From: Roseivirga thermotolerans | GTDB taxonomy: Bacteria > Bacteroidota > Bacteroidia > Cytophagales > Cyclobacteriaceae | Length of the DNA stretch: 64,000 bases | Assembly (NCBI RefSeq): GCF_014653175.1 | Contig: NZ_BNAG01000002.1 | Location: 1 to 64,000, forward strand | Direction: 5' to 3' | Shown: in pieces, positions 1 through 64,000 of the stretch | Position numbering within the stretch: the stretch's first letter is position 1 | Layout: every line of letters starts with the position of its first letter | Position numbers and translations under genes: made by a program | The notes under the pieces: generated by a model | Seen by the model: only the letters and a program-made list of their open reading frames with translations | The model's database searches: none | Told to the model about the DNA's origin: nothing

Positions 1-39
1 TGGTACTGCCCTTACAGGTGGGAGAGTAGGTCGCTGCCG
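1..39 (+). rRNA. rrf: 5S ribosomal RNA, 3' end only
   Basis: The first bases match the conserved 3' part of bacterial 5S rRNA (GTGGGAGAGTAGGTCGCTGCC at about 19-39, with TGGTACTGC before it). The rest of the gene, and presumably the 16S-23S operon, lies to the left of the window. The call rests on remembered 5S consensus; the exact 3' end is approximate. Confidence 0.8.
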
Positions 40-50
40 ATCTTATTATA

Positions 51-79
51 GGGATCCTTATCAAAGGGTCCCTTTTTTT
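51..79 (+). terminator. Rho-independent terminator of the rRNA operon
   Basis: A 7-bp stem, GGGATCC (51-57) with GGGTCCC (66-72) including one G-U pair, encloses an 8-base loop and is followed by seven T (73-79). It lies directly after the 5S end. The next gene (131-1399) converges on it from the minus strand. Confidence 0.85.
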
Positions 80-130
80 ATGCCCTTATTTTTTAAACAT
101 ACCCTATCTCAACTCCATATCCCACTCGCA

Positions 131-1399
131 CTATATAAACCCGCTTATACTTCTTGTCAGGCTTTCGGTTTGAAGATGCGTAGAGAGGACCTGCTGTATA
201 TCTTCTCTGCTGGTGTTGTTTATTGCTTCAAGGTAATTATTATAGAAATCAGTGGGAAGGGACTGCGTGGCAAGGGTTTTGTATTTGGTAATAATTGAGA
301 ATGGACTCGATATGGCATTCAGGTAGTTGCCTATCATGTAATTTTTGACCACTTCTAACTCTTGTGCTGAGACGGGCTCTTCTTGTAACCGTTTAATTTC
401 TTTGTAGATTTCGCGGATAGTTTCTTGTTCATATTCAGCTTTGACATCAGTAGAAATAACGAAATAGCCACTGTGATTTAAGGGATAAAGGCTAGAGTAT
501 ATACCATAGGTGTAGCCTTTATCTTCTCGGATATTCTTCATTAGTCTTGAGCCAAAAAAACCGCCAAGTAGTTCGTTGGCCACCATGAAGCGAAAGTAAT
601 CGGGGCTGCTACGTGTAAATAGCCTTTTACCTAATTTAATGGAGCTTTGTACAAACTTTGAGTCTCTGTGGCTTGTGTCTTTGGGAGCATTACTTTCTTT
701 AAATGAGGGAGTCTCAAACTGCTTGGGTACTTCAGGCTGTCTTTTGGAAAAGTAGCCTGAGATTATTTGATAGTAGTTGCTTGGAAGATCTCCTGAAAGA
801 AAGATGTCGAATGAGCAAGTATAGTTTTTATGAAATGTTTGTAGCTGTTGAGAATTGATTGAATTGATATCTGAAGGATAGAGGCGGTAGCCATAGGGAT
901 GGTCTTTGAAAAGGGCGTTCCTAAGGTTTACTGAGGAAGTATAACTTCCCTTTTGCATATTCAGTTTAAGCCTGTTTTGCTCTTTTTCTTTGAGTGTATT
1001 TAGTGCTTGATCGTGAAATGAGCTTTCATATATGATGTCGCTAAGAAGGCCTATATTCTCATTGAAATGCTTTTTGAGACCATAGATTGAGATAGAAGAG
1101 TGGTCGAAGCCGGGGGTTATTTCGACAAAGCTACCCAGTTCATCTATTTTCTCCGACAGTTGTGCTCCGCTGTATCTATTTGTGCCTTCCAGGAGCATCT
1201 TGATGGCCAGTTGAACCTCAGCTGCATTTTGCGCATTAAGATTGCTTCCTTTTGTAAGTAACTCTATTCGAAATGCCTCTGTGTTTTTTTCAGGGTATGC
1301 ATACAGGTTACCTCCTCCAGGAAGGGAGAACTTTTCGATCGGTGGTAAAGATATTTTTTGAACTTGCTGAACCGAGGGGGCCTGAGTTCTGTCGAGCAT
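131..1399 (-). CDS. M16-family (insulinase-like) protein, non-catalytic type
   Basis: This 422-residue protein has the M16B fold: an N-terminal half with the ELG-S-V region near residues 87-93, and a C-terminal half carrying the conserved GGFFGSRLM and IREDKGYTYG segments (about 279-300) that bind substrate in this family. The zinc motif HxxEH expected in the N-terminal half is missing; the matching place reads LAIKMLLEGT, so neither His nor the Glu pair is present. Such proteins usually act as the inactive partner of an active M16 peptidase; no active partner is visible here. There is no signal peptide, so it is probably cytoplasmic or periplasmic by another route. ATG start one base after the porV stop, so it is probably read from the porV transcript. 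Confidence 0.85.
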   Translation of the reverse strand: MLDRTQAPSVQQVQKISLPPIEKFSLPGGGNLYAYPEKNTEAFRIELLTKGSNLNAQNAAEVQLAIKMLLEGTNRYSGAQLSEKIDELGSFVEITPGFDHSSISIYGLKKHFNENIGLLSDIIYESSFHDQALNTLKEKEQNRLKLNMQKGSYTSSVNLRNALFKDHPYGYRLYPSDINSINSQQLQTFHKNYTCSFDIFLSGDLPSNYYQIISGYFSKRQPEVPKQFETPSFKESNAPKDTSHRDSKFVQSSIKLGKRLFTRSSPDYFRFMVANELLGGFFGSRLMKNIREDKGYTYGIYSSLYPLNHSGYFVISTDVKAEYEQETIREIYKEIKRLQEEPVSAQELEVVKNYMIGNYLNAISSPFSIITKYKTLATQSLPTDFYNNYLEAINNTSREDIQQVLSTHLQTESLTRSISGFI

Positions 1400-1400
1400 A

Positions 1401-2552
1401 TTAATTATCCTCCTTTTTCTTTGAGAAATTGATTATGGCACCAAACCGCAACGTTTCGGCCAATGGATGCTCTTGTAATTGTGGTACTAGATAGGAGAAG
1501 TTCAATTCGATCTTCTCCAGCTTGAAGCCAAGCCCGGCTGTGAAATACTTTCTATTTCCTTTGTTTTCGTGTTCGTAGAAGTAACCGGTTCTGAGGGCAA
1601 ATTTTTCATTGTATTCGTATTCGGCACCAATTGAAAACATTATTTCTTGCAGCTCTTCATTGAATCCTCCGGGGGCATCTCCGAACGAACTAAAAATTCC
1701 ATCCAAAAGGCCTTTATCTCTATGTGATCCATCGGGTTGTGGGGTTGGAACCATCAGCTTACTGACATCTAAGGCAATAGTAATTTTATTGTAGGGGTCG
1801 AGGAATGAAGAAAGTGCAGTACCTAAACGCAAGGTGGTAGGTATGAAGTCTTCTTCATCAGCACTGTTGTATGAAATCTTAGAGCCTATATTGGTAATGG
1901 TGGCTCCGTAAGATATTTGAGACTGTTTGTTTAATACCGTTAATTGTGTTCTGTAGTATACTCCAATGTCTGCTGCAATGCTGGTTCCTGGTTTAGGGTC
2001 AGAAACAGGGCTGGTGGTAATATTGCCTGAGAGATTGGAGAGAATGTACTTACCGGTTACGCCAAGGCTAAGGTTGTCGCTTAGTTTACGTGAATAACTT
2101 GCGGCAATGGAGAACTCTCTTGGAGTGAAACTTCCTATGGGTTGTCCGGCTCCATTGGTTAATTCTATATCGCCAAGATTGAAGTAGGTAAGTGCTACAC
2201 CAAAGGCTTGTTCATCATCTATTTTTTTAAAACCGGAGAGGTAGGAGAGCGACATATCGTCTACATATTTTTTTAACCATGGGGTGAAGGTGATGCCGAG
2301 TCCTGAGTTTTGGTTTATTTGGGATAGTTTGGCCGGATTCCAAAATGTGGCATTAAGATCTGGGTTAGTAGCTACACCAACGTCTCCCATGGCTCCTGAT
2401 ACAGGGTCTGGAGCAATGGTGAGAAAAGGTACGGCTGTTCCAATTACATTTCTATCTGTATCCTGGCCACTTATGTTTCCTGAGTTTTGTCCAAAGGTAT
2501 TGAGAGTGATGTAGGAGAGGAGTATGGTGAAGATGAAAATCCTATGTTGCAT
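1401..2552 (-). CDS. porV: Type IX secretion system outer-membrane protein PorV (LptO)
   Basis: PorV is a FadL-like 14-strand outer-membrane barrel that takes cargo from the SprA channel and hands it to the PorU sortase. The family hallmark is visible just after the signal peptide: TAVPFLTIAPDPVSGAMGD followed by a segment ending FWNPAKL. The body is rich in alternating beta-strand pattern and ends in a barrel-like strand. Start: the longest frame begins at a TTG at 2567, but the ATG at 2552 gives a better signal peptide (MQHRIFIFTILLSYITL, cleavage after FGQ) and lies just downstream of a promoter-like TATCTTTG box (2565-2572) that covers the TTG. Length 383 residues, normal for the family. 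It follows porU, its functional partner. Confidence 0.95.
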   Translation of the reverse strand: MQHRIFIFTILLSYITLNTFGQNSGNISGQDTDRNVIGTAVPFLTIAPDPVSGAMGDVGVATNPDLNATFWNPAKLSQINQNSGLGITFTPWLKKYVDDMSLSYLSGFKKIDDEQAFGVALTYFNLGDIELTNGAGQPIGSFTPREFSIAASYSRKLSDNLSLGVTGKYILSNLSGNITTSPVSDPKPGTSIAADIGVYYRTQLTVLNKQSQISYGATITNIGSKISYNSADEEDFIPTTLRLGTALSSFLDPYNKITIALDVSKLMVPTPQPDGSHRDKGLLDGIFSSFGDAPGGFNEELQEIMFSIGAEYEYNEKFALRTGYFYEHENKGNRKYFTAGLGFKLEKIELNFSYLVPQLQEHPLAETLRFGAIINFSKKKEDN

Positions 2553-2564
2553 GAATTTTTTGTT

Positions 2565-2572
2565 CAAAGATA
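2565..2572 (-). promoter_or_regulatory. Candidate -7 promoter box for porV
   Basis: Minus-strand TATCTTTG matches the Bacteroidota -7 consensus TAnnTTTG. It sits between the porU stop and the porV ATG (2552). No clean TTTG is found at the -33 spacing (TTTC at 18 bases), so this is a partial match. Confidence 0.35.
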
Positions 2573-2583
2573 GTACGTAATAG

Positions 2584-5500
2584 TTAATTTGAAATTATGA
2601 GTTTTCTGCGTACAAAGTCGCTTTTTCCCGTTGTTTTTGAAACTATTTTGAGTGTATAAAAGTAAATGCCGGCATTTAGTCGTTGTTGGTTACTGTCTTT
2701 TCCGTTCCAGTTTATCTCTAATGTAGCTTCTGCACTGAGCACTTCTTGTTCTATTCGGTGTACAGGTTTGCCTTGATTACTGATAATATCAACACTTACC
2801 AGAAGGTTTTCCTGTACCAATTTGTGAGATACTTTAAAAAAGGTTTCCTCTATAAACGGATTCGGATAGGATTTTATTTCTGTGATGTACGATGAATTCT
2901 CCATTACCTCAAACTCCAGGTATTCAACGGCTGCATTTCCGTGTGAGTCTCTTGCTCTTACTTCTATGCGGTGTTTGCCTTCTGGAAGACCTTGCAACAA
3001 AGTGGTTGCCATACCACGCCCCGCTTTGTCTGGCAGAGTGGTGAAGGTTTCTCCCAGATCTATCTGTAGTGTGTCATTAAGAATGAGCAATAGGTTTTGA
3101 CCCAGTACGGCATTGGAAATGTTTATACCGGTTTGGTCTCTAAGCTTTACAATGGCTAAAACATCAGGGTCGAAGGGACTCTGAGGGGGGGGCAGGGTAT
3201 CATTGAGGAAAATTCTGATTTCAGGGGGGGCGGTATCTGTGACCGGACTGGGGTGTGTGCCACCAAGTGTGAAGGAAAGAGTGCTACCTAAAGCCTCTTG
3301 ATGGTTGGTTTTTGCATAGGCCTGAATTTTTCCATGACCGAAAGAGTAGTCGATGTTTTTAGGGATTGTAAAATTTATGGTAAAATGGCCAGCTTCTACT
3401 GTGGCTTCTCCTCTAAATAATACCCGGTCTCTTTCCTTATATTCGAAAGGAGCATTTTCTGAACCAAGGGTAATTTTCGGTTGGGTCTTGTCTAATAGTT
3501 CTATGGTGGCTATTCCGTTAAAGTTGGGGGCAACAGAACCATTGGAGATAATTCGGCCACGAACTTGAATCGGTTGAAGCGCCCTTAGTGTATCTGTTTC
3601 AGTGGGTTCTTTTTCATTTATGTGTGTTATTTCTACCTGATTCTGAGGATATGCAAGCCTCATGCTTGGGTCGCCAAGGAGGATGAAATTTCGGTTTAGG
3701 CTTCCTTGTAGTGAATTATTTTTAGTGAATTTGATGACATCCCCGAGTCGTTGGTACTCTCCGTTGTTTTGTTTGAGCATGGAACCGTAAAGAGCTTCGT
3801 TCAGGCGATAATTGGTGCTGGAAAATACAGGCCGGGCGGTTGTTAAGAGTCCAATAGCTCCACCGGTGTTTTTAAAAATCAATCGTTCCGCTCCCGATTC
3901 TGTATTAGGATCGTCATTTCGTCCGAACTCGCAAGTGGCAGTAATCAGAAAAGGCATTTTGTAGGTATTTCGCCACTGATCTATATGATTGAATGTGAGT
4001 ATGCGTTCTTGGGTCCAACCAAATTCAGCACCATGACCTGTAAAGTTGATGATCAGTTTTCCCTGGTTTACGGCATCGAGCAATGCTTTTTCTGCAGCCG
4101 GAGAAAACTCGCCATTAGGCTTTCTTTCCTGTTCGAATGCATCGAGATAGAACTTGTTTACCCGAAATTGATGATAAGTAGTGTCTACCAGAGTAGCGAG
4201 CTGATCGGCATCGCGCTGGTGAATATTTCTGTCTCCATCGTCTGCAACAAAGAGAATTTTACTTTTCCAGTTGCCCATAGTGTTTGGATGGGTATGGTAT
4301 AGAATGATTTTATCTATAGCTTTTTTGGCCTGATCGTAGTTGCGTGCAGGTATGCGTCCTATACCAATGTCTAGTTGATGATCTCCTGATGTAGACTCCT
4401 CCCAGAAGCCCTCGTCATTATCCATAAAGCCAAAGAAATCGTCTGAGGAATAAGACAATAGCGGGTGTATGGAGTTTCTCGACTCATAAGTGGGTACGAA
4501 GTTGGTATTGTCTGATACTCTGTTTTTATAATCAAATGAGCCTTTTCCCAAAAAGAGCACATACTTTAAGTTGCCCTGATCGTATTTGTGTCTAATGAAA
4601 TCGCGAATGGCCACAATATCCTGGCGGCCGCTGCTAAACTCATTGTAGATTTGTGAGGTTGAAGCTACTTGAACGCTCATAAGGTCGTGCGTTCTTCTAA
4701 ATGTGGCTAAACGCTCGGCCTGTGATATTAAACTCTCATGAGTAACAATTAAAAAGTCGACCGAAGGGGTTGCTCTGAGGTTTTGATTAGCTATGGACTT
4801 AAACTGAAGGGGCTCTGGTAAACTTGATGGATTAAAAACCTGATATGTAACTTGTTCTTCTGCAAAAGCTCCAAACTGGGCTTGGTTGTTCGATCGGCTG
4901 AATTCCTGAATAGCAATATTGGATGGGTCCGAAATATTCCAAATGACCAGATCGTTGCCTGAAGTTTCTAACTGATATGTAACTAAGCCCGAATGGTCGG
5001 GGGTGAACCGGAGTGTTTTCTGCTCAGTTTGGAATGCAGCTTTTGCCTCTACCTCTACAAGGTATTTATCTAAATAGGCCACGGCATTGCCTGAGCTATT
5101 TCTGTCATAAGAGAAACTAACTTCTAAAGCACCAGAACTGAGTAGATTTAACGGAATAGAGAAGCTGTTTTGCTGGATATTGCCTTTTATGGTGTATTGT
5201 GAGTTGGGTATGGCATTGAAGTTCATTTGTCCGACTTCCGATCCATTCACTTTTATGGAGGCTTGGGTAGTGGTAAAGGCCTGTGCCACAAGGCTTGCAT
5301 GAATTGTGGCCTGGGTTGCTTCAGCTAAACCGGTTAGGCTGTGCTGAAAGGAGATTGGAACGGAGGTAATGCTTTCGCCAAGCCATTCTCTACCGGAAGA
5401 CAGCAGGTTAATTAGGTCATTTTCATGATAAAACAGATACCTGGATTGAGTGATTTTTTGATGTTCGGTGCCTAGATTGGGAGTCTGTCGAGCCCTTTTT

Positions 5501-5943
5501 CCGGCAGAAGGTTTATGTGTAAGGAAATAAAATACACTGTCGGAATAGAGATTTTTTTCTACCTGAAATGTTTCCGTAGTGCCATCGTAGATGGTTTTGT
5601 GGGGTGAATCTACATAGAACAGGATAAAATCGTTTTCGTTGAACACACCATCGTTTGCTCCCGACACCACTATGGCGTTTTCAGTGAGGTCAATCGGTCG
5701 TTGGTCGCTGTTAGATTGAGGGAGCATGCCTCCCGGATTTCCGTAAACGGCCAATTGGCGAGGGTCTATGCTTTCCGGAGAAAAGCCCATTTCGCGCAGT
5801 TTGTTCCATGAGATTTTATATACACCGGGAGAGGTAAAGCCCATCTTCACCCAGTGCCCTTCGGCCAAAACACTTGCTTGCTGGGCATGCAGTATAGGCT
5901 GCATGAAACAGAGGAGCGCAATAATGAGGTGTTTGGCTTTCAA
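2584..5943 (-). CDS. porU: Type IX secretion system sortase PorU
   Basis: PorU is the cell-surface C25 (gingipain-type) cysteine protease that removes the C-terminal signal of T9SS cargo and links the cargo to lipopolysaccharide. The 1119-residue protein has an N-terminal signal peptide ending LHAQ, beta-rich domains to about 390, a caspase-like C25 domain (about 395-760) with catalytic His637 in NFTGHGAEFG and Cys671 in ITATCEFGRND, and a C-terminal Ig-like region with a YPNPF / AGIYFYTL ending like T9SS C-terminal domains. The start codon appears to be TTG: the next in-frame ATG (residue 14) would cut the signal peptide in half. It lies 16 bases upstream of porV stop-to-start territory and 26 bases after pssA, so it may be in one transcript with pssA. 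Confidence 0.95.
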   Translation of the reverse strand: MKAKHLIIALLCFMQPILHAQQASVLAEGHWVKMGFTSPGVYKISWNKLREMGFSPESIDPRQLAVYGNPGGMLPQSNSDQRPIDLTENAIVVSGANDGVFNENDFILFYVDSPHKTIYDGTTETFQVEKNLYSDSVFYFLTHKPSAGKRARQTPNLGTEHQKITQSRYLFYHENDLINLLSSGREWLGESITSVPISFQHSLTGLAEATQATIHASLVAQAFTTTQASIKVNGSEVGQMNFNAIPNSQYTIKGNIQQNSFSIPLNLLSSGALEVSFSYDRNSSGNAVAYLDKYLVEVEAKAAFQTEQKTLRFTPDHSGLVTYQLETSGNDLVIWNISDPSNIAIQEFSRSNNQAQFGAFAEEQVTYQVFNPSSLPEPLQFKSIANQNLRATPSVDFLIVTHESLISQAERLATFRRTHDLMSVQVASTSQIYNEFSSGRQDIVAIRDFIRHKYDQGNLKYVLFLGKGSFDYKNRVSDNTNFVPTYESRNSIHPLLSYSSDDFFGFMDNDEGFWEESTSGDHQLDIGIGRIPARNYDQAKKAIDKIILYHTHPNTMGNWKSKILFVADDGDRNIHQRDADQLATLVDTTYHQFRVNKFYLDAFEQERKPNGEFSPAAEKALLDAVNQGKLIINFTGHGAEFGWTQERILTFNHIDQWRNTYKMPFLITATCEFGRNDDPNTESGAERLIFKNTGGAIGLLTTARPVFSSTNYRLNEALYGSMLKQNNGEYQRLGDVIKFTKNNSLQGSLNRNFILLGDPSMRLAYPQNQVEITHINEKEPTETDTLRALQPIQVRGRIISNGSVAPNFNGIATIELLDKTQPKITLGSENAPFEYKERDRVLFRGEATVEAGHFTINFTIPKNIDYSFGHGKIQAYAKTNHQEALGSTLSFTLGGTHPSPVTDTAPPEIRIFLNDTLPPPQSPFDPDVLAIVKLRDQTGINISNAVLGQNLLLILNDTLQIDLGETFTTLPDKAGRGMATTLLQGLPEGKHRIEVRARDSHGNAAVEYLEFEVMENSSYITEIKSYPNPFIEETFFKVSHKLVQENLLVSVDIISNQGKPVHRIEQEVLSAEATLEINWNGKDSNQQRLNAGIYFYTLKIVSKTTGKSDFVRRKLIISN

Positions 5944-5969
5944 TGTTTTAAGTTGCTGATTTATAACGT

Positions 5970-6686
5970 TTAAACTTTGTGGGTTGTATTTTCGGAGCTT
6001 CTAAAATTAACGGTGAGCGACAGCAGCAAATAAAGCATCATTAGGTAAGGAGCCGAGTCGAACCTAAACACGGCTACCAAGGGTATAGTTGAAAGTAGTA
6101 GTGTATATTTCTCCCAATTATGCCTAAAAGCAAATCCTTTGAATTTTAATGAGATCATTTTCATGGGGCTTACCATAAGAAATGAAAAAAATACGGCCAG
6201 TACTATGAACCAATAGCTTGCTTCATGAAGGGTTTGCCCAAAGTAGCTCGATTGATTGTATATAACTATGGGGAGTGCGGAAACAAACAGTCCATGGGCC
6301 GTAGTAGAAATGCCCTTAAAAACGGCACTTTGATTATCTGAGATATTGAAAATGGCCAGTCGTATGGCCGAACAAACGGGAACTAGTAAAATGAGATATC
6401 CCCAACCTTCTATCGGGAAATAGGATGCATATATAAAGGTGGGGAGCACCCCAAATGTGACCAAATCGGCTAGTGAATCGAGCTGCACACCGAATTTTGA
6501 AGGCACCTTAAGCGCTCTTGCCAAAGCACCATCGAGCAAGTCGCAAAAGGCAGCTGCAAAAACAAAGTAGTGCACTTTGGGTTCACTGCCCTCCGGGGCG
6601 GAAAGTATATGTTCTATAGCCAAAACCCCAAGGACCAGGTTGGTTAGCGTAAACAGGTTAGGTATGTTTTTTATAATCCATTTCAT
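5970..6686 (-). CDS. pssA: CDP-diacylglycerol-serine O-phosphatidyltransferase
   Basis: This inner-membrane enzyme makes phosphatidylserine from CDP-diacylglycerol and serine, the precursor of phosphatidylethanolamine. The CDP-alcohol phosphotransferase motif D-G-x2-A-R-x8-G-x3-D-x3-D is complete: Asp52, Gly53, Ala56, Arg57, Gly66, Asp70, Asp74, with an extra Asp49. Several membrane segments surround it. The longest frame starts at a TTG (6698); the ATG at 6686 overlaps the stop of the upstream hydrolase gene as ATGA, the usual sign of translational coupling, and starts with a family-like MKWIIKNIPNLFTL. Length 238 residues, normal. No phosphatidylserine decarboxylase gene is visible nearby. 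Confidence 0.93.
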   Translation of the reverse strand: MKWIIKNIPNLFTLTNLVLGVLAIEHILSAPEGSEPKVHYFVFAAAFCDLLDGALARALKVPSKFGVQLDSLADLVTFGVLPTFIYASYFPIEGWGYLILLVPVCSAIRLAIFNISDNQSAVFKGISTTAHGLFVSALPIVIYNQSSYFGQTLHEASYWFIVLAVFFSFLMVSPMKMISLKFKGFAFRHNWEKYTLLLSTIPLVAVFRFDSAPYLMMLYLLLSLTVNFRSSENTTHKV

Positions 6687-7321
6687 TGGATGGCGCAAAA
6701 AGGGTTGTACTTCTTTTCGTGACTAATGGTGGTGGGAATGCCGTGACCTGGATACACCAGAGTTTCATCATTTAACTTAAAGAATTTCTCCCGAATACTG
6801 GCAATTAAGGTGTCGTAATTCCCTCCCGGTAAATCAGTTCTGCCAATGCTTTCATGGAACAGAACATCTCCACCAATAAGAAATCCGTCCTTCCGGTTAT
6901 AAAAAGCTATGTGTCCGGGGGCGTGTCCGGGTACAAAAAGTACTTCGAGTTGGCCACTGCCCACCTCTACGGTATCACCTTCTTTAAGGAAGAAATCCGG
7001 TTGCGAGGGGGTATACTTTTGAAAGCCGTAGCTTGGTGCATAGGCTTCTACCGATCTGAGCGTATCAAGATCGTTTTCTCCAATGTAGAGTGGGGCGTTA
7101 AATTGACGCATAGCAAACGCATTACCCAATACATGGTCTATGTGGCCATGTGTATTCAATATTTTTTCTATGTGAATGGATTCTCGTTCTATGTAGCTAA
7201 CCAGTTGAGATTCTTCGGCCGGATCGAAACATCCCGGGTCAATAATAACTCCTTTGCCCTCTTCATATACCACATAGGTGTTTTCCATAAAAGGGTTGAA
7301 CGTGAATGTTTTTACGTGCAT
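6683..7321 (-). CDS. Metallo-beta-lactamase fold hydrolase (glyoxalase II-like)
   Basis: A 212-residue cytoplasmic hydrolase of the glyoxalase II-like branch. Metal ligands are all present: THGHIDH (His58, His60, Asp62, His63), the PGHAPGH segment (His137), Asp152 in GGDVLF, and His193 in YPGHG. It is shorter than true glyoxalase II (no C-terminal helical substrate domain), which resembles the YcbL-type enzymes; the actual thioester substrate cannot be named. It is the first gene of the group running to porV, and its stop overlaps the pssA start by four bases. ATG start at 7321. Confidence 0.88.
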   Translation of the reverse strand: MHVKTFTFNPFMENTYVVYEEGKGVIIDPGCFDPAEESQLVSYIERESIHIEKILNTHGHIDHVLGNAFAMRQFNAPLYIGENDLDTLRSVEAYAPSYGFQKYTPSQPDFFLKEGDTVEVGSGQLEVLFVPGHAPGHIAFYNRKDGFLIGGDVLFHESIGRTDLPGGNYDTLIASIREKFFKLNDETLVYPGHGIPTTISHEKKYNPFCAIQ

Positions 7322-7396
7322 ACTTTAACCGTTTAAAAGCTCTAAATTTCACCGTTTATTCAAGAGTTATCAAGAATACTTCGATAATTTCGCTGC

Positions 7397-8449
7397 ATGA
7401 GGGTGGACTATCTTGTGGTTGGAGCCGGGATTGCCGGTAGTGTATTAGCAAGACAACTCTTGGAGATGGGAAAACGAGTTATGGTTATCGATGAACCATC
7501 GCTTTCCAATAGTTCGAAAGTTGCAGGAGGGTTGTATAATCCCATTACGGGTAGAAAAATGGTTAAGACCTGGAATGGAGATGTGTTGTTTGAATATCTG
7601 GATGGCTTTTACCGGGAATGGGAAAACGACCTGGACGAGTCTTTTTTCTATAGTATTCCTATTTACAGGCCTTTCTTCTCTATAGAAGAACAAAATGAGT
7701 GGATGGCGAAGAGTATTGAGCCAGCCTATATCTCTTACATTGCCGGTATTAAGCAAAAACCTTTTTGTGAAGATGAAGTGCAGAACCCTTATGGAGGAAT
7801 TTTACTGAATAAATCAGGATACCTAGACACAGCTACTCTGTTGAAAAGTTTCAGAGCTTATTTAGTAAAGTCGGGCTTGCTTCTGGAAAGCCAATTCAAC
7901 CCCAATAAGCTTCAAAAAATGGGAGGGAACTACACCTACGAAGGAATAGACTTTCGCCATTTGGTTTTTTGCGATGGTCACCTCTCAACCACCAATCCAT
8001 GGTTCAGTTGGTTGCCATACCGGCCGGTGAAGGGGGAGTTACTTTTCATTAAATCTAGCGTTATGCCAAGGGTAATTTACAATAGAGGTGTATTTGTTAT
8101 ACCCTTGGGCAGTGGAATGTGTAAGTGTGGATCTACTTACGATCATGGCCAACTGGACGAAATTCCAACCATTGCCGCAAAAAGTGAGTTAATAGATCGT
8201 GTGAAGAGCCTGGTGAATTTTGACTTTGAGGTGATAGACCAGAAGGCAGGAATAAGGCCTGCCACAAAAGACCGAAAGCCTTTTGTTGGCAGGCATTTTG
8301 AAGAGAGAAATATCTGGATTTTCAATGGGCTTGGAGCTAAGGGAGTGTCGTTGGCCCCATATTATGCAAGACAACTTGCATTACATATGGAAGAAAACGG
8401 AGCACTGGATGATGAAGTCAATATTGAAAGGTTTTTTTCGTTATTTTAA
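7397..8449 (+). CDS. FAD-dependent oxidoreductase, DAO family
   Basis: The 350-residue protein opens with a dinucleotide-binding motif, VVGAGIAGSVLARQLLEMG followed by an acidic Asp at the end of strand two (about residues 6-32), and ends with the second FAD contact region GLGAKGVSLAPYYA near residue 313. This is the layout of D-amino-acid/glycine oxidase type enzymes. A VKGELL segment at about 210 also fits the family. Substrate is unknown; homologues in Bacteroidota are annotated only as FAD-dependent oxidoreductases. It is transcribed away from the MBL gene and is followed 21 bases later by the large TolB-like gene, so the two may be co-transcribed. Confidence 0.85.
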   Translation: MRVDYLVVGAGIAGSVLARQLLEMGKRVMVIDEPSLSNSSKVAGGLYNPITGRKMVKTWNGDVLFEYLDGFYREWENDLDESFFYSIPIYRPFFSIEEQNEWMAKSIEPAYISYIAGIKQKPFCEDEVQNPYGGILLNKSGYLDTATLLKSFRAYLVKSGLLLESQFNPNKLQKMGGNYTYEGIDFRHLVFCDGHLSTTNPWFSWLPYRPVKGELLFIKSSVMPRVIYNRGVFVIPLGSGMCKCGSTYDHGQLDEIPTIAAKSELIDRVKSLVNFDFEVIDQKAGIRPATKDRKPFVGRHFEERNIWIFNGLGAKGVSLAPYYARQLALHMEENGALDDEVNIERFFSLF

Positions 8450-8470
8450 GAGTTTCTTCGACAACCACAT

Positions 8471-11400
8471 ATGGTTATAAAGTATTCCAAAACGTACCCG
8501 CTTCTATTTGTGCTTTTCACTGTGCTGTTTGTGGTGAATGAGGCACAAGCACAAGCCTTCAGAGAGAAATTTGGTAAGAATAGAATTCAGTACAAGTATT
8601 TCGACTGGAGTTATTTTGCCTCAGAAAACTTTGAGGTGTATTATTATGAAGGCGGGCAGGGGTTGGCTCGAAAAACCATTGAATATCTCGAAAGTGAGTT
8701 TAACAGGATAACTGAAACCATTGGTTACCCGCCTTATGCCAAAATCAGAATCTTTCTTTACAACTCTGTGGCAGACAAACAGCAGAGCAATGTGGGGGTA
8801 AATGCCGGAGATTTTACGGTTGGTGGAGAAACCGAGTTTGTACAATCTCAGGTAGAGTTGGCTTATTCAGGCGACTACAGTTCTTTTAAGAAGAAGGCAT
8901 TATACAGTGTCACCGAGATGCTGATAGAAGAAATGTTGTACGGTGGCAACATTGCAGAAATGTTCCAAAGCTCTTTCACCAACCCCATTCCGGTTTGGTT
9001 TACAGGCGGTATAGCCAAATATGTGGCCTACGGATGGGATAAAGAATCGGACGATGCGGTAAGAGAATATGTTTCTACCACCTCAGAGGATAAGTTTATT
9101 CGCTTGAGTGCTGAAATGAACAGACTCCTGGGGCAGTCTATTTGGAACTATATTGCTCAGAAATACGGACAGCGCAGTATTTCCAACATTCTAAACCTTG
9201 CCCGAATTATTCGGAACGAAGAAAACAGTATTGAGCGTACTCTTGGAGTACCCTACGAACAGTTTATGAACGAGTGGCGCATTTTTTATAACAACGCCAA
9301 CATTCAGCTTAAAGAGAATAACTATTCTGCTCCCGATCCCGGCACCAAGGTTTCAGGTAAAAATAAAAACGAAGACCGCTACACATCAGTGAAGTTTAGT
9401 CCTGATGGTCGTTTTTTGGCCTATGCAGCGACCAATGAGGGACAGTTTAAAGTAAGGGTACGAAATATGACCAATAATGAGGAGCGGGAGATATTTAAAG
9501 GAGGACTTAAGCTAATCGATCAGGAAGTTTACACACACTATCCTATCCTCAGCTGGGCCGACACGACCACACTGGGTATTGTTTATGCTGAAAATGGCGC
9601 AAATGTTTTGGCAGTAAAGCGATTGGGCGAAAAAGGAGAGCAGAAGCTTAAGATACCTCTTTTGGGTATTATTCAGAGCTTTGATTTTAAAGATGGAGGA
9701 CGACTTGCGGTAATGACCGGCTCAATCAATGATGTTTCTAATGCCTATGTATACAATCTTGTAAGAGGTCAGGTAAGGAAAATAAGTGACGATCGTTTTG
9801 ACGAACGAGATATAAGCTTTTTTGAGGGGTCGAATCAGGTGGTTTTTTCTTCAAACCGATCTACGGATAGTGTTTTTGTATCCGGCCCCGACAGTCTGGA
9901 ACATGTAATGGGTAACCAGTTCAACTTATATACCTATGACATCGACTACCCCGACAGCTCATTTAAACAGCTTACTAATAGCCTGGCTATTAATGAACAA
10001 CCCAAAGCTTTTGGTGGCCACACTGTGGTATTTGTAAGCGACCAACAAGGGATTAAAAATCTTTACTCATACAGTCTGCAAGATTCTACCACAAGGCAGC
10101 TTACTAGTTTTGTTTATAGTATTAAAACCTATGACTATCACCCTCAGAGTGGACAGTTGGCCTTTGTGTCTAATCTGGAAGGAAAAGAAGCTGTGTTTTC
10201 ACAATCTATTGATTTGACTCAGAGCATTTTTACCCCCGTTACTCCCCGAAGGGCTTTGGAGGTAGCAAAGATTATGGCTCAAAGAAGAAGAGAGAGATTG
10301 GGAGAGCAATACAATAAGTTGGATTCTGTGCGAAATGCCGGCCCGTTGGTGCCTCAGAATGTAAGGTCTCCTTTGCAGCAGTTAGATTCCCTCAAAGAAG
10401 GAGCTATTAATACGGAAGAATATGAATTTAAGATAGAGTCTAAAGTCAATACCAAAGACTATCAGTTTGAGAAGCCTTCAGAAGACCCAACGGTGAGTAG
10501 CCGGTCTTTTTTGAGTATATACCAGAACACGCGGTCTACAGATAAAATACAAGGGCCGGCACCTTATGAAAACCGTTTTCAGACGGACAATCTGGTGACA
10601 TCTTTTGTAATTGATCAGTTACGATCATTTAGCCAGCTCATGGAAATCCAAATGAATGATTACTTACAAAACCATCGGTTCAAAGGTAGTTTGCTGGTGC
10701 CGTTGAGCTTCAATCAGGGATATGACATATCTGGTGAGTACGAATATCTCAAAGACCGACTCGACTACAGTGTGAAATACTACCGCAAGAGCATCGTACG
10801 AATCGATCCGCAGCGTTTCTTGAATCAACGGTTCAATCTAAGCACTTTTAGTGTGGGAGCCAGCTATCCGTTCAGCCATAAGTTGCGCGTAGACTTTAAC
10901 CCCTTCTTGGCTCAAACCAACTACATAGACAGAGATATACGTTTACTTATACCAAGTAATAATCCCTCCCAGTTCGTTTCGGAGAGTACAGCAACATATG
11001 GAGGCTTTAATACCTCTTTGGTATTTGACAACAGCGTGGTGGTGGGAACTAACCTTCACCAGGGAACTCGTGCAAAGGTGAGGTTTGAGTCTTTTCTGAA
11101 AATGAATTCTGAAGCTGTAAGCTTCAGTAATGTACAAGTAGACCTAAGACATTACTTTAGAGTGAACAAGGGGATATACCTTGCCGGTCGATTCTTCTAT
11201 GGATCGTATTTTGGCAATGCACCTAAGAAGTATTTGTTGGGTGGAGTAGATAACTGGGCCTTTAACAGTACCGAATCTTCGAATGCCGAAGTTAATCCGT
11301 TGGACTTCCAGACCTTGTTCGATAATAGCGATGTGCTGTTCCATCAGTTTACGAACCTTAGAGGTTACAACTACAACACATTTCAGGGTAAGAATGTAAT

Positions 11401-11755
11401 GACCTTTTCAGGGGAAATACGTTTCCCAATCAACCAATTGCTTACCAATTCTGAGCTTAAGTCCAACTTTTTGAGGAACCTTCAGGTTATTGGATACTAT
11501 GACATAGGTTCGGCCTGGGACGACCTTTCTCCGTTCAAGCCCAAGAACAATCTGAATATTGAGGAAATCAGGAATGAAGGTTCTCCGTTTACTGCCGTAA
11601 TCAACAATTTTTCAAACCCATGGTTGCAAAGTACCGGGGTGGGGGTAAGAACCATGTTGTTTGGTTTCTTTAGCCGAATAGACTTTTCGTTCCCAATACG
11701 CAATTTTGAAATGCTCAACCCTAAACTGCAACTGTCTTTTGGCTACGACTTTTAG
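8471..11755 (+). CDS. TolB-like beta-propeller protein with C-terminal outer-membrane barrel
   Basis: This 1094-residue protein has a signal peptide (cleavage near AQAQA, residue 28). Residues about 30-280 resemble a peptidase-MA (gluzincin) domain, seen in segments such as FEVYYYEGG and PVWFTGGIAKYV, but the place where HExxH should be reads EMLIEEMLYGG, so it is probably not a working peptidase. Residues about 300-590 hold WD40/PD40 (TolB-type) propeller blades such as VKFSPDGRFLAYAA and VVFSSNRSTDS. The last 350 residues look like a surface-antigen (BamA-type) barrel, ending in LQLSFGYDF with terminal aromatic residue. It is probably an outer-membrane protein with a periplasmic propeller; function unknown. 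Homologues are often labelled translocation protein TolB, which is misleading. Confidence 0.8.
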   Translation: MVIKYSKTYPLLFVLFTVLFVVNEAQAQAFREKFGKNRIQYKYFDWSYFASENFEVYYYEGGQGLARKTIEYLESEFNRITETIGYPPYAKIRIFLYNSVADKQQSNVGVNAGDFTVGGETEFVQSQVELAYSGDYSSFKKKALYSVTEMLIEEMLYGGNIAEMFQSSFTNPIPVWFTGGIAKYVAYGWDKESDDAVREYVSTTSEDKFIRLSAEMNRLLGQSIWNYIAQKYGQRSISNILNLARIIRNEENSIERTLGVPYEQFMNEWRIFYNNANIQLKENNYSAPDPGTKVSGKNKNEDRYTSVKFSPDGRFLAYAATNEGQFKVRVRNMTNNEEREIFKGGLKLIDQEVYTHYPILSWADTTTLGIVYAENGANVLAVKRLGEKGEQKLKIPLLGIIQSFDFKDGGRLAVMTGSINDVSNAYVYNLVRGQVRKISDDRFDERDISFFEGSNQVVFSSNRSTDSVFVSGPDSLEHVMGNQFNLYTYDIDYPDSSFKQLTNSLAINEQPKAFGGHTVVFVSDQQGIKNLYSYSLQDSTTRQLTSFVYSIKTYDYHPQSGQLAFVSNLEGKEAVFSQSIDLTQSIFTPVTPRRALEVAKIMAQRRRERLGEQYNKLDSVRNAGPLVPQNVRSPLQQLDSLKEGAINTEEYEFKIESKVNTKDYQFEKPSEDPTVSSRSFLSIYQNTRSTDKIQGPAPYENRFQTDNLVTSFVIDQLRSFSQLMEIQMNDYLQNHRFKGSLLVPLSFNQGYDISGEYEYLKDRLDYSVKYYRKSIVRIDPQRFLNQRFNLSTFSVGASYPFSHKLRVDFNPFLAQTNYIDRDIRLLIPSNNPSQFVSESTATYGGFNTSLVFDNSVVVGTNLHQGTRAKVRFESFLKMNSEAVSFSNVQVDLRHYFRVNKGIYLAGRFFYGSYFGNAPKKYLLGGVDNWAFNSTESSNAEVNPLDFQTLFDNSDVLFHQFTNLRGYNYNTFQGKNVMTFSGEIRFPINQLLTNSELKSNFLRNLQVIGYYDIGSAWDDLSPFKPKNNLNIEEIRNEGSPFTAVINNFSNPWLQSTGVGVRTMLFGFFSRIDFSFPIRNFEMLNPKLQLSFGYDF

Positions 11756-11776
11756 TTTATTAGAAGTCAATTAACC

Positions 11777-11784
11777 TATTTTTG
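11777..11784 (+). promoter_or_regulatory. Candidate -7 promoter box for the yicC gene
   Basis: TATTTTTG matches the Bacteroidota TAnnTTTG box and lies 18 bases before the ATG at 11802, after the stop of the preceding gene. No TTTG at the expected -33 position, so only half of the promoter is recognisable. Confidence 0.35.
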
Positions 11785-11801
11785 TGCATTAATTAGAAAG
11801 C

Positions 11802-12683
11802 ATGCTAAAGTCAATGACCGGCTACGGCCGCACCAAAGGTACCGTTAAAGGCTATCAGGTAGATGTTGAAATTCGAACGCTGAACTCTAAGTTTCTCGAT
11901 GTTCAACTTAAAGTTCCACGCCTGTTTCAAAGCAAAGAACTGGAGATTCGTTCCTTACTTTCCGAAGGTCTTACCCGGGGTAAACTGGCCGTGACCATAG
12001 ACATGGTTCAGGATGCAGAAGCCGATAGCTCTAACCAGGTAAACCATGAATTATTTAAGAAGTATTACAAGGAGTTTGAGGCTTTGGCAAAGGAAGTAAA
12101 TGCCAACCAATCCGATCTTTTTCGTTTGGCTTTACATAGCCCCGATGTAATGAATGGATCTGCTTTAGATGAAGAAGAACTTGAAGAACAGTGGAAGGGA
12201 GTAAAAAAGTTATTGGCCGAGGCTATAGTGTCTTGTAATAACTTTAGGCAGCAGGAGGGTGCAAGTTTGGCTGCCGAGCTTGCCAACTACATAGATAGTA
12301 TTGGTAGTTTTCTGGAACAGGTGAAAGCACTGGATCCCGAGAGAGCAGAAGCCATACGCGAACGGATACTGAAGCATCAGAAAGAGATAGAAAGCTCCGA
12401 TGAATTTGATAAAAATCGGTTTGAACAGGAAATGATCTACTACATCGAGAAGCTTGATATTTCTGAAGAACTGGTTCGGCTGAGTAACCACCTCAGTTAC
12501 TTTAAGGAAGTAATGGGCGAGAGTGACTCGCAAGGGAAAAAACTGGGTTTCATAAGCCAGGAGATTGGTCGCGAGATAAATACTATAGGCTCAAAGGCTA
12601 ACTATGCACCTATTCAGAAGTTAGTGGTTGGAATGAAAGATGAGTTGGAGAAGATTAAAGAACAGTTACTCAACATTATATAG
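11802..12683 (+). CDS. YicC/YloC family endoribonuclease
   Basis: The protein starts with the family signature MLKSMTGYGR and continues with VEIRTLNSKFLD, both diagnostic of YicC/YloC. The C-terminal DUF1732 part is also plain (DISEELVRLSNHL at about 227, GFISQEIGREINTIGSKA at about 249). Family members are cytoplasmic homo-hexameric endoribonucleases; E. coli YicC is linked to degradation of a small RNA and growth under stress. Length 293 residues, normal. It has its own promoter-like box and converges on the tonB genes that follow. Confidence 0.95.
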   Translation: MLKSMTGYGRTKGTVKGYQVDVEIRTLNSKFLDVQLKVPRLFQSKELEIRSLLSEGLTRGKLAVTIDMVQDAEADSSNQVNHELFKKYYKEFEALAKEVNANQSDLFRLALHSPDVMNGSALDEEELEEQWKGVKKLLAEAIVSCNNFRQQEGASLAAELANYIDSIGSFLEQVKALDPERAEAIRERILKHQKEIESSDEFDKNRFEQEMIYYIEKLDISEELVRLSNHLSYFKEVMGESDSQGKKLGFISQEIGREINTIGSKANYAPIQKLVVGMKDELEKIKEQLLNII

Positions 12684-12795
12684 TTTTTTCAGCCTAACAA
12701 AAGGGGCCTTCAGGTACTTCTTTTGCTTTCCGAATACTTCTGTGTTTTTTACTTGAGGGCCTGACACTGCTTTTTGTGAGTTTTTGCGGATTGCC

Positions 12796-12837
12796 CCGGT
12801 AATGCGAGAACCTGGGATATTGTCCTCATATTACCGG
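12796..12837. repeat. Inverted repeat between convergent yicC and tonB
   Basis: CCGGTAAT (12796-12803) is perfectly complementary to ATTACCGG (12830-12837), and GAG (12806-12808) pairs with CTC (12825-12827), giving a 13-position stem with a two-base internal mismatch and a 16-base loop. There is no T tract. A weaker stem, 12705-12715 with 12751-12761, lies next to it. The pair could act as a bidirectional terminator or mRNA stabiliser for the convergent genes. Confidence 0.5.
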
Positions 12838-12853
12838 AGCGTTGCTGAATCTT

Positions 12854-13519
12854 TTATTTAAGTACAAAGTGTATAAACATGGACATTCTTGATTTAACAG
12901 GATTGCCGCGTTGAAGCCCTGGATTCCATTTGGGCGACATCTCAAGCACGCGTTTGGCTTCTTCATCACAGCCGCCACCAATTTCGCGAAGTACTTGCAC
13001 GTCAGATATATTACCCTCTTTATCTACCACAAAGCTCAGAAGTACTTTGCCCTCAATCCCTGATCGTTTGGCAAACTTAGGGTAGTTAAGGTTCTTTTTA
13101 AGAAACTTGATCCAAGCTTCTTGACCACCTGGAAAGCTGGCGTTAGTTTCTGCAATGACAATTTCATCATTAGTTACTTCATCTTCCTGTTTGGTAAAGA
13201 CGAAGTCCTCCATTAGGTCTTCTTCATTGTTTAGGTCAATAATAGGATCTTCCAGCTCGGGAAGGTCAATTTTATTCTCTACCTCAATGAGTTTTATAAC
13301 CTGTGGTACCTTAGGAGGTTTGGGCTGTTCAAATTCCGTAGGAGGAATTACCGGATCTTCGAATACTTGGTTCTCATTGAATACAATGATTTCCGGTTCT
13401 ACAGTAGCCTTAATCTGAAAGGCTGAGAATACGAGCAGAAGGCTGCAACAGAGACCTATGCTAAAGAAAAGGCTGGTTTTTCTCGCATAGTCGATAGATT
13501 TGTTCTTCTTGAGTTCCAT
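12854..13519 (-). CDS. Energy transducer TonB (second of a tandem pair)
   Basis: TonB passes proton-motive-force energy from ExbB-ExbD in the inner membrane to outer-membrane receptors. The 221-residue protein has a short cytoplasmic N-terminus, one membrane helix (about 14-36), an acidic and Pro-rich periplasmic linker with repeated PPTEF/PKPPK and Glu-Asp runs, and a C-terminal TonB domain from about 128 with SFPGGQEAW, YPKFAKRSGIEGKV and the Bacteroidota signature IGGGCDEEAKRVL. It is a clear paralogue of the gene just upstream (13602-14276), separated from it by a terminator, so it has its own promoter. ExbB/ExbD are not in the window. Confidence 0.9.
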   Translation of the reverse strand: MELKKNKSIDYARKTSLFFSIGLCCSLLLVFSAFQIKATVEPEIIVFNENQVFEDPVIPPTEFEQPKPPKVPQVIKLIEVENKIDLPELEDPIIDLNNEEDLMEDFVFTKQEDEVTNDEIVIAETNASFPGGQEAWIKFLKKNLNYPKFAKRSGIEGKVLLSFVVDKEGNISDVQVLREIGGGCDEEAKRVLEMSPKWNPGLQRGNPVKSRMSMFIHFVLK

Positions 13520-13521
13520 AC

Positions 13522-13559
13522 TAACTAATTTTATAGTATTAAAACTAATAAATTAGTTA
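13522..13559 (-). promoter_or_regulatory. 10-bp inverted repeat over the tonB promoter
   Basis: TAACTAATTT (13522-13531) and AAATTAGTTA (13550-13559) are perfect inverted copies spaced 18 bases apart, directly upstream of the tonB ATG (13519). On the minus strand the space between them holds TAGTTTTA, a near match to the -7 box, with TTTG 19 bases earlier (inside the preceding terminator tail). A dimeric regulator could bind here; iron or receptor demand would be a natural signal, but that is inference. Confidence 0.4.
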
Positions 13560-13570
13560 ATCACATCAAA

Positions 13571-13596
13571 GAAAAAGCCCACTCATTTGTGGGCTT
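13571..13596 (-). terminator. Rho-independent terminator after the first tonB
   Basis: On the minus strand the perfect 8-bp stem AAGCCCAC/GTGGGCTT (13589-13596 with 13575-13582, loop of six) runs into TTTTTCTTTG. It lies six bases after the stop of the tonB gene at 13602. Confidence 0.85.
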
Positions 13597-13601
13597 ATTA
13601 T

Positions 13602-14276
13602 TTACTTCAGTTTAAATACTATTCTGAATTGCATTCTGGACTTTACTGGTCTACCTCTTTGTTTTCCAGGGTTCCATTTTGGAGACTCTTTAAGTACTCG
13701 AACGGCTTCTTCGTCACATCCACCGCCAATACCTCTCATTACCTGAATGTCTGAAATGTTTCCTTCTTTATCTACAATGAATGAAAGGAAAACGGCACCT
13801 TCAATACCCATTCTTTTTGCTTGACGCGGGTACTCAAGGTTTTTATTCAGATACTTATACCATTCAGCATCTCCACCAGGGAAAGAAGCTTGCTCTTCTA
13901 CAATCATGAATACCTGATCGGCTTCTTCTTCTTCTGGTTCTTCTTCGAAAACAATTTCTTCTACTTCTGTTTCCTCAGTGATTTCCACATCTAAGTCAAT
14001 CTCAATTTCTTCTTCGATTTCCTCTTCATCAGGGATTTCGATAATCTGAGGTTGCTTGATTGGTGGAGGAGGTGGTGGTGGCTGCTCGGTAGGAGGTATC
14101 TCAGTCAATTCCTCAAAATCATCCGGAGCCATACCTAGATCCATTAGCTCACCTTCTTCATATTGTTTCCATTCGAAGGCGGCCAAAGTGATCGAAAGGC
14201 TCAAGATGAGGCCAAGTGCCATAAACATGGTGGCCTTTCTGTTAACGTCCGCCTTTGGACTCTTCTTTAATTCCAT
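13602..14276 (-). CDS. Energy transducer TonB (first of a tandem pair)
   Basis: A 224-residue TonB with one N-terminal membrane helix (about 15-35), a linker with a polyproline run (PPPPPPP at about 67) and long acidic stretches of Glu/Asp, and a C-terminal TonB domain with ASFPGGDAEW, YPRQAKRMGIEGAVFLSF and GGGCDEEAVRVL. The C-terminal 95 residues are nearly the same as those of the neighbouring tonB while the linkers differ, which points to a tandem duplication with freedom to vary in the spacer. It is probably the last gene of the ruvA-sprA-gcvH-vanZ group and is closed by its own terminator. Confidence 0.92.
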   Translation of the reverse strand: MELKKSPKADVNRKATMFMALGLILSLSITLAAFEWKQYEEGELMDLGMAPDDFEELTEIPPTEQPPPPPPPIKQPQIIEIPDEEEIEEEIEIDLDVEITEETEVEEIVFEEEPEEEEADQVFMIVEEQASFPGGDAEWYKYLNKNLEYPRQAKRMGIEGAVFLSFIVDKEGNISDIQVMRGIGGGCDEEAVRVLKESPKWNPGKQRGRPVKSRMQFRIVFKLK

Positions 14277-14301
14277 AACACTGTTTAGTTAGATTCTAAA
14301 A

Positions 14302-14703
14302 CTATAATATTAGTTTTTCAAACGCAAGCTTATTTTTGATAAAAATCATAAAAACAATCACGCCAAACAAGGCTCCCAGAAAATTTGCCAACAAATCGTA
14401 AATATCTGCCATTCGGCCGGGTATCCATTGCTGGAGAATTTCTAGAATTGCACCGAAAACTAAGCATATAGTTAACGATAGCTTCTTGTAATTTGTTTCC
14501 TTGCTTTCCAGTTTTCCTTGCAGCTGATAACCAGACAGAACAAGAATACTGAATATGAAAAACACCCCTAAGTGGGCTAATTTGTCATATGAGAGAAGTT
14601 TAGACTCTGGAAAGGAGTCTTGAGGCAGCAGCATTAAAACGGCCACAATGGTACCCCAAACTCTGGCAGGCCATAGTGCATAGGGCCTCCAACGTTCCAG
14701 CAT
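14302..14703 (-). CDS. VanZ family membrane protein
   Basis: A 133-residue membrane protein with about four helices. The VanZ pattern is visible: YDKLAHLGVFFIFSIL near residue 40, then EILQQWIPGRMADIYDLLANFLGALFG shown in part as ILQQWIPGR and DLLANFLGA near 90-110. VanZ-like proteins are linked to teicoplanin resistance in enterococci, but in Bacteroidota the role is unknown. It starts two bases after the gcvH stop, which argues for co-transcription with gcvH and sprA. Confidence 0.85.
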   Translation of the reverse strand: MLERWRPYALWPARVWGTIVAVLMLLPQDSFPESKLLSYDKLAHLGVFFIFSILVLSGYQLQGKLESKETNYKKLSLTICLVFGAILEILQQWIPGRMADIYDLLANFLGALFGVIVFMIFIKNKLAFEKLIL

Positions 14704-14704
14704 C

Positions 14705-15085
14705 TTAACCTCCTATATGTGCTTTGTAGTCATCGGCCGACAGCAGACCATCTAATTCCGATGGGTCAGACAATTTTATCTTAATCATCCAGCCATCTTC
14801 GTATGGACTTTCGTTTACCTTTTCCGGGGAGTCGTCCAGGTCTTCGTTTACGGCAATTATTTCACCGCTTACAGGCATAAACAGGTCTGAAACTGTTTTT
14901 ACAGCTTCTACTGTGCCAAAGACCTCGTTGGTATCGATGGTCTCTCCTTCGGTTTCAATTTCTACATAAACAATATCACCCAATTCGCCTTGGGCAAAGT
15001 CTGTGATACCTACGGTAACCTCATCACCGTCAACCTTAACCCATTCGTGGTCTTTTGTGTACTTTAAGTTTGCAGGAACGTTCAT
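14705..15085 (-). CDS. gcvH: Glycine cleavage system H protein
   Basis: GcvH is the lipoyl carrier that moves the aminomethyl group between the P, T and L proteins of the glycine cleavage system. The lipoylated Lys63 is in the canonical EAVKTVSDL segment, and the ends (KYTKDHEWV near the start, GWMIKI near 100) match the family. The longer frame from the ATG at 15100 adds five residues; the ATG at 15085 gives the usual MNVPANLKYT start and 126 residues, and leaves a leader after the TAATTTTG box at 15108-15115, so it is preferred. The gene follows sprA, an arrangement commonly kept in Bacteroidota; P and T proteins are not here. Confidence 0.94.
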   Translation of the reverse strand: MNVPANLKYTKDHEWVKVDGDEVTVGITDFAQGELGDIVYVEIETEGETIDTNEVFGTVEAVKTVSDLFMPVSGEIIAVNEDLDDSPEKVNESPYEDGWMIKIKLSDPSELDGLLSADDYKAHIGG

Positions 15086-15107
15086 ATGGTCAATTCTCAA
15101 TTTGCAC

Positions 15108-15115
15108 CAAAATTA
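15108..15115 (-). promoter_or_regulatory. Candidate -7 promoter box for gcvH
   Basis: Minus-strand TAATTTTG fits TAnnTTTG and lies between the sprA stop and the gcvH ATG, 22 bases before 15085. No TTTG at the -33 spacing is seen. Confidence 0.3.
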
Positions 15116-15140
15116 CATGCTTTCATGAGAATTGCAGGCT

Positions 15141-18100
15141 TTATTGTGACAAACTGAACTGAATTCTTCCACCAAAGGTGGTGCGGGCGTTTAGGAAGCT
15201 TGTAGACACTCTTGGGTCATTAATATTCTTGTCGAAATAGAAGGTGACTAGCAGGGCCTCACTAATCTTGTAGTCTACGGTTGGGTTTAGTCGGAAAACC
15301 CTAATACCATCAGTTATTATCGGTTCTTCTCCAATTCTACGTTGCACCACCTTGCGGTCGCTTATGTTCATTGTGAGGTTAAACCGCAGCTCATTGGGGA
15401 GCGATTCTTTGCGCCCATTAATTCTGAAAGGAATTTGAACTCCTGTACGGGCAAAGTTTACAGTAAGTCTAAAGGCCTTATTGGTCATTTCTGTTACTTG
15501 TATGTTAGACAGGTTCAGGGCCAGGTTTCTTTCCCTGTCATAGTTCAGGTTGAATCCCCAACTTGACTTTGTTCTCAGGTTAATGCCAATGAATGGAGCC
15601 ATTCTTTCGGTGAGTACAACCTGTTGGGCAAGATATACGGGAACCAGGTCTCCGTTTTCGTTCAATTCTGAGGCCAGCCCGGCTTCTCTCAGATTGTTGT
15701 CTAAGGTGAGCCCAGAAGTATAAAGGGGGGAGTTGACAAAATTGGAGACATCGTATTTGCTACTGTATGCATGAGAAATAGAAACGGTGCTAAACACCTC
15801 ATTGATGGTCGGTATTTTTGACAGGCCGTTGTATTGCAAACTCCAGTTGGGTATGGGCCACTTGGGAAATGGGCTTGTGTCGGCTTTATCGGGCGATTGC
15901 CCACTGTAGGCTGCAACGAAGGCAGGAATAACCACTTCCTGAGAGTTAATTCCATACTCTCCGTTGTTGTTCAGTCCATCGAGTCTTTGTTTAATACTGC
16001 TTCTGTAGGCTTCAAAGTTTTGAAAGAGGGGAGAGCTGTTGTCGGCATTATCCTTATCAAAGGCTGTTTTTATCATTAAGAAGGAGATGCCGTAGGTTCC
16101 TGTTCGGTTTGGGTTAATGCTAATGAAACTGTCGGTATCGGGGTCGTTGCGGAATATTTCCTGATAGTTTTCTGTGAAGCTCTTTCGGCCTGAAAGGGTT
16201 ACCCTAAAGTCTTGGAAGGGCTCAACCAGAGCTTCGTAGCTGAATTGAGTAGCCCGGTTTTGCTGGAAGGGATTCGTTAGAAACTCGCTTGGTGCATACA
16301 GGTTGTTCGAAGCCAGCACATGCCGGATGTCATTGTCTTGAGAACCAAGTATGAAGCCCAGTCCCGGATTTTCGAAATCACGGTCTAGCCCAAACAGGTA
16401 AACATCTGGCATGTAGCCCGGTAGTACGGTTCCTTCGCCTTGAGAATAGCTAAAGTTTATGCTTCTCAGTGCCATTAAAGTTCTTAGGAAACCCTTGGTT
16501 AGGGGTATGTCTGCCAGGCTTTTTCTAGCCGAGGTATCGGCCGCAGCATTTCTGCCGGTTGGCCGTGTCCGGCTTCTCGAAGGAGAGTTTATCTTTCTGA
16601 GCACCCCAATGTTATTGTATAGTTTTACAAGATCTATTTTGCCCGAAAGTCCAATTTCGCGGGTGTTGTTGGCTAGGTTGCCCAACGTATCTCGCTGCCC
16701 AATGGCACCGGCTTTCCAATTGAAGTTGGTGGTGTAGCTCAGGTCGGAGTTAATCCAGTTGGTTGCCGGAAGTTTATCGAACGGCAGCGTGTAGGTGCTG
16801 CGTATGTTGTGAGTATAGTTTTTAATTCGCCCCAACTTCTTAAAGTTGGTGAGTACAGAGTCTCGTTTCACTTCTGTGTCTATATCACCTTCAGGCTCAT
16901 CAATAATAGCATTTACTCTTGCCGTATAGTCGAGGGTGAGTCGTTGCGCAAGATCCCAGTTTACGGCATAGGTTCTGTCGAAGGTGAATGACTTTTCATA
17001 ATAAGGATCAATGCCATCTGTACCCAGGTCGGCATTTCTCAGTTGGGTTTTTAGAAAACTTCGGTTTACGTCTCCATTAATGGAAATGGAGGTAGGAATC
17101 GGGTTGAAGTTGAAGTCTTTGATTAGTTGCAGCCATTTGGAGTCGAAAAGGCTTACGTTTTGAAAAGGAGCAATGTTGAGGGCTTTGGGTTTGTAGTTGT
17201 AGTTGACCGCACCACGGTAGTTTCTAAAATCGTAAAGAGCGGTGTTGATGTTGCTGCGAGTTATTTCATTGTAGGCATACGTAAAGCTGAAGTTTTCGAT
17301 AGCCCAGGGCAGATTAAGACGATTTTCTCCGGTAGCTCGTTTTCTTACGTTGGAGAAATTGAAGCTTCTTCTTTTAGATATGTCTATTACTTTGTTCAGG
17401 TAGTCGTCTCTTTCTTGTTCTTCTTCAAAACTGTCCAGAACATCTTCCAGTGGTAAATCAGGATCCAGAGGATCGAATTGAGGTACCGATCGGGCATGTT
17501 CAACACTAAAAAAGGCAGGTATTTCCAGTCCCCAGTCTTCCGGGAAAAACTTGTGGAGGGCCACACTGGTAGAAATATCATAGGCGGTAGTTTTCTCGCG
17601 GTTTCTTTCCGATACCTTGTCCGATATCCCTCCAAAACCTATGGAAGAATGAGCAAAGCTTGCGCTCAGGTTGCCCAGGTCGGCCAATTGAGCATCTAGT
17701 CGGGCATTGGCCGCCCAACCCGATTTTGAGTCGAAGTCGGTAACTCTTAGCTCATTGGCCCACAGATAGAACGATTTGGGTTCTGCATCGGGCGAGCTTG
17801 GGTTTCTTACACCAATCATTAGGGTTTGCACCGAACTCATGTCAGGGCGACCCACCACTGTAACATTGTATTTACCTACTGTTTGGGTGAAGGGCAGGTT
17901 GAGGTTGGCATTTTGCCTGTTTCTTGCCGCTTTTACTTCATACAACCTGTCAAACGCTATATCTATCTCATTAGCTTCGGGCCAAATTTGTTCGGGCGAT
18001 AGTTCTCCCGGTTGTGTCATGGTGAGCGGGACCTCTATCTCATAGTAATTCTCTGTAAAATCGGTTCCCAATCGTATAAAAGCAGTCACTTCTCCAGGCT

Positions 18101-21100
18101 GTAAGTCGTCTGGGCTATCGGCATGTAAAAACATCTTTATTCGACCATAGTTGATCATGTCTTGTGTTACCGTTTTGTATACAGCTCTTGCATCGCGATC
18201 CCGAAGGTTTTCCACTTGGAGTTGTAGCGACTGTTCATTACGCCTTCTTTCAATGGTAGAGGTGTTGTCTCTGTCTCTTCGAATACCGGGAGGTAGTACA
18301 TAAGGCGGACGCCCATCGGCCGGTTGGCTGTTTTCTTCAATACTTACTACACCCACAGTAAACTTGGCATCGGAAGGTTCAGGAATTTCGAAAAGGCCTT
18401 TTTCGTACAGACTTTCCTGAAAGGTTCTCCATTGGCTGCCCACCATTCGGAAATTCACAAATCGTAAAACCACTGGCTCGCTAAATTCGGTGAGGTAGGT
18501 TCTTATATAGCGAATGGATTTGAATCCGTTAATATTGCCTTGTACACGATCGGGCTTTCTCACCGGAATTCGGAAGAGGTACCAACTCACCTGATCTCCA
18601 TTTACCTCGTTGGTTACTTTATCTACAATATTGTTTTTTCCTACCTGAAACTGCCCGGGCTTAATGTCAATAGCATATTCATAGTACTCCTCTAAATCGG
18701 CCAGTGTATTGTCTCTGTTTAGGTCTTCATTGTCGGGTAGGTTAGAGTTGGAGGGGGTAAAATTAAGGTTGCCCGTAGAAACGGGGCTATTGCCTTCCAT
18801 GCCGTTAAAGTTTTTATAGCGGGCCAGTATTTTTACATCGGCAGCGTCAAGCTCATCGCTAAGGTAATATTGAAAATTGTCTCCGGAGGGGTCGTTCTGA
18901 AGGGCTTGTCTAATGGAAGGGTCCACGTTTACTGAGCTTAAGAAGTCACTGAAAAATTCAGCCTCTTCGCTAGACTTGAGACCATCGAGCCCAACATCCT
19001 GATTGGCCCTGGCTCCCTGGCTGTTGTCGAAAGCCGGATTAAGGTAAGGCTGGTTGGTTACCCTTCCCCATTCGTTAACAATCACGTTGTCATTGGTTAT
19101 TTGCCCATCGGCTGGTAGACCTTGTTCAAAAGCATGTCTTTCATCGCGCATCAGGTCTTCAGAGATACTGCCCAGGTTTATAAACATCTTTCCACCTGTA
19201 GTGTTGGCCTTTGCCGGATTGATTCCATCATCGATTAACCCCCGAGGGTTTTGAGGTGTGTTGTTGCTCACATTTATAAAGGGGTCCATCATCCAGAATT
19301 CGATGTACTCAATGTTGGTTTTGTCAAAGTCTACCTCGTTGGTAATGGCGCGTACTATGGCCCCAAAGTTCTTCTCCGGTTCAGGTAGCGAGCCATCCCT
19401 TTGTAGGTTGGGGTTGTAGTTGTACATGCCTCTTTCTGCGGGGTAGTAGGCAATATCGAACGAAGGCTCATTGACTACGATTTGCTGAGGATCTCTTTTA
19501 ATCACTTCCGTTTGGCCTACCGATCGTACGTAGTGGTTTTGTAGGTCTTCGGGAGTAATATTCTGAGGTCTGTTTCTGCCGGAGGATCGGTAAAAAACGT
19601 TGTCTATAGTATACCAGGCAATTTTTGCTCTTCTATAGTTAGTGCCCAGACGTGTACCGGCCTGGTTGGAAAGATCGAACTTGTTGTCATCGGTCTTTGG
19701 GGTAGAGCCCAGTTTCCAGCTTTGCGCATTGCTTAAACTAAAGGGAGTTACAGTTGCCTCAAAGTCATCGATATACGATGTGCTGGTGCCGTCTACTTCG
19801 TTGGAAGTGCCCGGAAACAGTTGGGCAAACTCTCCTCGCAAGGTAATTTTAGATGGTGCTTTTGTGTCAATAAAGGGTAGGGCATCAACCATCCGTGTGA
19901 GGAAGCGCGAATTGGCGCTGTAATTAAAGTCAAGCCCCACCATGGTGTTGCTTACCGGTTCGTTACCGATATTCACTCTGGTGAGTTGGGGGCGTTCGTT
20001 GAGGTGAAGCAAAGTAAGTCCCACGTTGGTTTTGTCATTTACCACGTAGTCCAATCGGGTACCTAGGAGGTTGCGGGCCTGAAAGCTAAACAGGTCGGCT
20101 TTTTCGTAAGACACACGAATTTTTTTTCCGGAATTGAGTATGAGTGGATTAATGATGGTGACTTTTCCCTGCACATAGTCTACTGTGTAGTCGGTACCTT
20201 CTACCAACGGGGTGCCTCCGGCAGTCACCACTACACTGCCTTCAGCCACCTGAAAGGCATTGAGGTTGATTTCGTTGGTAGAGCCTGACTGTAGGCTACC
20301 TTTTATAAAGTACTTATTGAGTCTTGATACCAGTTGAGCATCGGCACGGGTGGTTCTGTATAGGGTATCGAAGACATACTTTTCTTTGAGAAACTGCTCA
20401 GAATCTAAAAACTGACTTTCCAGTCGCTGACCAAAAGGTTCCAGGTAAGGAAATATAATATAGCCTCTTTCCGGATTGATGGTAACTCCCTCCACATAGT
20501 CGAAATTTCCGTCTTTTTGTGGGTCGCCATTTTGGTTCAGCCGGTCGAGTCCCATAATCTCAATTAGTGGAATATCTTTAGTGCGCTGTCCCTCATGTAA
20601 ACTTGGGTTGTCTATTCCAGTATTATCATCGCGGTAAATTACTCTTAACTGGAAGGACTGGCGATCTACTCCTGCAGCATTCAGGTTGTAAATGTTCTTC
20701 ATCATAAGGTCCCAGGTAGGTACCCTCGTATTAATTTTGCTGGGGCGCAAGAGTTTGAGGAAAATGACGTCATCTTCCGATCTTCCCTGATAGTCTTCAG
20801 TAAGTTCTCCCACTTTGTAGCGTCTGCCTTGATAGTTGTATTCGAATGATACAGCCAACACTTCGTCATTCTGTAATTGTCTGGTGAGTGAAATAAAGCC
20901 TAGTTCTCGGTTAAAGTAATACTCAGAAGGATCTAACTTCCGGGCACCGGTTACTCTCTCAAAGTCCTGTCCTTTTTCTAATCCATGCTGCCCTTCCAGT
21001 ATGGAACTAATCTGATCTGGTCTTCTGAGATTGGGATTCGCCAACAGGTTCTCAAACAGGTTGTTGGCTGCGTTGCTGGTAGGGCTGCCGCTATTCCCGT

Positions 21101-22265
21101 TGCCCACAAAACTATTTCCTTGCTGAAATATCACATCGCCTTCACCCAGGTCCATAAAAGCGGCAAAGTTTCTAAGGGTTTGCGTGTTGTTCGTTCGGTT
21201 GAGAACATAAACTTCTAATCGGCTTATTTGTAGCCCTGAGATGACTGTTGGGATGCTTCTGAGCCAATTCTGAAAGTTGTTTCTGAAAAAATGCCCCAGA
21301 AAGAAGTGTCTGTTTTCATCGTAGTCACTGGCGCGAATCTGAAATTCATTGCGCTGTACACCTCCTTCTATCTCAATAGACTCGGAGGTTCCTCTTTGCG
21401 AAGCGGCAAGAGCGGTTACATAGAGTCTTCCAAACTGAAGCTGCGTTTTGAACCCAAACAGGTTTTGAGCCCCGGCAATCAGGCTATTGTCAATGGGCAG
21501 ACTTACGTTACCAATTTCCATGCTTTTAACGATGTCCGATTCCAGTCCTGAGAAATCTACCTTAAGCTCGTTTTCGAAGTCGAATGAGTTGTTGTTGTCA
21601 AAATTGGCATTCATTCGCAGTTTGGTGCCAATGGTGCCATCGAGTGACATCTGAATATTTTGGTTGAACTCAAAGGTTCCGTTGCGTTGCTGCCTGATAG
21701 GGATGGCGGGGTTGTCTACGCGCTGAAACCTGCCGCCAAAATCGAGCTGAACGGTTCCGTTGGTATTAATGAGAATCTGGTCGCCACCAAAGAGCCGGTC
21801 GAAGAAGGGGTTTAGGGCAATGGGAGGGATGAGACGCCCTCTGTTACTAACGGCACTTTCTCCATCGCGCGCTTTAGAGCGCTCCATTAGAAACTCTTTA
21901 TTACCCTGTTCTATTTTCTTTCGGAGGGCTTGATTGAAAGGTACATAGGCTGGGGGGCGAATAAACTGATTGTCGAGTTTTTCGGATACGATAATGTTTT
22001 TACTCGTGTCTACCTGATATTGTCTGTTATAAAACCCTGCATTATTAAAGAGCAAAGGTGAGTTGAGCGGACGTCTGTATAGTGGGTCTCCAAAAGGATA
22101 TCTTGGTCTAAAAAGTGGGTAGGGGGAAGGGGTGTATCTGGTAGTGTCTTGTACCGAACGGGTGCTGTCCTGACGCTGAGCATAAACTGATTTAGGCGCG
22201 AGAAGGCCTTGTACCATCAGGCCAAAAAATAAGAGAAATAATATTTTGTGCTGTTTGCCGATCAA
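15141..22265 (-). CDS. sprA: Type IX secretion translocon protein SprA (Sov)
   Basis: SprA is the giant 36-strand outer-membrane barrel that forms the T9SS protein-conducting channel; it is needed for gliding and for export of adhesins and enzymes. At 2374 residues this protein has the expected size. A signal peptide ends near SVYAQ (residue 30). SprA-type sequence is seen throughout: GGDQILINTNGTVQLDFGG near residue 170, the ANFDNNNSFDFENELKVDFSG stretch in part near 220, VTINPERGYIIFPYLEPFG near 605, and a C-terminal barrel ending in GGRIQFSLSQ. The start is a TTG at 22265, 15 bases after the ruvA stop; the next ATG would destroy the signal peptide. Gene order ruvA-sprA-gcvH is typical for the phylum. 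PorV and PorU of the same system are encoded about 10 kb away. Confidence 0.96.
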   Translation of the reverse strand: MIGKQHKILFLLFFGLMVQGLLAPKSVYAQRQDSTRSVQDTTRYTPSPYPLFRPRYPFGDPLYRRPLNSPLLFNNAGFYNRQYQVDTSKNIIVSEKLDNQFIRPPAYVPFNQALRKKIEQGNKEFLMERSKARDGESAVSNRGRLIPPIALNPFFDRLFGGDQILINTNGTVQLDFGGRFQRVDNPAIPIRQQRNGTFEFNQNIQMSLDGTIGTKLRMNANFDNNNSFDFENELKVDFSGLESDIVKSMEIGNVSLPIDNSLIAGAQNLFGFKTQLQFGRLYVTALAASQRGTSESIEIEGGVQRNEFQIRASDYDENRHFFLGHFFRNNFQNWLRSIPTVISGLQISRLEVYVLNRTNNTQTLRNFAAFMDLGEGDVIFQQGNSFVGNGNSGSPTSNAANNLFENLLANPNLRRPDQISSILEGQHGLEKGQDFERVTGARKLDPSEYYFNRELGFISLTRQLQNDEVLAVSFEYNYQGRRYKVGELTEDYQGRSEDDVIFLKLLRPSKINTRVPTWDLMMKNIYNLNAAGVDRQSFQLRVIYRDDNTGIDNPSLHEGQRTKDIPLIEIMGLDRLNQNGDPQKDGNFDYVEGVTINPERGYIIFPYLEPFGQRLESQFLDSEQFLKEKYVFDTLYRTTRADAQLVSRLNKYFIKGSLQSGSTNEINLNAFQVAEGSVVVTAGGTPLVEGTDYTVDYVQGKVTIINPLILNSGKKIRVSYEKADLFSFQARNLLGTRLDYVVNDKTNVGLTLLHLNERPQLTRVNIGNEPVSNTMVGLDFNYSANSRFLTRMVDALPFIDTKAPSKITLRGEFAQLFPGTSNEVDGTSTSYIDDFEATVTPFSLSNAQSWKLGSTPKTDDNKFDLSNQAGTRLGTNYRRAKIAWYTIDNVFYRSSGRNRPQNITPEDLQNHYVRSVGQTEVIKRDPQQIVVNEPSFDIAYYPAERGMYNYNPNLQRDGSLPEPEKNFGAIVRAITNEVDFDKTNIEYIEFWMMDPFINVSNNTPQNPRGLIDDGINPAKANTTGGKMFINLGSISEDLMRDERHAFEQGLPADGQITNDNVIVNEWGRVTNQPYLNPAFDNSQGARANQDVGLDGLKSSEEAEFFSDFLSSVNVDPSIRQALQNDPSGDNFQYYLSDELDAADVKILARYKNFNGMEGNSPVSTGNLNFTPSNSNLPDNEDLNRDNTLADLEEYYEYAIDIKPGQFQVGKNNIVDKVTNEVNGDQVSWYLFRIPVRKPDRVQGNINGFKSIRYIRTYLTEFSEPVVLRFVNFRMVGSQWRTFQESLYEKGLFEIPEPSDAKFTVGVVSIEENSQPADGRPPYVLPPGIRRDRDNTSTIERRRNEQSLQLQVENLRDRDARAVYKTVTQDMINYGRIKMFLHADSPDDLQPGEVTAFIRLGTDFTENYYEIEVPLTMTQPGELSPEQIWPEANEIDIAFDRLYEVKAARNRQNANLNLPFTQTVGKYNVTVVGRPDMSSVQTLMIGVRNPSSPDAEPKSFYLWANELRVTDFDSKSGWAANARLDAQLADLGNLSASFAHSSIGFGGISDKVSERNREKTTAYDISTSVALHKFFPEDWGLEIPAFFSVEHARSVPQFDPLDPDLPLEDVLDSFEEEQERDDYLNKVIDISKRRSFNFSNVRKRATGENRLNLPWAIENFSFTYAYNEITRSNINTALYDFRNYRGAVNYNYKPKALNIAPFQNVSLFDSKWLQLIKDFNFNPIPTSISINGDVNRSFLKTQLRNADLGTDGIDPYYEKSFTFDRTYAVNWDLAQRLTLDYTARVNAIIDEPEGDIDTEVKRDSVLTNFKKLGRIKNYTHNIRSTYTLPFDKLPATNWINSDLSYTTNFNWKAGAIGQRDTLGNLANNTREIGLSGKIDLVKLYNNIGVLRKINSPSRSRTRPTGRNAAADTSARKSLADIPLTKGFLRTLMALRSINFSYSQGEGTVLPGYMPDVYLFGLDRDFENPGLGFILGSQDNDIRHVLASNNLYAPSEFLTNPFQQNRATQFSYEALVEPFQDFRVTLSGRKSFTENYQEIFRNDPDTDSFISINPNRTGTYGISFLMIKTAFDKDNADNSSPLFQNFEAYRSSIKQRLDGLNNNGEYGINSQEVVIPAFVAAYSGQSPDKADTSPFPKWPIPNWSLQYNGLSKIPTINEVFSTVSISHAYSSKYDVSNFVNSPLYTSGLTLDNNLREAGLASELNENGDLVPVYLAQQVVLTERMAPFIGINLRTKSSWGFNLNYDRERNLALNLSNIQVTEMTNKAFRLTVNFARTGVQIPFRINGRKESLPNELRFNLTMNISDRKVVQRRIGEEPIITDGIRVFRLNPTVDYKISEALLVTFYFDKNINDPRVSTSFLNARTTFGGRIQFSLSQ

Positions 22266-22280
22266 GACCTCAGAAATACC

Positions 22281-22874
22281 TCAAGCCGCTTTGAGGGCTA
22301 GTTTTATCAATTGTTCCAGGCTAATATCTCCTGTCTGCTCCTTTAAAATTTTGTCAATGCTCTTTTGTGCGGCCGCCTTGGCAATGCCCAAGGTTACTAA
22401 CGCTGCGAGAGCCTCATTTCTTATGGCGCCTTTAGAAGAAGATGGAATGTTTATCGGGTCGCCAGCATTGGCCGCTTTACCAATTTTGTCTTTAAGCTCT
22501 AAAATAATGCGCTGAGCGGTTTTTGCTCCTATACCTTTTACCGCTTGAATGGTTCGTACATCTTCTCCAAGTATGGCCTGTTCCACCTCTTCGGGGCTAA
22601 GAGAAGATAATACCATTAAGCCGGTCGATGGCCCTACTCCTGAAATAGAGATAAGGTGCATGAAAATGCTCTTTTCATGTGGGTCGGCAAATCCAAAAAG
22701 AGTTTGGGCATCTTCCTTTACATGAAAGTAGGTAAACAACTGAATGTTCTCCTTGTCTTTAATCCGGGAAAAAGTGTTTAGTGAAATCTTTACTTCATAG
22801 CCCACACCTTGTATATCTATAATTACATAGGTGGGATCTTGAAAAGCAAGTTTACCTTTTAAGTAAGCAAACAT
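22281..22874 (-). CDS. ruvA: Holliday junction branch migration protein RuvA
   Basis: RuvA binds four-way junctions and loads the RuvB motor. The 197-residue protein has domain I (MFAYLKGKLAF, YVIIDIQGVGYEV), domain II helix-hairpin-helix motifs (LISISGVGPSTGLMVLS at about 72-88 and IQAVKGIGAKTAQRIILELKDK at about 107), and a short C-terminal domain III (about 150-197) that contacts RuvB. Size is normal. It is the first gene of the ruvA-sprA-gcvH-vanZ-tonB set; ATG start. ruvB and ruvC are not in the window. Confidence 0.96.
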   Translation of the reverse strand: MFAYLKGKLAFQDPTYVIIDIQGVGYEVKISLNTFSRIKDKENIQLFTYFHVKEDAQTLFGFADPHEKSIFMHLISISGVGPSTGLMVLSSLSPEEVEQAILGEDVRTIQAVKGIGAKTAQRIILELKDKIGKAANAGDPINIPSSSKGAIRNEALAALVTLGIAKAAAQKSIDKILKEQTGDISLEQLIKLALKAA

Positions 22875-22892
22875 AGTGGAGGTAGTCTTATG

Positions 22893-22924
22893 AAAAACAA
22901 AAATGGCAAGTTACCCTTGCCATT
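22893..22924 (-). terminator. Terminator after the DUF4837 lipoprotein gene
   Basis: On the minus strand AATGGCAA (22917-22924) pairs perfectly with TTGCCATT (22902-22909) around a 7-base loop and is followed by TTTGTTTTTC. It lies about 50 bases after the stop at 22976 and just before ruvA. Confidence 0.8.
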
Positions 22925-22975
22925 CCTAAAATTAATAAGATTCCTCAATTCAACCCTAAGGTTGTTGTGTTTCTA

Positions 22976-24082
22976 TTAGGTTGTTCTGAAGGTGGTGAGT
23001 AGGGATTCCATTTCTCGAATGAGTTCTCTGTGACTTTCATTCGGATGAATTACGAAACCTTCGATGTAGTAAAGTTTACCTTTGGCTTCGTCTACAAAGG
23101 TGTAGCTCACAAAAGTACCTCCCACGGAGAAGTTGTTGGTTTTCCATGCACCGCGCATTTCTACGGTGTATTTATCTCTGAAGTTTATGTTTCGGAAAAC
23201 AGGCTTCATGTAATTGGTTTCCGTAATCATATAAGACTCAGGATTCTCAGGGTCTCCATAGATGTACTTTTTTGCGATTTCATTTCTCAGAGCAATAATG
23301 TTCTCTTGCTTAAACTCATCTTGTGAGGTATAGTCTTTGGTATAAACGAACAGATTTTTACTCGGACCTACGGCTGGTAAATAACGAGCCCACATGAAAT
23401 CATCTTCTAGCATGGCCAATTCGTAACTGGCAGGGATTTTAATGCTCACTCCCAACTGATCGATGACCTTATTCACAATATTTCGTGAAGCTACTGACAT
23501 TTGGAGTTTGTCCGCCAGACGCTCTTTCTCCGCTATATTGAAATAGTTTTGAATGAGCTGGGCGTTTTCCCGAATGTTTTTAGCAAGGGTTTTATCGTCT
23601 TTACCAAAGAGCTGAAGTACTTTTTGATTTTTGGCAAATTGATTGTCAGAAGTTTGCATAAACCGGTCGGGGTTATTGAAAATAGTTTCTTTCGAACTCT
23701 CACTAAAGGTGGCTTGCAGCCACTTGTCGGCCGCAGATTGGCCTTCATAGCTCACTACATATACCAGGTTTCGCGCAATCTTAAATATACGGTTGAATTC
23801 AAAGGGTTCGATAACCCGAATGGTAAACATGGGTTCTGAACGAGAAAGCCCTGGAACCGGCTCTCTGAATACCTCCTTTATAGCCTCGCCAAGTTCTGCA
23901 TCGTATTTGTTTTTATTCATTACGACAACAATCTCACCGGGCTCCCCAGAGGCCTCCGGAAGAAAATTCTCATTTTTGGCAGTGGCATTGCCCTCAGCAT
24001 CTACATTGGCTCCTTCTTTTCTTTGGTTACAGGCCACGGTGAGCAGTGCTGTAAAAACGAGTATTGCGTATAGTCTTTTCAT
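22976..24082 (-). CDS. DUF4837 family lipoprotein
   Basis: A 368-residue protein with a lipoprotein signal (Cys18 in LLTVACNQ) followed by a low-complexity linker. The body fits DUF4837, a family found in Bacteroidota: EIVVVMNKNKYDAELGEAI near 50, EPMFTIRVIEPFEFNRIF near 83, ARNLVYVV near 105 and MRGAWKTNNFSVGGTFVSYTFVD near 310 (partial quotations). No enzymatic motif is visible. It is expected to be anchored in a membrane facing the periplasm. It stands between the MltD-like gene and ruvA and ends in its own terminator. Function unknown. Confidence 0.82.
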   Translation of the reverse strand: MKRLYAILVFTALLTVACNQRKEGANVDAEGNATAKNENFLPEASGEPGEIVVVMNKNKYDAELGEAIKEVFREPVPGLSRSEPMFTIRVIEPFEFNRIFKIARNLVYVVSYEGQSAADKWLQATFSESSKETIFNNPDRFMQTSDNQFAKNQKVLQLFGKDDKTLAKNIRENAQLIQNYFNIAEKERLADKLQMSVASRNIVNKVIDQLGVSIKIPASYELAMLEDDFMWARYLPAVGPSKNLFVYTKDYTSQDEFKQENIIALRNEIAKKYIYGDPENPESYMITETNYMKPVFRNINFRDKYTVEMRGAWKTNNFSVGGTFVSYTFVDEAKGKLYYIEGFVIHPNESHRELIREMESLLTTFRTT

Positions 24083-24167
24083 AGCGCTCTAATTAGTTGT
24101 TTTGAAGGAAATGAATTCTGCCTGTATTAACAAGATAAATCTACTAAAAGTTTAGTTGTTAATTTGG

Positions 24168-25505
24168 CTAACCTATTCTGAGCTTCATGCCGGGCTTAAT
24201 GGAGTTGCCTTTTAAGTTGTTGAGCTCCTTAATCCGGTCTATGCTCAGGCCTTTATACATACGAGAAATATCCCAAAGGGTGTCACCCGGTTGCACTACA
24301 TGCAGTTTGGAATCAGGGATGGGCTGATCGCGTTGATTGGCCGTAACAGAGGAGGCATCGTAGAAATCGGGGCCAATAAAAATATCGAGGCGCTGGCCCA
24401 CCCGAATGAGTGAACCTCTTATGTTGTTCCAGCTTTTTAGGTCTTCCAGCCGTACGTTGTGTTTGCGGGCAATTGTTCCCAGAACATCGCCACTTTTTAC
24501 CCGATATACTACCTTTTCTTTGCCAAACGTACTGCCTGGCATATTCTTGGCAATTTTTTCGAACTCCACTTTATCGGCCTCTGCTTTGGCTAAAATAGAT
24601 TCTTTGTGGGTTTGGAAGTAGCGCGATTGATAACGCGGTATTCTAAGCTCAAAGTTTTTGAGATTGGCCGGAATGGCCCCCTTTTTAATGGCCGGATTCA
24701 ACCGTTCTATCTCCTCTATGTCAATTCTACCTTCATCGGCTAAAGTTTTCAGGTAAACAAACTGATTGGTTTTTACTACATCGTAGTCTATAGGGTAGAG
24801 TATCTCGGTGGGGTATATGTTGTGCACATCGGCATATTCCATTGCGTACAGTATGGCGGCAAACTGGGGTACGTAAGAGCGTGTTTCTCTAGGCAGGTAG
24901 TTGTAAACCTCCCAGAAGTCTTCTTTGTGTCCTGCTCTTCTCATGGCTCTCCAAACATTGCCAATGCCGCTGTTGTATGCGGCCAGGGTCATCTTCCAGT
25001 CTTTAAAAATACCGTAGAGCCAGGCAATGTACTTGCAGGCAGCTTCTGTAGATTTTTCCGGGTCCATTCGCTCATCAATGTACCAGTCGATGTGTAAACC
25101 CTGCTCTCGAGCGGTTGGAGACATGAATTGCCAAAGGCCTACGGCCTGAGGACCTGAAACTGCTTTTGGGTTGAGGCCTGCTTCAATTATGGGTAAATAT
25201 TTGAGTTCCTGAGGCAGGTTGTACTTGGCCAGGTATTTCTCAAAAATGGGGAAGTAGACTTCTTTTCTCCGCAGCATTTCGCGGGTGTAATCCCGATCGC
25301 GAACCGTAAAGTAGTTGATGAAGGCATGCACACGATCGTTAAAGGCAATGTCAATTTCAAGATCTAGCTCGTTGTACCTTCTTTCTATTTCTTCATAAGG
25401 AAGATCAGGCGCATAATCATATACTTCATGAGGAGCCAAAGCTTCTTGAGCAAAGGCTGTAACTGTGAAACATAGCAACAAAAAGACGCTAATCAACTTT
25501 CTCAT
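24168..25505 (-). CDS. Lytic transglycosylase with two LysM domains (MltD-like)
   Basis: A 445-residue periplasmic murein-cleaving enzyme. Signal peptide to about residue 19 (TAFAQ). The SLT/goose-lysozyme-like domain spans about 90-230 with the likely catalytic Glu108 in YLPIIEAGLNP, then AVGLWQFMSPTAR, and AAYNSGIGNVWRA, all hallmarks of family 1 transglycosylases. Two LysM peptidoglycan-binding repeats follow, at about 333-377 (YRVKSGDVLGTIA) and 400-445 (HVVQPGDTLWDIS). The arrangement is that of MltD. It starts 8 bases after gatA and so belongs to the tatA-gatA transcript. Confidence 0.93.
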   Translation of the reverse strand: MRKLISVFLLLCFTVTAFAQEALAPHEVYDYAPDLPYEEIERRYNELDLEIDIAFNDRVHAFINYFTVRDRDYTREMLRRKEVYFPIFEKYLAKYNLPQELKYLPIIEAGLNPKAVSGPQAVGLWQFMSPTAREQGLHIDWYIDERMDPEKSTEAACKYIAWLYGIFKDWKMTLAAYNSGIGNVWRAMRRAGHKEDFWEVYNYLPRETRSYVPQFAAILYAMEYADVHNIYPTEILYPIDYDVVKTNQFVYLKTLADEGRIDIEEIERLNPAIKKGAIPANLKNFELRIPRYQSRYFQTHKESILAKAEADKVEFEKIAKNMPGSTFGKEKVVYRVKSGDVLGTIARKHNVRLEDLKSWNNIRGSLIRVGQRLDIFIGPDFYDASSVTANQRDQPIPDSKLHVVQPGDTLWDISRMYKGLSIDRIKELNNLKGNSIKPGMKLRIG

Positions 25506-25513
25506 AGACTGCT

Positions 25514-26935
25514 TTAACGCGAATTGTTTTGCTGGATTTTCGAAAATGCGAAAAGTTTTTCTTCCTCAAAAGCCGCTCCCATAATTTGCATCCCTATTGG
25601 TAAGTTTTTAGCATCATTGCCCATAGGAACGGAAATGGCCGGTAACCCACAAATAGAGGCCTGCACTGTGAACAAATCGGCCATGTACATAGCCAATGGA
25701 CTAGCGTGACTCTTGTGTTCAAAAGCCGTGGTGGGGGTAGTGGGAGTAATTATGAAATCTACCTTTTGCAATATTGCTTCCGTGGCCTCTTTAATGAGGC
25801 GTCTTAGTTTCTGCGCCTGAGTAAAATAAGCATCGTAATAGTCGGCACTTAACACAAAAGTGCCGAGCATGATCCTTCGCCTTACTTCGTCTCCAAAGCC
25901 CTCCGTTCTCGAGTTTTTATACATGGCTTCCAAATCGTTGGAGGTACCACTTCTTAAGCCATAGTGAGCTCCATCGTAACGAGCAAGGTTGGTGCTGGCT
26001 TCGGCCGTTGTAAGTATGTAATAAGTGGGTAGTATATATTCGGCAAAAGGAAAACTTTCTTCTACTAATGAATGACCTTCTTTTTCTAACTCACGCACCC
26101 AGTTTTTATAAGCCTCTTGTATTTCGGGCTGTAGTCCGTTGTGGTCAAACAGTTCGGGGAAATAGGCAATTCGATAAGTACCGTGGGGTTGTGCATTACT
26201 ATATTGTGCAACCTGACGCGATGAACTGGTAGCATCTTTTTCGTCTCTACCGGCTATGGCTTCCAGTATTCGGGCATTATCTTCAACAGACCTGGAAAAT
26301 ATGCCTATGGTATCGAACGATGAGGCGTAGGCCAGAAGCCCCCAGCGGGAAATACGAGAATAAGTGGGTTTTAAACCATAGATGCCACAAAAGGCAGCGG
26401 GCTGTCTTACCGAGCCTCCGGTGTCGGTACCGAGTGCTACATGACACATGTTGGCGGCTACGGCAGCAGCTGAACCTCCTGATGAGCCTCCTGGAACACG
26501 CGCGGGATCTACAGGGTTTTTGGCAGGGCCATGGGCTGAATTTTCATTGGAAGAACCCATACCAAACTCATCGCAGTTTTGCCTGCCAATGAGTATTGCG
26601 TCTTGTTGGAGTAATCGCTCAACAGCAGTTGCGGAGAACTGAGATTCGAAACCCTTAAGGATGTGGCTGGCCCCCGATACTTCATGGTCTTTGTAGCATA
26701 TGAGGTCTTTGAGGCCAAAAATTAAGCCGACCAACGGGCCGGCTGTTTTTAGCTCAATTTTTTTATCTAACTCGCGCGCCCGTTGTTTGGCTTCTTCTGC
26801 ATATACCTCTACAAAGGCGTTGAGTTGTTTATCTCGCTCAATGTTGGTCAGGTAGTAGTCTACCAACTGTGAACAAGTTATTTTTCCAAGCGAAAGGTCT
26901 TCCTGAATCTCATCCAGTCGATGATATTCCTTCAT
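25514..26935 (-). CDS. gatA: Asp-tRNA(Asn)/Glu-tRNA(Gln) amidotransferase subunit A
   Basis: GatA is the amidase subunit of GatCAB, which turns misacylated Glu-tRNA(Gln) or Asp-tRNA(Asn) into the amide form. The Ser-cisSer-Lys triad is visible as Lys76 (GLKDLI), Ser151 (in PGGSSGGSAAA) and Ser175 (DTGGSVRQPA), with the same 75- and 24-residue spacing as in the structurally known enzyme. Length 473 residues, normal. gatB and gatC are not in the window. ATG start, 6 bases after tatA and 8 before the MltD-like gene, so the three genes are probably one transcript. Confidence 0.95.
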   Translation of the reverse strand: MKEYHRLDEIQEDLSLGKITCSQLVDYYLTNIERDKQLNAFVEVYAEEAKQRARELDKKIELKTAGPLVGLIFGLKDLICYKDHEVSGASHILKGFESQFSATAVERLLQQDAILIGRQNCDEFGMGSSNENSAHGPAKNPVDPARVPGGSSGGSAAAVAANMCHVALGTDTGGSVRQPAAFCGIYGLKPTYSRISRWGLLAYASSFDTIGIFSRSVEDNARILEAIAGRDEKDATSSSRQVAQYSNAQPHGTYRIAYFPELFDHNGLQPEIQEAYKNWVRELEKEGHSLVEESFPFAEYILPTYYILTTAEASTNLARYDGAHYGLRSGTSNDLEAMYKNSRTEGFGDEVRRRIMLGTFVLSADYYDAYFTQAQKLRRLIKEATEAILQKVDFIITPTTPTTAFEHKSHASPLAMYMADLFTVQASICGLPAISVPMGNDAKNLPIGMQIMGAAFEEEKLFAFSKIQQNNSR

Positions 26936-26941
26936 TGAAAC

Positions 26942-27148
26942 CTATTGCTTATCGATTTCCTTACCTGCTTCGTCTACTTCTTTCTTAATCTCCTTGGTAG
27001 CATCTTTAAATTCTCTGATGCCTCGGCCAAGGCCACGTGCCAAATCAGGTATCTTTTTGGCACCAAACAAAAGAAGCACGATAAATAAGATGACAAAGAT
27101 TTCGGGTCCTCCCGGCATTCCTAGCGCTAAAATTGTTTCCATGGACAT
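26942..27148 (-). CDS. tatA: Twin-arginine translocase subunit TatA/TatE
   Basis: TatA oligomers form the pore that moves folded proteins across the inner membrane. The 68-residue protein has the short membrane helix ([15 protein letters not shown]), the hinge [16 protein letters not shown], and an amphipathic then charged tail rich in Lys and Glu. The longest frame starts at a TTG (27175); the ATG at 27148 ([10 protein letters not shown]) fits the family length and is used. A TATCTTTG box at 27163-27170 could give a very short leader. tatC is not in the window. Confidence 0.92.
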
Positions 27149-27246
27149 AAATTTCAATTCGTCAAAGATAGGCAAAAACTATGATTCTAAGCCTAGAAAA
27201 CCAACTACTTTAATGGTAGTTCCTGATTTTTGCTGACAGATGGCCT

Positions 27247-27383
27247 AAAAAATACGATAGACTACTTACTTAGGTCGTATGACGTATGTTTCTACGGTCT
27301 ACTATCATTTAGTCTTCGCAAATAGCTGTGAACAGACCGCTTGCGGCCGGGAGAGTTCTATCCGATCTAAGCAAGTAACCCAC
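27247..27383 (-). ncRNA. Candidate structured RNA between the envC-like gene and tatA
   Basis: On the minus strand 27383-27364 pairs with 27276-27257 in a 20-position stem with one mismatch and five or six G-U pairs. Read on the plus strand the same sites are A-C mismatches, so only the minus strand folds well. Inside, a second 10-bp stem (27340-27331 with 27303-27294) carries a smaller hairpin (27324-27320 with 27310-27306) and leaves a large two-sided internal loop that also holds the small hairpin CCGC-AA-GCGG. Six T follow the closing stem at 27252-27247. A CATATTTG box (27390-27383) is one base off the -7 consensus. The shape (closing stem, central bubble, apical stem) recalls 6S RNA, but it is shorter than usual and no sequence match can be claimed. 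It could also be a long attenuator or terminator. Confidence 0.4.
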
Positions 27384-27399
27384 AAATATGATATGCGGC

Positions 27400-28602
27400 T
27401 TAAGGCTTATTATTTTTACGCTGCAACCAGGTTTCGGGGTTAACTGTTCCGTTGGTGGCATTGATGCGGAACTTCATTTCCGACACATTTTCATTGTTGG
27501 TGAGAACTTGCCCTAATACATCTCCTGCCTGCACCTGCTGATCTTTTTTGACGGTTACAGCTTTTAGTTTTGAGTATGAGGTAAAGTAATCGCCATGCTG
27601 GAGTATAACGGTGATTCCCTGACCCGGAATAGACATTACGCCAATTACTTTGCCGGGAAAAACGGCCTTGACGGTTGCATTGCTTGAGGTTTGTATGTCT
27701 ATGCCTTTGTTATTGATTTCTACTCTTTTGAGTGTAGGGTGGGCGTGTAGTCCGTATTTCGAAGAAACAAAGCCTTCATCTACCGGCCAGGGGAGTTTGC
27801 CTCGCTGTTGTTCGAAAGCCGTACTCAGGGCTTTCATGTCTACGTTGGCCAGGGCAGCGGCTCTTCTTTCGGCTTCTATTATATCTTCTATGCGGCTGGT
27901 GAGTTCGCGTTCGGATTCCCGTTGTTTCTCAAGTTCTTTTTTAATGCGGTTCTCTTGCTGCTCCAGTTGGGCGATAAGCTTCTTTTGCTCCAACTGCAAG
28001 CCTTGTAGTTTTTGATTTTCGCTCAACTCATCATTCAAGAGGGCTTGTTTTTGTTCTTTTTGTCGAGCCACCTCAGCTATTTGCTCATTGAGGTTTTGCT
28101 GAACAATCTCAATTTGCCGAACCTGTTTTTTACGCGCATCTCCATATTGCCTTATGTAGCGCATGCGCATGAAAAGCTGGTTGAATGTACTGGAGGAGAA
28201 CAAAAACGTGAGTTGATTAAAGCCGGAACTGGTTTTTTGTGTGGCGTAAATCATTTGGCCGTACTCTTTTTTTAAGGCCTGAAGATCCCTTTCCATAGCA
28301 TTGACAATGCTTTGATTTTCGGCAATTTCAGCATCGAGTAGGTCTACCTCAGAATTAATGGCCTTAATGAGGGAGGCACGCGAAGAGATTTGATTGTTTA
28401 GAGCCTTGAGTCTACCCAAAGAGGTGCTTCTTTTTTCGGTAGTCTGATTTAGTATTTTTTCGTTTTCCTTAATTTTTCGCAGTATCTCTGCTTTCTGTTT
28501 TTCGAGTTTATCACGCTCATTTTGAGCCAATAAGGTATTGCTCCAGCTCAAGGCCAGCACAAAAAACAGGGTAAGTAAAACAGACTTATTGGCGCTTCTC
28601 AT
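27400..28602 (-). CDS. EnvC-like murein hydrolase activator with degenerate LytM domain
   Basis: A 400-residue exported protein: signal peptide to about residue 26 (NTLLAQ), long coiled coils to about 250 (heptad-rich Glu/Lys/Gln), then a C-terminal LytM/M23 domain (about 280-385). The metal ligands of active M23 peptidases are missing: the first motif reads NNKGIDI where H-x3-D is usual, and the last reads YFTSYSKL in place of the HxH pair. That is the state of E. coli EnvC, which does not cut murein but activates amidases for cell separation. The ATG at 28602 is chosen because the longer frame starts at TTG (28647) and puts 15 extra residues before the signal peptide. It overlaps the DUF4292 gene by 17 bases. 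Confidence 0.85.
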   Translation of the reverse strand: MRSANKSVLLTLFFVLALSWSNTLLAQNERDKLEKQKAEILRKIKENEKILNQTTEKRSTSLGRLKALNNQISSRASLIKAINSEVDLLDAEIAENQSIVNAMERDLQALKKEYGQMIYATQKTSSGFNQLTFLFSSSTFNQLFMRMRYIRQYGDARKKQVRQIEIVQQNLNEQIAEVARQKEQKQALLNDELSENQKLQGLQLEQKKLIAQLEQQENRIKKELEKQRESERELTSRIEDIIEAERRAAALANVDMKALSTAFEQQRGKLPWPVDEGFVSSKYGLHAHPTLKRVEINNKGIDIQTSSNATVKAVFPGKVIGVMSIPGQGITVILQHGDYFTSYSKLKAVTVKKDQQVQAGDVLGQVLTNNENVSEMKFRINATNGTVNPETWLQRKNNKP

Positions 28603-29359
28603 ATCGGTCTGGGATATTGAAAGGAAAGCTAAGCGATTCGTCTTCAATTTTCACACGGTTGTGTTCAATGTCAATTTCGGCCTCCTGTTTTTTGCCGTCC
28701 TGATAGTAGGTGAGAATCATAAGGGCTTTGTAAGCAAAAGGCTTGTCTTCTAAGGGTTTGAAGTCGCCATATTTGAGTTCCAGTGTGTTGTCATTTCTAA
28801 GTGTGGTGGCAAACACATTCTCCAGTCTTCTGTTTTTTGAACTTACCATATTGCTAACCCTCAAATCTCTTACGCGCTGAGTGACATAGAAATTGTTGTT
28901 TTTTTCTACAATGTCATCGTTTTTGGAAAGTGGTACGGGTAAATCACCAATAATTATGGCCTGAAAAAGAGAGTAGCTAAACTCAAACTGAAACTGTTCG
29001 CTTAGTTGCTCAAAACTATAGGCATATATGTTTCGGTTTATTCTGTCCAGAATAATCACAGAGTCACGGGTAATTTGCCCTCTAGCCCCCTCAATACCCA
29101 CTCCATTGCTCAGCGTGAACCAAATAAGGCTGTCTCTCTTAATGCGTATGTTGGCGGTAGCTTTGGTTTTATCTTCCTGATTTTTGTACCTGATTTTGGA
29201 GCGGGTAGAAATATATTCGTAGTCAATTTCTTCTATAGTAAGCACCTCTCTGGGTGAAAACTTAAACCCTAAGAATCGTTTGTTACAACTGCTAAAAAGC
29301 ACTAGCATGGCTAGCATGCCCAGATATAATGCCTTTTTAATTGATTTGTCCGCTTGCAA
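28586..29359 (-). CDS. DUF4292 family lipoprotein
   Basis: A 257-residue protein with lipobox LFSSC (Cys25). The body fits DUF4292: the IWFTLSNGVGIEGARGQITRD region near 80-100, RINRNIYAY near 110, and FQAIIIGDLPVP near 136 (partial quotations). The beta-rich pattern resembles LolA/LolB-type lipoprotein carriers, which is an inference. The start seems to be TTG at 29359, inside the end of the TPR gene (23-base overlap); the first in-frame ATG would leave no charged n-region. It lies between the TPR gene and the envC-like gene in an envelope operon. Confidence 0.82.
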   Translation of the reverse strand: MQADKSIKKALYLGMLAMLVLFSSCNKRFLGFKFSPREVLTIEEIDYEYISTRSKIRYKNQEDKTKATANIRIKRDSLIWFTLSNGVGIEGARGQITRDSVIILDRINRNIYAYSFEQLSEQFQFEFSYSLFQAIIIGDLPVPLSKNDDIVEKNNNFYVTQRVRDLRVSNMVSSKNRRLENVFATTLRNDNTLELKYGDFKPLEDKPFAYKALMILTYYQDGKKQEAEIDIEHNRVKIEDESLSFPFNIPDRYEKRQ

Positions 29360-31076
29360 TTTTCTGATCTAATTTTTCTGAACCCCCACCGAGTTCTTTT
29401 GCCATTTTCCAGTACTTGACTGCCAACGCGTTTAACTTGATCTGAAAGTAGGTATCTCCAAACAGTTCAAGAGTAGCGCCATCGTTCAAATCTTCAAATG
29501 TATGAATATAATGTAAGAGTGTAATAAGGGCTTGATTATACTGTCCGTTGGCGTATAACTTTTCGGCCGACTCTTTCACTTTTTTGAGCTCTGCACTTTT
29601 TTCGGATACAGGGGCTGCATTTTTTTCCACCCGGCTGAGGAGTATTTCTCCGTTTTGCTTCAACGCATCGGGGTGAACTTCCTCCAGGCTCACGGCTTCT
29701 TTCAATAGGCTGTCGGCAGTTTCGGTTTGTCCGTTGAGGAAAGCTATTTGGGCTTGTTTGGCCAGTATCTGACTTTTAAGCAAAGTGTTTGCACGAGTCA
29801 TTCGGGTGGCCTGACCAAGTAAGTCGCTGGCTTCATCCAATTCGTTCAGCTCTATTTTAGCGCTGGCCAGATAAATGTAAAAAATGGCCTGATTAGGGAA
29901 TAGGCTTAGCGCTTCTTCAGCATCAATATTGAGTTGCTTCCAGTTTTCGTTTTCGTAGGCGTGGGTTAATACTTTATCCCATACTTTAAAATCGCCCGGC
30001 TTTAAATCTTTGAGTCGCTGATATTTTTCTATGGATTTTGTTCTGAAGAGGGCGCGTTGTGGATCGCTGGTTTGTTCGGCTAGTTTGGTGTAAACGTAGG
30101 CTCCGTTTTCTATAGCCAGAGGTTCATTAGGGTATTGGTTTTCCAGAGCGGTCTGTAAACTGTCTATGAGACCAACCGGAGGTTGGCTGCTATTTTCTAG
30201 TATCAGTTGCCCGAGTAACAGTACTTTATCTGAAAGTGAAGCATTTGGATCGTTAAACGAGCGGGTTAATAGTTGAAACTTGGCGTCCGATTGCCCCTGA
30301 GAAGCATAAAGATCGGAAAGTAGCAGGCGCATAGCGGCATTCATGGATGTTTGATTTTCCAGAAACTGTATGGCTTCCGTTTGTTGGCCTGAGCTACTCA
30401 GTACATTGGCATACTGGTACTTGATGTCCATATCGAGCGGATAGTCTATGACCAACTGCTCCATGAGTGTAATGGCCTCTTTTTCTTTTGAGCTTTGCAT
30501 GAGCATTTCAACCAACTTCATGCTTTGATCCAGCGTTAGGCTTTCCTGTTTGCGGAAGAGTTCTATGGCTTCTCTGGTTTTACCCACGGCCTGAAAAACA
30601 TTAGCCAGCTCCACCAGGTATACCTGATAGTCAGGGGTGTAAGAAGCCATGAGTTCGTAGTAGCGCGCAGCACCTTCGGGGTTTCGGTTTGCTTTTTCCA
30701 GTTCAGCAGCCAATACGTAGTAGTACTTGTTGTTGCTCGACAAGGCAATGGCTTTTTGAATGGCCTCCACACCTTTCTTAGTGTCGTTTTTCGCTAAATA
30801 AATTTCGGCCTTTTTAAACCAGGCAGCGTGGTTTTTTTCATCTACGTCAATGGATTTATCCAGAAAGGCAATGGCTCGCTCATAGTCTTCGAGCAAAAAG
30901 TATTTTTGGGCTTCAATGAGCAAGTATTCTGCATTGGCCTGGTCATACTTGCTGGTCTCTTTTTTAAGCGTACTTTCAACCTGCCAGGCCTTAAGGCTAA
31001 AGGCACTCAAAATCCAGATAAGTGCAAGAAAAAGGAGTTTGTTAATCTGCTTCACAATCTGTTCACGCAACGACAT
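29337..31076 (-). CDS. Tetratricopeptide repeat protein, exported
   Basis: A 579-residue protein with one N-terminal hydrophobic segment (about 13-31) and then TPR-type helical repeats over most of its length, for example AEYLLIEAQKYFLLEDYERAIAFLDKSI in part near 50 and YYVLAAELEKANRNPEGAARYYELMA in part near 118. No catalytic domain. Such proteins serve as scaffolds in the periplasm; here the neighbours (flippase before, DUF4292 lipoprotein and EnvC-like protein after) suggest a role in cell wall or surface polymer assembly. The partner is not known. ATG start, 33 bases after the flippase gene. Confidence 0.85.
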   Translation of the reverse strand: MSLREQIVKQINKLLFLALIWILSAFSLKAWQVESTLKKETSKYDQANAEYLLIEAQKYFLLEDYERAIAFLDKSIDVDEKNHAAWFKKAEIYLAKNDTKKGVEAIQKAIALSSNNKYYYVLAAELEKANRNPEGAARYYELMASYTPDYQVYLVELANVFQAVGKTREAIELFRKQESLTLDQSMKLVEMLMQSSKEKEAITLMEQLVIDYPLDMDIKYQYANVLSSSGQQTEAIQFLENQTSMNAAMRLLLSDLYASQGQSDAKFQLLTRSFNDPNASLSDKVLLLGQLILENSSQPPVGLIDSLQTALENQYPNEPLAIENGAYVYTKLAEQTSDPQRALFRTKSIEKYQRLKDLKPGDFKVWDKVLTHAYENENWKQLNIDAEEALSLFPNQAIFYIYLASAKIELNELDEASDLLGQATRMTRANTLLKSQILAKQAQIAFLNGQTETADSLLKEAVSLEEVHPDALKQNGEILLSRVEKNAAPVSEKSAELKKVKESAEKLYANGQYNQALITLLHYIHTFEDLNDGATLELFGDTYFQIKLNALAVKYWKMAKELGGGSEKLDQKIASGQIN

Positions 31077-31109
31077 TCTTTAGCTGTTGGTTGTAAATAC
31101 TTGATCTAA

Positions 31110-32594
31110 CTACCGTGTAGGATTGCTTACGGTTTTGTAGTTCAACGATTTACCTTCCCTGAGATACATAAATACCGCAAAAATTAGAGTAACAAACAAG
31201 TCTAATCCATACGAAAGCCACCCATTAGTCAATTGAATGAACTCCACACCATAAATTACCCCCATGGCCAGAAGCAGATAGCCGGCCAGTGGTTTGAAAC
31301 GATAGGGGATAGCAAACTCACTTTTGCCTTTTTGGTAGCATAGAAAAGACATTACGGCATAACAAAGCAAGGAAGCAAAGGCGCTTCCGTAGTAACCCAA
31401 TAGCGGAATGAGGAGTACATTGCCTGCGAGGGTAACCACAGCACCAATAAGCGCAAAATAGGTTCCGAAAATGGTTTTGTCCTTTAGCTTAAACCATACG
31501 CTGAGGTTGACATAAATACCATATAATAGTTTGGCTAAAAGCAATACGGGCAATACATAAAGCGCTTGTTTGTATTCGGGCTTGCGCAAAAAAAGATCGC
31601 TAATAAGGTCTATGTTCAAGGCTACGGCCACCATCATAAAGATGTTAAACACTATAAAGTAGTGCATGATTTTAGCAAAAAGAGCGGGTGCTTCGCGGTT
31701 TTCGGCATGGTTGAAGAAAAAGGGTTCGGCAGCATAGCGGAAGGCCTGAATACCCAACATCATAATTACACTGAGTTTTACAGCACTGGAAAAAACACCC
31801 AACTCCGATTCTCCAAGTAACTCAATCATTATCAGGCTATAACCTTGTTCGTTGAAGATGCCACCCAAGCCCATTAGGAAGATGGGAAGGCCATAATTGA
31901 GCATGGGTTTGAAGGTTGGCCAGTGGATTCTCAGCCTTAACGACTTGAACTCTGACCACAAAAAGGGTATGTAGAGTAGATTGGCCATTAAGTTTACCTG
32001 GAAGATGTAGCCAACTCCATAATCGGTTTTATAGAAACTCTCTACAAAGCCTGAAAGAGATGAGAGGTATTTGCCTTGTAGTATATCCGGGAATACAATT
32101 ATGAAAAGAAGGTTGAGCAGAATAGTAATGGTAATCACCCCGGTTTTGATGAGCGCAAATTTTAGTGGTCGTTCTTCCAACCGTAGCTTGGCAAACGGAA
32201 TGGCCACTACCGCATCTATAAAAAGTATAGCGGCCATGTATTGAATGTACTCCGTTTGAATTCCCTTATCGAGCCAGCGGGCTATGCCCGGTGCTCCTAC
32301 ATACAGCAGGCCTGAAAGTAAGCCGGAGACCAGTAAGACTGCCGTAGCCGCATTATGGTATGCCTGGCGCGCATCAATTTTTCGGCTAAAACGAAAAAAG
32401 GCCGTTTCCATACCAAAGGTATAGATTACCAGCCCCAGAGCCAGGTATGTATAAAGATAGGTAACGCTTCCATACTCCTCGGTGACCAAACGGGCGGTCC
32501 ATATAGGTAAAAGCAGGAAGTTGAGCACCCTTCCGAGAATGCTGCTAATGCCATAATAGGCGGTTTGTCCTGCCAGTTTTCTGAGTTGACTCAT
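31110..32594 (-). CDS. Polysaccharide flippase, Wzx/MurJ-like (MOP superfamily)
   Basis: A 494-residue integral membrane protein with about 14 helices. The N-terminus LRKLAGQTAYYGISSILGR and the following LPIWTARLVTEEYGSVTYLYTY segment fit the polysaccharide biosynthesis protein family of the MATE/MOP exporters, which flip lipid-linked sugars across the inner membrane. The exact substrate (O-antigen, exopolysaccharide or lipid II) cannot be decided. It is the first gene of the group flippase-TPR-DUF4292-envC-like. A perfect 14-bp palindrome (32597-32610) lies directly before the ATG. Confidence 0.87.
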   Translation of the reverse strand: MSQLRKLAGQTAYYGISSILGRVLNFLLLPIWTARLVTEEYGSVTYLYTYLALGLVIYTFGMETAFFRFSRKIDARQAYHNAATAVLLVSGLLSGLLYVGAPGIARWLDKGIQTEYIQYMAAILFIDAVVAIPFAKLRLEERPLKFALIKTGVITITILLNLLFIIVFPDILQGKYLSSLSGFVESFYKTDYGVGYIFQVNLMANLLYIPFLWSEFKSLRLRIHWPTFKPMLNYGLPIFLMGLGGIFNEQGYSLIMIELLGESELGVFSSAVKLSVIMMLGIQAFRYAAEPFFFNHAENREAPALFAKIMHYFIVFNIFMMVAVALNIDLISDLFLRKPEYKQALYVLPVLLLAKLLYGIYVNLSVWFKLKDKTIFGTYFALIGAVVTLAGNVLLIPLLGYYGSAFASLLCYAVMSFLCYQKGKSEFAIPYRFKPLAGYLLLAMGVIYGVEFIQLTNGWLSYGLDLFVTLIFAVFMYLREGKSLNYKTVSNPTR

Positions 32595-32596
32595 AG

Positions 32597-32637
32597 AAAG
32601 CCCGGGCTTTTAAGGCCCAACATGTGAGTTGTGTTGG
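32597..32637. repeat. Palindrome and hairpin upstream of the flippase gene
   Basis: AAAGCCCGGGCTTT at 32597-32610 is a perfect 14-bp palindrome three bases before the flippase ATG. Next to it CCAACA (32617-32622) pairs with TGTTGG (32632-32637). They lie between the crotonase stop and the flippase start and could be an operator or part of a terminator of the crotonase transcript. Confidence 0.4.
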
Positions 32638-32696
32638 TCATGTATTTTCACCACCATCACTCAACGTAAAAAAAGCAAAAATGGTGTTGGAATCAG

Positions 32697-33482
32697 TTAC
32701 TCTCCTTTAAAAGTTGCCGGTCGTTTTTCAAGAAATGCAGTGGTGCCTTCTTTGAAATCAGCGGTTTTGGTACAAGCTGCAAAGCTATTGGCCTCGGTCT
32801 GGTAACCATTCTCCTGTTCATTGAAAACGGCATTGACACAGTCTATAACCAAACCAATGGCTATGGGTGCTTTGGAGGCAATTTTGCCCAATATTTCTTC
32901 GCACTTCGCCTTTCCTTCTTCTATGGTGTTTACCACGTGGTTGGCGAGTCCAAGACTTTTGGCCTCTTCGGCACCAATCATATCGGCAGTCATGCAGAGT
33001 TCAAACGCTTTCGCTTTACCAACCAGTTGGGTAAGGCGCTGAGTACCTCCATAGCCCGGAATTATGCCAAGCTTCACTTCGGGCTGTCCAAATTTAGCCG
33101 TAGCTGTGGCTACACGCATGTGGCAAGCCATGGCCAGTTCGCAACCGCCACCAAGGGCAAAACCATTGACCAAAGCAATAACCGGCTTATGACAGTTTTC
33201 TATGGCAGCAAAAACCTCTTGTCCGCTTTCTGCAAATTTTCTGGCATTTACCTCAGAAAGACTGGCTATTTCAGAAATATCGGCTCCTGCCACAAAGGCT
33301 TTGTCTCCTGCACCGGCAATAACCACTCCTCTTATGGAGTTGTCGTCATAAATGGTTTCGAAGGCCAATTTTATTTCGTCAATGGTTTGGGCATTGAGCG
33401 CATTCATTTTGTCGGGCCTGTTAATGGTTAGGTAAACAATGCCCTCTTTATTTTCGAAAAGGATGTTGCTAAAAGCAGTCAT
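32697..33482 (-). CDS. Enoyl-CoA hydratase/isomerase (crotonase family)
   Basis: A 261-residue cytoplasmic crotonase. The oxyanion-hole and catalytic segments are all present: GDKAFVAGADI (about 59-69), the NGFALGGGCELAMACH run with Glu115, and FGQPEVKLGIIPG with Glu135, the two glutamates needed for hydration of enoyl-CoA. The protein therefore looks like a true enoyl-CoA hydratase of fatty acid or 3-hydroxybutyryl-CoA metabolism rather than a general isomerase. It stands alone, between the flippase gene and the divergent icd. Confidence 0.93.
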   Translation of the reverse strand: MTAFSNILFENKEGIVYLTINRPDKMNALNAQTIDEIKLAFETIYDDNSIRGVVIAGAGDKAFVAGADISEIASLSEVNARKFAESGQEVFAAIENCHKPVIALVNGFALGGGCELAMACHMRVATATAKFGQPEVKLGIIPGYGGTQRLTQLVGKAKAFELCMTADMIGAEEAKSLGLANHVVNTIEEGKAKCEEILGKIASKAPIAIGLVIDCVNAVFNEQENGYQTEANSFAACTKTADFKEGTTAFLEKRPATFKGE

Positions 33483-33614
33483 ATTCGTTTGAGCTAGGTG
33501 CCAAAGATAATAGCCATAGGTGGTAAACTAAAACGGCACCATCCATTCCTATAAAAAATGATCTAACAATTGGCAGATTTTGGGGTTTAAATTCCGAAAA
33601 CAAACAATGGTCAC

Positions 33615-33622
33615 TACCTTTG
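33615..33622 (+). promoter_or_regulatory. Candidate -7 promoter box for icd
   Basis: TACCTTTG matches TAnnTTTG and lies 26 bases before the icd ATG (33648). No TTTG at the -33 spacing. Confidence 0.35.
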
Positions 33623-33647
33623 CGGCCGAAAGACTAACCCCAGAAGA

Positions 33648-35099
33648 ATGAGTAAAACAGACAGAATTACAGTTGCCTATGGCGATGGTATTGGTCCTGA
33701 GATTATGGATGCTACCATTCGTATTATGGATGCCGCAGAAGTTGGCCTAACTTACGATGTCATAGAAATTGGAGAACAAGTGTATAAAGCAGGCCATAAG
33801 TCGGGCATAAGCCCTGAGTCTTGGGATATACTGCGTAAAAACCCTGTTTTTCTCAAAGCTCCAATCACTACCCCTCAGGGTGGAGGTTACAAAAGTTTGA
33901 ACGTAACCATTAGAAAATCGCTCGGCCTTTTTTCCAACGTGCGTCCGTTTAGAGCTTACCCGCCTTACGTGCCGTCTCATTTCCCCCACATGGACGTGGT
34001 AATAGTGCGCGAAAACGAGGAAGACTTATATGCCGGTATTGAACACCAGCAAACCAGTGAAGTGGTGCAAACCCTGAAGCTGATTTCTGAACCCGGCTCT
34101 GAAAAAATTATCCGATATGCCTTTGAGTATGCAAGAGCCTATAACCGCAAGAAGGTGACTTGTATGACCAAGGATAATATTATGAAGCATTCCGATGGAT
34201 TGTTCCATAAGGTGTTTAATGAAGTGGCTAAGGAGTACCCTGATATTGCTGCCGATCACTGGATTATAGACATTGGGTCGGCTGTTGTTGCAGCTCGTCC
34301 GGAGTCGCTCGATGTGGTGGTAACCCTCAATTTATATGGCGATGTGATTTCGGATATTGCTGCTGAAGTGGCTGGTTCTGTGGGAATGGCCGGTTCGGCC
34401 AACATTGGTATGAACCATGCCATGTTTGAGGCCATTCACGGCTCGGCTCCTGATATTGCCGGACAAAACATAGCCAACCCATCAGGCCTACTGAATGGAG
34501 CTACCATGATGCTTGTGCAGTTAGGCAAGGCCGATAAAGCCGAGCTTATTCAGAATGCATGGCTCAAGACATTGGAAGATGGTATTCATACCGGTGATAT
34601 CTATCGAGCGCAGCGCAGTGTGGAGCGTGTAGGTACCAAAGAATTTGCCGATGCGGTGATAGAGCGACTAGGCCAGAAACCAACTAAGCTAAAGCCTGTA
34701 CACTACGATGAAAATGTTTCTATTAGTATAGATGTAAAGGAAAAACCGGCTAAGAAGAAAGAGCTTGTTGGGGTAGATGTGTTTATCGACTGGAGGGGCG
34801 AAAACAGAGATGCCAATGAAATAGGCGATAAGCTGCTCAACGAAGCTTCTACCGAGCGCCTAAAGCTAAAGCTTATCTCTAACCGTGGGGTGTTGGTATA
34901 CCCTAATGGTATGCCTGAGACTTTCAAAACCGATCATTGGAGGTGCAGGTTTACCAATCCAAATGGAGAGGTTTTACAAAACTCTGATGTAATTGAACTG
35001 CTCCAAAATGTGCAGAAGGTCGGTTTCGACTTTATTAAGACGGAGCACCTTTATCAGTTTGATGGTGAGCGAGGCTACTCGCTAAGCCAGGGAGAATAA
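33648..35099 (+). CDS. icd: NADP-dependent isocitrate dehydrogenase, Thermus-type long form
   Basis: The enzyme oxidises isocitrate to 2-oxoglutarate in the TCA cycle. The catalytic domain (about 1-335) carries the family motifs: VAYGDGIGPEIMDATIRI near 8, the SLGLFSNVRPFRAY region near 92 with substrate Arg residues, VRENEEDLYAGIEH near 118, and the nucleotide-binding segment with EAIHGSAPDIAGQNIANPSG near 263-283 (partial quotations). A C-terminal extension of about 140 residues, after a Lys-rich linker near 365, marks the long Thermus-type form. Length 483. It has its own promoter-like box and a strong terminator, so it is probably a single-gene transcript. Confidence 0.92.
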   Translation: MSKTDRITVAYGDGIGPEIMDATIRIMDAAEVGLTYDVIEIGEQVYKAGHKSGISPESWDILRKNPVFLKAPITTPQGGGYKSLNVTIRKSLGLFSNVRPFRAYPPYVPSHFPHMDVVIVRENEEDLYAGIEHQQTSEVVQTLKLISEPGSEKIIRYAFEYARAYNRKKVTCMTKDNIMKHSDGLFHKVFNEVAKEYPDIAADHWIIDIGSAVVAARPESLDVVVTLNLYGDVISDIAAEVAGSVGMAGSANIGMNHAMFEAIHGSAPDIAGQNIANPSGLLNGATMMLVQLGKADKAELIQNAWLKTLEDGIHTGDIYRAQRSVERVGTKEFADAVIERLGQKPTKLKPVHYDENVSISIDVKEKPAKKKELVGVDVFIDWRGENRDANEIGDKLLNEASTERLKLKLISNRGVLVYPNGMPETFKTDHWRCRFTNPNGEVLQNSDVIELLQNVQKVGFDFIKTEHLYQFDGERGYSLSQGE

Positions 35100-35120
35100 T
35101 TGAAACGAATGTCTGGAGAA

Positions 35121-35154
35121 AACACGCTGGTCTGCTGGGCTAGCGTGTTTTTTT
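35121..35154 (+). terminator. Rho-independent terminator of icd
   Basis: AACACGCT (35121-35128) pairs perfectly with AGCGTGTT (35142-35149), extended by one G-C and one G-U, with seven T at 35148-35154. The T tract touches the stop codon of the convergent cyclase gene. Confidence 0.9.
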
Positions 35155-36217
35155 ATGATGCAGGCTCTACGGCATAAATAGCCACCGCCTCTTCCTTACC
35201 CTTTAGGGGCATTTCTCCCATAAAATGAAAAACGAATTTCCTACCAAGAATTCGGTCTTTGAGATGTTGAGAAACCAGAAGCGGTTTCTCCAGCTCATTG
35301 CATTTGGCCTGAATACGAGCGGCTGTGTTGAGCGTGTCTCCGTGGTAAGCTATTTCTCTTTTGTATTTGCCCACTTCGGTGGTGGTAACTTTGCCCAGAT
35401 TTACACCGGCTTTAAAAAACGGCACAATGCCATAGGCTTTTTCATAATGCTCTTTGCGCAATTCTATTTGGTGTTGAAAAGCATAAAAAGCTTTAAGGCA
35501 GTTGTTGTTTCGAATGCCGGCAGGGGTTGGCCAGGTGAGTATGGCCTCATCGCCCACGTATTGATAAATTTCGGCCTCATAGGCCAATACCACTCCTAAG
35601 TCGTAAAAGCAGTCCTGGATCAGGTTGCTATAGGTAATGTGGCCAAGTTTTTCAGCAAGCTGGGTAGAAGATTGCAGATCCAGAAACATAAATATACGCT
35701 CTTCTTCATGCGGTTCGTAGAATTCGCCCATCAGTAACTTGGTGAGGTTGCCTTCGCCCAACATTAAATTAACCTGTCGTAAAACCAACATAAACAGATC
35801 GAAAACAATGATGTAAAGATACACCACGCCACTACCGGCATCGGTAGCAAACTCCCACAGACCAATCTCAAATTTTAGAATATGTACAGACATTAAGTAG
35901 GCCACAAATATCATGGCGACTACAAAAGCCAATAGGTATACCCCCTTGATTATAAGGAGTTTTTTAATGGAGGTCTGCCGATAGATTTTTTCTTCCAGCA
36001 GAAACTGAAAGTAGCCTGAGATCATACCAAAGAAGCCTCCCAGTAGTCCGGCAAAGAAAATAGCTACGTCCAGGCTGGGGTTAAAGCGACTTACCTCTAC
36101 AGTGCCCACACTCCTGATAAAAACCAAAAATATAAGGCCTGCCATCCATCCCAGTGTATACTGGCGAATGATGGTCTTCTTTCGGTTGCGGAGTGGCTTG
36201 GAAAATTGCACGTTCAA
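35153..36217 (-). CDS. Membrane-bound class III adenylate/guanylate cyclase
   Basis: A 354-residue protein with about four N-terminal membrane helices (about 22-38, 50-74, 86-112, 127-150) and a C-terminal class III cyclase domain from about 174. Metal-binding Asp180 (FMFLDLQSST) and Asp223 (QYVGDEAILTW) and the transition-state pair Asn297 and Arg301 (GDTLNTAARIQ) are all present, so it should be active. Whether it makes cAMP or cGMP is not clear. The longest start is TTG at 36217; it lies in a TAGCTTTG promoter-like box, so GTG at 36211 or ATG at 36145 are possible. No receptor domain besides the membrane part is seen, so the helices themselves may sense the signal. Confidence 0.85.
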   Translation of the reverse strand: MNVQFSKPLRNRKKTIIRQYTLGWMAGLIFLVFIRSVGTVEVSRFNPSLDVAIFFAGLLGGFFGMISGYFQFLLEEKIYRQTSIKKLLIIKGVYLLAFVVAMIFVAYLMSVHILKFEIGLWEFATDAGSGVVYLYIIVFDLFMLVLRQVNLMLGEGNLTKLLMGEFYEPHEEERIFMFLDLQSSTQLAEKLGHITYSNLIQDCFYDLGVVLAYEAEIYQYVGDEAILTWPTPAGIRNNNCLKAFYAFQHQIELRKEHYEKAYGIVPFFKAGVNLGKVTTTEVGKYKREIAYHGDTLNTAARIQAKCNELEKPLLVSQHLKDRILGRKFVFHFMGEMPLKGKEEAVAIYAVEPAS

Positions 36218-36237
36218 AGCTAGTAAGATTGGGCAGT

Positions 36238-36597
36238 TTAGGTAGTTGGAAGAGGAAGATTGTGCACGCGAAGGAATGAAAGCTTATCCCAATAGCCTCT
36301 TTGAAACACTATTTTTCCTTCCGAAACCTGAAAAAAGCCACAACCTCGTAGTCCCAGAGGGTCTTTCCATTCTAAAATAGCCCAGTCTCCATCTTCGAAA
36401 ATATGCTCAACTATACAAGTCATTTTGGCCGTAGCAAACTCGGTTTCAAAACTGTTGATGATGGCTTTTTTGCCCTTTAAGGGACTATTGGCTACCTGAT
36501 GGTTTATAGCATCTTCGGCATATAGTTGGCCTAATGCCTGGGCGTTGCCTTCGTTAAAAAGCCTAACCCATTCTTCAACCAGTGTTTTTGGAGTCAT
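36238..36597 (-). CDS. NTF2-like (SnoaL-type) protein
   Basis: A 119-residue protein with the nuclear transport factor 2-like cone fold pattern: TLVEEWVRLFNEGNAQALGQLYAEDAINHQ at the start (in part), and IFEDGDWAILEWKDPLGLRGCGFFQV toward the end. No signal peptide. Members include isomerases, dehydratases and binding proteins, and the specific activity cannot be told. It starts 20 bases upstream of the cyclase and may be read with it. Confidence 0.8.
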   Translation of the reverse strand: MTPKTLVEEWVRLFNEGNAQALGQLYAEDAINHQVANSPLKGKKAIINSFETEFATAKMTCIVEHIFEDGDWAILEWKDPLGLRGCGFFQVSEGKIVFQRGYWDKLSFLRVHNLPLPTT

Positions 36598-36610
36598 GTA
36601 TTGGTGATTA

Positions 36611-36660
36611 AAAAGTAAAAACCTATGATTTTCTTCTGCTCAGAAGGTAATCATAGGTTT
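36611..36660 (-). terminator. Strong terminator of the bicarbonate-transporter operon
   Basis: A 12-bp perfect stem (36649-36660 with 36619-36630) has a second 6-bp stem inside (CTTCTG 36633-36638 with CAGAAG 36641-36646), and on the minus strand is followed by TTTTTACTTTTT. It lies 57 bases after the stop of the transporter gene at 36718. Confidence 0.88.
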
Positions 36661-36717
36661 ACTATCGTTTCTAAAAGTGCTTTGGTTGCGTAGGCCGGGT
36701 TGTTTTTTGTCTGCAGA

Positions 36718-37680
36718 TCAGTTGAGGTGAATGATAGACAAATACAAGGGCATGCCTAAGGTAATGTTGAGAGGAAAGGTAATGGCCAGTGCCATAGGTA
36801 TATATATGCCGGGGTTAGCTTTAGGGGCAGCCAGCTTCATGGCGGCCGGCACAGCAATATAAGAAGCACTGGCTGCCAGTATGGAAAACAGCAGTTGGTT
36901 GCCAACGTTATCTGTAATGTATTGGCTCACAAAGGCAACTACCGACCCGTTAATTAAAGGCACCAGCACAGCAAAACACAAAGTGAACCAGCCGTTTTTC
37001 AAGAATGTGGAGAGTTTCCTGCCACTGGTTATTCCCATATCTAGTAAGAAAACCGCCAAAAAGCCTTTGAAAATATCGGTAGTAAAGGGTTCTATGCCTT
37101 GAGCCTGTTTGTCGGAGGCAAGAAAGCCAATGACCAAACTACCCAGTATGAGTACCACACTGCCATTGGTTACCGAATGCTTTAGGATATGGCTGAAAGA
37201 GACTTTGTGCTCACTTTCTTCTCTGAAAAGAGCCATAAGCAGTACTCCTATAACAATTGAGGGGGCCTCCATAAGTGCCATTACAGCCACCATGTGGCCA
37301 TCGAAAGCTATTTGCTGCATTTCCAAAAAGGAAACGGCCGTTACAAAAGTTACTGCGCTTACCGATCCGTAGGCTGCGGCTATGGCCCCCGCATTTTGTA
37401 CCCCAAGTCTCTTTTTTAGTAGGAAAAAGGAGTATATAGGTACAATAAGAGCCATAACTACCCCAAAAACCAACGACCAGAGGATTTCCGCATTTATGGT
37501 TTCGTGAGACAACTCCTGACCTCCTTTAAATCCTATGGAGAAGAGAAGGTATATGGAGATGAATTTGGACGAATTGGCTGGTATTTCCAGATCGCTTTTT
37601 AGCTGAACGGCCAACAGACCCAGAAAGAAGAAGAGCAAGGCCGGGTTGGTCAGGTTATCGAACAATAATTGTAATTCCAT
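36718..37680 (-). CDS. Sodium-dependent bicarbonate transporter, SbtA-like
   Basis: A 320-residue inner-membrane protein with about ten helices. SbtA (DUF897) hallmarks are clear: ALLFFFLGLLAVQLKSDLEIP at the start (in part), LLFSIGFKGGQEL near 45, and the tell-tale GAIAAAYGSVSAVTFVTA near 97-114. In cyanobacteria SbtA takes up bicarbonate with sodium. Here it is the last gene of a three-gene operon led by two small unknown proteins, with a LysR regulator in the opposite direction, a set-up that recalls CmpR/CcmR control of carbon uptake. No PII-like SbtB is encoded next to it. Confidence 0.88.
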   Translation of the reverse strand: MELQLLFDNLTNPALLFFFLGLLAVQLKSDLEIPANSSKFISIYLLFSIGFKGGQELSHETINAEILWSLVFGVVMALIVPIYSFFLLKKRLGVQNAGAIAAAYGSVSAVTFVTAVSFLEMQQIAFDGHMVAVMALMEAPSIVIGVLLMALFREESEHKVSFSHILKHSVTNGSVVLILGSLVIGFLASDKQAQGIEPFTTDIFKGFLAVFLLDMGITSGRKLSTFLKNGWFTLCFAVLVPLINGSVVAFVSQYITDNVGNQLLFSILAASASYIAVPAAMKLAAPKANPGIYIPMALAITFPLNITLGMPLYLSIIHLN

Positions 37681-37713
37681 GAAGGCTTGGCAAATCCGGG
37701 CCGTAGGCCCAGT

Positions 37714-38004
37714 CTATCGGGTTAGTTTAATGTTGAATGAGACCGTTGCTTCAATATGGCAACCCAGCTGTTCTGCTAACATAAACCGTTCTTGAAGTTC
37801 TTGCTTCTGTTGCTTTAGATGGTCTATATAAGCTTCTGTATCGGCATTGGATTTTAGCTGATTTGGTTGCTCAAAGGCCCTAAGGTTTTGAAGGTTTATT
37901 TGCTTTATCAATCCGTCTACCATGGCAGCCATTTGTTCAAAGGCTTGTGAAGGAGACAGGGTTTGGTTCATTAGCTGTATTTGATTTTCTTTTTCGTGAA
38001 TCAT
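37714..38004 (-). CDS. Small coiled-coil protein of unknown function
   Basis: A 96-residue soluble protein, predicted helical with a Gln/Glu/Lys-rich coiled coil at about 55-80 (LKQQKQELQERFMLAEQLG). No family recognised. It overlaps the upstream gene as ATGA and ends 33 bases before the transporter start, with a small GGGCC-GTA-GGCCC hairpin (37698-37710) between. Position suggests it works with the transporter, perhaps in the regulatory role SbtB has in cyanobacteria; that is inference only. Confidence 0.65.
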   Translation of the reverse strand: MIHEKENQIQLMNQTLSPSQAFEQMAAMVDGLIKQINLQNLRAFEQPNQLKSNADTEAYIDHLKQQKQELQERFMLAEQLGCHIEATVSFNIKLTR

Positions 38005-38261
38005 GACTTTTGATTGGTTTTACTTGATTGTATCAGGTGAATAATAGAAGCGAAGAAAACGATGGCTCCTGAGGCTATGGCGGGGGCCTTTAGGGCGCTG
38101 GCATAGGTGAAGACCAGCATAATCCAGCAAGCTAAAGCCAACAAAACTGTCCCTATGAAAACCAGGCTTTGACTTACTATGAAAGCTTCTGATTTGACAG
38201 GAGAAGCATTTTCTGACTTGGCTCGCTTTTCAGTCCATTCGGTTGTCGATGTTGTGCGCAT
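38001..38261 (-). CDS. Small protein with two membrane helices
   Basis: An 86-residue protein with a polar, Lys/Glu-rich start (about 1-28) and two hydrophobic segments (about 31-53 and 57-76). No family recognised. The longest frame starts at a TTG (38285); the ATG at 38261 is used. It is the first gene of the operon that ends in the SbtA-like transporter, and its stop overlaps the start of the next gene by four bases. Confidence 0.6.
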   Translation of the reverse strand: MRTTSTTEWTEKRAKSENASPVKSEAFIVSQSLVFIGTVLLALACWIMLVFTYASALKAPAIASGAIVFFASIIHLIQSSKTNQKS

Positions 38262-38302
38262 AGTTCTTTTTTTAATGCGGCACAAAGATGAAGGCTGTGA
38301 TT

Positions 38303-38320
38303 GATAAATTTTTATTTATC
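38303..38320. promoter_or_regulatory. Perfect dyad between the LysR gene and the transporter operon
   Basis: GATAAAT-TTTT-ATTTATC is a perfect 7-bp-arm inverted repeat in the 87-base divergent intergenic region. It overlaps a TATCTTTC -7-like box for the LysR gene. LysR-type regulators usually bind a T-N11-A dyad near divergent promoters, so this is the best operator candidate. Confidence 0.45.
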
Positions 38321-38348
38321 TTTCATATGTTAATCATAAACATAATTT

Positions 38349-39272
38349 ATGGATTATACCCTGCATCAGCTCAAGGTTTTCCTTAAGGTAGTTCATACAC
38401 AAAGCGTTACTAAGGCTTCAGAAGAGCTTTTTTTAACTCAACCAGCAGTTTCTATTCAGCTCAGAAAATTTCAGGATCAGTTTTCTGTACCGCTATTTGA
38501 GGTAGTCGGTAGGCAATTGTACATCACCGATTTTGGAAAGGAAATAGCTGTGGCTGCAGAAAGGATTCTCAACGAGGTAGAAGCCATTAATTATAGAACC
38601 TTGGCCTACAGCCAGCAATTGGCAGGTCGGCTCAAGGTTTCTGTAGTTTCTACAGGGAAGTACGTAATGCCCTATTTTCTGTCTGAATTCATGCGAAAAC
38701 ACAAGGGTGTCGATCTGATTATGGACGTAACCAATAAAAGTAGGGTGATCTCTAACCTGGAGGAAAATGAAGTTGATTTTTCGTTGGTGTCGGTTTTGCC
38801 TGCCCACCTGAGTATCGATAGGCTAGAGTTGCTTCAAAACAAGCTATATCTGGTGGGCAGTCCGCAACTCAGGGCTTTGGCCGATTCTGATAAAAAGGAT
38901 TTTCTGCAACAATACCCTCTTATATATAGAGAACAAGGCTCGGCTACACGCAATGCCATGGAGTCGTTCATTCGTTCAAAATCCATTTCTACTTATAAGA
39001 AGCTTGAGCTTACTTCTAATGAAGCCGTTAAGCAGGCAGTAATTGCAGGACTTGGTTATTCTATTATGCCCCTTATAGGGCTCAGAAATGAGCTCAGAAA
39101 TGGGCAATTGGAAATAATTCCATTGAAGGGCCTGCCGATTGTTACCCGTTGGAATCTCATATGGTTAAAAGGCAAAAACCTCTCTCCGGTAGCACAGGGA
39201 TATTTAGATTTTCTAAAGCAGAAGAGAAAGAAACTGGTGGAGGAACATTTTCACTGGTACGAGCAATATTAA
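38349..39272 (+). CDS. LysR-family transcriptional regulator (CbbR/CmpR-like)
   Basis: A 307-residue activator/repressor. The N-terminal winged helix-turn-helix is canonical: LHQLKVFLKVVHTQSVTKASEELFLTQPAVSIQLRKF in part over residues 6-42. The rest is the LysR substrate-binding domain (about 90-300), whose LKVSVVSTGKYVMPYFLSEF start resembles regulators of CO2 fixation and bicarbonate uptake. It is divergent from the SbtA-like operon and is its likely regulator. It converges with the SemiSWEET gene, sharing four bases at the stops. Confidence 0.9.
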   Translation: MDYTLHQLKVFLKVVHTQSVTKASEELFLTQPAVSIQLRKFQDQFSVPLFEVVGRQLYITDFGKEIAVAAERILNEVEAINYRTLAYSQQLAGRLKVSVVSTGKYVMPYFLSEFMRKHKGVDLIMDVTNKSRVISNLEENEVDFSLVSVLPAHLSIDRLELLQNKLYLVGSPQLRALADSDKKDFLQQYPLIYREQGSATRNAMESFIRSKSISTYKKLELTSNEAVKQAVIAGLGYSIMPLIGLRNELRNGQLEIIPLKGLPIVTRWNLIWLKGKNLSPVAQGYLDFLKQKRKKLVEEHFHWYEQY

Positions 39273-39529
39273 TCTCTGGGTTTTCGGTAAGAGAGTAACT
39301 TCATAAACAGAATGATGCCCGCCAGTAGAGCCGTAATAATATTGGCGATTATGAGTGGGCGATTATCAATGGATAATCCATAGGCCAACCAACAAAGAGT
39401 ACCTAAAAACATCATGGCAAACGTTGTGAGGCTCAGGTCTTCGGTGTGCCTTGTTCGAATGGTTTTTATGGCCTGAGGCAAGAACGCTCCGGTGGTAAGT
39501 ATTGCAGCCAGTATACCCAAATTTTCCAT
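39269..39529 (-). CDS. SemiSWEET-type sugar transporter
   Basis: An 86-residue membrane protein with three helices and the PQ-loop motif GAFLPQAIKTIRTR (about 13-26), typical of SemiSWEETs, which dimerise to carry sugars down a gradient. The substrate is not known. The longer frame from the ATG at 39574 adds 15 residues but starts upstream of a TACCTTTG promoter box (39556-39563), so the ATG at 39529 is preferred. The stop overlaps that of the convergent LysR gene. Confidence 0.85.
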   Translation of the reverse strand: MENLGILAAILTTGAFLPQAIKTIRTRHTEDLSLTTFAMMFLGTLCWLAYGLSIDNRPLIIANIITALLAGIILFMKLLSYRKPRD

Positions 39530-39555
39530 AACTCTGGTGTATTTAAGGAATTGGC

Positions 39556-39563
39556 CAAAGGTA
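39556..39563 (-). promoter_or_regulatory. Candidate -7 promoter box for the SemiSWEET gene
   Basis: Minus-strand TACCTTTG matches TAnnTTTG, 27 bases before the chosen ATG (39529). No TTTG at -33. Confidence 0.35.
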
Positions 39564-39641
39564 GAATAATTCATAATCTACGATATGAAAAGTAAGGAAA
39601 ACTAATGCACCGTGTTGCATCGCTGCATTAGTTTAGCTGGC

Positions 39642-40283
39642 TTATTGTAAAGCAATGGGTGTTTGAGGTCTCTTGTGGTGCGCGTATTCAAGCAAGGTTG
39701 CTACCTCGGTTTCTGCATTGAAATGAATTTTGAGCCACCCGATATGATACTGACCATTCTGGTAGAGCTGAATAGCCAATACTTTGCTACGTCCTATCCA
39801 CGCACCTTCATGGCTTACCGAACCGCTATTGGTGGTCTTGCGTATGGCTATGGCGCCATGTTCACTGGTCCACTGTTCATTAGGTTTGAGGCTAAAGTCC
39901 AGTGTGGTGGGGGGATTCTCTGCAATAAGAAGCCCCATGTTTAAAAAGTTATCGTCAGAAAATGGCCCCGATTTGACTTTATGAGGGCCAATTGGGTTTA
40001 CGCCAACATAGAGTTCGTCGCCCTCCTGGTTGGCCGTAAGTTCTGCAAACACGGTAAAATCTACTATGCCGTCTTTGTTCATGTCTATGGTCAGAGGGTT
40101 GCCACTTCCCTGTTTGGCGGTGCGCCCGTCTATCACCCGAATAACTTCAGAAGGTGCAATGGGTTGGGGGTCATCGTTAGAGCAGCCCCATAGCCCAATG
40201 GTTAGCCCAAGTAGAGCCAAAAGGCTAAAGAAAGGCCTATCCGACAACTTGCGGATAAGCCTGTTACTGAATGTATAGTACAT
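39642..40283 (-). CDS. Lipoprotein of unknown function
   Basis: A 213-residue protein with a lipobox GLWGC (Cys34) after a long n-region, so it is probably a membrane-anchored lipoprotein. The segment IDMNKDGIVDFTVF (about 65-78) looks like a calcium-binding loop of the dockerin/EF-hand type (D-N-D-G-D spacing), common in extracellular Bacteroidota proteins. No other domain recognised. It has no close neighbours in the same direction; 195 bases separate it from the SDR gene. Confidence 0.7.
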   Translation of the reverse strand: MYYTFSNRLIRKLSDRPFFSLLALLGLTIGLWGCSNDDPQPIAPSEVIRVIDGRTAKQGSGNPLTIDMNKDGIVDFTVFAELTANQEGDELYVGVNPIGPHKVKSGPFSDDNFLNMGLLIAENPPTTLDFSLKPNEQWTSEHGAIAIRKTTNSGSVSHEGAWIGRSKVLAIQLYQNGQYHIGWLKIHFNAETEVATLLEYAHHKRPQTPIALQ

Positions 40284-40478
40284 TTGAGTTTTTGAGTTTT
40301 GCTTTAGACAACACCTCTCAAAGAAGGGTTGTAAGTCGTGTTCGAAAACTCTTTAAAAGAAAGCCGATTTATTAGGGATGGAGAAATAATATCGATAAAT
40401 CAGGCCTAAAGCCGATTCTTACAGACAACGGAATAACCCTAAAAAAATGGGAAACTTCGGGCCTCTCTGGTATTAGCC

Positions 40479-41084
40479 TTAGTTTTCATAGACCCGAATC
40501 ACTTCTCCATGACCTTTCCCCATAACGCTTCTTACGTATGCATTCACGGCTTTGTGCATGGGCACGGGGTTGTGGCCCGGAAAGTAATCCTTGTATTTCG
40601 CATAGGCATCTTCTACCATGCCCAACGAAACCACATTGAGCCTGATACCATTGTGCATTTCCAGAGCGGCCGCTTTCACAAAGCTGTGAATGCCACCGTT
40701 TACCATAGCCGCACTGGTAGTCTTTATTACCGGGTCATCAGCCAAAATACCGGTAGAAAGAGTAATGGAGCCGTTGGCGTTTAAGTGCTGTCTTCCGATT
40801 CTCACCAGGTTTACCTGCCCCATTAATTTGCTCCTCAGACCAATGTAATAATCCTCTTCGCTCAGCGAATCGAACGGAGCCCACTTGGCCTCACCGGCTA
40901 TGCATATAAAGGCATCAATAGGGCCAGTTCGTTCAAACATGTTTTTAATTGAAGCGCTATTGGCAATATCTACCACTACATCTCCGGCCGACCTTCCGGC
41001 AATCAATACCTCATGCTCTTTTCTGAAATGCTCTGCAACAGGCTTTCCTATAGTGCCATGACCACCTACTATTAATATTTTCAT
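40479..41084 (-). CDS. Short-chain dehydrogenase-like protein without the YxxxK pair
   Basis: A 201-residue Rossmann protein. The nucleotide-binding motif is GGHGTIG (7-13), with an Arg at the end of strand two (AGRSAGD) that suggests NADPH. The NNAG-equivalent reads CIAGEAKW and the active Ser may be in LSTGILAD. The Tyr-x3-Lys catalytic pair is not seen; the place reads SAAMVNGGIHSFVKAAALE, with Met and Asn. Related small SDRs with this change exist, but whether it reduces anything is unclear. It follows the GspG-domain gene by 23 bases and is the last of a three-gene group. Confidence 0.8.
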   Translation of the reverse strand: MKILIVGGHGTIGKPVAEHFRKEHEVLIAGRSAGDVVVDIANSASIKNMFERTGPIDAFICIAGEAKWAPFDSLSEEDYYIGLRSKLMGQVNLVRIGRQHLNANGSITLSTGILADDPVIKTTSAAMVNGGIHSFVKAAALEMHNGIRLNVVSLGMVEDAYAKYKDYFPGHNPVPMHKAVNAYVRSVMGKGHGEVIRVYEN

Positions 41085-41107
41085 AATTCAGTTGGTTTAA
41101 AAAATGG

Positions 41108-41698
41108 TTAATCACTCTTATCGTACACAATTATGTCATCTTCAGTTCCAAAGAGACCGTCTTTACCGGCCGATGTGAGCGTGTAAGAAGAGTCGGTACG
41201 TTCGTACTTGTAATTTTGGTTCCAGGCATCGTTCAGCCAGCCTTGCCAAATCGGTTTACTTTGTACAAATGAAGAGAAACTGTCAGGAAAGGTGTCGGTG
41301 TTGTTTTTATACCATTTCAGGGCTTCCTGGATTTCCTGCATTTCATCGCGGGTAAAACCCTCATTGAGATACTGCTTACGAACATATTGATTTCCATTAA
41401 TTACAGAGAGTTGAAACAAAAAAATCAATGTAGGAATAATGATGATCACCGTGATTAATCCAAAAATAAGCTGAATCATGGCTTTCTTTTTGCCCTCCGA
41501 TTTAGAGACCACCTGATAAATTTCGATAAAGGAGATGATCGCAAAAGTGGGGTATATAAAAAGTGCAAAATACGGTAATAGAAAAATAAGGAGAATGGGC
41601 AATAGTAAGTTTAGCAGGCCCGAAGTATACCTACCCATATAAAGCTGACCAGTGCCAGGAATAATTGCTGAAAGAATAAACGGAATTAGACTATTCAT
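41108..41698 (-). CDS. Membrane protein with C-terminal type II secretion GspG-like domain
   Basis: A 196-residue protein. The first part holds three or four membrane helices, beginning with LIPFILSAIIPGTGQLYMGR, a start seen in small TM2/DUF-type membrane proteins. The last 65 residues resemble the periplasmic domain of the major pseudopilin GspG: ALKWYKNNTDTFPDS, then WLNDAWNQNYKYE, and the calcium-loop-like SAGKDGLFGTEDDI. There is no prepilin cleavage site. The ATG at 41698 is chosen because the longer frame overlaps the upstream gene. It lies one base after the GyrI-like gene. Confidence 0.72.
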   Translation of the reverse strand: MNSLIPFILSAIIPGTGQLYMGRYTSGLLNLLLPILLIFLLPYFALFIYPTFAIISFIEIYQVVSKSEGKKKAMIQLIFGLITVIIIIPTLIFLFQLSVINGNQYVRKQYLNEGFTRDEMQEIQEALKWYKNNTDTFPDSFSSFVQSKPIWQGWLNDAWNQNYKYERTDSSYTLTSAGKDGLFGTEDDIIVYDKSD

Positions 41699-41699
41699 T

Positions 41700-42152
41700 T
41701 TATCGAACAGCAACGAATATATCCACTTCTGCCTGCTCCCAATTGTGGCTTCGTTCGTCATACACTTCAAAATCGAAGGTATAAGCTCTCTTCAAGTCGC
41801 TAGACCAAATGTTTTTCCAGCTATCTGCCATACAATCGGGCATTTTACCTTTAGCTTGTATCAGTGCATAGGTTTGTTCGGGTATGGCCAGCTTGCTCAA
41901 TCCTTCTGGTGCCTCAGTGCCACTTTTTACACGACATCCAACAAAATAATTGAACGCTCCCGTGTGGTCGCTTTCGTAATCGAAGTACACTGCGTATACA
42001 GCCTCATTTAGCTTATTCGGTATGGTCTGAGCTAGTTCTTGTGTTTCAAACTCTTGCCAGAGACTTCCACAGTCTTGCATGGACTGGCCATTTTGATTGC
42101 TTGTTTTTGTTTTTAGCCTAAGGCCGATTAGTTCAAAAGATGAGTGTGTCAT
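41700..42152 (-). CDS. GyrI-like (AraC effector-binding) small-molecule binding protein
   Basis: A 150-residue cytoplasmic protein fitting the GyrI/SOUL-like effector-binding fold: SFELIGLRLKTKTS at the start, YAVYFDYESDHTGAFNYFVGC in part near 62, and RAYTFDFEVYDER near 122. No DNA-binding domain is attached. Family members bind small drugs or act as regulators. The longest start is TTG (42167), so the ATG at 42152 is used. It leads a three-gene group with the GspG-domain protein and the SDR. Confidence 0.8.
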   Translation of the reverse strand: MTHSSFELIGLRLKTKTSNQNGQSMQDCGSLWQEFETQELAQTIPNKLNEAVYAVYFDYESDHTGAFNYFVGCRVKSGTEAPEGLSKLAIPEQTYALIQAKGKMPDCMADSWKNIWSSDLKRAYTFDFEVYDERSHNWEQAEVDIFVAVR

Positions 42153-42354
42153 AACAAGTGAAAACAATAATGATCAATAATACAAAAATGAGGGAGCATT
42201 ACGTATGCCGGAGATGAAAACTAGTACCGTTAAAAGCTTGGATGGAAAATCCTTCATTTCATTTATCATGTTGATAGGGTATAGATTATATAAATATGAT
42301 ACGGTCGATTATTTATAAATTTTATTGCAAATTGAAGTCACTGTTGAAATTTAA

Positions 42355-44604
<2,250 letters not shown>

Positions 44605-44626
44605 AAAACGGCACAGAACTAGAGCG

Positions 44627-44667
44627 AAAGGTGTCTCGAGGGGTAAAGCCTGAAAGACACCTTTTTT
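44627..44667 (+). terminator. Rho-independent terminator of katG
   Basis: AAAGGTGTCT (44627-44636) pairs perfectly with AGACACCTTT (44655-44664) around an 18-base loop, followed by a T run to 44667. Confidence 0.9.
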
Positions 44668-44833
44668 GTTTGGTCGTTGGTGGTTGGCTGTACAGTCATG
44701 TATGGGGGAGTGGATCCTTTTTATGCACGACTCATTGCATAGATTGAATTCAGTCTAAATTGAAATTGACTGATTATCAAACATTTAAAGTCTTATTGAG
44801 GTATATTGAGAGTAGCGTAAACGAAATAATGAT

Positions 44834-45073
44834 ATGTCTATACGATTAGCTTCCAGTTGTTCTCATTGTGAGTCTCTTACTTCAGATAATATATGTTCGG
44901 TTCATAAGCTTAAAGTCAATGAAAACTATACCTGCGATAGGTTTTCACTCATACCAAAGCTTGATACTTCCAGGCATTGCGGCAACTGTGCCCGTCATCA
45001 AACCGATGCATGTGCACATCCAAACAAAGCGAGTGAGGGCATGCTCTGTTCTAGCTGGGCTCCGCAGGCGTAG
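44834..45073 (+). CDS. Small cysteine-rich protein, possible zinc ribbon
   Basis: A 79-residue protein with Cys pairs SCSHC (9-12 region) and HCGNC (48-52 region) plus single Cys at about 21, 34, 60 and 72, and His residues near them (HCGNCARHQTDACAHP). The spacing allows one or two zinc sites. No family recognised. It has its own terminator 54 bases after the stop, and a 16-base imperfect palindrome (44741-44756) upstream, so it is probably a real single gene. The overlapping frame at 44868-45080 lacks these motifs. Confidence 0.65.
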   Translation: MSIRLASSCSHCESLTSDNICSVHKLKVNENYTCDRFSLIPKLDTSRHCGNCARHQTDACAHPNKASEGMLCSSWAPQA

Positions 45074-45126
45074 CCATTAGTAAAACATAACAATAGTTAG
45101 CAGCCTTAAAGCTCCTGACTACCTCT

Positions 45127-45154
45127 AGTTCCCGGCTTCGATCGGGAATTTTTT
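45127..45154 (+). terminator. Terminator of the small Cys-rich gene
   Basis: TTCCCG (45129-45134) pairs with CGGGAA (45143-45148), extended by a G-U and an A-T, around the loop GCTTCGAT, with TTTTTT to 45154. Confidence 0.85.
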
Positions 45155-45297
45155 AATTGTCTCTATAACCCGTTCAGACACCCTGTTAAAAAACTATAGT
45201 TAGCAGAAGACCGGGGCCATCGAGAATAGGTGGCTACCGATATCACCTTTTTAGAGCATGTGTCAGTGTTTTATGACGGGCTGCCGTTCAGGTGGTT

Positions 45298-46083
45298 TTA
45301 CTTTTTTCTGTTGGCGGACGAAAAGACTACTTCCTTACCGTTGGAGTCTATTAGTCCTTCCTTGTTACCTTTCACGTATTTGGCATAATTCGAGAGACCT
45401 GTCGACCCAAAATCGAAAATGCGGTTATAGATTGGCTTCACAATTTCTTTTCCCGATGAATCAATAAATCCATACTTTTCATCCTTTTCTATTTTTGCCC
45501 ATGATATACCGCAAGTGCCAAAATCAAAAATTCGGCTGTAGATTGGGGCGACTACTTCTATACCTGATGAATTGATGAAACCAAACTTTCCACCCTTCTC
45601 TACTTTAGCCCATGAGATTCCATTAGCTCCGAAATTGTAGATTCGGTCATAAACTGTGGGCACAACCTCTACTCCCTGGGCATTTATGAAACCTATTTTA
45701 CCTCCTTTTTCCACTTTGGCCCATGAAATGCCATTAGAACCAAAATAAAATACTCGATCATATATAGGGGGAACAACTTCCCGGCCCTGGCTATCGATAA
45801 AACCAAACTTACCGTTCTTTTCTACCTTGGCCCAGGAAATACCATTAGAACCAAAGACGAAAATCCTGTCGTATTTGGGCTCAACAATCAACTTGTGGTT
45901 GGCGTCTATAAATCCGAACTTATTTTCAGACTCAACCATAGCCCAGGAAATACCATTTGCTCCAAAATCATAGATTCTGTCGAACTGTTTGAGTGTTTTG
46001 AGGTTTTCTTCCTGCGCAAAGATTTGGGCGGAAATGACCAGCATGAATAGGCCGGGTAGCCAATTGGTGTGTTTTATTTTCAT
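45298..46083 (-). CDS. Exported WG-repeat protein
   Basis: A 261-residue protein with a signal peptide (MKIKHTNWLPGLFMLV, cleavage near IFAQ, residue 24) followed by six WG-type repeats, five strong and one diverged. Each repeat reads about FGxNGISWAKVEKxGKFGFIDSxG and ends VVxPIYDRI. The unit is exactly 37 residues (Phe at 40, 77, 114, 151, 188, 225). WG repeats are thought to be beta-hairpin protein-binding modules; function unknown. The longer frame (46173) puts 30 residues before the signal peptide, so the ATG at 46083 is used. Confidence 0.85.
   Translation of the reverse strand: MKIKHTNWLPGLFMLVISAQIFAQEENLKTLKQFDRIYDFGANGISWAMVESENKFGFIDANHKLIVEPKYDRIFVFGSNGISWAKVEKNGKFGFIDSQGREVVPPIYDRVFYFGSNGISWAKVEKGGKIGFINAQGVEVVPTVYDRIYNFGANGISWAKVEKGGKFGFINSSGIEVVAPIYSRIFDFGTCGISWAKIEKDEKYGFIDSSGKEIVKPIYNRIFDFGSTGLSNYAKYVKGNKEGLIDSNGKEVVFSSANRKK
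45301..45966 (-). repeat. Six tandem 111-bp units coding the WG repeats
   Basis: The coding sequence of the WG protein from residue 40 on consists of six in-frame units of 37 codons (111 bp). The middle units are the most alike at the DNA level, for example repeated CCATGAAATGCC-like stretches, which fits past unequal crossing-over. Confidence 0.75.
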
Positions 46084-46155
46084 AAGGAGATCAGTTTTAA
46101 AACCATAATTTAACACATTTTTTTTAGTACAAATGGTCATTTGATATTGCTCCTT

Positions 46156-46189
46156 AAAAGAACAGGGCTTCATGTGACATGAAACCCTG
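46156..46189 (-). terminator. Terminator after the E2 acyltransferase gene
   Basis: On the minus strand a 12-bp stem with one G-U pair (46178-46189 with 46163-46174) and a 3-base loop is followed by TTCTTTT. It lies 36 bases after the stop at 46225. Confidence 0.85.
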
Positions 46190-46224
46190 CTTAATTCGGT
46201 CTATAGCTTAAAGAGTGCTTGTAT

Positions 46225-47547
46225 TTATAGCCCTCTGTTTAAATCGAACTTTTCGAGGTAGTCGGCTACTCTTCGAACGAACATTCCTCCCAATGAGCCA
46301 TCTACAACCCGATGATCGTAGGAGTGGGATAGGAACATTTTGTGTCTGATTGCAATAGCATCTCCATTTGGTGTTTCTATTACCGCAGGCTTTTTAACTA
46401 CGGCTCCAAGTGCCAGAATACCCACTTGTGGTTGCATAATGATGGGGGTTCCCATTACGTTGCCAAAAGAGCCAACGTTAGAAACAGTGTAAGTGCCTCC
46501 TTGCAAGTCGTCTGGCGAAAGCTTGTTTTCACGGGCTTTCTTAGCCAGCTGATTTACTTTTTTGGTGATACCCACAAGGCTTAACTGATCGGCATTGTGA
46601 ATTACAGGAACAATGAGGTTGCCGGTGGGTAAGGCTACAGCCATACCTATGTTAATGTCTTTCTTCTTGATTATCCGCGTACCATCTACCTGCACATTCA
46701 TCATTGGGTAGTCCTTAATGGCTTTTACTACGGCTTCTATAAAGATGGGGGTAAAGGTGATTGGCTCTCCTTCGCGCTCTTTGAATTGCTGTTTTACGCG
46801 GTTTCTCCAATACACAATATTAGTTACGTCTGCTTCAACAAATGATGTAACATGAGGAGAGATGCGCTTTGAATCGACCATGCGCTCGGCAATCATCTTA
46901 CGCATACGATCCATTTCAATGATCTCATCTTCACCAGAGATGCTTACCGGCATTGGTTGAGGGGTACGAGCCGGAGCGGCTGCAGGCTGGGCAGCAGGTG
47001 CCGGGCTGGAAGTGGCCTGTCCGGCCGCTGGTCTATTTTTCACATAGGCCAGAATATCTTTTTTGGTCACACGGCCTTCGCGTCCGGTACCCGGTACCGA
47101 CTCAAGCTCTGCCATGGAGATGTTTTCCTGACGAGCAATGCTCATTACCAGTGGAGAATAGAAGCGGTCTGAACTGGTTTGTCCATTACTTGATTGTCCG
47201 TTGCTGGAGGCTGAAACTGCTGCTGGTTGAGCTTCGGCTTGAGGTTGGGGTGCTGAAGCCGTGGCAGCGGGAGCAGTAGTCGGCTGGCTTTCGGTTTCCA
47301 CTGCGGCATCCGTTTCAATTTTAGCAATGGGAGCACCTACGGCCACCACATCGCCCTCTTTCACTAAAATTTCTTTAAGAATTCCTCCGTGAGTTGCAGG
47401 AACTTCTGTGTCTACTTTATCGGTGGCCACCTCCAAAACCGATTCATCGGGTTCTATGGTGTCTCCCTCTTTCTTTAGCCAGGTGAGCACAGTACCTTCC
47501 ATTATACTCTCGCCCATTTTTGGCATTACCATTTCTACTATAGCCAT
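46225..47547 (-). CDS. 2-oxo acid dehydrogenase E2 (lipoyl acyltransferase)
   Basis: The core subunit of a pyruvate, branched-chain or 2-oxoglutarate dehydrogenase complex. Domains in order: lipoyl domain (1-77) with Lys44 in EVATDKVDTEV; an Ala/Pro/Gln-rich flexible linker; peripheral subunit-binding domain (about 130-170) with SPLVMSIARQENIS and GREGRVTKKDIL; a second Ala/Pro linker; and the catalytic domain (about 205-440) with the His412/Asp416 motif HRVVDG. The lipoyl motif and MVMPKMGESI start resemble branched-chain E2 (BkdB), but the substrate cannot be fixed. E1 and E3 are not nearby. It has a full promoter match and its own terminator. Confidence 0.9.
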   Translation of the reverse strand: MAIVEMVMPKMGESIMEGTVLTWLKKEGDTIEPDESVLEVATDKVDTEVPATHGGILKEILVKEGDVVAVGAPIAKIETDAAVETESQPTTAPAATASAPQPQAEAQPAAVSASSNGQSSNGQTSSDRFYSPLVMSIARQENISMAELESVPGTGREGRVTKKDILAYVKNRPAAGQATSSPAPAAQPAAAPARTPQPMPVSISGEDEIIEMDRMRKMIAERMVDSKRISPHVTSFVEADVTNIVYWRNRVKQQFKEREGEPITFTPIFIEAVVKAIKDYPMMNVQVDGTRIIKKKDINIGMAVALPTGNLIVPVIHNADQLSLVGITKKVNQLAKKARENKLSPDDLQGGTYTVSNVGSFGNVMGTPIIMQPQVGILALGAVVKKPAVIETPNGDAIAIRHKMFLSHSYDHRVVDGSLGGMFVRRVADYLEKFDLNRGL

Positions 47548-47587
47548 TTCCTTATTTTTAGTGAATTAAAACGTTTGCACTAACTCG

Positions 47588-47619
47588 CAAAAGTAAACGA
47601 ATTACCAAATATTATCAAA
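47588..47619 (-). promoter_or_regulatory. Promoter of the E2 acyltransferase gene
   Basis: Minus strand: TTTG (47619-47616), 20 bases, then TACTTTTG (47595-47588). Both boxes and the spacing match the Bacteroidota primary sigma factor consensus. The start codon is at 47547. Confidence 0.6.
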
Positions 47620-47622
47620 GTT

Positions 47623-48870
47623 TTATTGGCTTAAACTTTTTCTAACCAAATTTAATATTGCAATTTCTGTCAATTCAATATTTAATAGTCTGTTCTGAGT
47701 TAATTGCAGTTTTTTGGTGATGGTTTTTTCGCCATCGGCAAAAGCAATCCAAACTGTACCTATTGGTTTTTCGTCTGTTCCCCCTCCTGGGCCGGCAATT
47801 CCACTCGAAGCAGCACCAATATCGGCATTAAATAGCTTGCGTACGCCTTCAGCCATTTCTTTTACGCAGGCCTCGCTTACGGCTCCATAGGCCTCCAGAG
47901 TTTCTTGCCGTACACCAAGTATTTGCATTTTAAACTGGTTGTGATAGGGTACAACTCCACCCTGGAAATAATTACTAGAACCGGCCACTGTGGTTAGTTT
48001 GTGTTGGGCGTAGCCTCCAGAACAGCTTTCGGCCAATGCTATGGTTTTGTTTTTGGTTTTGAGCAATTGGCCTACGGCTTCTTCCAGAGAGGTTTCATCG
48101 TAGCCGTAAATAAATTCCCCTGCCAACGGAAGAAGCCTTTCAACCTGCTGCCCGACTTCCTCTACCAATTGTTGCTTGTTTTCACCTACGGCTGTCAGTC
48201 TTAGTTTTACCTGCCCTACACTCGGTAGATAGGCTAATGAAATATGTTCGGGTAGGTTGGCCTCCCAGTCCTTTATAATATCGGCCAAAAACGACTCGCC
48301 AATACCCACCGTTTTGATGAGCTTATGATAGATAACCGGGGTTTGAAAGTGACGGGATAACTTAGGCAGCACCAATTGCTTCACAAGATTTTTCATCTCG
48401 TGCGGAACACCGGGCAACGAGACAAAGACTTTTCCGTTGCGTTCGTACCATGTGCCGGGCGCAGTTCCAAGCTCATTGTGCAATACCTGGGCTACTTTAG
48501 GCACCAGGGCCTGTCTTTTATTAAGTTCAGTGAACTGTCTGCCCCTTCTTTCAAAGAAGTTTTTTACATGGTTTAAGACCGATTCGTTGAGTACAATTTC
48601 ACTATTGAAATACTCCGCCAACATGGGCATAGTCAGGTCGTCATTGGTAGGGCCAAGGCCACCGGTAATTATCACCATGTCGGCTCTTTTTTCGGCCTCG
48701 GCAAAAGCCGTTAAAATGGCCTCTCTTTGGTCGCCAACAGTTGTTTTTCGCACTACTCTAACCCCTAATTGATCCAACTCTGCACTAATCCATTGTGCAT
48801 TGGTATCTGTGATTTGCCCATAGAGAATTTCATCTCCAATGGTGAGAATCTCGGCCAGTATCTGTTTCAT
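47623..48870 (-). CDS. cinA: CinA family protein (nicotinamide-nucleotide amidohydrolase)
   Basis: A 415-residue protein with the N-terminal MoCF/COG1058 domain (about 1-170: EILTIGDEILYGQITDTNAQWI in part, IITGGLGPTNDDLT near 70, LPGVPHEM near 148) and the C-terminal PncC deamidase domain (about 255-415: LAESCSGGYAQHKLTTVAGSS in part, GIAGPGGGTDEKPIGTVWIA near 363). CinA hydrolyses damaged or spent pyridine nucleotides (NMN, ADP-ribose) in NAD recycling. It starts two bases after the trans-sulfuration enzyme gene and is read with it. Confidence 0.95.
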   Translation of the reverse strand: MKQILAEILTIGDEILYGQITDTNAQWISAELDQLGVRVVRKTTVGDQREAILTAFAEAEKRADMVIITGGLGPTNDDLTMPMLAEYFNSEIVLNESVLNHVKNFFERRGRQFTELNKRQALVPKVAQVLHNELGTAPGTWYERNGKVFVSLPGVPHEMKNLVKQLVLPKLSRHFQTPVIYHKLIKTVGIGESFLADIIKDWEANLPEHISLAYLPSVGQVKLRLTAVGENKQQLVEEVGQQVERLLPLAGEFIYGYDETSLEEAVGQLLKTKNKTIALAESCSGGYAQHKLTTVAGSSNYFQGGVVPYHNQFKMQILGVRQETLEAYGAVSEACVKEMAEGVRKLFNADIGAASSGIAGPGGGTDEKPIGTVWIAFADGEKTITKKLQLTQNRLLNIELTEIAILNLVRKSLSQ

Positions 48871-48871
48871 T

Positions 48872-50047
48872 TTATGCTTTTTCTAAAGCTTGTTGAATGT
48901 CTGAAATAATGTCGTCAATGTGTTCTAAACCCACCGAAACGCGAATGAGTTCTGGCGTGATTCCTACTTTTAATCGCTCCTCTTCGGTTAGCTTGGCGTG
49001 GGTGGTAGATGATGGGTGTGTGGCAATGGTTCGGCTATCGCCCAGATTGGCAGTGAGTGAACAAAGGCTAAGGTGATTCAGGAAATTGCGTCCGTTTTCT
49101 AACCCACCCTGAATACCAAAGGCAACCAAGGCTCCGCCCTTACTCATTTGTTTCTGTGCAATATCGAATTGAGGGTGGCTTTTAAGGCCGGGGTATTTAA
49201 CCCAGTTTACCTTGGGGTGAGCTTCCAGGAATTCACTCAGAGCAAGTGCATTTTCGCAGTGTCGTTCCATGCGCACAGCCAGTGTTTCCAGACTTTTGGA
49301 AAGGACCCAGGCATTGAAAGGCGAGAGAGCTGGTCCCGTACTTCGGCTAAAGGCGTAAATTTCTTCAATAAGGTCTTTTCGACCAACCGTAATTCCTCCC
49401 AAAACGCGTCCCTGACCATCTATAAACTTAGTGGCAGAGTGAATCACCAAATCAGCTCCGAAGCGGATAGGCTGTTGAAGGTAAGGGGTAGCAAAGCAAT
49501 TGTCTACAATAAGTATTAGTCCATGCTCTTTGCAGAATTGCCCGGCAAACTCAAGGTCCACCAAATCTACACCCGGGTTGGTTGGTGTTTCCAGGTAAAA
49601 CAACTTGGTGTTGGGCTGCACGGCATTTCCCCAGTCGGCAGTGGAGTTTACCTCTACATAGGTGGTTTCTATTTTCCACTTAGGCAATATTTTGGTGAAA
49701 ACGGTATGAGTAGAGCCAAACACCGAACGGCAGCTTATGATGTGGTCTCCTGCATTGGCCAGGGCTGCAAAAGTAGAAAACACGGCAGCCATACCTGTAG
49801 CAAAAACATAGCCTGCTTCTGCACCCTCCATTTGACATAACTTGTCGGCCAATTCCCCAAAATTGGGATTGCTGAACCGGCTATAAATATGGCGGTCGTT
49901 TTCACCGGCAAAGGCAGCCCGCATTTCTTCGGCATCATTGTAAATAAAGCTGGAAGTCAAATACATGGGCGTGGAGTGCTCCTGTGCATGGGTGGGTGCA
50001 ATCTGAGTTCTTATGGCCTGTGTTTCGAATTTCTGGTCTTTGCTCAT
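48872..50047 (-). CDS. Trans-sulfuration PLP enzyme (O-succinylhomoserine sulfhydrylase type)
   Basis: A 391-residue PLP enzyme of the Cys/Met metabolism family. The cofactor Lys207 is in VIHSATKFIDGQGRVLGG (in part), the phosphate-binding YSRFSNPN (55-62) and ATGMAAV (83-89) are typical, and the ETPTNPGVDLVDL region is near 153. The pattern fits O-succinylhomoserine sulfhydrylase (MetZ) better than cystathionine gamma-synthase, but related lyases cannot be excluded. It would make homocysteine for methionine synthesis. A TAACTTTG box (50065-50072) lies upstream. cinA follows in the same transcript. Confidence 0.88.
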   Translation of the reverse strand: MSKDQKFETQAIRTQIAPTHAQEHSTPMYLTSSFIYNDAEEMRAAFAGENDRHIYSRFSNPNFGELADKLCQMEGAEAGYVFATGMAAVFSTFAALANAGDHIISCRSVFGSTHTVFTKILPKWKIETTYVEVNSTADWGNAVQPNTKLFYLETPTNPGVDLVDLEFAGQFCKEHGLILIVDNCFATPYLQQPIRFGADLVIHSATKFIDGQGRVLGGITVGRKDLIEEIYAFSRSTGPALSPFNAWVLSKSLETLAVRMERHCENALALSEFLEAHPKVNWVKYPGLKSHPQFDIAQKQMSKGGALVAFGIQGGLENGRNFLNHLSLCSLTANLGDSRTIATHPSSTTHAKLTEEERLKVGITPELIRVSVGLEHIDDIISDIQQALEKA

Positions 50048-50064
50048 GGCTGTGCTTGTGTGTT

Positions 50065-50072
50065 CAAAGTTA
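50065..50072 (-). promoter_or_regulatory. Candidate -7 promoter box for the trans-sulfuration/cinA pair
   Basis: Minus-strand TAACTTTG matches TAnnTTTG, 18 bases before the ATG (50047). A TTTG occurs 25 bases further upstream, slightly beyond the usual range. Confidence 0.4.
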
Positions 50073-50131
50073 ATTGAGTTTTATAGTTATGCTAAGACAA
50101 AAGCATTGTTGTTTGCTCAAAAATAGCTTGT

Positions 50132-50740
50132 CTAACCGACTATGGTTCTGAAGGTGAGATTAATTCGTGCACCATCGGCTTTTTTGCTGGGAGGCAGGGC
50201 ATGCTGCCAATAGTCTTGTGTAGATCCCTTCATGAGTAACAGGCTTCCATTTTCCAATAGTTGTTCTACTTTGTTGCCCGAGTGTTGGTGTCGGAATACA
50301 AACTTTCGTTCGGTTCCCAGGCTTATAGAAGCTATAGCGCCTTCTCGTTTTAATTCGGGCTCGTTGTCGCTGTGCCAACTCATGCCCTCTTCTCCCGAAT
50401 GATACAGGTTAAGCAAGCAGGAGTTGTATGTTTCTCCGGTAGCCAGTTCAGCCTTTTTTTTCAGCTCAATGAGTTCGTTAATCCACGGCAAGGCCTTTTT
50501 TGTGGTCTTAGAGTAGGTGTAGTCAAAGGGTTTGTCTCCATACCAGGCTACTTTTCGTTTAGTGGTAATCCGCTTGCCAAACATGAGCAACTCATCGTTT
50601 CTCCAGGCTATTTTCTCGAGCAATTTGCGAAAATAACGGTAGGCATCGTCAGGATGTATGAGAGCCCGGTAGTAATGAACTATACCGTCTTCCGGCAATA
50701 TGTTTTCTTCCGGTTCGGGAGTGAAGTCAAATAATTGCAT
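50132..50740 (-). CDS. alkB: AlkB-type 2-oxoglutarate-dependent dioxygenase
   Basis: A 202-residue Fe(II)/2-oxoglutarate enzyme that removes alkyl groups from DNA or RNA bases. Iron ligands His123 and Asp125 (MSWHSDNEP) and His180 (WQHALPP), and 2-oxoglutarate Arg192 and Arg198 (RINLTFR), are all present. The N-terminal nucleotide-recognition lid (about 20-100) includes PRKVAWYGD-like KRKVAWYGDKPFDYTY. It resembles the ALKBH2/AlkB-like group common in Bacteroidota. The TfoX-like gene lies 106 bases upstream in the same direction. Confidence 0.93.
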   Translation of the reverse strand: MQLFDFTPEPEENILPEDGIVHYYRALIHPDDAYRYFRKLLEKIAWRNDELLMFGKRITTKRKVAWYGDKPFDYTYSKTTKKALPWINELIELKKKAELATGETYNSCLLNLYHSGEEGMSWHSDNEPELKREGAIASISLGTERKFVFRHQHSGNKVEQLLENGSLLLMKGSTQDYWQHALPPSKKADGARINLTFRTIVG

Positions 50741-50846
50741 CGCTCGTGTTCAGGGGTTTGCCAATTGAATGGTTGCAAGTTGATCAAAAAATGCGTGAAA
50801 TCGGTTCGGTTTTTAAACAACTCATGTGCCCGGGAGGCCAAAGAAG

Positions 50847-51164
50847 TCATCGGCCGCTTTTCATTCTGGCTAGAGCAATTTCGGCCAGAGCAATCCATTT
50901 GTCCATGTCGGTGGTCAAAACAAACCAGTCCTTTAGTGGCGGTTTGGTTTTGAAAGGATTGAGAAGAGTATAGTGATGAATACCCTCGGAAGCCGGGTCG
51001 AAGTCTCTCCCGAGCCGGAAACACATTTTGTTGTCCCAGTTGAATAGAAAGTTTTTGCCTTTGTATTGCAGGCCACGAGACGACATCATTTTGCCCTCCG
51101 TCACGTCAGCTTGGGTAGCAAAGTGACTGACGAGTGTTTCGAAAAATTGTTCTGCCTTATTCAT
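50847..51164 (-). CDS. TfoX N-terminal-like small protein
   Basis: A 105-residue protein. The central GKMMSSRGLQYKGKNFLFNWDNKMCFRLG region (in part, about 24-52) resembles the TfoX N-terminal domain (GG-M-G-y-nGk-fa pattern), and the end, with W-x-x-A-E-I-A-L-A, fits the C-terminal helix of the same domain. The domain occurs alone in many bacteria with unknown role. No signal peptide. It lies upstream of alkB. Confidence 0.6.
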   Translation of the reverse strand: MNKAEQFFETLVSHFATQADVTEGKMMSSRGLQYKGKNFLFNWDNKMCFRLGRDFDPASEGIHHYTLLNPFKTKPPLKDWFVLTTDMDKWIALAEIALARMKSGR

Positions 51165-51305
51165 ATTACATTGTATGAGTAAAATATGCTGTTCTTCCGC
51201 TGTGTTTGGTTGCCTGCATCAACCGTTTGTAGAATAATGGGCTGTATGTTGGCTAACTGACACACTATGAGTGGTAAGAACTTCAACTTTGTAAAAAGTT
51301 AAACT

Positions 51306-52088
51306 ATGAAAAAGATTGTGCTTTTTTCTTTAATGACGCTGCTATGGGCCTGTGAAGGGACAAAAGTAGAGCAGAAAAAGGAAGAAACAGCTAAGGTAGA
51401 CTATACCGCGCACCACGTTGAAGCCATAGATAAAGTATTTGAAGCTCATGGTGGCTATGAGCAATGGAGCAAGCTCAAAACCCTTGCTTACGAAATGGGC
51501 GGAAGCAAAACTCTGGTTGATTTGCAAAACCGCTATACTCGTATTGATTCGGAAAACCAGACAGTAGGTTTTGATGGCGAAAAGGTATGGGTAAATCCGC
51601 CCAGCGAAAATGCTGACCGTCAGCGCATGACTTACAACCTGATGTTTTACTTCTATGCCTTCCCGTTTGTGGTTGGTGACCCCGGAGTGAATTATGAGCC
51701 TTTGGAGCCAATAGAGCTTGCCGGACAGACTTATAACGCAGTGAAAATAACCTATAACGCAGGTGTTGGAGATGCCCCGAATGATCAATACATCATTCTT
51801 TCCGATCAGGAGACCAACCAGATGGAATGGCTAATGTATACCGCAACTTTTGGAGGAGAGCCTAGCGACCGGTTCAACCTAATTCGCTATAGTGGATGGC
51901 AAGAAGTGGGGGGTGTTAAGTTAGCTACGTCTTTGCAGTGGCATCGGTTTGCCGATGGCGTAGCCGGAGCCCCTCGCGGTTCGGCCACGGTGTTTGAAAA
52001 TGTGCGCGTATCGGTAGAGTACCCTTCGATGGATAATTTTAGAATGCCCGAAGGTGCTGTGGTGGCCAAAGACCCGGCCGGAGAATAG
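51306..52088 (+). CDS. DUF6503-like lipoprotein
   Basis: A 260-residue lipoprotein (lipobox LLWAC, Cys16). The mature part starts with AIDKVFEAHGGYEQWSKLKTLAYEM (in part), the AHGG-W-k-l pattern of a Bacteroidota family of outer-membrane-lipoprotein-sorting-like proteins (DUF6503 type), and continues with a beta-rich body resembling the LolA/LolB fold. The family name is a memory-based call. No enzymatic motif. It has its own terminator and stands apart from the operon that follows. Confidence 0.72.
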   Translation: MKKIVLFSLMTLLWACEGTKVEQKKEETAKVDYTAHHVEAIDKVFEAHGGYEQWSKLKTLAYEMGGSKTLVDLQNRYTRIDSENQTVGFDGEKVWVNPPSENADRQRMTYNLMFYFYAFPFVVGDPGVNYEPLEPIELAGQTYNAVKITYNAGVGDAPNDQYIILSDQETNQMEWLMYTATFGGEPSDRFNLIRYSGWQEVGGVKLATSLQWHRFADGVAGAPRGSATVFENVRVSVEYPSMDNFRMPEGAVVAKDPAGE

Positions 52089-52094
52089 TTTTGT

Positions 52095-52130
52095 AATACC
52101 CCCTCTGCCCGGAGGGGTTATTGTTTTATT
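52095..52130 (+). terminator. Terminator of the DUF6503-like gene
   Basis: AATA-C-CCCCTC (52095-52105) pairs with GAGGGG-T-TATT (52112-52122) with a single mismatch, followed by TTGTTTTATTT. It begins seven bases after the stop codon. Confidence 0.8.
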
Positions 52131-52397
52131 TGTGTGGAAGGTCGAGGCCCCACAACCAAGAGTGGTGGGAGTTATTTCTGCCAAACTTTCCTGTCAATTT
52201 CAGCTTACACTTTTATACCTCCGATAAAAGCATTTTCATTGTCAAACTGACAATGATTTTCTCATTTAGAAAATATTTTCATTTTCGACATCCACTTTCA
52301 GTGCCTTTTACGTTTAACGCGCTGATTGGAACACTATTTGTCCGATCGAAACAGAAAAATGAAAAAAAAGAGCAATTCTAAAACCCATTAAATTCAG
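52131..52397. other. Intergenic region before the LRR operon
   Basis: This is the longest gene-free stretch of the window (309 bases with the terminator). It holds two neighbouring dyads at 52236-52274, an A-rich leader (GAAAAAAAAGAG, about 52363-52374) before the ATG at 52398, and no convincing TAnnTTTG box. No reading frame in it has family-like features. Confidence 0.6.
52236..52274. promoter_or_regulatory. Two adjacent inverted repeats upstream of the LRR operon
   Basis: TCATTGTCA-AAC-TGACAATGA (52236-52256) is a perfect 9-bp-arm dyad. It is joined to ATTTTCT-CATTT-AGAAAAT (52256-52274), a second perfect dyad with 7-bp arms. They lie about 125 bases before the first ATG of the operon and are candidate operator sites. 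Confidence 0.45.
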
Positions 52398-52877
52398 ATG
52401 AACAAAACAATCAGAAACCTAGCGCTACTTGCGCTTCTCCTCGTTTTTGTGGCTTCTTGTAAGAGCCAGAAAGCAGTGGTAGATGCCACTCCGGATGAGC
52501 CGGAAGTAGAACAACCTGCTCCTAAACCAGACCCTAAGCCGGAACCGGAGCCCGAACCCAAAAAAGATGTAAGAAGTGCTCCGGAACCTTCGCTGGACAT
52601 GCGCCTCAATAATTACTTTGAAGCCATTGCCAATGCCAGTTCAACCGATGTGGCCAACCGAAATATTCGTGAAGCACTAGGGTTGTTTAACAGTGGCAAT
52701 GCCCCTGTTCTCATTATTTTTTATCAGGCCAATGGTACTGAAGACTATGACGAGCCAACGGACATTACCAAGTACCTCAATTACATTAAAGACACAGGTA
52801 ACAATGTGCACAAAGTGAAAGAAGTGGTTCGCGACCCGAGCGGAAAAATCAAAGAATTGGTGTTAGTGAGAAAATAA
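52398..52877 (+). CDS. Lipoprotein with Pro/Glu linker, first gene of the LRR operon
   Basis: A 159-residue lipoprotein: lipobox VASC (Cys21), then a Pro-Glu-Lys-rich spacer (about 33-62, PKPDPKPEPEPEPK), then a domain of about 95 residues. That domain, from LDMRLNNYFEAIANAS to the end, has the same order of features as the N-terminal domains of the second and fourth genes (Y-x-x-I-x-N, a Thr, then LF, then YxxY), so it may be a distant copy. No known family recognised. The spacer would hold the domain away from the membrane. It starts an operon with gaps of 1, -4 and -14 bases. Confidence 0.75.
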   Translation: MNKTIRNLALLALLLVFVASCKSQKAVVDATPDEPEVEQPAPKPDPKPEPEPEPKKDVRSAPEPSLDMRLNNYFEAIANASSTDVANRNIREALGLFNSGNAPVLIIFYQANGTEDYDEPTDITKYLNYIKDTGNNVHKVKEVVRDPSGKIKELVLVRK

Positions 52878-52878
52878 A

Positions 52879-53466
52879 ATGAAGATGAACAGACGATATA
52901 ATCAAATATTGGCCGTTGCCTTATTGACAGTGCTTACAGCATTTTCGGCTGTAGCTCAAAATGCAGTAGATCCTAACAGGGAAAAGGCCATCGATTCACT
53001 AGCCTTAGAAAAGGTTAGAGATTTGGGTAAGTACATTAAAATTATTGGCAACAAAAACACTCCTTATACCGAAGCTACCCGTGTGATGGACAGGGCAGAA
53101 GAGCTCTTTGCTCCGGGCAGTGAAATGGGGGTTTCGTCTTTAGCCAAAGAAGAGATTGAATACTATAAGGTGAGAGAGTACTTCAGACGCCTGATGGCTC
53201 TGAACTACGACAAAGTGACCATTGAATGGTACGATATTCACTACATCTCTAAGTTGGAAAGACAACCCGATGGTCGTTATGTAGGGGTGGTAACCATTTA
53301 CCAGAAGTTTGAAGGTAGAAATGGTGATAAACTCGCCTATAAGGATACCACCAAAAAGGACATTACCATCTATGTGGAGAAAAAAGAGACCCAGATTGCC
53401 GGACGAACTATTGAGTTCTGGGATGTAATTTTGGGTGATATTCGAGTATCTGAAACAACCATATGA
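52879..53466 (+). CDS. Exported protein of unknown function, second gene of the LRR operon
   Basis: A 195-residue protein with a signal peptide (cleavage near VAQ, residue 27). The mature part is one compact domain: helices at about 37-110, including LGKYIKIIGNKNTPYTEA, then beta-strands with VTIEWYDIHYISKLE and GVVTIYQKFEG, ending in VILGDIRVSE. This is similar to residues 35-175 of the LRR protein encoded two genes on, and looks like an NTF2-like helix-then-sheet layout. Function unknown. Its stop overlaps the next start as ATGA. Confidence 0.75.
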   Translation: MKMNRRYNQILAVALLTVLTAFSAVAQNAVDPNREKAIDSLALEKVRDLGKYIKIIGNKNTPYTEATRVMDRAEELFAPGSEMGVSSLAKEEIEYYKVREYFRRLMALNYDKVTIEWYDIHYISKLERQPDGRYVGVVTIYQKFEGRNGDKLAYKDTTKKDITIYVEKKETQIAGRTIEFWDVILGDIRVSETTI

Positions 53467-54299
53467 TAAAGCAAGTACTGCTCATTTCGGGCATATTCAT
53501 TTTCCTGGCCATTCAACCACTATCTGCACAGATTATTACCGATAATCAAAGAGTGGAGGAGCAATTACTGGCAAGTACAAAGCAGCTCAATCAGTTCTTC
53601 AGCCGCTTTAATGGTGAAGAAGATACCAGGGGAAGAGAGTTTGAACCGGATGACAGGCAATATCGAAATTCAAGATTAAGAAAAAGATACCTGAGCATTC
53701 TCTTCGATGAAGAGAATGCCGGGTTTTCTGAATCTCTCTTTCAGGAGTTTGTAGATAGGGTAACCAGTGATGCTGATCCGGTTTTTTTGAGCTTACGCTC
53801 AGACAACTGGTTTGCGGTGGTCAATACCACTTTTGCCTACAAGGGAAAGTCCGTTCCGCTCACACTCTATATGCAAATTCAGCAAGAAGGGCTGGGGTAT
53901 GAGTGGGTGATTTCCGACCTTTCTTTCGAACCTTACAAGAGCCTGTTTAACAAACAGCGTGGTCAAACTAAGGAGTTTTTACACCCCATGAGTCACGAGC
54001 TGGACTTTATGAATCTGCGCAAGGCTATGGTAAAAAACGGAAGCCCTGAGTCCTATACACTCGCAGACTTTAAACCCGATTTTTTAACCCTTTTTCTCTA
54101 TGAGGTTAAGATGGGTCACCTTGTATTCGAAACCGTAAACAGGGTTAATTTTCATTTCTTTACCGTTGATGGCTGGTATTTCTCACTCAGCAATTTCAAC
54201 AGGCCGGGCTACAATACCGGTTGGCTCATTTCAGACCTGCTAAAAATTAATGCACAGCAGAAACAAGATCTGTTAAAGTTGTTGTATGACAAGAATTAA
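53463..54299 (+). CDS. Exported protein of unknown function, third gene of the LRR operon
   Basis: A 278-residue protein with a signal peptide (cleavage near LSAQ, residue 24). It seems to have two parts: about 30-160, with helices then strands (FAVVNTTFAYKGKSVPLTLYMQ and YEWVISDLSFEPY), a helix-plus-sheet pattern; and about 175-278, with FFTVDGWYFSLSNFNR and NTGWLISDLL. No family recognised. The end overlaps the LRR gene by 14 bases, so the two products are probably made in fixed proportion. Confidence 0.75.
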   Translation: MIKQVLLISGIFIFLAIQPLSAQIITDNQRVEEQLLASTKQLNQFFSRFNGEEDTRGREFEPDDRQYRNSRLRKRYLSILFDEENAGFSESLFQEFVDRVTSDADPVFLSLRSDNWFAVVNTTFAYKGKSVPLTLYMQIQQEGLGYEWVISDLSFEPYKSLFNKQRGQTKEFLHPMSHELDFMNLRKAMVKNGSPESYTLADFKPDFLTLFLYEVKMGHLVFETVNRVNFHFFTVDGWYFSLSNFNRPGYNTGWLISDLLKINAQQKQDLLKLLYDKN

Positions 54300-56721
54300 G
54301 GTTTTTGCTTTACTAGTACTGATGCTGGGCTTTCCTGGTCTTCAGGCACAGGAATTTGGTCCCGGAGCTCAGTCCGATCCTAAGATCGAACAGGCCAAGG
54401 GTATGGTCAATACGTTGGCCTATTATTTCAACCTTATTGGAGGCCAGCGAACCTCTCTGGCCGAAAAAGAGACCATAATCAATTCCAGCTACCTTAAACT
54501 GTTTGCCAATGAAAAAGTGCAGATAGAAGATGATTTGCAGGAAGACAGGTCTACCGTTATCTACAAAGATGTTCAGGCATATTTGAAAGACATTGACTTC
54601 TTTTTTGAAGATGCCCTTTTTGAGTTTGAAATCGATACTGTGCAGCGCCTGCTCAAAGCCGATAGCACCCCTTACTATCGGGTGGAACTCATACGCAACC
54701 TAAGCGCTGTTAGTTTATTGGGCGATTCGGTAAATACCACACGCAAACGGTACATAGAACTCAATCTCGACACCAAAGGACAGGAACTAAAAATTGCCAG
54801 TATATACACCACCAAAATGAGCAAAGAGAAGCAATTGCGCGAGTGGTGGGCAGGCTTAACTCTTGCCTGGAAAAAGGTTTTTCAAAAGAAATTGGGTGTT
54901 TTTTATGATAGCCTCTCCAATGATGAACTCTTTTCGCTGGTTACCATGGATTCACTCGATATAAGTGGTAATGATCTTATTCTGGATATAGAGCCCATTT
55001 ACCAGCTTACCGCACTAAAACACCTGAAGATAAGTAATACCTGGGTGAACGACCTGCGGCCATTGCTGTCCATTAATAAGCTGCAATCGCTCGATGTTTC
55101 CAATACCTCAGTTTTCGATCTGCAATACCTCAAATACCACAAAGACATTCGAAAACTCAATTTGAGCAACTGCCATGTAGAAGATTTCGGTGTTCTCAAA
55201 CAGTTCGAAAAGCTATCAGAGCTCAATCTGAATGGTATAGCCGGGACCAACCTTACATTTTTGGGCGATCTTAAGAATTTGGAGGTTGTCAGACTTCAAG
55301 ACGCCAAAGGCTTAAATGGATTTGATTTCGGCCGACTCGCGAAGGTGAAGGCTCTTTATTTAAAGAACAGCGATCTCACCGGTCTCAATGGTTTTGAGCG
55401 ACTTACCCTGTTGGAGGAACTGGATATTTCAGGTACAGAGGTGCAAAGCCTTGATGCGCTGGGTCAACTCAGGCAACTAAAAACCATTCGGTTGGATAAT
55501 ACCGAAATTCACGATATCACTCCTCTCATGGGGTTGCCCCAATTAAAGCGTGTGTACGCCAATGGAACCAGCATGACTAACGAAATGGTGGCTGAATTTA
55601 CAGCAAAGAGCAAGGCATTACTCATCACCAACGCAGATCAACTCCTTGCCTGGTGGCAAAACATGCCCGTGGGTTTGAAGGCCAGATTGCAACCACTTCT
55701 CGATACCATGTTTCCTTCAGTAGAAGAACTATCGGCTCTCACACGCATTGACTCTTTGAATGCCGAAGATGCCGGTCTTCAAAATCTGGAATTTTTGGAG
55801 CGATTTCAATCCTTGCAATACCTTAACCTGAGCGGAAACCGAATCAATCAACTGGATGGAGCGAGGTTATCGAGTCGCCTGGTGGAAATTCAAATGAATA
55901 ATACCGACCTGAATGCCCTGGTAAACTTGTCCAGGCTACCGCAACTGGAAGTGTTTGAAGCAAGGAACACCGCGCTGAAAGACCTAAAGCCGTTTGTGGA
56001 GACTCCAAAAATCAGGTTGATAGATGTAGATGGTGCTCAGGCAGGTACTAAAGAAGTGGCCGAACTATTGGCCCGAAGGCCACAGGTGAATATACGCTTT
56101 AAGACCAAAGAACTAGTGAGCTGGTGGTCGTCTATGCCGCAAAGTGTAAAAAAGTCTTTGAGAGATCAGGCTGCTCTGGACGATAAGCCAAATCCGGACG
56201 AGTTGCATGCACTAATTGCCAGAGAGCAGCTTGTTTTCCAAAACATAGCGTTGACCGAGAGCTTTCAAGCAAGCCTTGATCATTTCTACCGTTTAAAGTC
56301 CCTAACCCTTCAGCAGTCTCGAGTGTCGCAAGTAGCTGATTTGCCGCAGTTGCCTGCATTGCAGGAGTTGGCGCTTTTGCAAATGCCTATTAAAGACTTA
56401 ACGGGGCTTTCAGCAAAATACCCGCAGCTTAAACGACTCAACATTACCAACACGGCCGTGGAGGATTTACGACCTTTGGAATCGTTGGTTAGTCTGGAGT
56501 ATATCAATTTTTCCGGAACACCCGTCAAACGATTCAGAGGACTGGAAAAGCTGACTAATCTAAAAGAAATAGATTGCTCCAACACCAAAGTTTTCAAGTT
56601 GGATAAACTTACCGCCCTTAAGAAGCTTGAGAAAATTACCTGCTTTAATACCGGGTTGCGTCAAAACGATATTGATAAACTTCTGGAAAGCCTCCCCAAT
56701 GTGGAAGTAGTGTTCTATTAA
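54286..56721 (+). CDS. Exported leucine-rich repeat protein with three WW-module repeats
   Basis: An 811-residue protein. Signal peptide ends near LQAQ (residue 22). Residues about 35-175 form a domain related to the second gene of the operon. Then come three units, each a short module with Trp-Trp (187-188, 456-457, 613-614; seen as REWWAGL, LAWWQNMP, VSWWSSMP) followed by helix, EL-ALT/LV and LRRs: about nine repeats after the first, four after the second, six after the third. Repeats are internalin-like, 22-23 residues (LKHLKISNTWVNDLRPL). No T9SS sorting domain, membrane anchor or barrel at the C-terminus. It is probably a periplasmic or surface binding protein; partner unknown. Confidence 0.82.
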   Translation: MTRIKVFALLVLMLGFPGLQAQEFGPGAQSDPKIEQAKGMVNTLAYYFNLIGGQRTSLAEKETIINSSYLKLFANEKVQIEDDLQEDRSTVIYKDVQAYLKDIDFFFEDALFEFEIDTVQRLLKADSTPYYRVELIRNLSAVSLLGDSVNTTRKRYIELNLDTKGQELKIASIYTTKMSKEKQLREWWAGLTLAWKKVFQKKLGVFYDSLSNDELFSLVTMDSLDISGNDLILDIEPIYQLTALKHLKISNTWVNDLRPLLSINKLQSLDVSNTSVFDLQYLKYHKDIRKLNLSNCHVEDFGVLKQFEKLSELNLNGIAGTNLTFLGDLKNLEVVRLQDAKGLNGFDFGRLAKVKALYLKNSDLTGLNGFERLTLLEELDISGTEVQSLDALGQLRQLKTIRLDNTEIHDITPLMGLPQLKRVYANGTSMTNEMVAEFTAKSKALLITNADQLLAWWQNMPVGLKARLQPLLDTMFPSVEELSALTRIDSLNAEDAGLQNLEFLERFQSLQYLNLSGNRINQLDGARLSSRLVEIQMNNTDLNALVNLSRLPQLEVFEARNTALKDLKPFVETPKIRLIDVDGAQAGTKEVAELLARRPQVNIRFKTKELVSWWSSMPQSVKKSLRDQAALDDKPNPDELHALIAREQLVFQNIALTESFQASLDHFYRLKSLTLQQSRVSQVADLPQLPALQELALLQMPIKDLTGLSAKYPQLKRLNITNTAVEDLRPLESLVSLEYINFSGTPVKRFRGLEKLTNLKEIDCSNTKVFKLDKLTALKKLEKITCFNTGLRQNDIDKLLESLPNVEVVFY

Positions 56722-56781
56722 GGCACCGTTCATCGTGCTTGTTTACAGCGAATTACCTGCCAACAGTTGGGCACCCATTAT

Positions 56782-56871
56782 TCCGGGCGGACTTTTAAAA
56801 AGCCGGAGATGTAGAGGGTTTCTACATTTGATGTGCCTTACACGGCCCTGGCGGCCTGGTTCAGCCGCCAG
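56782..56871. repeat. Three successive inverted repeats between the LRR operon and fabF
   Basis: TCCGG (56782-56786) with CCGGA (56803-56807) around CTTTTAAAAAG; ATGTAGA (56809-56815) with TCTACAT (56821-56827); CTGGCGGC (56848-56855) with GCCGCCAG (56864-56871), all perfect. They fill most of the 169-base convergent gap. The middle one, followed by TTTG, could be a weak terminator of the plus strand; the GC-rich last one has no T tract on either side. Confidence 0.5.
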
Positions 56872-56890
56872 AGAGAAGGTGCACAAGCGA

Positions 56891-58132
56891 TTATTCGAAG
56901 CGTTTAAAAATAGCGGTGGCAATATGACCGCCAAAGCCAAATGTGTTGCTCATGGCGTAACGAATATCGTGAGCCTGCGCCTTGCCTAAGGTCAGATCGA
57001 ATTTCTTGTCCCAGTCCTCATCTACTTCTTTGGTATTAATGGTCGGAGGAACAGTACCGTCTTCAATTGCCTTAATGCTGGCAATTGCCTCTATGGCTCC
57101 CGCTGCTCCAAGCAAATGGCCTGTCATAGATTTAGTGGCCGATAGCTTTAGGTTTGGCTCTGTTCCAAAAACTCTTTCAACGGCTATTAACTCGCTCTGG
57201 TCTCCAATAGGGGTGGAGGTGGCGTGAAGGTTAATATGGTCAATGTCATTGGCGGTAATTCCGGCATCTTCCAGTGCTTCATTCATGCCCAGAAAGGCTC
57301 CTTCACCCTCAGGGTGTGTGCCGGTGAGGTGATAGGCATCTGCAGCCATTCCGCCCCCTGCCACTTCGGCAATTATGTTGGCTCCGCGAGCGCGGGCATG
57401 TTCATACTCCTCCAGAATCAAAGCCCCGGCTCCTTCGCCCATCACAAAACCATCGCGGGTTTTATCGAAAGGCCTGGAAGCTGTGGTTGCTTGCTCGTTG
57501 TTGGTACTTAAGGCCCTGGAGGCAGTAAAACCACCGAGTCCGGCTGCGGTTATCGGTGCTTCAGAGCCACCGGTAATTATCATGTTGGCCTTGCCCCAGC
57601 GGATGTAGTTAAAAGCATCGATTATGGCGGTAGTGCCTGTGGCGCAGGCCGAAATACAGGTAAAGTTGATGCCCCGCAGCCCATATCTCATAGAAATGAC
57701 ACCCGAAGCAATGTCTGCAATGATTTTAGGAATGAAGAAGGGGTTGAATTTTGGATTCTCTTCGCGCTTTACGTAGTCAATCATTTCTTCTGTAAAGGTT
57801 TCGATACCACCATTACCCGAGCCCCAGATTACTCCAATCTTATTTCTGTTCAAAGTTTCAAAGTCTATTTTGGCATGTTGCACCGCTTCCTCAACTGCCA
57901 CCAATGCATAAGATGTAAATCTGTCATACTTGCGCGACTCACTTCGCGGAATATGGTCTTCCAGGTTGAAGTTTTTTAGTTCGCAGGCAAAATGCGTTTT
58001 AAACTTGCTGGTGTCGAAGCGGGTAATTTCTCCCGCCCCGCTTACCCCTGCTTTCAGGTTGGCCCAGTAATCGTTTAGATTGTTACCGATTGGGGTCAGT
58101 GCCCCCATTCCGGTTATTACCACTCTTTTCAT
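56891..58132 (-). CDS. fabF: Beta-ketoacyl-ACP synthase II (FabF)
   Basis: Condensing enzyme of fatty acid elongation. The 413-residue protein has catalytic Cys163 (ISACATGTTA), His303 (NLHATSTPIGD) and His339 (SMTGHLLGAAGA), and the family start RVVITGMGALTPIG. Size is normal. Unlike housekeeping copies, which lie next to acpP, this gene overlaps a TetR regulator gene by four bases, so it is probably a regulated second FabF or FabF-like synthase for a special acyl chain. No acyl carrier protein or other fab gene is nearby. Confidence 0.92.
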   Translation of the reverse strand: MKRVVITGMGALTPIGNNLNDYWANLKAGVSGAGEITRFDTSKFKTHFACELKNFNLEDHIPRSESRKYDRFTSYALVAVEEAVQHAKIDFETLNRNKIGVIWGSGNGGIETFTEEMIDYVKREENPKFNPFFIPKIIADIASGVISMRYGLRGINFTCISACATGTTAIIDAFNYIRWGKANMIITGGSEAPITAAGLGGFTASRALSTNNEQATTASRPFDKTRDGFVMGEGAGALILEEYEHARARGANIIAEVAGGGMAADAYHLTGTHPEGEGAFLGMNEALEDAGITANDIDHINLHATSTPIGDQSELIAVERVFGTEPNLKLSATKSMTGHLLGAAGAIEAIASIKAIEDGTVPPTINTKEVDEDWDKKFDLTLGKAQAHDIRYAMSNTFGFGGHIATAIFKRFE

Positions 58133-58722
58133 TGCTTTAATTCCTTTTCTACTATTGTTTTTAAATGATTTAAGAGGCCATGAAAGCCTCTGGCGTTTTG
58201 TGTGCTTTTAGCCAAAAGAATGGATCCCTCAATGCCTGCTATTATCAGATTGGCCACATCGCTCGCCTCTATTTCTGCCTTAAATTCACCGGATTGTTGT
58301 CCTTCCAGGATAATTCCTTCCAACTCATGCTTCCAATTTTCAAAAGTTTTTTTAACCCTTTCTTTTAGTAGTGGGTAGCCGTCATCAGCTTCTACAGAGC
58401 TATTCATCAGGGCACAACCACCATTGTTATAGACTTGCTCAAAACTGTCTTTATAAAACTGAAAGAACCTTTCCACTTTGGTCCAGGCGTTGCCCGTTGA
58501 GGCCAGAGCTTTATAAAGTCCCTTCTGAAAGAATTTAAGATTATGTTCAAAGCAGGCCAATGCCAGCTGGTCTTTGTCTTTAAAGTTGCCATATATAGCT
58601 CCCTTTGTTAAACCTGTGGCAGTTGTAATATCACTCAGTGAGGTCCCGTATGCTCCCTTTTTGTTAAAGATGGGGGCAACCCGCTCTATTATAAACTGTT
58701 TGGTTCGGTCGGCTTTGGACAT
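58129..58722 (-). CDS. TetR/AcrR-family transcriptional regulator
   Basis: A 197-residue repressor. The N-terminal helix-turn-helix is canonical: TKQFIIERVAPIFNKKG then LSDITTATGLTKGAIYGNF (about 8-49, in part). The C-terminal ligand domain (about 60-197) resembles the AefR/LmrA-type group. The longest frame begins at TTG (58731) inside the promoter box, so the ATG at 58722 is used. It overlaps fabF by four bases (ATGA) and has a perfect operator dyad in its promoter, so self-repression and control of fabF are likely. Confidence 0.92.
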   Translation of the reverse strand: MSKADRTKQFIIERVAPIFNKKGAYGTSLSDITTATGLTKGAIYGNFKDKDQLALACFEHNLKFFQKGLYKALASTGNAWTKVERFFQFYKDSFEQVYNNGGCALMNSSVEADDGYPLLKERVKKTFENWKHELEGIILEGQQSGEFKAEIEASDVANLIIAGIEGSILLAKSTQNARGFHGLLNHLKTIVEKELKQ

Positions 58723-58728
58723 GTAGTA

Positions 58729-58760
58729 CAAAAATATACCAATCGGTATAAATATTCAAA
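58729..58760 (-). promoter_or_regulatory. Promoter and TetR operator of the tetR-fabF operon
   Basis: On the minus strand TTTG (58760-58757), 20 bases, TATTTTTG (58736-58729): a complete Bacteroidota promoter. The dyad TATACC-AATC-GGTATA (58735-58750) fills the space between the boxes and overlaps the -7 box, a classic place for a TetR repressor. Transcription would begin within a few bases of the ATG (58722), giving an almost leaderless message. Confidence 0.65.
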
Positions 58761-58947
58761 TTTTCAATGAAGATATGCGATTTGCCCCTGAACCACCGTT
58801 AGTCAATCATTTCAGTATCTAAGTAATTGGACTACTTAATAAAGCCGCAAGAAGTAAATTTCTGGAGCTTGCATCCATACCATATAAATGAGTAGTGCGA
58901 TAAATAATAATATGCTTACTTTTCTACATCGATAAACAATTAAGGTT

Positions 58948-59493
58948 ATGAAAATCAGATTTTTAGGAGTGTTTTTTTTGATGCTGTGCTTCCATCAGAG
59001 CTTTTCTCAGCGAGAGTGGGCCAACCCAATTATCAAGGACTATGGGCGCATACTGGACCTCGAAGAGGTAGATGTGCGGCCCGATGCTTCTATGGAGTAT
59101 AAGATTGTGATAGAGCTTATTCATAAAATGGATAACCCTGAACGTATTAACTTTTCGGCTACAAATGTGGCCAGGCTCATTAATCTTCATGCGGTGGGTG
59201 GTGTGTCTAAAGACAAGTTAAAGGTGGCGGTGGTTATTCATGCCGAGGCTACCAACTCAGTAATCAATAATGAGGCATATCGGGATAAATACGATGGAAA
59301 AGACAATCCATACATTCCCTTGTATGAGCAGTTGGCGGCCAATGGAGTGGAGGTAATCGTGTGTGGTCAATCGCTCAATCTCTATGGGCACGATAAATCT
59401 AAAGTTATTCCTCAGGTAAAGGTGGCCACTTCCGCGTTGACAGCCGTAAGCACCTTTCAGCTGAGGGGGTATGCCTACTTTAAATGGGATTAA
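58948..59493 (+). CDS. Exported DsrE-family protein, first copy
   Basis: A 181-residue protein with a signal peptide (cleavage near SFSQ, residue 20) and a DsrE/DsrF-like domain (about 50-178): YKIVIELIHKM, NVARLINLHAVGG, the VVIHAEATNSVINNEAY strand-helix and EVIVCGQSL with Cys139. DsrE-type proteins move sulfur or bind small molecules; export is seen in a subgroup of unknown role. A close paralogue is at 61450-61986. The stop codon overlaps that of the convergent glycogen synthase gene. Confidence 0.85.
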   Translation: MKIRFLGVFFLMLCFHQSFSQREWANPIIKDYGRILDLEEVDVRPDASMEYKIVIELIHKMDNPERINFSATNVARLINLHAVGGVSKDKLKVAVVIHAEATNSVINNEAYRDKYDGKDNPYIPLYEQLAANGVEVIVCGQSLNLYGHDKSKVIPQVKVATSALTAVSTFQLRGYAYFKWD

Positions 59494-61283
59494 CCCATGG
59501 CAATGGTATAGGCTCGGAGGTATTGGTCTACCAATTGATGCCAATCGAAGGTTTGAGAGAATTCTTCCAGCTTATTGCGTTTTATGGCGCGGTAGTTATA
59601 GTTGGTTTTTGAGAACTGAAGCATCATTCGTGTAAGGTCATTTACCACTTCATCTTCCGATTTGTTCTTACGTTGAAGCACAAAAACACCTGTTTCTTCA
59701 GAATCGTCATTGATGTTTTGGGTGTAACTACCAAAACCCGAAAGGTCGCTGGTAATGGTAGGTACTCCCCGGGCAATACATTCCAGGGGTGTATAGCCCC
59801 AGGGTTCGTAGTAGCTTGGAAAAATACCAAGGTGGCAACCCCTTACAAACTGTGAGTACTCCAAGCCAAACAGTGGGTTGGTAGGGGCAATGAATTCCGG
59901 ATGAAAAACCACCTTCACCTTATCTAATGGACTGTTGAACAGCTGTTGCTCTCTCAGCCCATTGAGAATAGGGTCTTCCTGATCATTTTCCAGCAAGTGG
60001 GTGACAATCAAAGGCCATTGGTCAGTTTTCCACGATTGAATAGCTCTGCGGTACCGTAGGCGCCAGTAGTCCGACACAAATTGATTGAGGTCGGGGAGTT
60101 GATAATTATCTTTGGCCGATGCTGCACTTTTTAGAAGGTTGGAGGCAATCTCTTGCTCTACCGATTTGCAGGTGTTTTTAAGTTCTTCTAGCATGGCTTT
60201 GGCTTCCAGTACCACAGGGTTAAAAGATTTAACCCTGGCATTGGTAATAAAAAACATCACTATGGTCACATCCACACGCTCTTGTATGAGTCGCTCGTTG
60301 AGCTTCTTTAGGGCTTTAATGGTAATGTCGTAACCTTTGTTTTCATATTCATAGCGGCCGCTGGTAAAGAAGAAAAGAGTTTTGTCCAGGTCGAAGGGGG
60401 AGGAGTTAAAAAAGTGGCCGATTACAAAGTTTTCAATGTTCTTCTTGTACTTTTCGTGCCGTATTTGCACTCTGTGCAGGTTTTGAAACCGCTGAATGTT
60501 AATGCCGTTTGGGGTAATGTGATGGGGTTTTTGCCCCAGAAGTGCCTCACATTCCTGAGCCGTTATCTCGCTCACCGTAGTAAAGCAGTCAGCCTTTTGA
60601 GCGCCTTTTTTTTCTAACTGATGAATAGAGGGAATTCCGTAGCGTTTGGCCATAGCCTCATCTTCAATCTCGTGCATTATGTCGTAAAAATTTTTGTGTG
60701 TTATGGCTAAAACCCTGCCCAAGCGGGTGGCATGTGTTGTAAAAATGGTTTTTACCTTTTGCAGCTCTGTACCTACCTGAAGTAGAGCTGGGCATACCAT
60801 CCACTCGTGTCCGTGAAAAAGAATTGGGTTCTTTTCCTTTTTTTCCAGAACCTGAAAGAACTGAAATACCATATCGCACCATTGCAGGCATACATCGTAA
60901 AGTGAATCATCACTACCCACCGGTATGCCAAACTGGTCGTTCAATTGTTTTTTAATGCTGCCCAGGCGGCTGAAGGCATTTTCCGGATTGAGTAAAACAG
61001 TTTTGGGCCTGCCACTCACCAACCAAGTGCCATAACGCACCTCGTAGCCTTTGTTCTCCAACTCGGCCACGGCCTGGCCTATGGGAGAATCTCTTTCTGC
61101 AATGGCTTCAAACTCTGCGTCTACCCCATCATTGACCAAGGGTCCCAAAAGACAATAATTCGATCCAAACTTTTCGATTGTAGCCGGAAGCTTGGATCGA
61201 ATTACTGTGTATATGCCTCCCAATTGGTTGCAAATTTCCCACGAAGCCTCAATAAGTAGTTGGTTGTTGGGTGCCTGAGCCAT
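59490..61283 (-). CDS. Glycogen synthase, eukaryote-type (GT3-like)
   Basis: A 597-residue glycosyltransferase that lengthens alpha-1,4-glucan. The sequence fits family GT3 (animal and fungal glycogen synthase, also found in Bacteroidota) rather than bacterial GlgA (GT5): LIEASWEICNQLGGIYTVIRSK at the N-terminus (in part), FHGHEWMVCPAL near 166, TTHATRLGRVLA near 190, TTVSEITAQEC near 247, and the nucleotide-sugar binding end YYEPWGYTPLECIARGVP near 500 with TSDLSGFGSY. The longest frame starts at GTG (61340); the ATG at 61283 matches homologues. It lies alone between two paralogous DsrE genes. No other glycogen gene is nearby. Confidence 0.88.
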   Translation of the reverse strand: MAQAPNNQLLIEASWEICNQLGGIYTVIRSKLPATIEKFGSNYCLLGPLVNDGVDAEFEAIAERDSPIGQAVAELENKGYEVRYGTWLVSGRPKTVLLNPENAFSRLGSIKKQLNDQFGIPVGSDDSLYDVCLQWCDMVFQFFQVLEKKEKNPILFHGHEWMVCPALLQVGTELQKVKTIFTTHATRLGRVLAITHKNFYDIMHEIEDEAMAKRYGIPSIHQLEKKGAQKADCFTTVSEITAQECEALLGQKPHHITPNGINIQRFQNLHRVQIRHEKYKKNIENFVIGHFFNSSPFDLDKTLFFFTSGRYEYENKGYDITIKALKKLNERLIQERVDVTIVMFFITNARVKSFNPVVLEAKAMLEELKNTCKSVEQEIASNLLKSAASAKDNYQLPDLNQFVSDYWRLRYRRAIQSWKTDQWPLIVTHLLENDQEDPILNGLREQQLFNSPLDKVKVVFHPEFIAPTNPLFGLEYSQFVRGCHLGIFPSYYEPWGYTPLECIARGVPTITSDLSGFGSYTQNINDDSEETGVFVLQRKNKSEDEVVNDLTRMMLQFSKTNYNYRAIKRNKLEEFSQTFDWHQLVDQYLRAYTIAMG

Positions 61284-61449
61284 GCGCTTAAAGTTTGTTT
61301 CAATATATGGTATGAGCGTATGCTTATCAAACCTCAACACCTCGAAGCACTTATTTTTAACCGTGGTTTAACACAAGACAGCCATTCTTCAATATGCGCT
61401 GTAGTTTTCTGGCTATTTTTTGTTAATTGACCTCAAACCCAAAAACACA

Positions 61450-61986
61450 ATGACCAAGATATTTTGCATACTCCTCATTGGCCTTGCGTCCTGCTTCGCT
61501 ATACAAGCTCAGGAAATGGTGAATCCTGTGATTCAAAGTTTTGGTGCTATTATGAATGCCCCGCATGCCACCGAAAAACCCGATCCAACTATGAAGTACA
61601 AAGTGGTAATAGATATTGCCACAGGAAGTTCAAACCCCAAAGAGCCTATGTACTCGCTGGTGAATGTGGCCCGGTTACTCAATTTGCATGCTATGGGAGG
61701 GGTGCCCAAAGAAAATATGGAAGTAGTGTTGGCTATACATGCCGGTGCTGTTTGGTCGGTGCTAGACAATGAAGCTTATAAAGCCAAATACGAAGTAGAT
61801 AACCCCCATTTGCCGCTTTTTAAGGAGCTGCAAGAAGCCGGGGTGAAAATCTTTGTGTGCAGTCAATCCATGATGGGCAGAAACATTGATCATACGCGGT
61901 TGGCTCCGGGGCTGGAAACAGCCACTTCAATGCTCACCACCATGACCACCTATCAGTTGAAAGGATTTGCGGCACTAAAATTCTAA
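61450..61986 (+). CDS. Exported DsrE-family protein, second copy
   Basis: A 178-residue paralogue of the protein at 58948-59493. Signal peptide to about residue 20 (AIQAQ), then the DsrE-like domain with YKVVIDIATG, NVARLLNLHAMGG, VVLAIHAGAVWSVLDNEAY and KIFVCSQSM (Cys137). Both copies have the same start after the signal (NP-I-x-x-G). The longest frame starts at TTG (61420), so the ATG at 61450 is used. The gene is divergent from the glycogen synthase gene and converges on the alcohol dehydrogenase. Confidence 0.85.
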   Translation: MTKIFCILLIGLASCFAIQAQEMVNPVIQSFGAIMNAPHATEKPDPTMKYKVVIDIATGSSNPKEPMYSLVNVARLLNLHAMGGVPKENMEVVLAIHAGAVWSVLDNEAYKAKYEVDNPHLPLFKELQEAGVKIFVCSQSMMGRNIDHTRLAPGLETATSMLTTMTTYQLKGFAALKF

Positions 61987-62022
61987 TAATAAACCAAGGA
62001 GACACCGGGGTGTGGCCGACTC

Positions 62023-63060
62023 TTAAAAGCGAGTAATTATGCTGACGCCCGGGAGCCCTTCGGTGCCTATTTTGGGCAAAAGCCTGCAGGCGTCTTCCAA
62101 GCTAATTTCGCTGTCAATCATTCGTTCAGGCTTAAGTCGGCCGGAAGCTATTTGTGCCATCATCTCTGGATACGCATGAGCCTGCATACCATGGCTTCCC
62201 AGTATTTCCAATTCGTTGGCCACTACTAGTTGCATGGGCAGCCTGGGTTCAAAATCGTTGCCTGCCAGTAACCCCACCTGCACGTGGCGTCCGCGTTTTC
62301 TTAAGTTGGCCACCGAATTGTAAGCAGTGTGTTTGCTACCCAAAGCATCAATAGAAAGGTGAGCCCCTCCATGACTTGCTTCTTTTACGGCCTCAATCAC
62401 CTCCACTTCGCGTGCATTTACCAGTACATCGGCACCCAAGTGCTGAGCCAGAGAAAGTGCTTTTGGCTGAATGTCTATGGCAATTACCTGTGCTCCGGCT
62501 GCTTTGGCAATCATAAGGGCCGAAAGGCCAACACCACCACAGCCATGAATAGCTACCCATTCTCCCTGTTTTAACCTTCCCTGATGAACCACAGCCCGAT
62601 ACGAGGTGATGAATCTACAGCCCAGGCTGGCTGCAGTTCGGAACTCCACACTGTCTGGTAGCTTTACCAGATTCACATCGGCATAGTGAATACTCACATA
62701 CTCCGCAAAACTGCCCCAATGGGTAAATCCCGGCTGAAATTGGTGGTCGCAGACCTGATGATTGCCGCTGGTGCATTGTTCGCAGTGGCCACAGCCGCCT
62801 ACAAAAGGCACGGTTACCCTGTCGCCCACCTTAAAGCGTTTTACACCCTTGCCGGTTTCTACAATGGTACCGGCCAGTTCATGTCCCGGTACATGGGGCA
62901 AACGAATGTCTGCATCGTGTCCCATCCACCCATGCCAGTCCGACCGGCATAAGCCGGTAGCATTTACCTGTAGTACTACTCCCCCGGCTACCACCGAAGG
63001 ATCCGGAACGGTTTCTATAGATATGGGGCCACCAAACGTATCAAAAATCGCAGCTTTCAT
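62023..63060 (-). CDS. Zinc-dependent alcohol dehydrogenase (MDR family)
   Basis: A 345-residue medium-chain dehydrogenase. Catalytic zinc ligands are in GLCRSDWHGW (Cys37 area) and GHE (near 60), structural zinc Cys residues are in CGHCEQCTSGNHQVCD (about 91-106), and the cofactor site GCGGVGLSALMIA (about 173-185) is followed by an acidic Asp in IAIDIQ, which suggests NAD. The start is the ATG at 63060, as the upstream codon is TTG. Substrate unknown (alcohol or aldehyde). It converges on the second DsrE gene. Confidence 0.92.
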   Translation of the reverse strand: MKAAIFDTFGGPISIETVPDPSVVAGGVVLQVNATGLCRSDWHGWMGHDADIRLPHVPGHELAGTIVETGKGVKRFKVGDRVTVPFVGGCGHCEQCTSGNHQVCDHQFQPGFTHWGSFAEYVSIHYADVNLVKLPDSVEFRTAASLGCRFITSYRAVVHQGRLKQGEWVAIHGCGGVGLSALMIAKAAGAQVIAIDIQPKALSLAQHLGADVLVNAREVEVIEAVKEASHGGAHLSIDALGSKHTAYNSVANLRKRGRHVQVGLLAGNDFEPRLPMQLVVANELEILGSHGMQAHAYPEMMAQIASGRLKPERMIDSEISLEDACRLLPKIGTEGLPGVSIITRF

Positions 63061-63146
63061 CAATCCTGAAAATTATTCCATCATTTCACACCTCAATCGT
63101 CTACGGTGTTTACATGATCGTTACATTTGAATATAAATCAATAGTT

Positions 63147-63797
63147 ATGAAAAAGTTATTTCTCCTCCTAAGCATTTGCTCAATTGTAGTCTTGAGCTCC
63201 TTTACCTCTGAAACTAAACGTTTTGAAGGCGACATAATCTACAGCATTACCTATGTGCAATTACCAGACGATTTGAAAGGCTATGAGTCTATGCTTCCCG
63301 GTGAGATCACCATGACCATTTCCGGCAACAAATCAATGTTGCGTCAGGAGGTTATGGGGGGTAGCCAAACTATTATCTCAGATGAAACATCGGGTACGGG
63401 AGAAATAATGATGGATATGATGGGGCAAAAATTCCATATCAAGCTAAGCAAAGAAGACATTGAAAAAGAAGAAGAGTCCATGGGTGAATCAACCGTAAAA
63501 TCGCTTGAAGGCTCAAAAACCATTTTGGGTTATAAGTGTCAAAAAGGCCAGCTTATTAATGGTGGACAAACCATAGACGTTTGGTATACCAAACAAATCG
63601 ATGCCACTCATAAGGAATTTGAAAAGCTTAATGGTTTTCCTCTGGAGTATGAAACAGAGGAGCAGGGCATGAAAATGCGCATAACAGCCACCAAGGTAGC
63701 CGAGCGTAAAGTAGATCCAAAAGAATTTGCCGTTCCCGAGGGATACACCACTTACACCATGGCTGAGTTCGAAAAGCTTATGGGGGGCGGCTATTAA
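63147..63797 (+). CDS. DUF4412 family exported protein
   Basis: A 216-residue protein with a signal peptide (MKKLFLLLSICSIVVL) followed by one DUF4412-type domain: FEGDIIYSITYVQ near 27, the MTISGNKSMLRQEVMGGSQTI run in part near 52, and ILGYKCQKGQLINGG near 125. Such proteins occur widely in Bacteroidota in the periplasm or outer membrane with unknown role. The ATG at 63147 is used because the longer frame from 63114 puts 11 residues before the signal peptide. It is followed 24 bases later by a truncated membrane-protein gene. Confidence 0.82.
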   Translation: MKKLFLLLSICSIVVLSSFTSETKRFEGDIIYSITYVQLPDDLKGYESMLPGEITMTISGNKSMLRQEVMGGSQTIISDETSGTGEIMMDMMGQKFHIKLSKEDIEKEEESMGESTVKSLEGSKTILGYKCQKGQLINGGQTIDVWYTKQIDATHKEFEKLNGFPLEYETEEQGMKMRITATKVAERKVDPKEFAVPEGYTTYTMAEFEKLMGGGY

Positions 63798-63821
63798 TTT
63801 TCAACCTTAAACAATTATCTC

Positions 63822-64000
63822 ATGTATACAGGACTTTTACATGCACATTCGGGCCTCCGGTGGGTAGTGCTCATTCTACTCATTGCGGCCATATTCAACG
63901 CCTTTGGTAAGAAAAATGGAGGCGTATGGACGGCCAAAGACAAAAAGATTACACTTTTTGCTATGGTGTTTACCCATATCCAACTGGTCTTGGGTATTAT
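63822..64000 (+). CDS. Membrane protein, truncated by the window end
   Basis: The frame starts with ATG at 63822 and runs open to the last base: 59 complete codons. It has a membrane helix (about 13-28, RWVVLILLIAAIFNAFG) and the start of a second one (about 46-59, ITLFAMVFTHIQLVLG). Conserved-looking His7, His9 and His55 suggest a heme or metal site as in cytochrome-b-like proteins, but too little is visible to decide. It may be co-transcribed with the DUF4412 gene. Confidence 0.65.
   Translation, partial: MYTGLLHAHSGLRWVVLILLIAAIFNAFGKKNGGVWTAKDKKITLFAMVFTHIQLVLGI

Follow-up and report, generated by a model that had tools for sequence, protein, structure and literature searches.

A predicted LysR-controlled bicarbonate-uptake operon with two small proteins beside SbtA in Roseivirga thermotolerans, a bacterium without Rubisco

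How is a predicted bicarbonate transporter of the SbtA family governed in a bacterium that has neither Rubisco nor SbtB? In the published accounts drawn on here, the described control of SbtA is cyanobacterial and consists of SbtB, joined by SbtC since 2026. The question is raised by positions 36718 to 39272 of Roseivirga thermotolerans contig NZ_BNAG01000002.1 (assembly GCF_014653175.1), which harbor a predicted bicarbonate-uptake operon under LysR control. The window, meaning the whole stretch of DNA that was analyzed, spans 64,000 nt (positions 1 to 64,000, forward strand). An SbtB-free clade of Bacteroidota SbtAs that comes with its own small proteins and with a regulator like NdhR would reveal how heterotrophs control an inorganic carbon (Ci) pump, and its transporters would be available for engineering. 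A tie to isocitrate dehydrogenase (IDH) additionally makes it a testable proposition that demand for 2-oxoglutarate (2-OG), and not carbon fixation, governs how heterotrophs take up Ci.

Organization of the locus

The predicted operon is encoded on the minus strand. Its first gene (38001-38261) specifies a small membrane protein with two hydrophobic segments, as called by a Kyte-Doolittle window, and is termed 2-TM here. The protein comprises 86 aa from the ATG; the frame is open to a TTG at 38285 (94 aa), and ATG 38261 is the probable start, since two close relatives (loci L031 and L032, 33 and 40% identical) align from there. The gene shares 4 nt (ATGA overlap) with that of C96 (37714-38004, minus strand), a coiled-coil hairpin protein of 96 aa from an unnamed family that was recognized through profile matches in relatives and an AlphaFold2 model. 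The gene of an SbtA-like Na+/HCO3− symporter (36718-37680, minus strand, 320 aa; PF05982, E 1.3e-114) follows after 33 nt. A LysR gene of the NdhR/CmpR kind (38349-39272, plus strand, 307 aa; PF03466 and PF00126) is divergent from all three. This gene order and both spacings had been described in the initial annotation and are the same in the ORF calls. A universal stress protein was dropped as a part of the operon, as it adjoins the locus in a subset of relatives only.

An IDH with the bacterial C-terminal domain is encoded at 33648-35099 (plus strand; PF00180, E 3.1e-95; PF18324, E 9.4e-45). It is arguably part of the same story. IDHs of this type are NADP-dependent.

Both small proteins are of kinds found repeatedly beside SbtA in other Bacteroidota. 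That this is plain conserved gene order, with the small genes functionally unlinked to SbtA, has a slim chance. Such an explanation would gain from the kinship of many of the linked genomes, for which the Fisher tests are uncorrected. However, 40 of 159 C96 genes (25%) have a small 2-TM ORF immediately before them, compared to 59 of 2213 other genes (2.7%), and the arrangements around C96 differ, which argues for repeated association. The linkage is not attributed to chance, because it recurs in other genera and because of this enrichment.

The transporter and its predicted substrate

SbtA matches PF05982 over profile positions 1-307 of 308 with 383.1 bits (cut-off 27), and it is the sole match of this family in the whole genome. 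A PDB search at E≤0.1 yielded a single distinct sequence, that of Synechocystis SbtA (7cye, E 1.5e-25). The proposed HCO3− contacts were mapped by hand from the 7cye alignment, which shows that S114 and S324 are kept, while Y140 is replaced by Met and S327 by Ala. The 18 SbtB-linked SbtAs of Bacteroidota also lack Y140 (Met in 10, Leu in 8) and S327 (Ala in all 18). As two of the four proposed contacts are replaced, in SbtB-linked SbtAs too, HCO3− stays a predicted substrate. The Na+ site, which makes its contacts through the main chain, keeps G111, A320, and S322, with F110 changed to Tyr and A112 to Ser.

It is very unlikely that the transporter moves another small carboxylate, such as formate, and that the operon serves a metabolite balance unrelated to Ci. 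The two replaced contacts would fit this, as would the mutations in the SbtA-like SO_3758 of Shewanella that were selected for formate tolerance according to parts of one report (PMC12093963). The kept residues of both sites argue against it, and C96 and a divergent LysR precede DabB/DabA elsewhere. β-CA-like and Sua5 genes moreover lie near some SbtA genes. Sua5 uses bicarbonate. Neither Rubisco nor, as a bicarbonate consumer, PEP carboxylase was found in the genome.

Absence of SbtB

The initial annotation had SbtB missing at the locus, and the absence extends further, as no P-II/SbtB family match was obtained at E≤0.001 in the whole genome; of 14 control genomes, 13 gave a match. The neighborhood of SbtA was surveyed across Bacteroidota in 185 distinct genes (SbtA ORFs >250 aa). 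C96 relatives occur within 5 kb of 100 of them, in a collection that was partly fetched through C96, and SbtB adjoins 18, each of which was inspected individually. The two were never seen together beside one SbtA (0 of 185 loci, 0 of 77 genomes). In a FastTree phylogeny of 134 of the 185 sequences (every third of the newly added genome rows), C96-linked and SbtB-linked SbtAs are located on opposite sides of one supported branch. At position 168, all C96-linked rows have His, which is found in 160 of the 185 rows overall; Glu stands there in all 18 SbtB-linked rows and in 7 more.

A further survey took genomes as its starting point. It covered 296 genomes, of which 79 have SbtA and 77 were scored, 2 having dropped from the final scoring. 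C96 adjoins SbtA in 24 of the 77, SbtB in 12, and neither in 41. The C96 of locus L245, which falls below the threshold in the larger label set, was added to this count by hand. Some flanks are just 1.5 kb long, so that "neither" may conceal a more distant C96 or SbtB gene. A replacement for SbtB is not obligatory, as the 41 genomes have neither neighbor in the stretch seen.

These patterns bear on the possibility that C96, along with the 2-TM protein, substitutes for SbtB by direct binding to SbtA, as an inhibitor or a plug. Mutual exclusivity, the single dividing branch, the residue at position 168, and the tight coupling of the genes are all in line with such a plug. The 41 genomes count against it, however, and exclusivity over a single branch may reflect one ancestral event. 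Direct plugging is judged unlikely, also in view of the properties of C96.

C96 and its neighbors

C96 is predicted by AlphaFold2 to take on a strand-helix-helix-strand hairpin (pLDDT 89.7), a shape that differs from the PII fold reported for SbtB and, as a model, speaks against an SbtB-like plug. Neither C96 nor the family members scanned reach a curated cut-off of Pfam or NCBIfam. The matches of C96 and the 2-TM protein below the Pfam cut-offs (IFT20, PufQ, emp24, and others) were taken as chance. Foldseek returned nothing from the PDB at E≤0.001 (best 0.11). VIA-align reached a Z of 8.5 at best, but since its matches are mainly generic helical hairpins, no conclusion on structural relatives is drawn.

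At E≤0.01 the C96 profile finds a match in 27 of 99 relatives, although the weakest hits (E 1e-3 to 1e-2, some within long frames) may be chance; at E≤1e-4 it does so in 52 of 296 Bacteroidia genomes. Of these 52 genomes, 35 have SbtA, compared to 44 of the other 244 (p 8e-12 by a Fisher test uncorrected for kinship; odds ratio 9.4). The two genes are linked in only 24 genomes, one of which (L310) is outside the 52-genome list. Of the 52, 44 have at least one of SbtA and DabA, and 8 lack both.

C96 adjoins SbtA in other genera, either before or after it, and also occurs in the orders IDH-C96-SbtA and C96-DabB-DabA. Neighbors were labeled by BLAST or small HMMs with genes taken as longest open frames, and representatives were confirmed by Pfam. 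The 51 C96 sites of the class-wide set were scored for labels up to 5 kb away: LysR was labeled at 41, IDH at 34, DUF6671 at 22, SbtA at 21, Sua5 at 8, DabA at 7, DabB at 6, and SulP at 5. The gene at locus L047 is IS-like. Because C96 accompanies DabB/DabA, SulP, and IDH too, including sites without SbtA, a direct SbtA plug is not its obvious role. In most of these settings a related LysR gene is close by.

The suggestion that the pair does the job of SbtB thus holds only in part. The exclusivity with SbtB and the single branch agree with it; against it stand the 41 of 77 genomes with neither gene and the fact that C96 is not dedicated to SbtA, and the 2-TM protein resembles, if anything, SbtC.

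C96 could instead mainly partner IDH or LysR in a 2-OG/CO2 balance, its place before SbtA being regulon membership only. This is possible, though somewhat unlikely. In other genomes, IDH is the commonest labeled gene just upstream of C96; at 31 of 52 sites it precedes C96 in the same orientation by no more than 800 nt. Of 51 sites, 44 have a LysR gene no farther off than about 7 kb, and at 16 IDH is labeled within 5 kb but neither a Ci transporter nor a CA is. C96 also stands alone between LysR and SbtA or DabB at some loci without adjoining IDH, however, and the presence of SbtA or DabA in most C96 genomes is a second point against a primary IDH or LysR partnership. In the window itself, IDH is not upstream of C96 but convergent, 1.6 kb away.

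Searches of the open-access literature returned no paper that joins IDH, bicarbonate transporter, LysR, and Bacteroidetes, none that joins SbtA, IDH, operon, and Bacteroid-, none that joins SbtA, SbtB, PII-like, and Bacteroidota, and none on DUF6671.

The 2-TM protein

The 2-TM kind accompanies 48 of the 100 C96-linked SbtAs, although at least one of these assignments (L198) looks spurious by alignment, and it is found at 0 of 18 SbtB-linked and 0 of 13 DAB loci. It is the SbtA-specific piece of the locus. Both small genes do recur in relatives, in which their general absence beside SbtA would have spoken against the initial annotation. The protein has no Pfam or NCBIfam match that reaches a curated cut-off. 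An HMM of other 2-TM proteins recovered the one from L033 and missed the window protein and those from L031 and L032; the window protein has diverged beyond the reach of the family HMM. Only profile-profile comparison, with three sequences, ties it to the 2-TM proteins encoded beside other SbtAs (probability 80.6, P 1.3e-5). The "controls" that scored highest in the HMM test (L097, L067, L135, L128, L272, L282, and L092) derive from loci with SbtA or IDH.

The LysR regulator and candidate sites

The nearest PDB chains of the LysR are 5y2v (E 7.1e-51) and then CmpR 5z49 (E 2.6e-30). Chain 5y2v, whose record prints "Rubisco operon transcriptional regulator," is taken here to be NdhR, an assignment that is supported by the agreement of its residue numbers with a review. 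The earlier description as CmpR-like is borne out by these two closest solved structures. With the CbbR model NF045990 of NCBIfam the protein scores 179.6 bits, below the cut-off of 450.

The NdhR contacts for 2-OG and 2-PG were adopted from excerpts of the review, in which the contact lysine, taken here as Lys104, is printed as "Lys10." All four 2-OG contacts align with identical residues in the window LysR (K104, Y105, S223, and N224), and K104/Y105/S224/N225 of NdhR are kept in 137/138/130/137 of 139 divergent LysRs. The 2-PG contacts are identical at 4 of 7 positions, with T101 changed to Ser, H130 to Lys, and R267 to Thr; among the 139, H130 is Lys in 134 and R267 is Thr or Ser in 137. 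The LysR thus probably senses 2-OG or a similar metabolite, as judged from the sequence. The kept site falls short of proving 2-OG binding, since CmpR binds RuBP through the equivalents of K104, S224, and N225 according to the same excerpts and since unrelated LysRs share some of the residues (Ser at 224 in 6 of 7, Tyr at 105 in 2 of 7). The seven come from 12 LysRs outside the divergent set, of which 5 with 47-62% identity were excluded from this low-identity comparison.

Two palindromes between the divergent genes are candidate LysR sites. GATAAAT-N4-ATTTATC (38303-38320) occurs once in the 4.2-Mb genome, and its core TAAAT-N4-ATTTA is present in 24 of 139 LysR upstream regions versus 1.3 in block shuffles. 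TATG-N5-CATA (38326-38338) is found in 20 of 139 versus 0.6. The motifs were chosen after a scan of many, with shuffles in 20-nt blocks and regions from related loci. The most enriched palindrome, ATATA-N8-TATAT (39 of 139), is absent from the window.

Proposed mechanism

The reading preferred here, which is considered reasonably probable, is a LysR-controlled Ci uptake operon of a Bacteroidota bacterium without Rubisco, in which C96 is a regulon protein and the 2-TM protein an SbtA accessory. LysR would act on the palindromes and drive the 2-TM, C96, and sbtA genes. Anaplerotic and biosynthetic carboxylations would be supplied by SbtA, which would take up HCO3− together with Na+. By analogy, the 2-TM protein is put forward as an SbtA-specific membrane accessory in the manner of SbtC, and C96 as a cytosolic coiled-coil protein that acts with LysR or with several Ci systems and not as an SbtB-like plug. 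In other genomes, related LysR genes precede IDH, or C96 with DabB/DabA, and some loci also include SulP, Sua5, and DUF6671 genes; together these would form an inorganic carbon regulon that links bicarbonate uptake to 2-OG supply.

A bolder form of this proposal is rather unlikely. C96 would be a transporter-independent Ci control protein of Bacteroidota, shared by unrelated pumps (SbtA, DAB, and perhaps SulP) and by IDH under one 2-OG-sensing NdhR-like LysR. Heterotrophs would thereby mount a carbon-concentrating response in the absence of Rubisco, SbtB would have been lost once at the base of the SbtA clade, and the 2-TM protein would be a new SbtA-specific gatekeeper.

Comparison with known systems

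The cyanobacterial sbtA-sbtB operon (Synechocystis slr1512) resembles the locus in its SbtA homolog with S114 and S324 and in the likely control by a LysR of the NdhR/CmpR kind. The locus differs in having no SbtB, two undescribed small proteins, and no Rubisco in its host, and the Glu at position 168 of Synechocystis SbtA (7cye alignment) is a His in the window SbtA. Compared to NdhR/CcmR and CmpR, its closest solved structures, the LysR keeps the 2-OG contacts of NdhR, whereas H130 and R267 of the 2-PG site are changed, IDH is among the linked genes, and the host is without Rubisco. Proteorhodopsin-bearing Flavobacteriia likewise carry sbtA as heterotrophic Bacteroidota; excerpts of that account discuss it as part of anaplerotic Ci fixation and leave small proteins unmentioned (PMC5932025). 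The DAB complex (DabA-DabB) has no DabA match in this genome, but C96 and a divergent LysR precede DabB/DabA in other genomes. SbtC of Synechocystis exists alongside SbtB and inhibits uptake, according to parts of a commentary on Walke et al. 2026 (PMC13360264), while the review excerpts have it perhaps required for efficient transport. SbtC comes from a small ORF that precedes SbtA and has a predicted TM helix (PMC13360264); the small 2-TM protein is likened to it by the corresponding position of its gene and by its hydrophobic segments, of which there are two, and it has no SbtB beside it.

Gene content of the locus

The sbtA gene (36718-37680, minus strand; PF05982, E 1.3e-114) is preceded by the genes of C96, a 96-residue coiled-coil protein (37714-38004, minus), and of a small membrane protein with two hydrophobic segments, termed 2-TM (38001-38285, minus, with its ATG start probably at 38261). 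Neither small protein met a curated family cut-off. A LysR gene with matches to both LysR domains lies divergently (38349-39272, plus), and the ORF coordinates agree with the placement of all four genes in the initial annotation. This SbtA is the single PF05982 match in the 4.2-Mb genome. The absence of SbtB, assumed there, is borne out by a genome-wide search without a P-II match, identical searches being positive in 13 of 14 controls. The Rubisco large subunit, PEP carboxylase, and DabA also gave no match in the genome, which encodes one beta-carbonic anhydrase, away from the locus. A Pfam-confirmed isocitrate dehydrogenase (IDH) gene lies 1.6 kb past sbtA in convergent orientation. After sbtA come the genes of a SnoaL-like protein (36238-36597, minus; E 2.8e-14) and of a membrane protein that contains an adenylate/guanylate cyclase domain (35153-36217, minus; E 3.9e-8); by eye, a similar gene likewise follows SbtA in L003/L031 from other genomes. 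SbtB elsewhere is a cAMP sensor (PMC8352866).

C96 and SbtB beside SbtA

Small genes beside SbtA are also present in relatives, contrary to the outcome that would have refuted the initial annotation. All sets combined, some of their sequences fetched via C96 itself, give 185 distinct SbtAs: C96 lies within 5 kb of 100 and a PII-like gene within 1 kb of 18, always immediately downstream of SbtA (18/18); the two never co-occur, and 67 SbtAs lack both. A genome-first survey, in which 77 of 79 SbtA-bearing genomes could be scored, gave 24 with C96, 12 with SbtB, 41 with neither, and none with both. In a FastTree phylogeny of 134 SbtAs, one side of a branch with a support of 99 holds all 56 C96-linked rows, all 20 linked to LysR only, and 33 unlinked rows, and the other side holds all 18 SbtB-linked rows plus seven unlinked ones; the C96/SbtB contrast needs one change. 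Position 168 of SbtA is His in all 100 C96-linked, all 23 LysR-linked, and 37 of 44 unlinked rows. It is Glu in all 18 SbtB-linked rows, as in the aligned Synechocystis SbtA, and in the seven remaining rows, namely the unlinked ones that the tree places with the SbtB-linked SbtAs.

The C96 family and its neighborhood

The AlphaFold2 model of C96 (mean pLDDT 89.7) comprises a strand (6-16), two helices (18-45 and 54-80), and a second strand (84-93); a fold search returned no informative match. Family members share the pattern L-I-x-G-x-F-x-P-x-E-A ... K-I-N-F-H ... R-I-x-E-L, from which the C96 of the window deviates at many positions. A seven-member profile (E≤0.01) matches in 27 of 99 relatives, seed genomes counted in, and a 62-row profile (E≤1e-4) in 52 of 296 Bacteroidia genomes and, at the same threshold, in 17 of 296 genomes of a phylum-drawn sample, of which two fall outside the class. 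A second C96 gene is present in some loci (L094, L097, L100, L102-L104, L127, L134, L143, L164); in the first six of these, a longer C96, extended at its N terminus by a basic stretch, is encoded beyond the LysR gene.

C96 belongs to a broader neighborhood of LysR, IDH, and inorganic carbon (Ci) genes. With one C96 site counted per genome (51 genomes, the window's excluded), the surrounding ~7 kb contain LysR in 44, IDH in 35, SbtA in 22, DabA in seven, and DabB in six cases, and, with the window added (52 sites), 31 sites have a same-strand IDH gene whose end is no more than 800 nt upstream of C96. Repeated gene orders are LysR|IDH-C96-(DUF6671)-(Sua5)-SbtA, LysR|C96-SbtA, and LysR|C96-DabB-DabA. 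Pfam checks of representatives confirmed DabA (E 3.8e-165), the DabB-like proton channel, DUF6671, Sua5, SulP, and IDH. Of 79 SbtA ORFs (>250 aa, from 80 loci), 68 have C96 and 64 have LysR within 5 kb; the set is biased, because its loci are the closest SbtA matches. By tests that ignore kinship, SbtA is present in 35 of 52 C96 genomes versus 44 of 244 others (p 8e-12), and SbtA or DabA in 44 of 52 versus 76 of 244 (p 8e-13).

Several further genes occur in these loci. DUF6671 (PF20376), named in no paper that the literature search found, occurs at 22 of the 51 C96 sites within a distance of 5 kb, frequently between C96 and SbtA or Sua5 (e.g., L204:5939-6772, L226:7211-8023). A 164-169-aa protein with a weak beta-carbonic anhydrase match (L036:9617-10111 and L043:9580-10089; Pro_CA E 2.6e-5 and 1.3e-4, slightly below cut-off) is encoded immediately upstream of SbtA or adjoining C96, and is labelled also in L229, L234, and L240. 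As the CxDSR motif is absent by eye from the L036 and L043 proteins, these may be pseudo-enzymes. In L039-L042 and L044, a 312-318-aa universal stress protein (Pfam check for L039 only) is encoded downstream of SbtA, followed in L040 and L041 by a beta-carbonic-anhydrase-like gene (Pfam check for L041). A transposase-like ORF identified by eye between the LysR gene and SbtA (L047:9782-10549) seems to have inserted into the divergent promoter region.

Substrate of SbtA

Compared with the Synechocystis site residues (PMC8352866), the SbtA of the window keeps S114 and S324, and has Met for Y140 and Ala for S327; SbtB-linked Bacteroidota SbtAs likewise lack Y140 and S327. In the Na+ site, where the Synechocystis ligands are main-chain oxygens (PMC8352866), G111, A320, and S322 are kept, and F110 and A112 are replaced by Tyr and Ser. 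A Shewanella relative of SbtA has been implicated in formate tolerance (PMC12093963). The company of the DabA-DabB complex, carbonic-anhydrase-like genes, and Sua5 favors bicarbonate as the probable substrate. Flavobacteriia sbtA was earlier assigned to anaplerotic Ci fixation (PMC5932025), and a comparable case is made for a Na-dependent bicarbonate transporter in a Bacteroidetes genome note (PMC4148732).

The LysR regulator

The CmpR-like character initially ascribed to the regulator is upheld, as the only distinct PDB sequences matched at E≤1e-15 are 5y2v, 5y2w, CmpR (5z49), and 8sbf. A 2026 review (PMC13249358) lists Ser224, Asn225, Tyr105, and a Lys printed as "Lys10," which from the alignment we read as Lys104, as 2-oxoglutarate (2-OG) contacts of NdhR, and Thr101, Thr102, His130, Asn164, Arg195, Thr201, and Arg267 as its 2-PG contacts. 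By alignment, the LysR of the window keeps four of four 2-OG and four of seven 2-PG positions. Among 139 distinct LysRs divergent to C96, SbtA, IDH, or DabB, Lys104, Tyr105, Ser224, and Asn225 are kept in 137, 138, 130, and 137, respectively, Lys occupies position 130 in 134, and position 267 carries Thr or Ser in 137; one member, at 24% identity, is probably no orthologue. Seven other low-identity LysRs keep Lys104 in none, Asn225 in none, Tyr105 in two, and Ser224 in six. CmpR, according to the same review, binds RuBP via equivalents of three of the 2-OG residues, so that 2-OG is no more than a candidate ligand.

Upstream of the LysR start, three palindromes exceed their frequency in block-shuffled sequences: ATATA-N8-TATAT, the commonest (39/139 regions versus 1.1) and absent from the window, TAAAT-N4-ATTTA (24/139 versus 1.3; window 38305-38318), and TATG-N5-CATA (20/139 versus 0.6; window 38326-38338). 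The extended form GATAAAT-N4-ATTTATC occurs once genome-wide, at this locus.

The 2-TM protein and comparison with SbtC

Of 159 C96 genes, 40 have an upstream small ORF with two hydrophobic segments, compared with 59 of 2213 other genes. By locus context, the 2-TM kind is SbtA-specific (41/106 SbtA loci, versus 0/13 DabA-DabB, 2/23 IDH, and 0/5 other loci), preceding C96 or SbtA in 48 of 100 C96-linked, 2 of 23 LysR-only, 1 of 44 unlinked, and none of 18 SbtB-linked SbtAs. Many members share L-S-x-x-N-x-x-L-F-x-x-E-L; a profile-profile comparison (probability 80.6, P 1.3e-5, 42 columns) is the sole link between the 2-TM protein of the window and the others. The tails are basic (mean net charge +3.0 and +1.7) and the loop is neutral (-0.1), which suggests that both ends are cytoplasmic.

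The initial annotation proposed that the two small proteins together replace SbtB. Its observation holds, but the mechanism is reshaped: C96 is broader, standing also by IDH and DabA-DabB, and 2-TM rather than C96 is the SbtA-specific small protein, the biochemical roles of both being predictions. The nearest described analogue of 2-TM is Synechocystis SbtC, which is encoded upstream of SbtA, is reported to reduce SbtA-dependent uptake and leakage (PMC13360264), and is, according to the review, possibly needed for efficient transport (PMC13249358).
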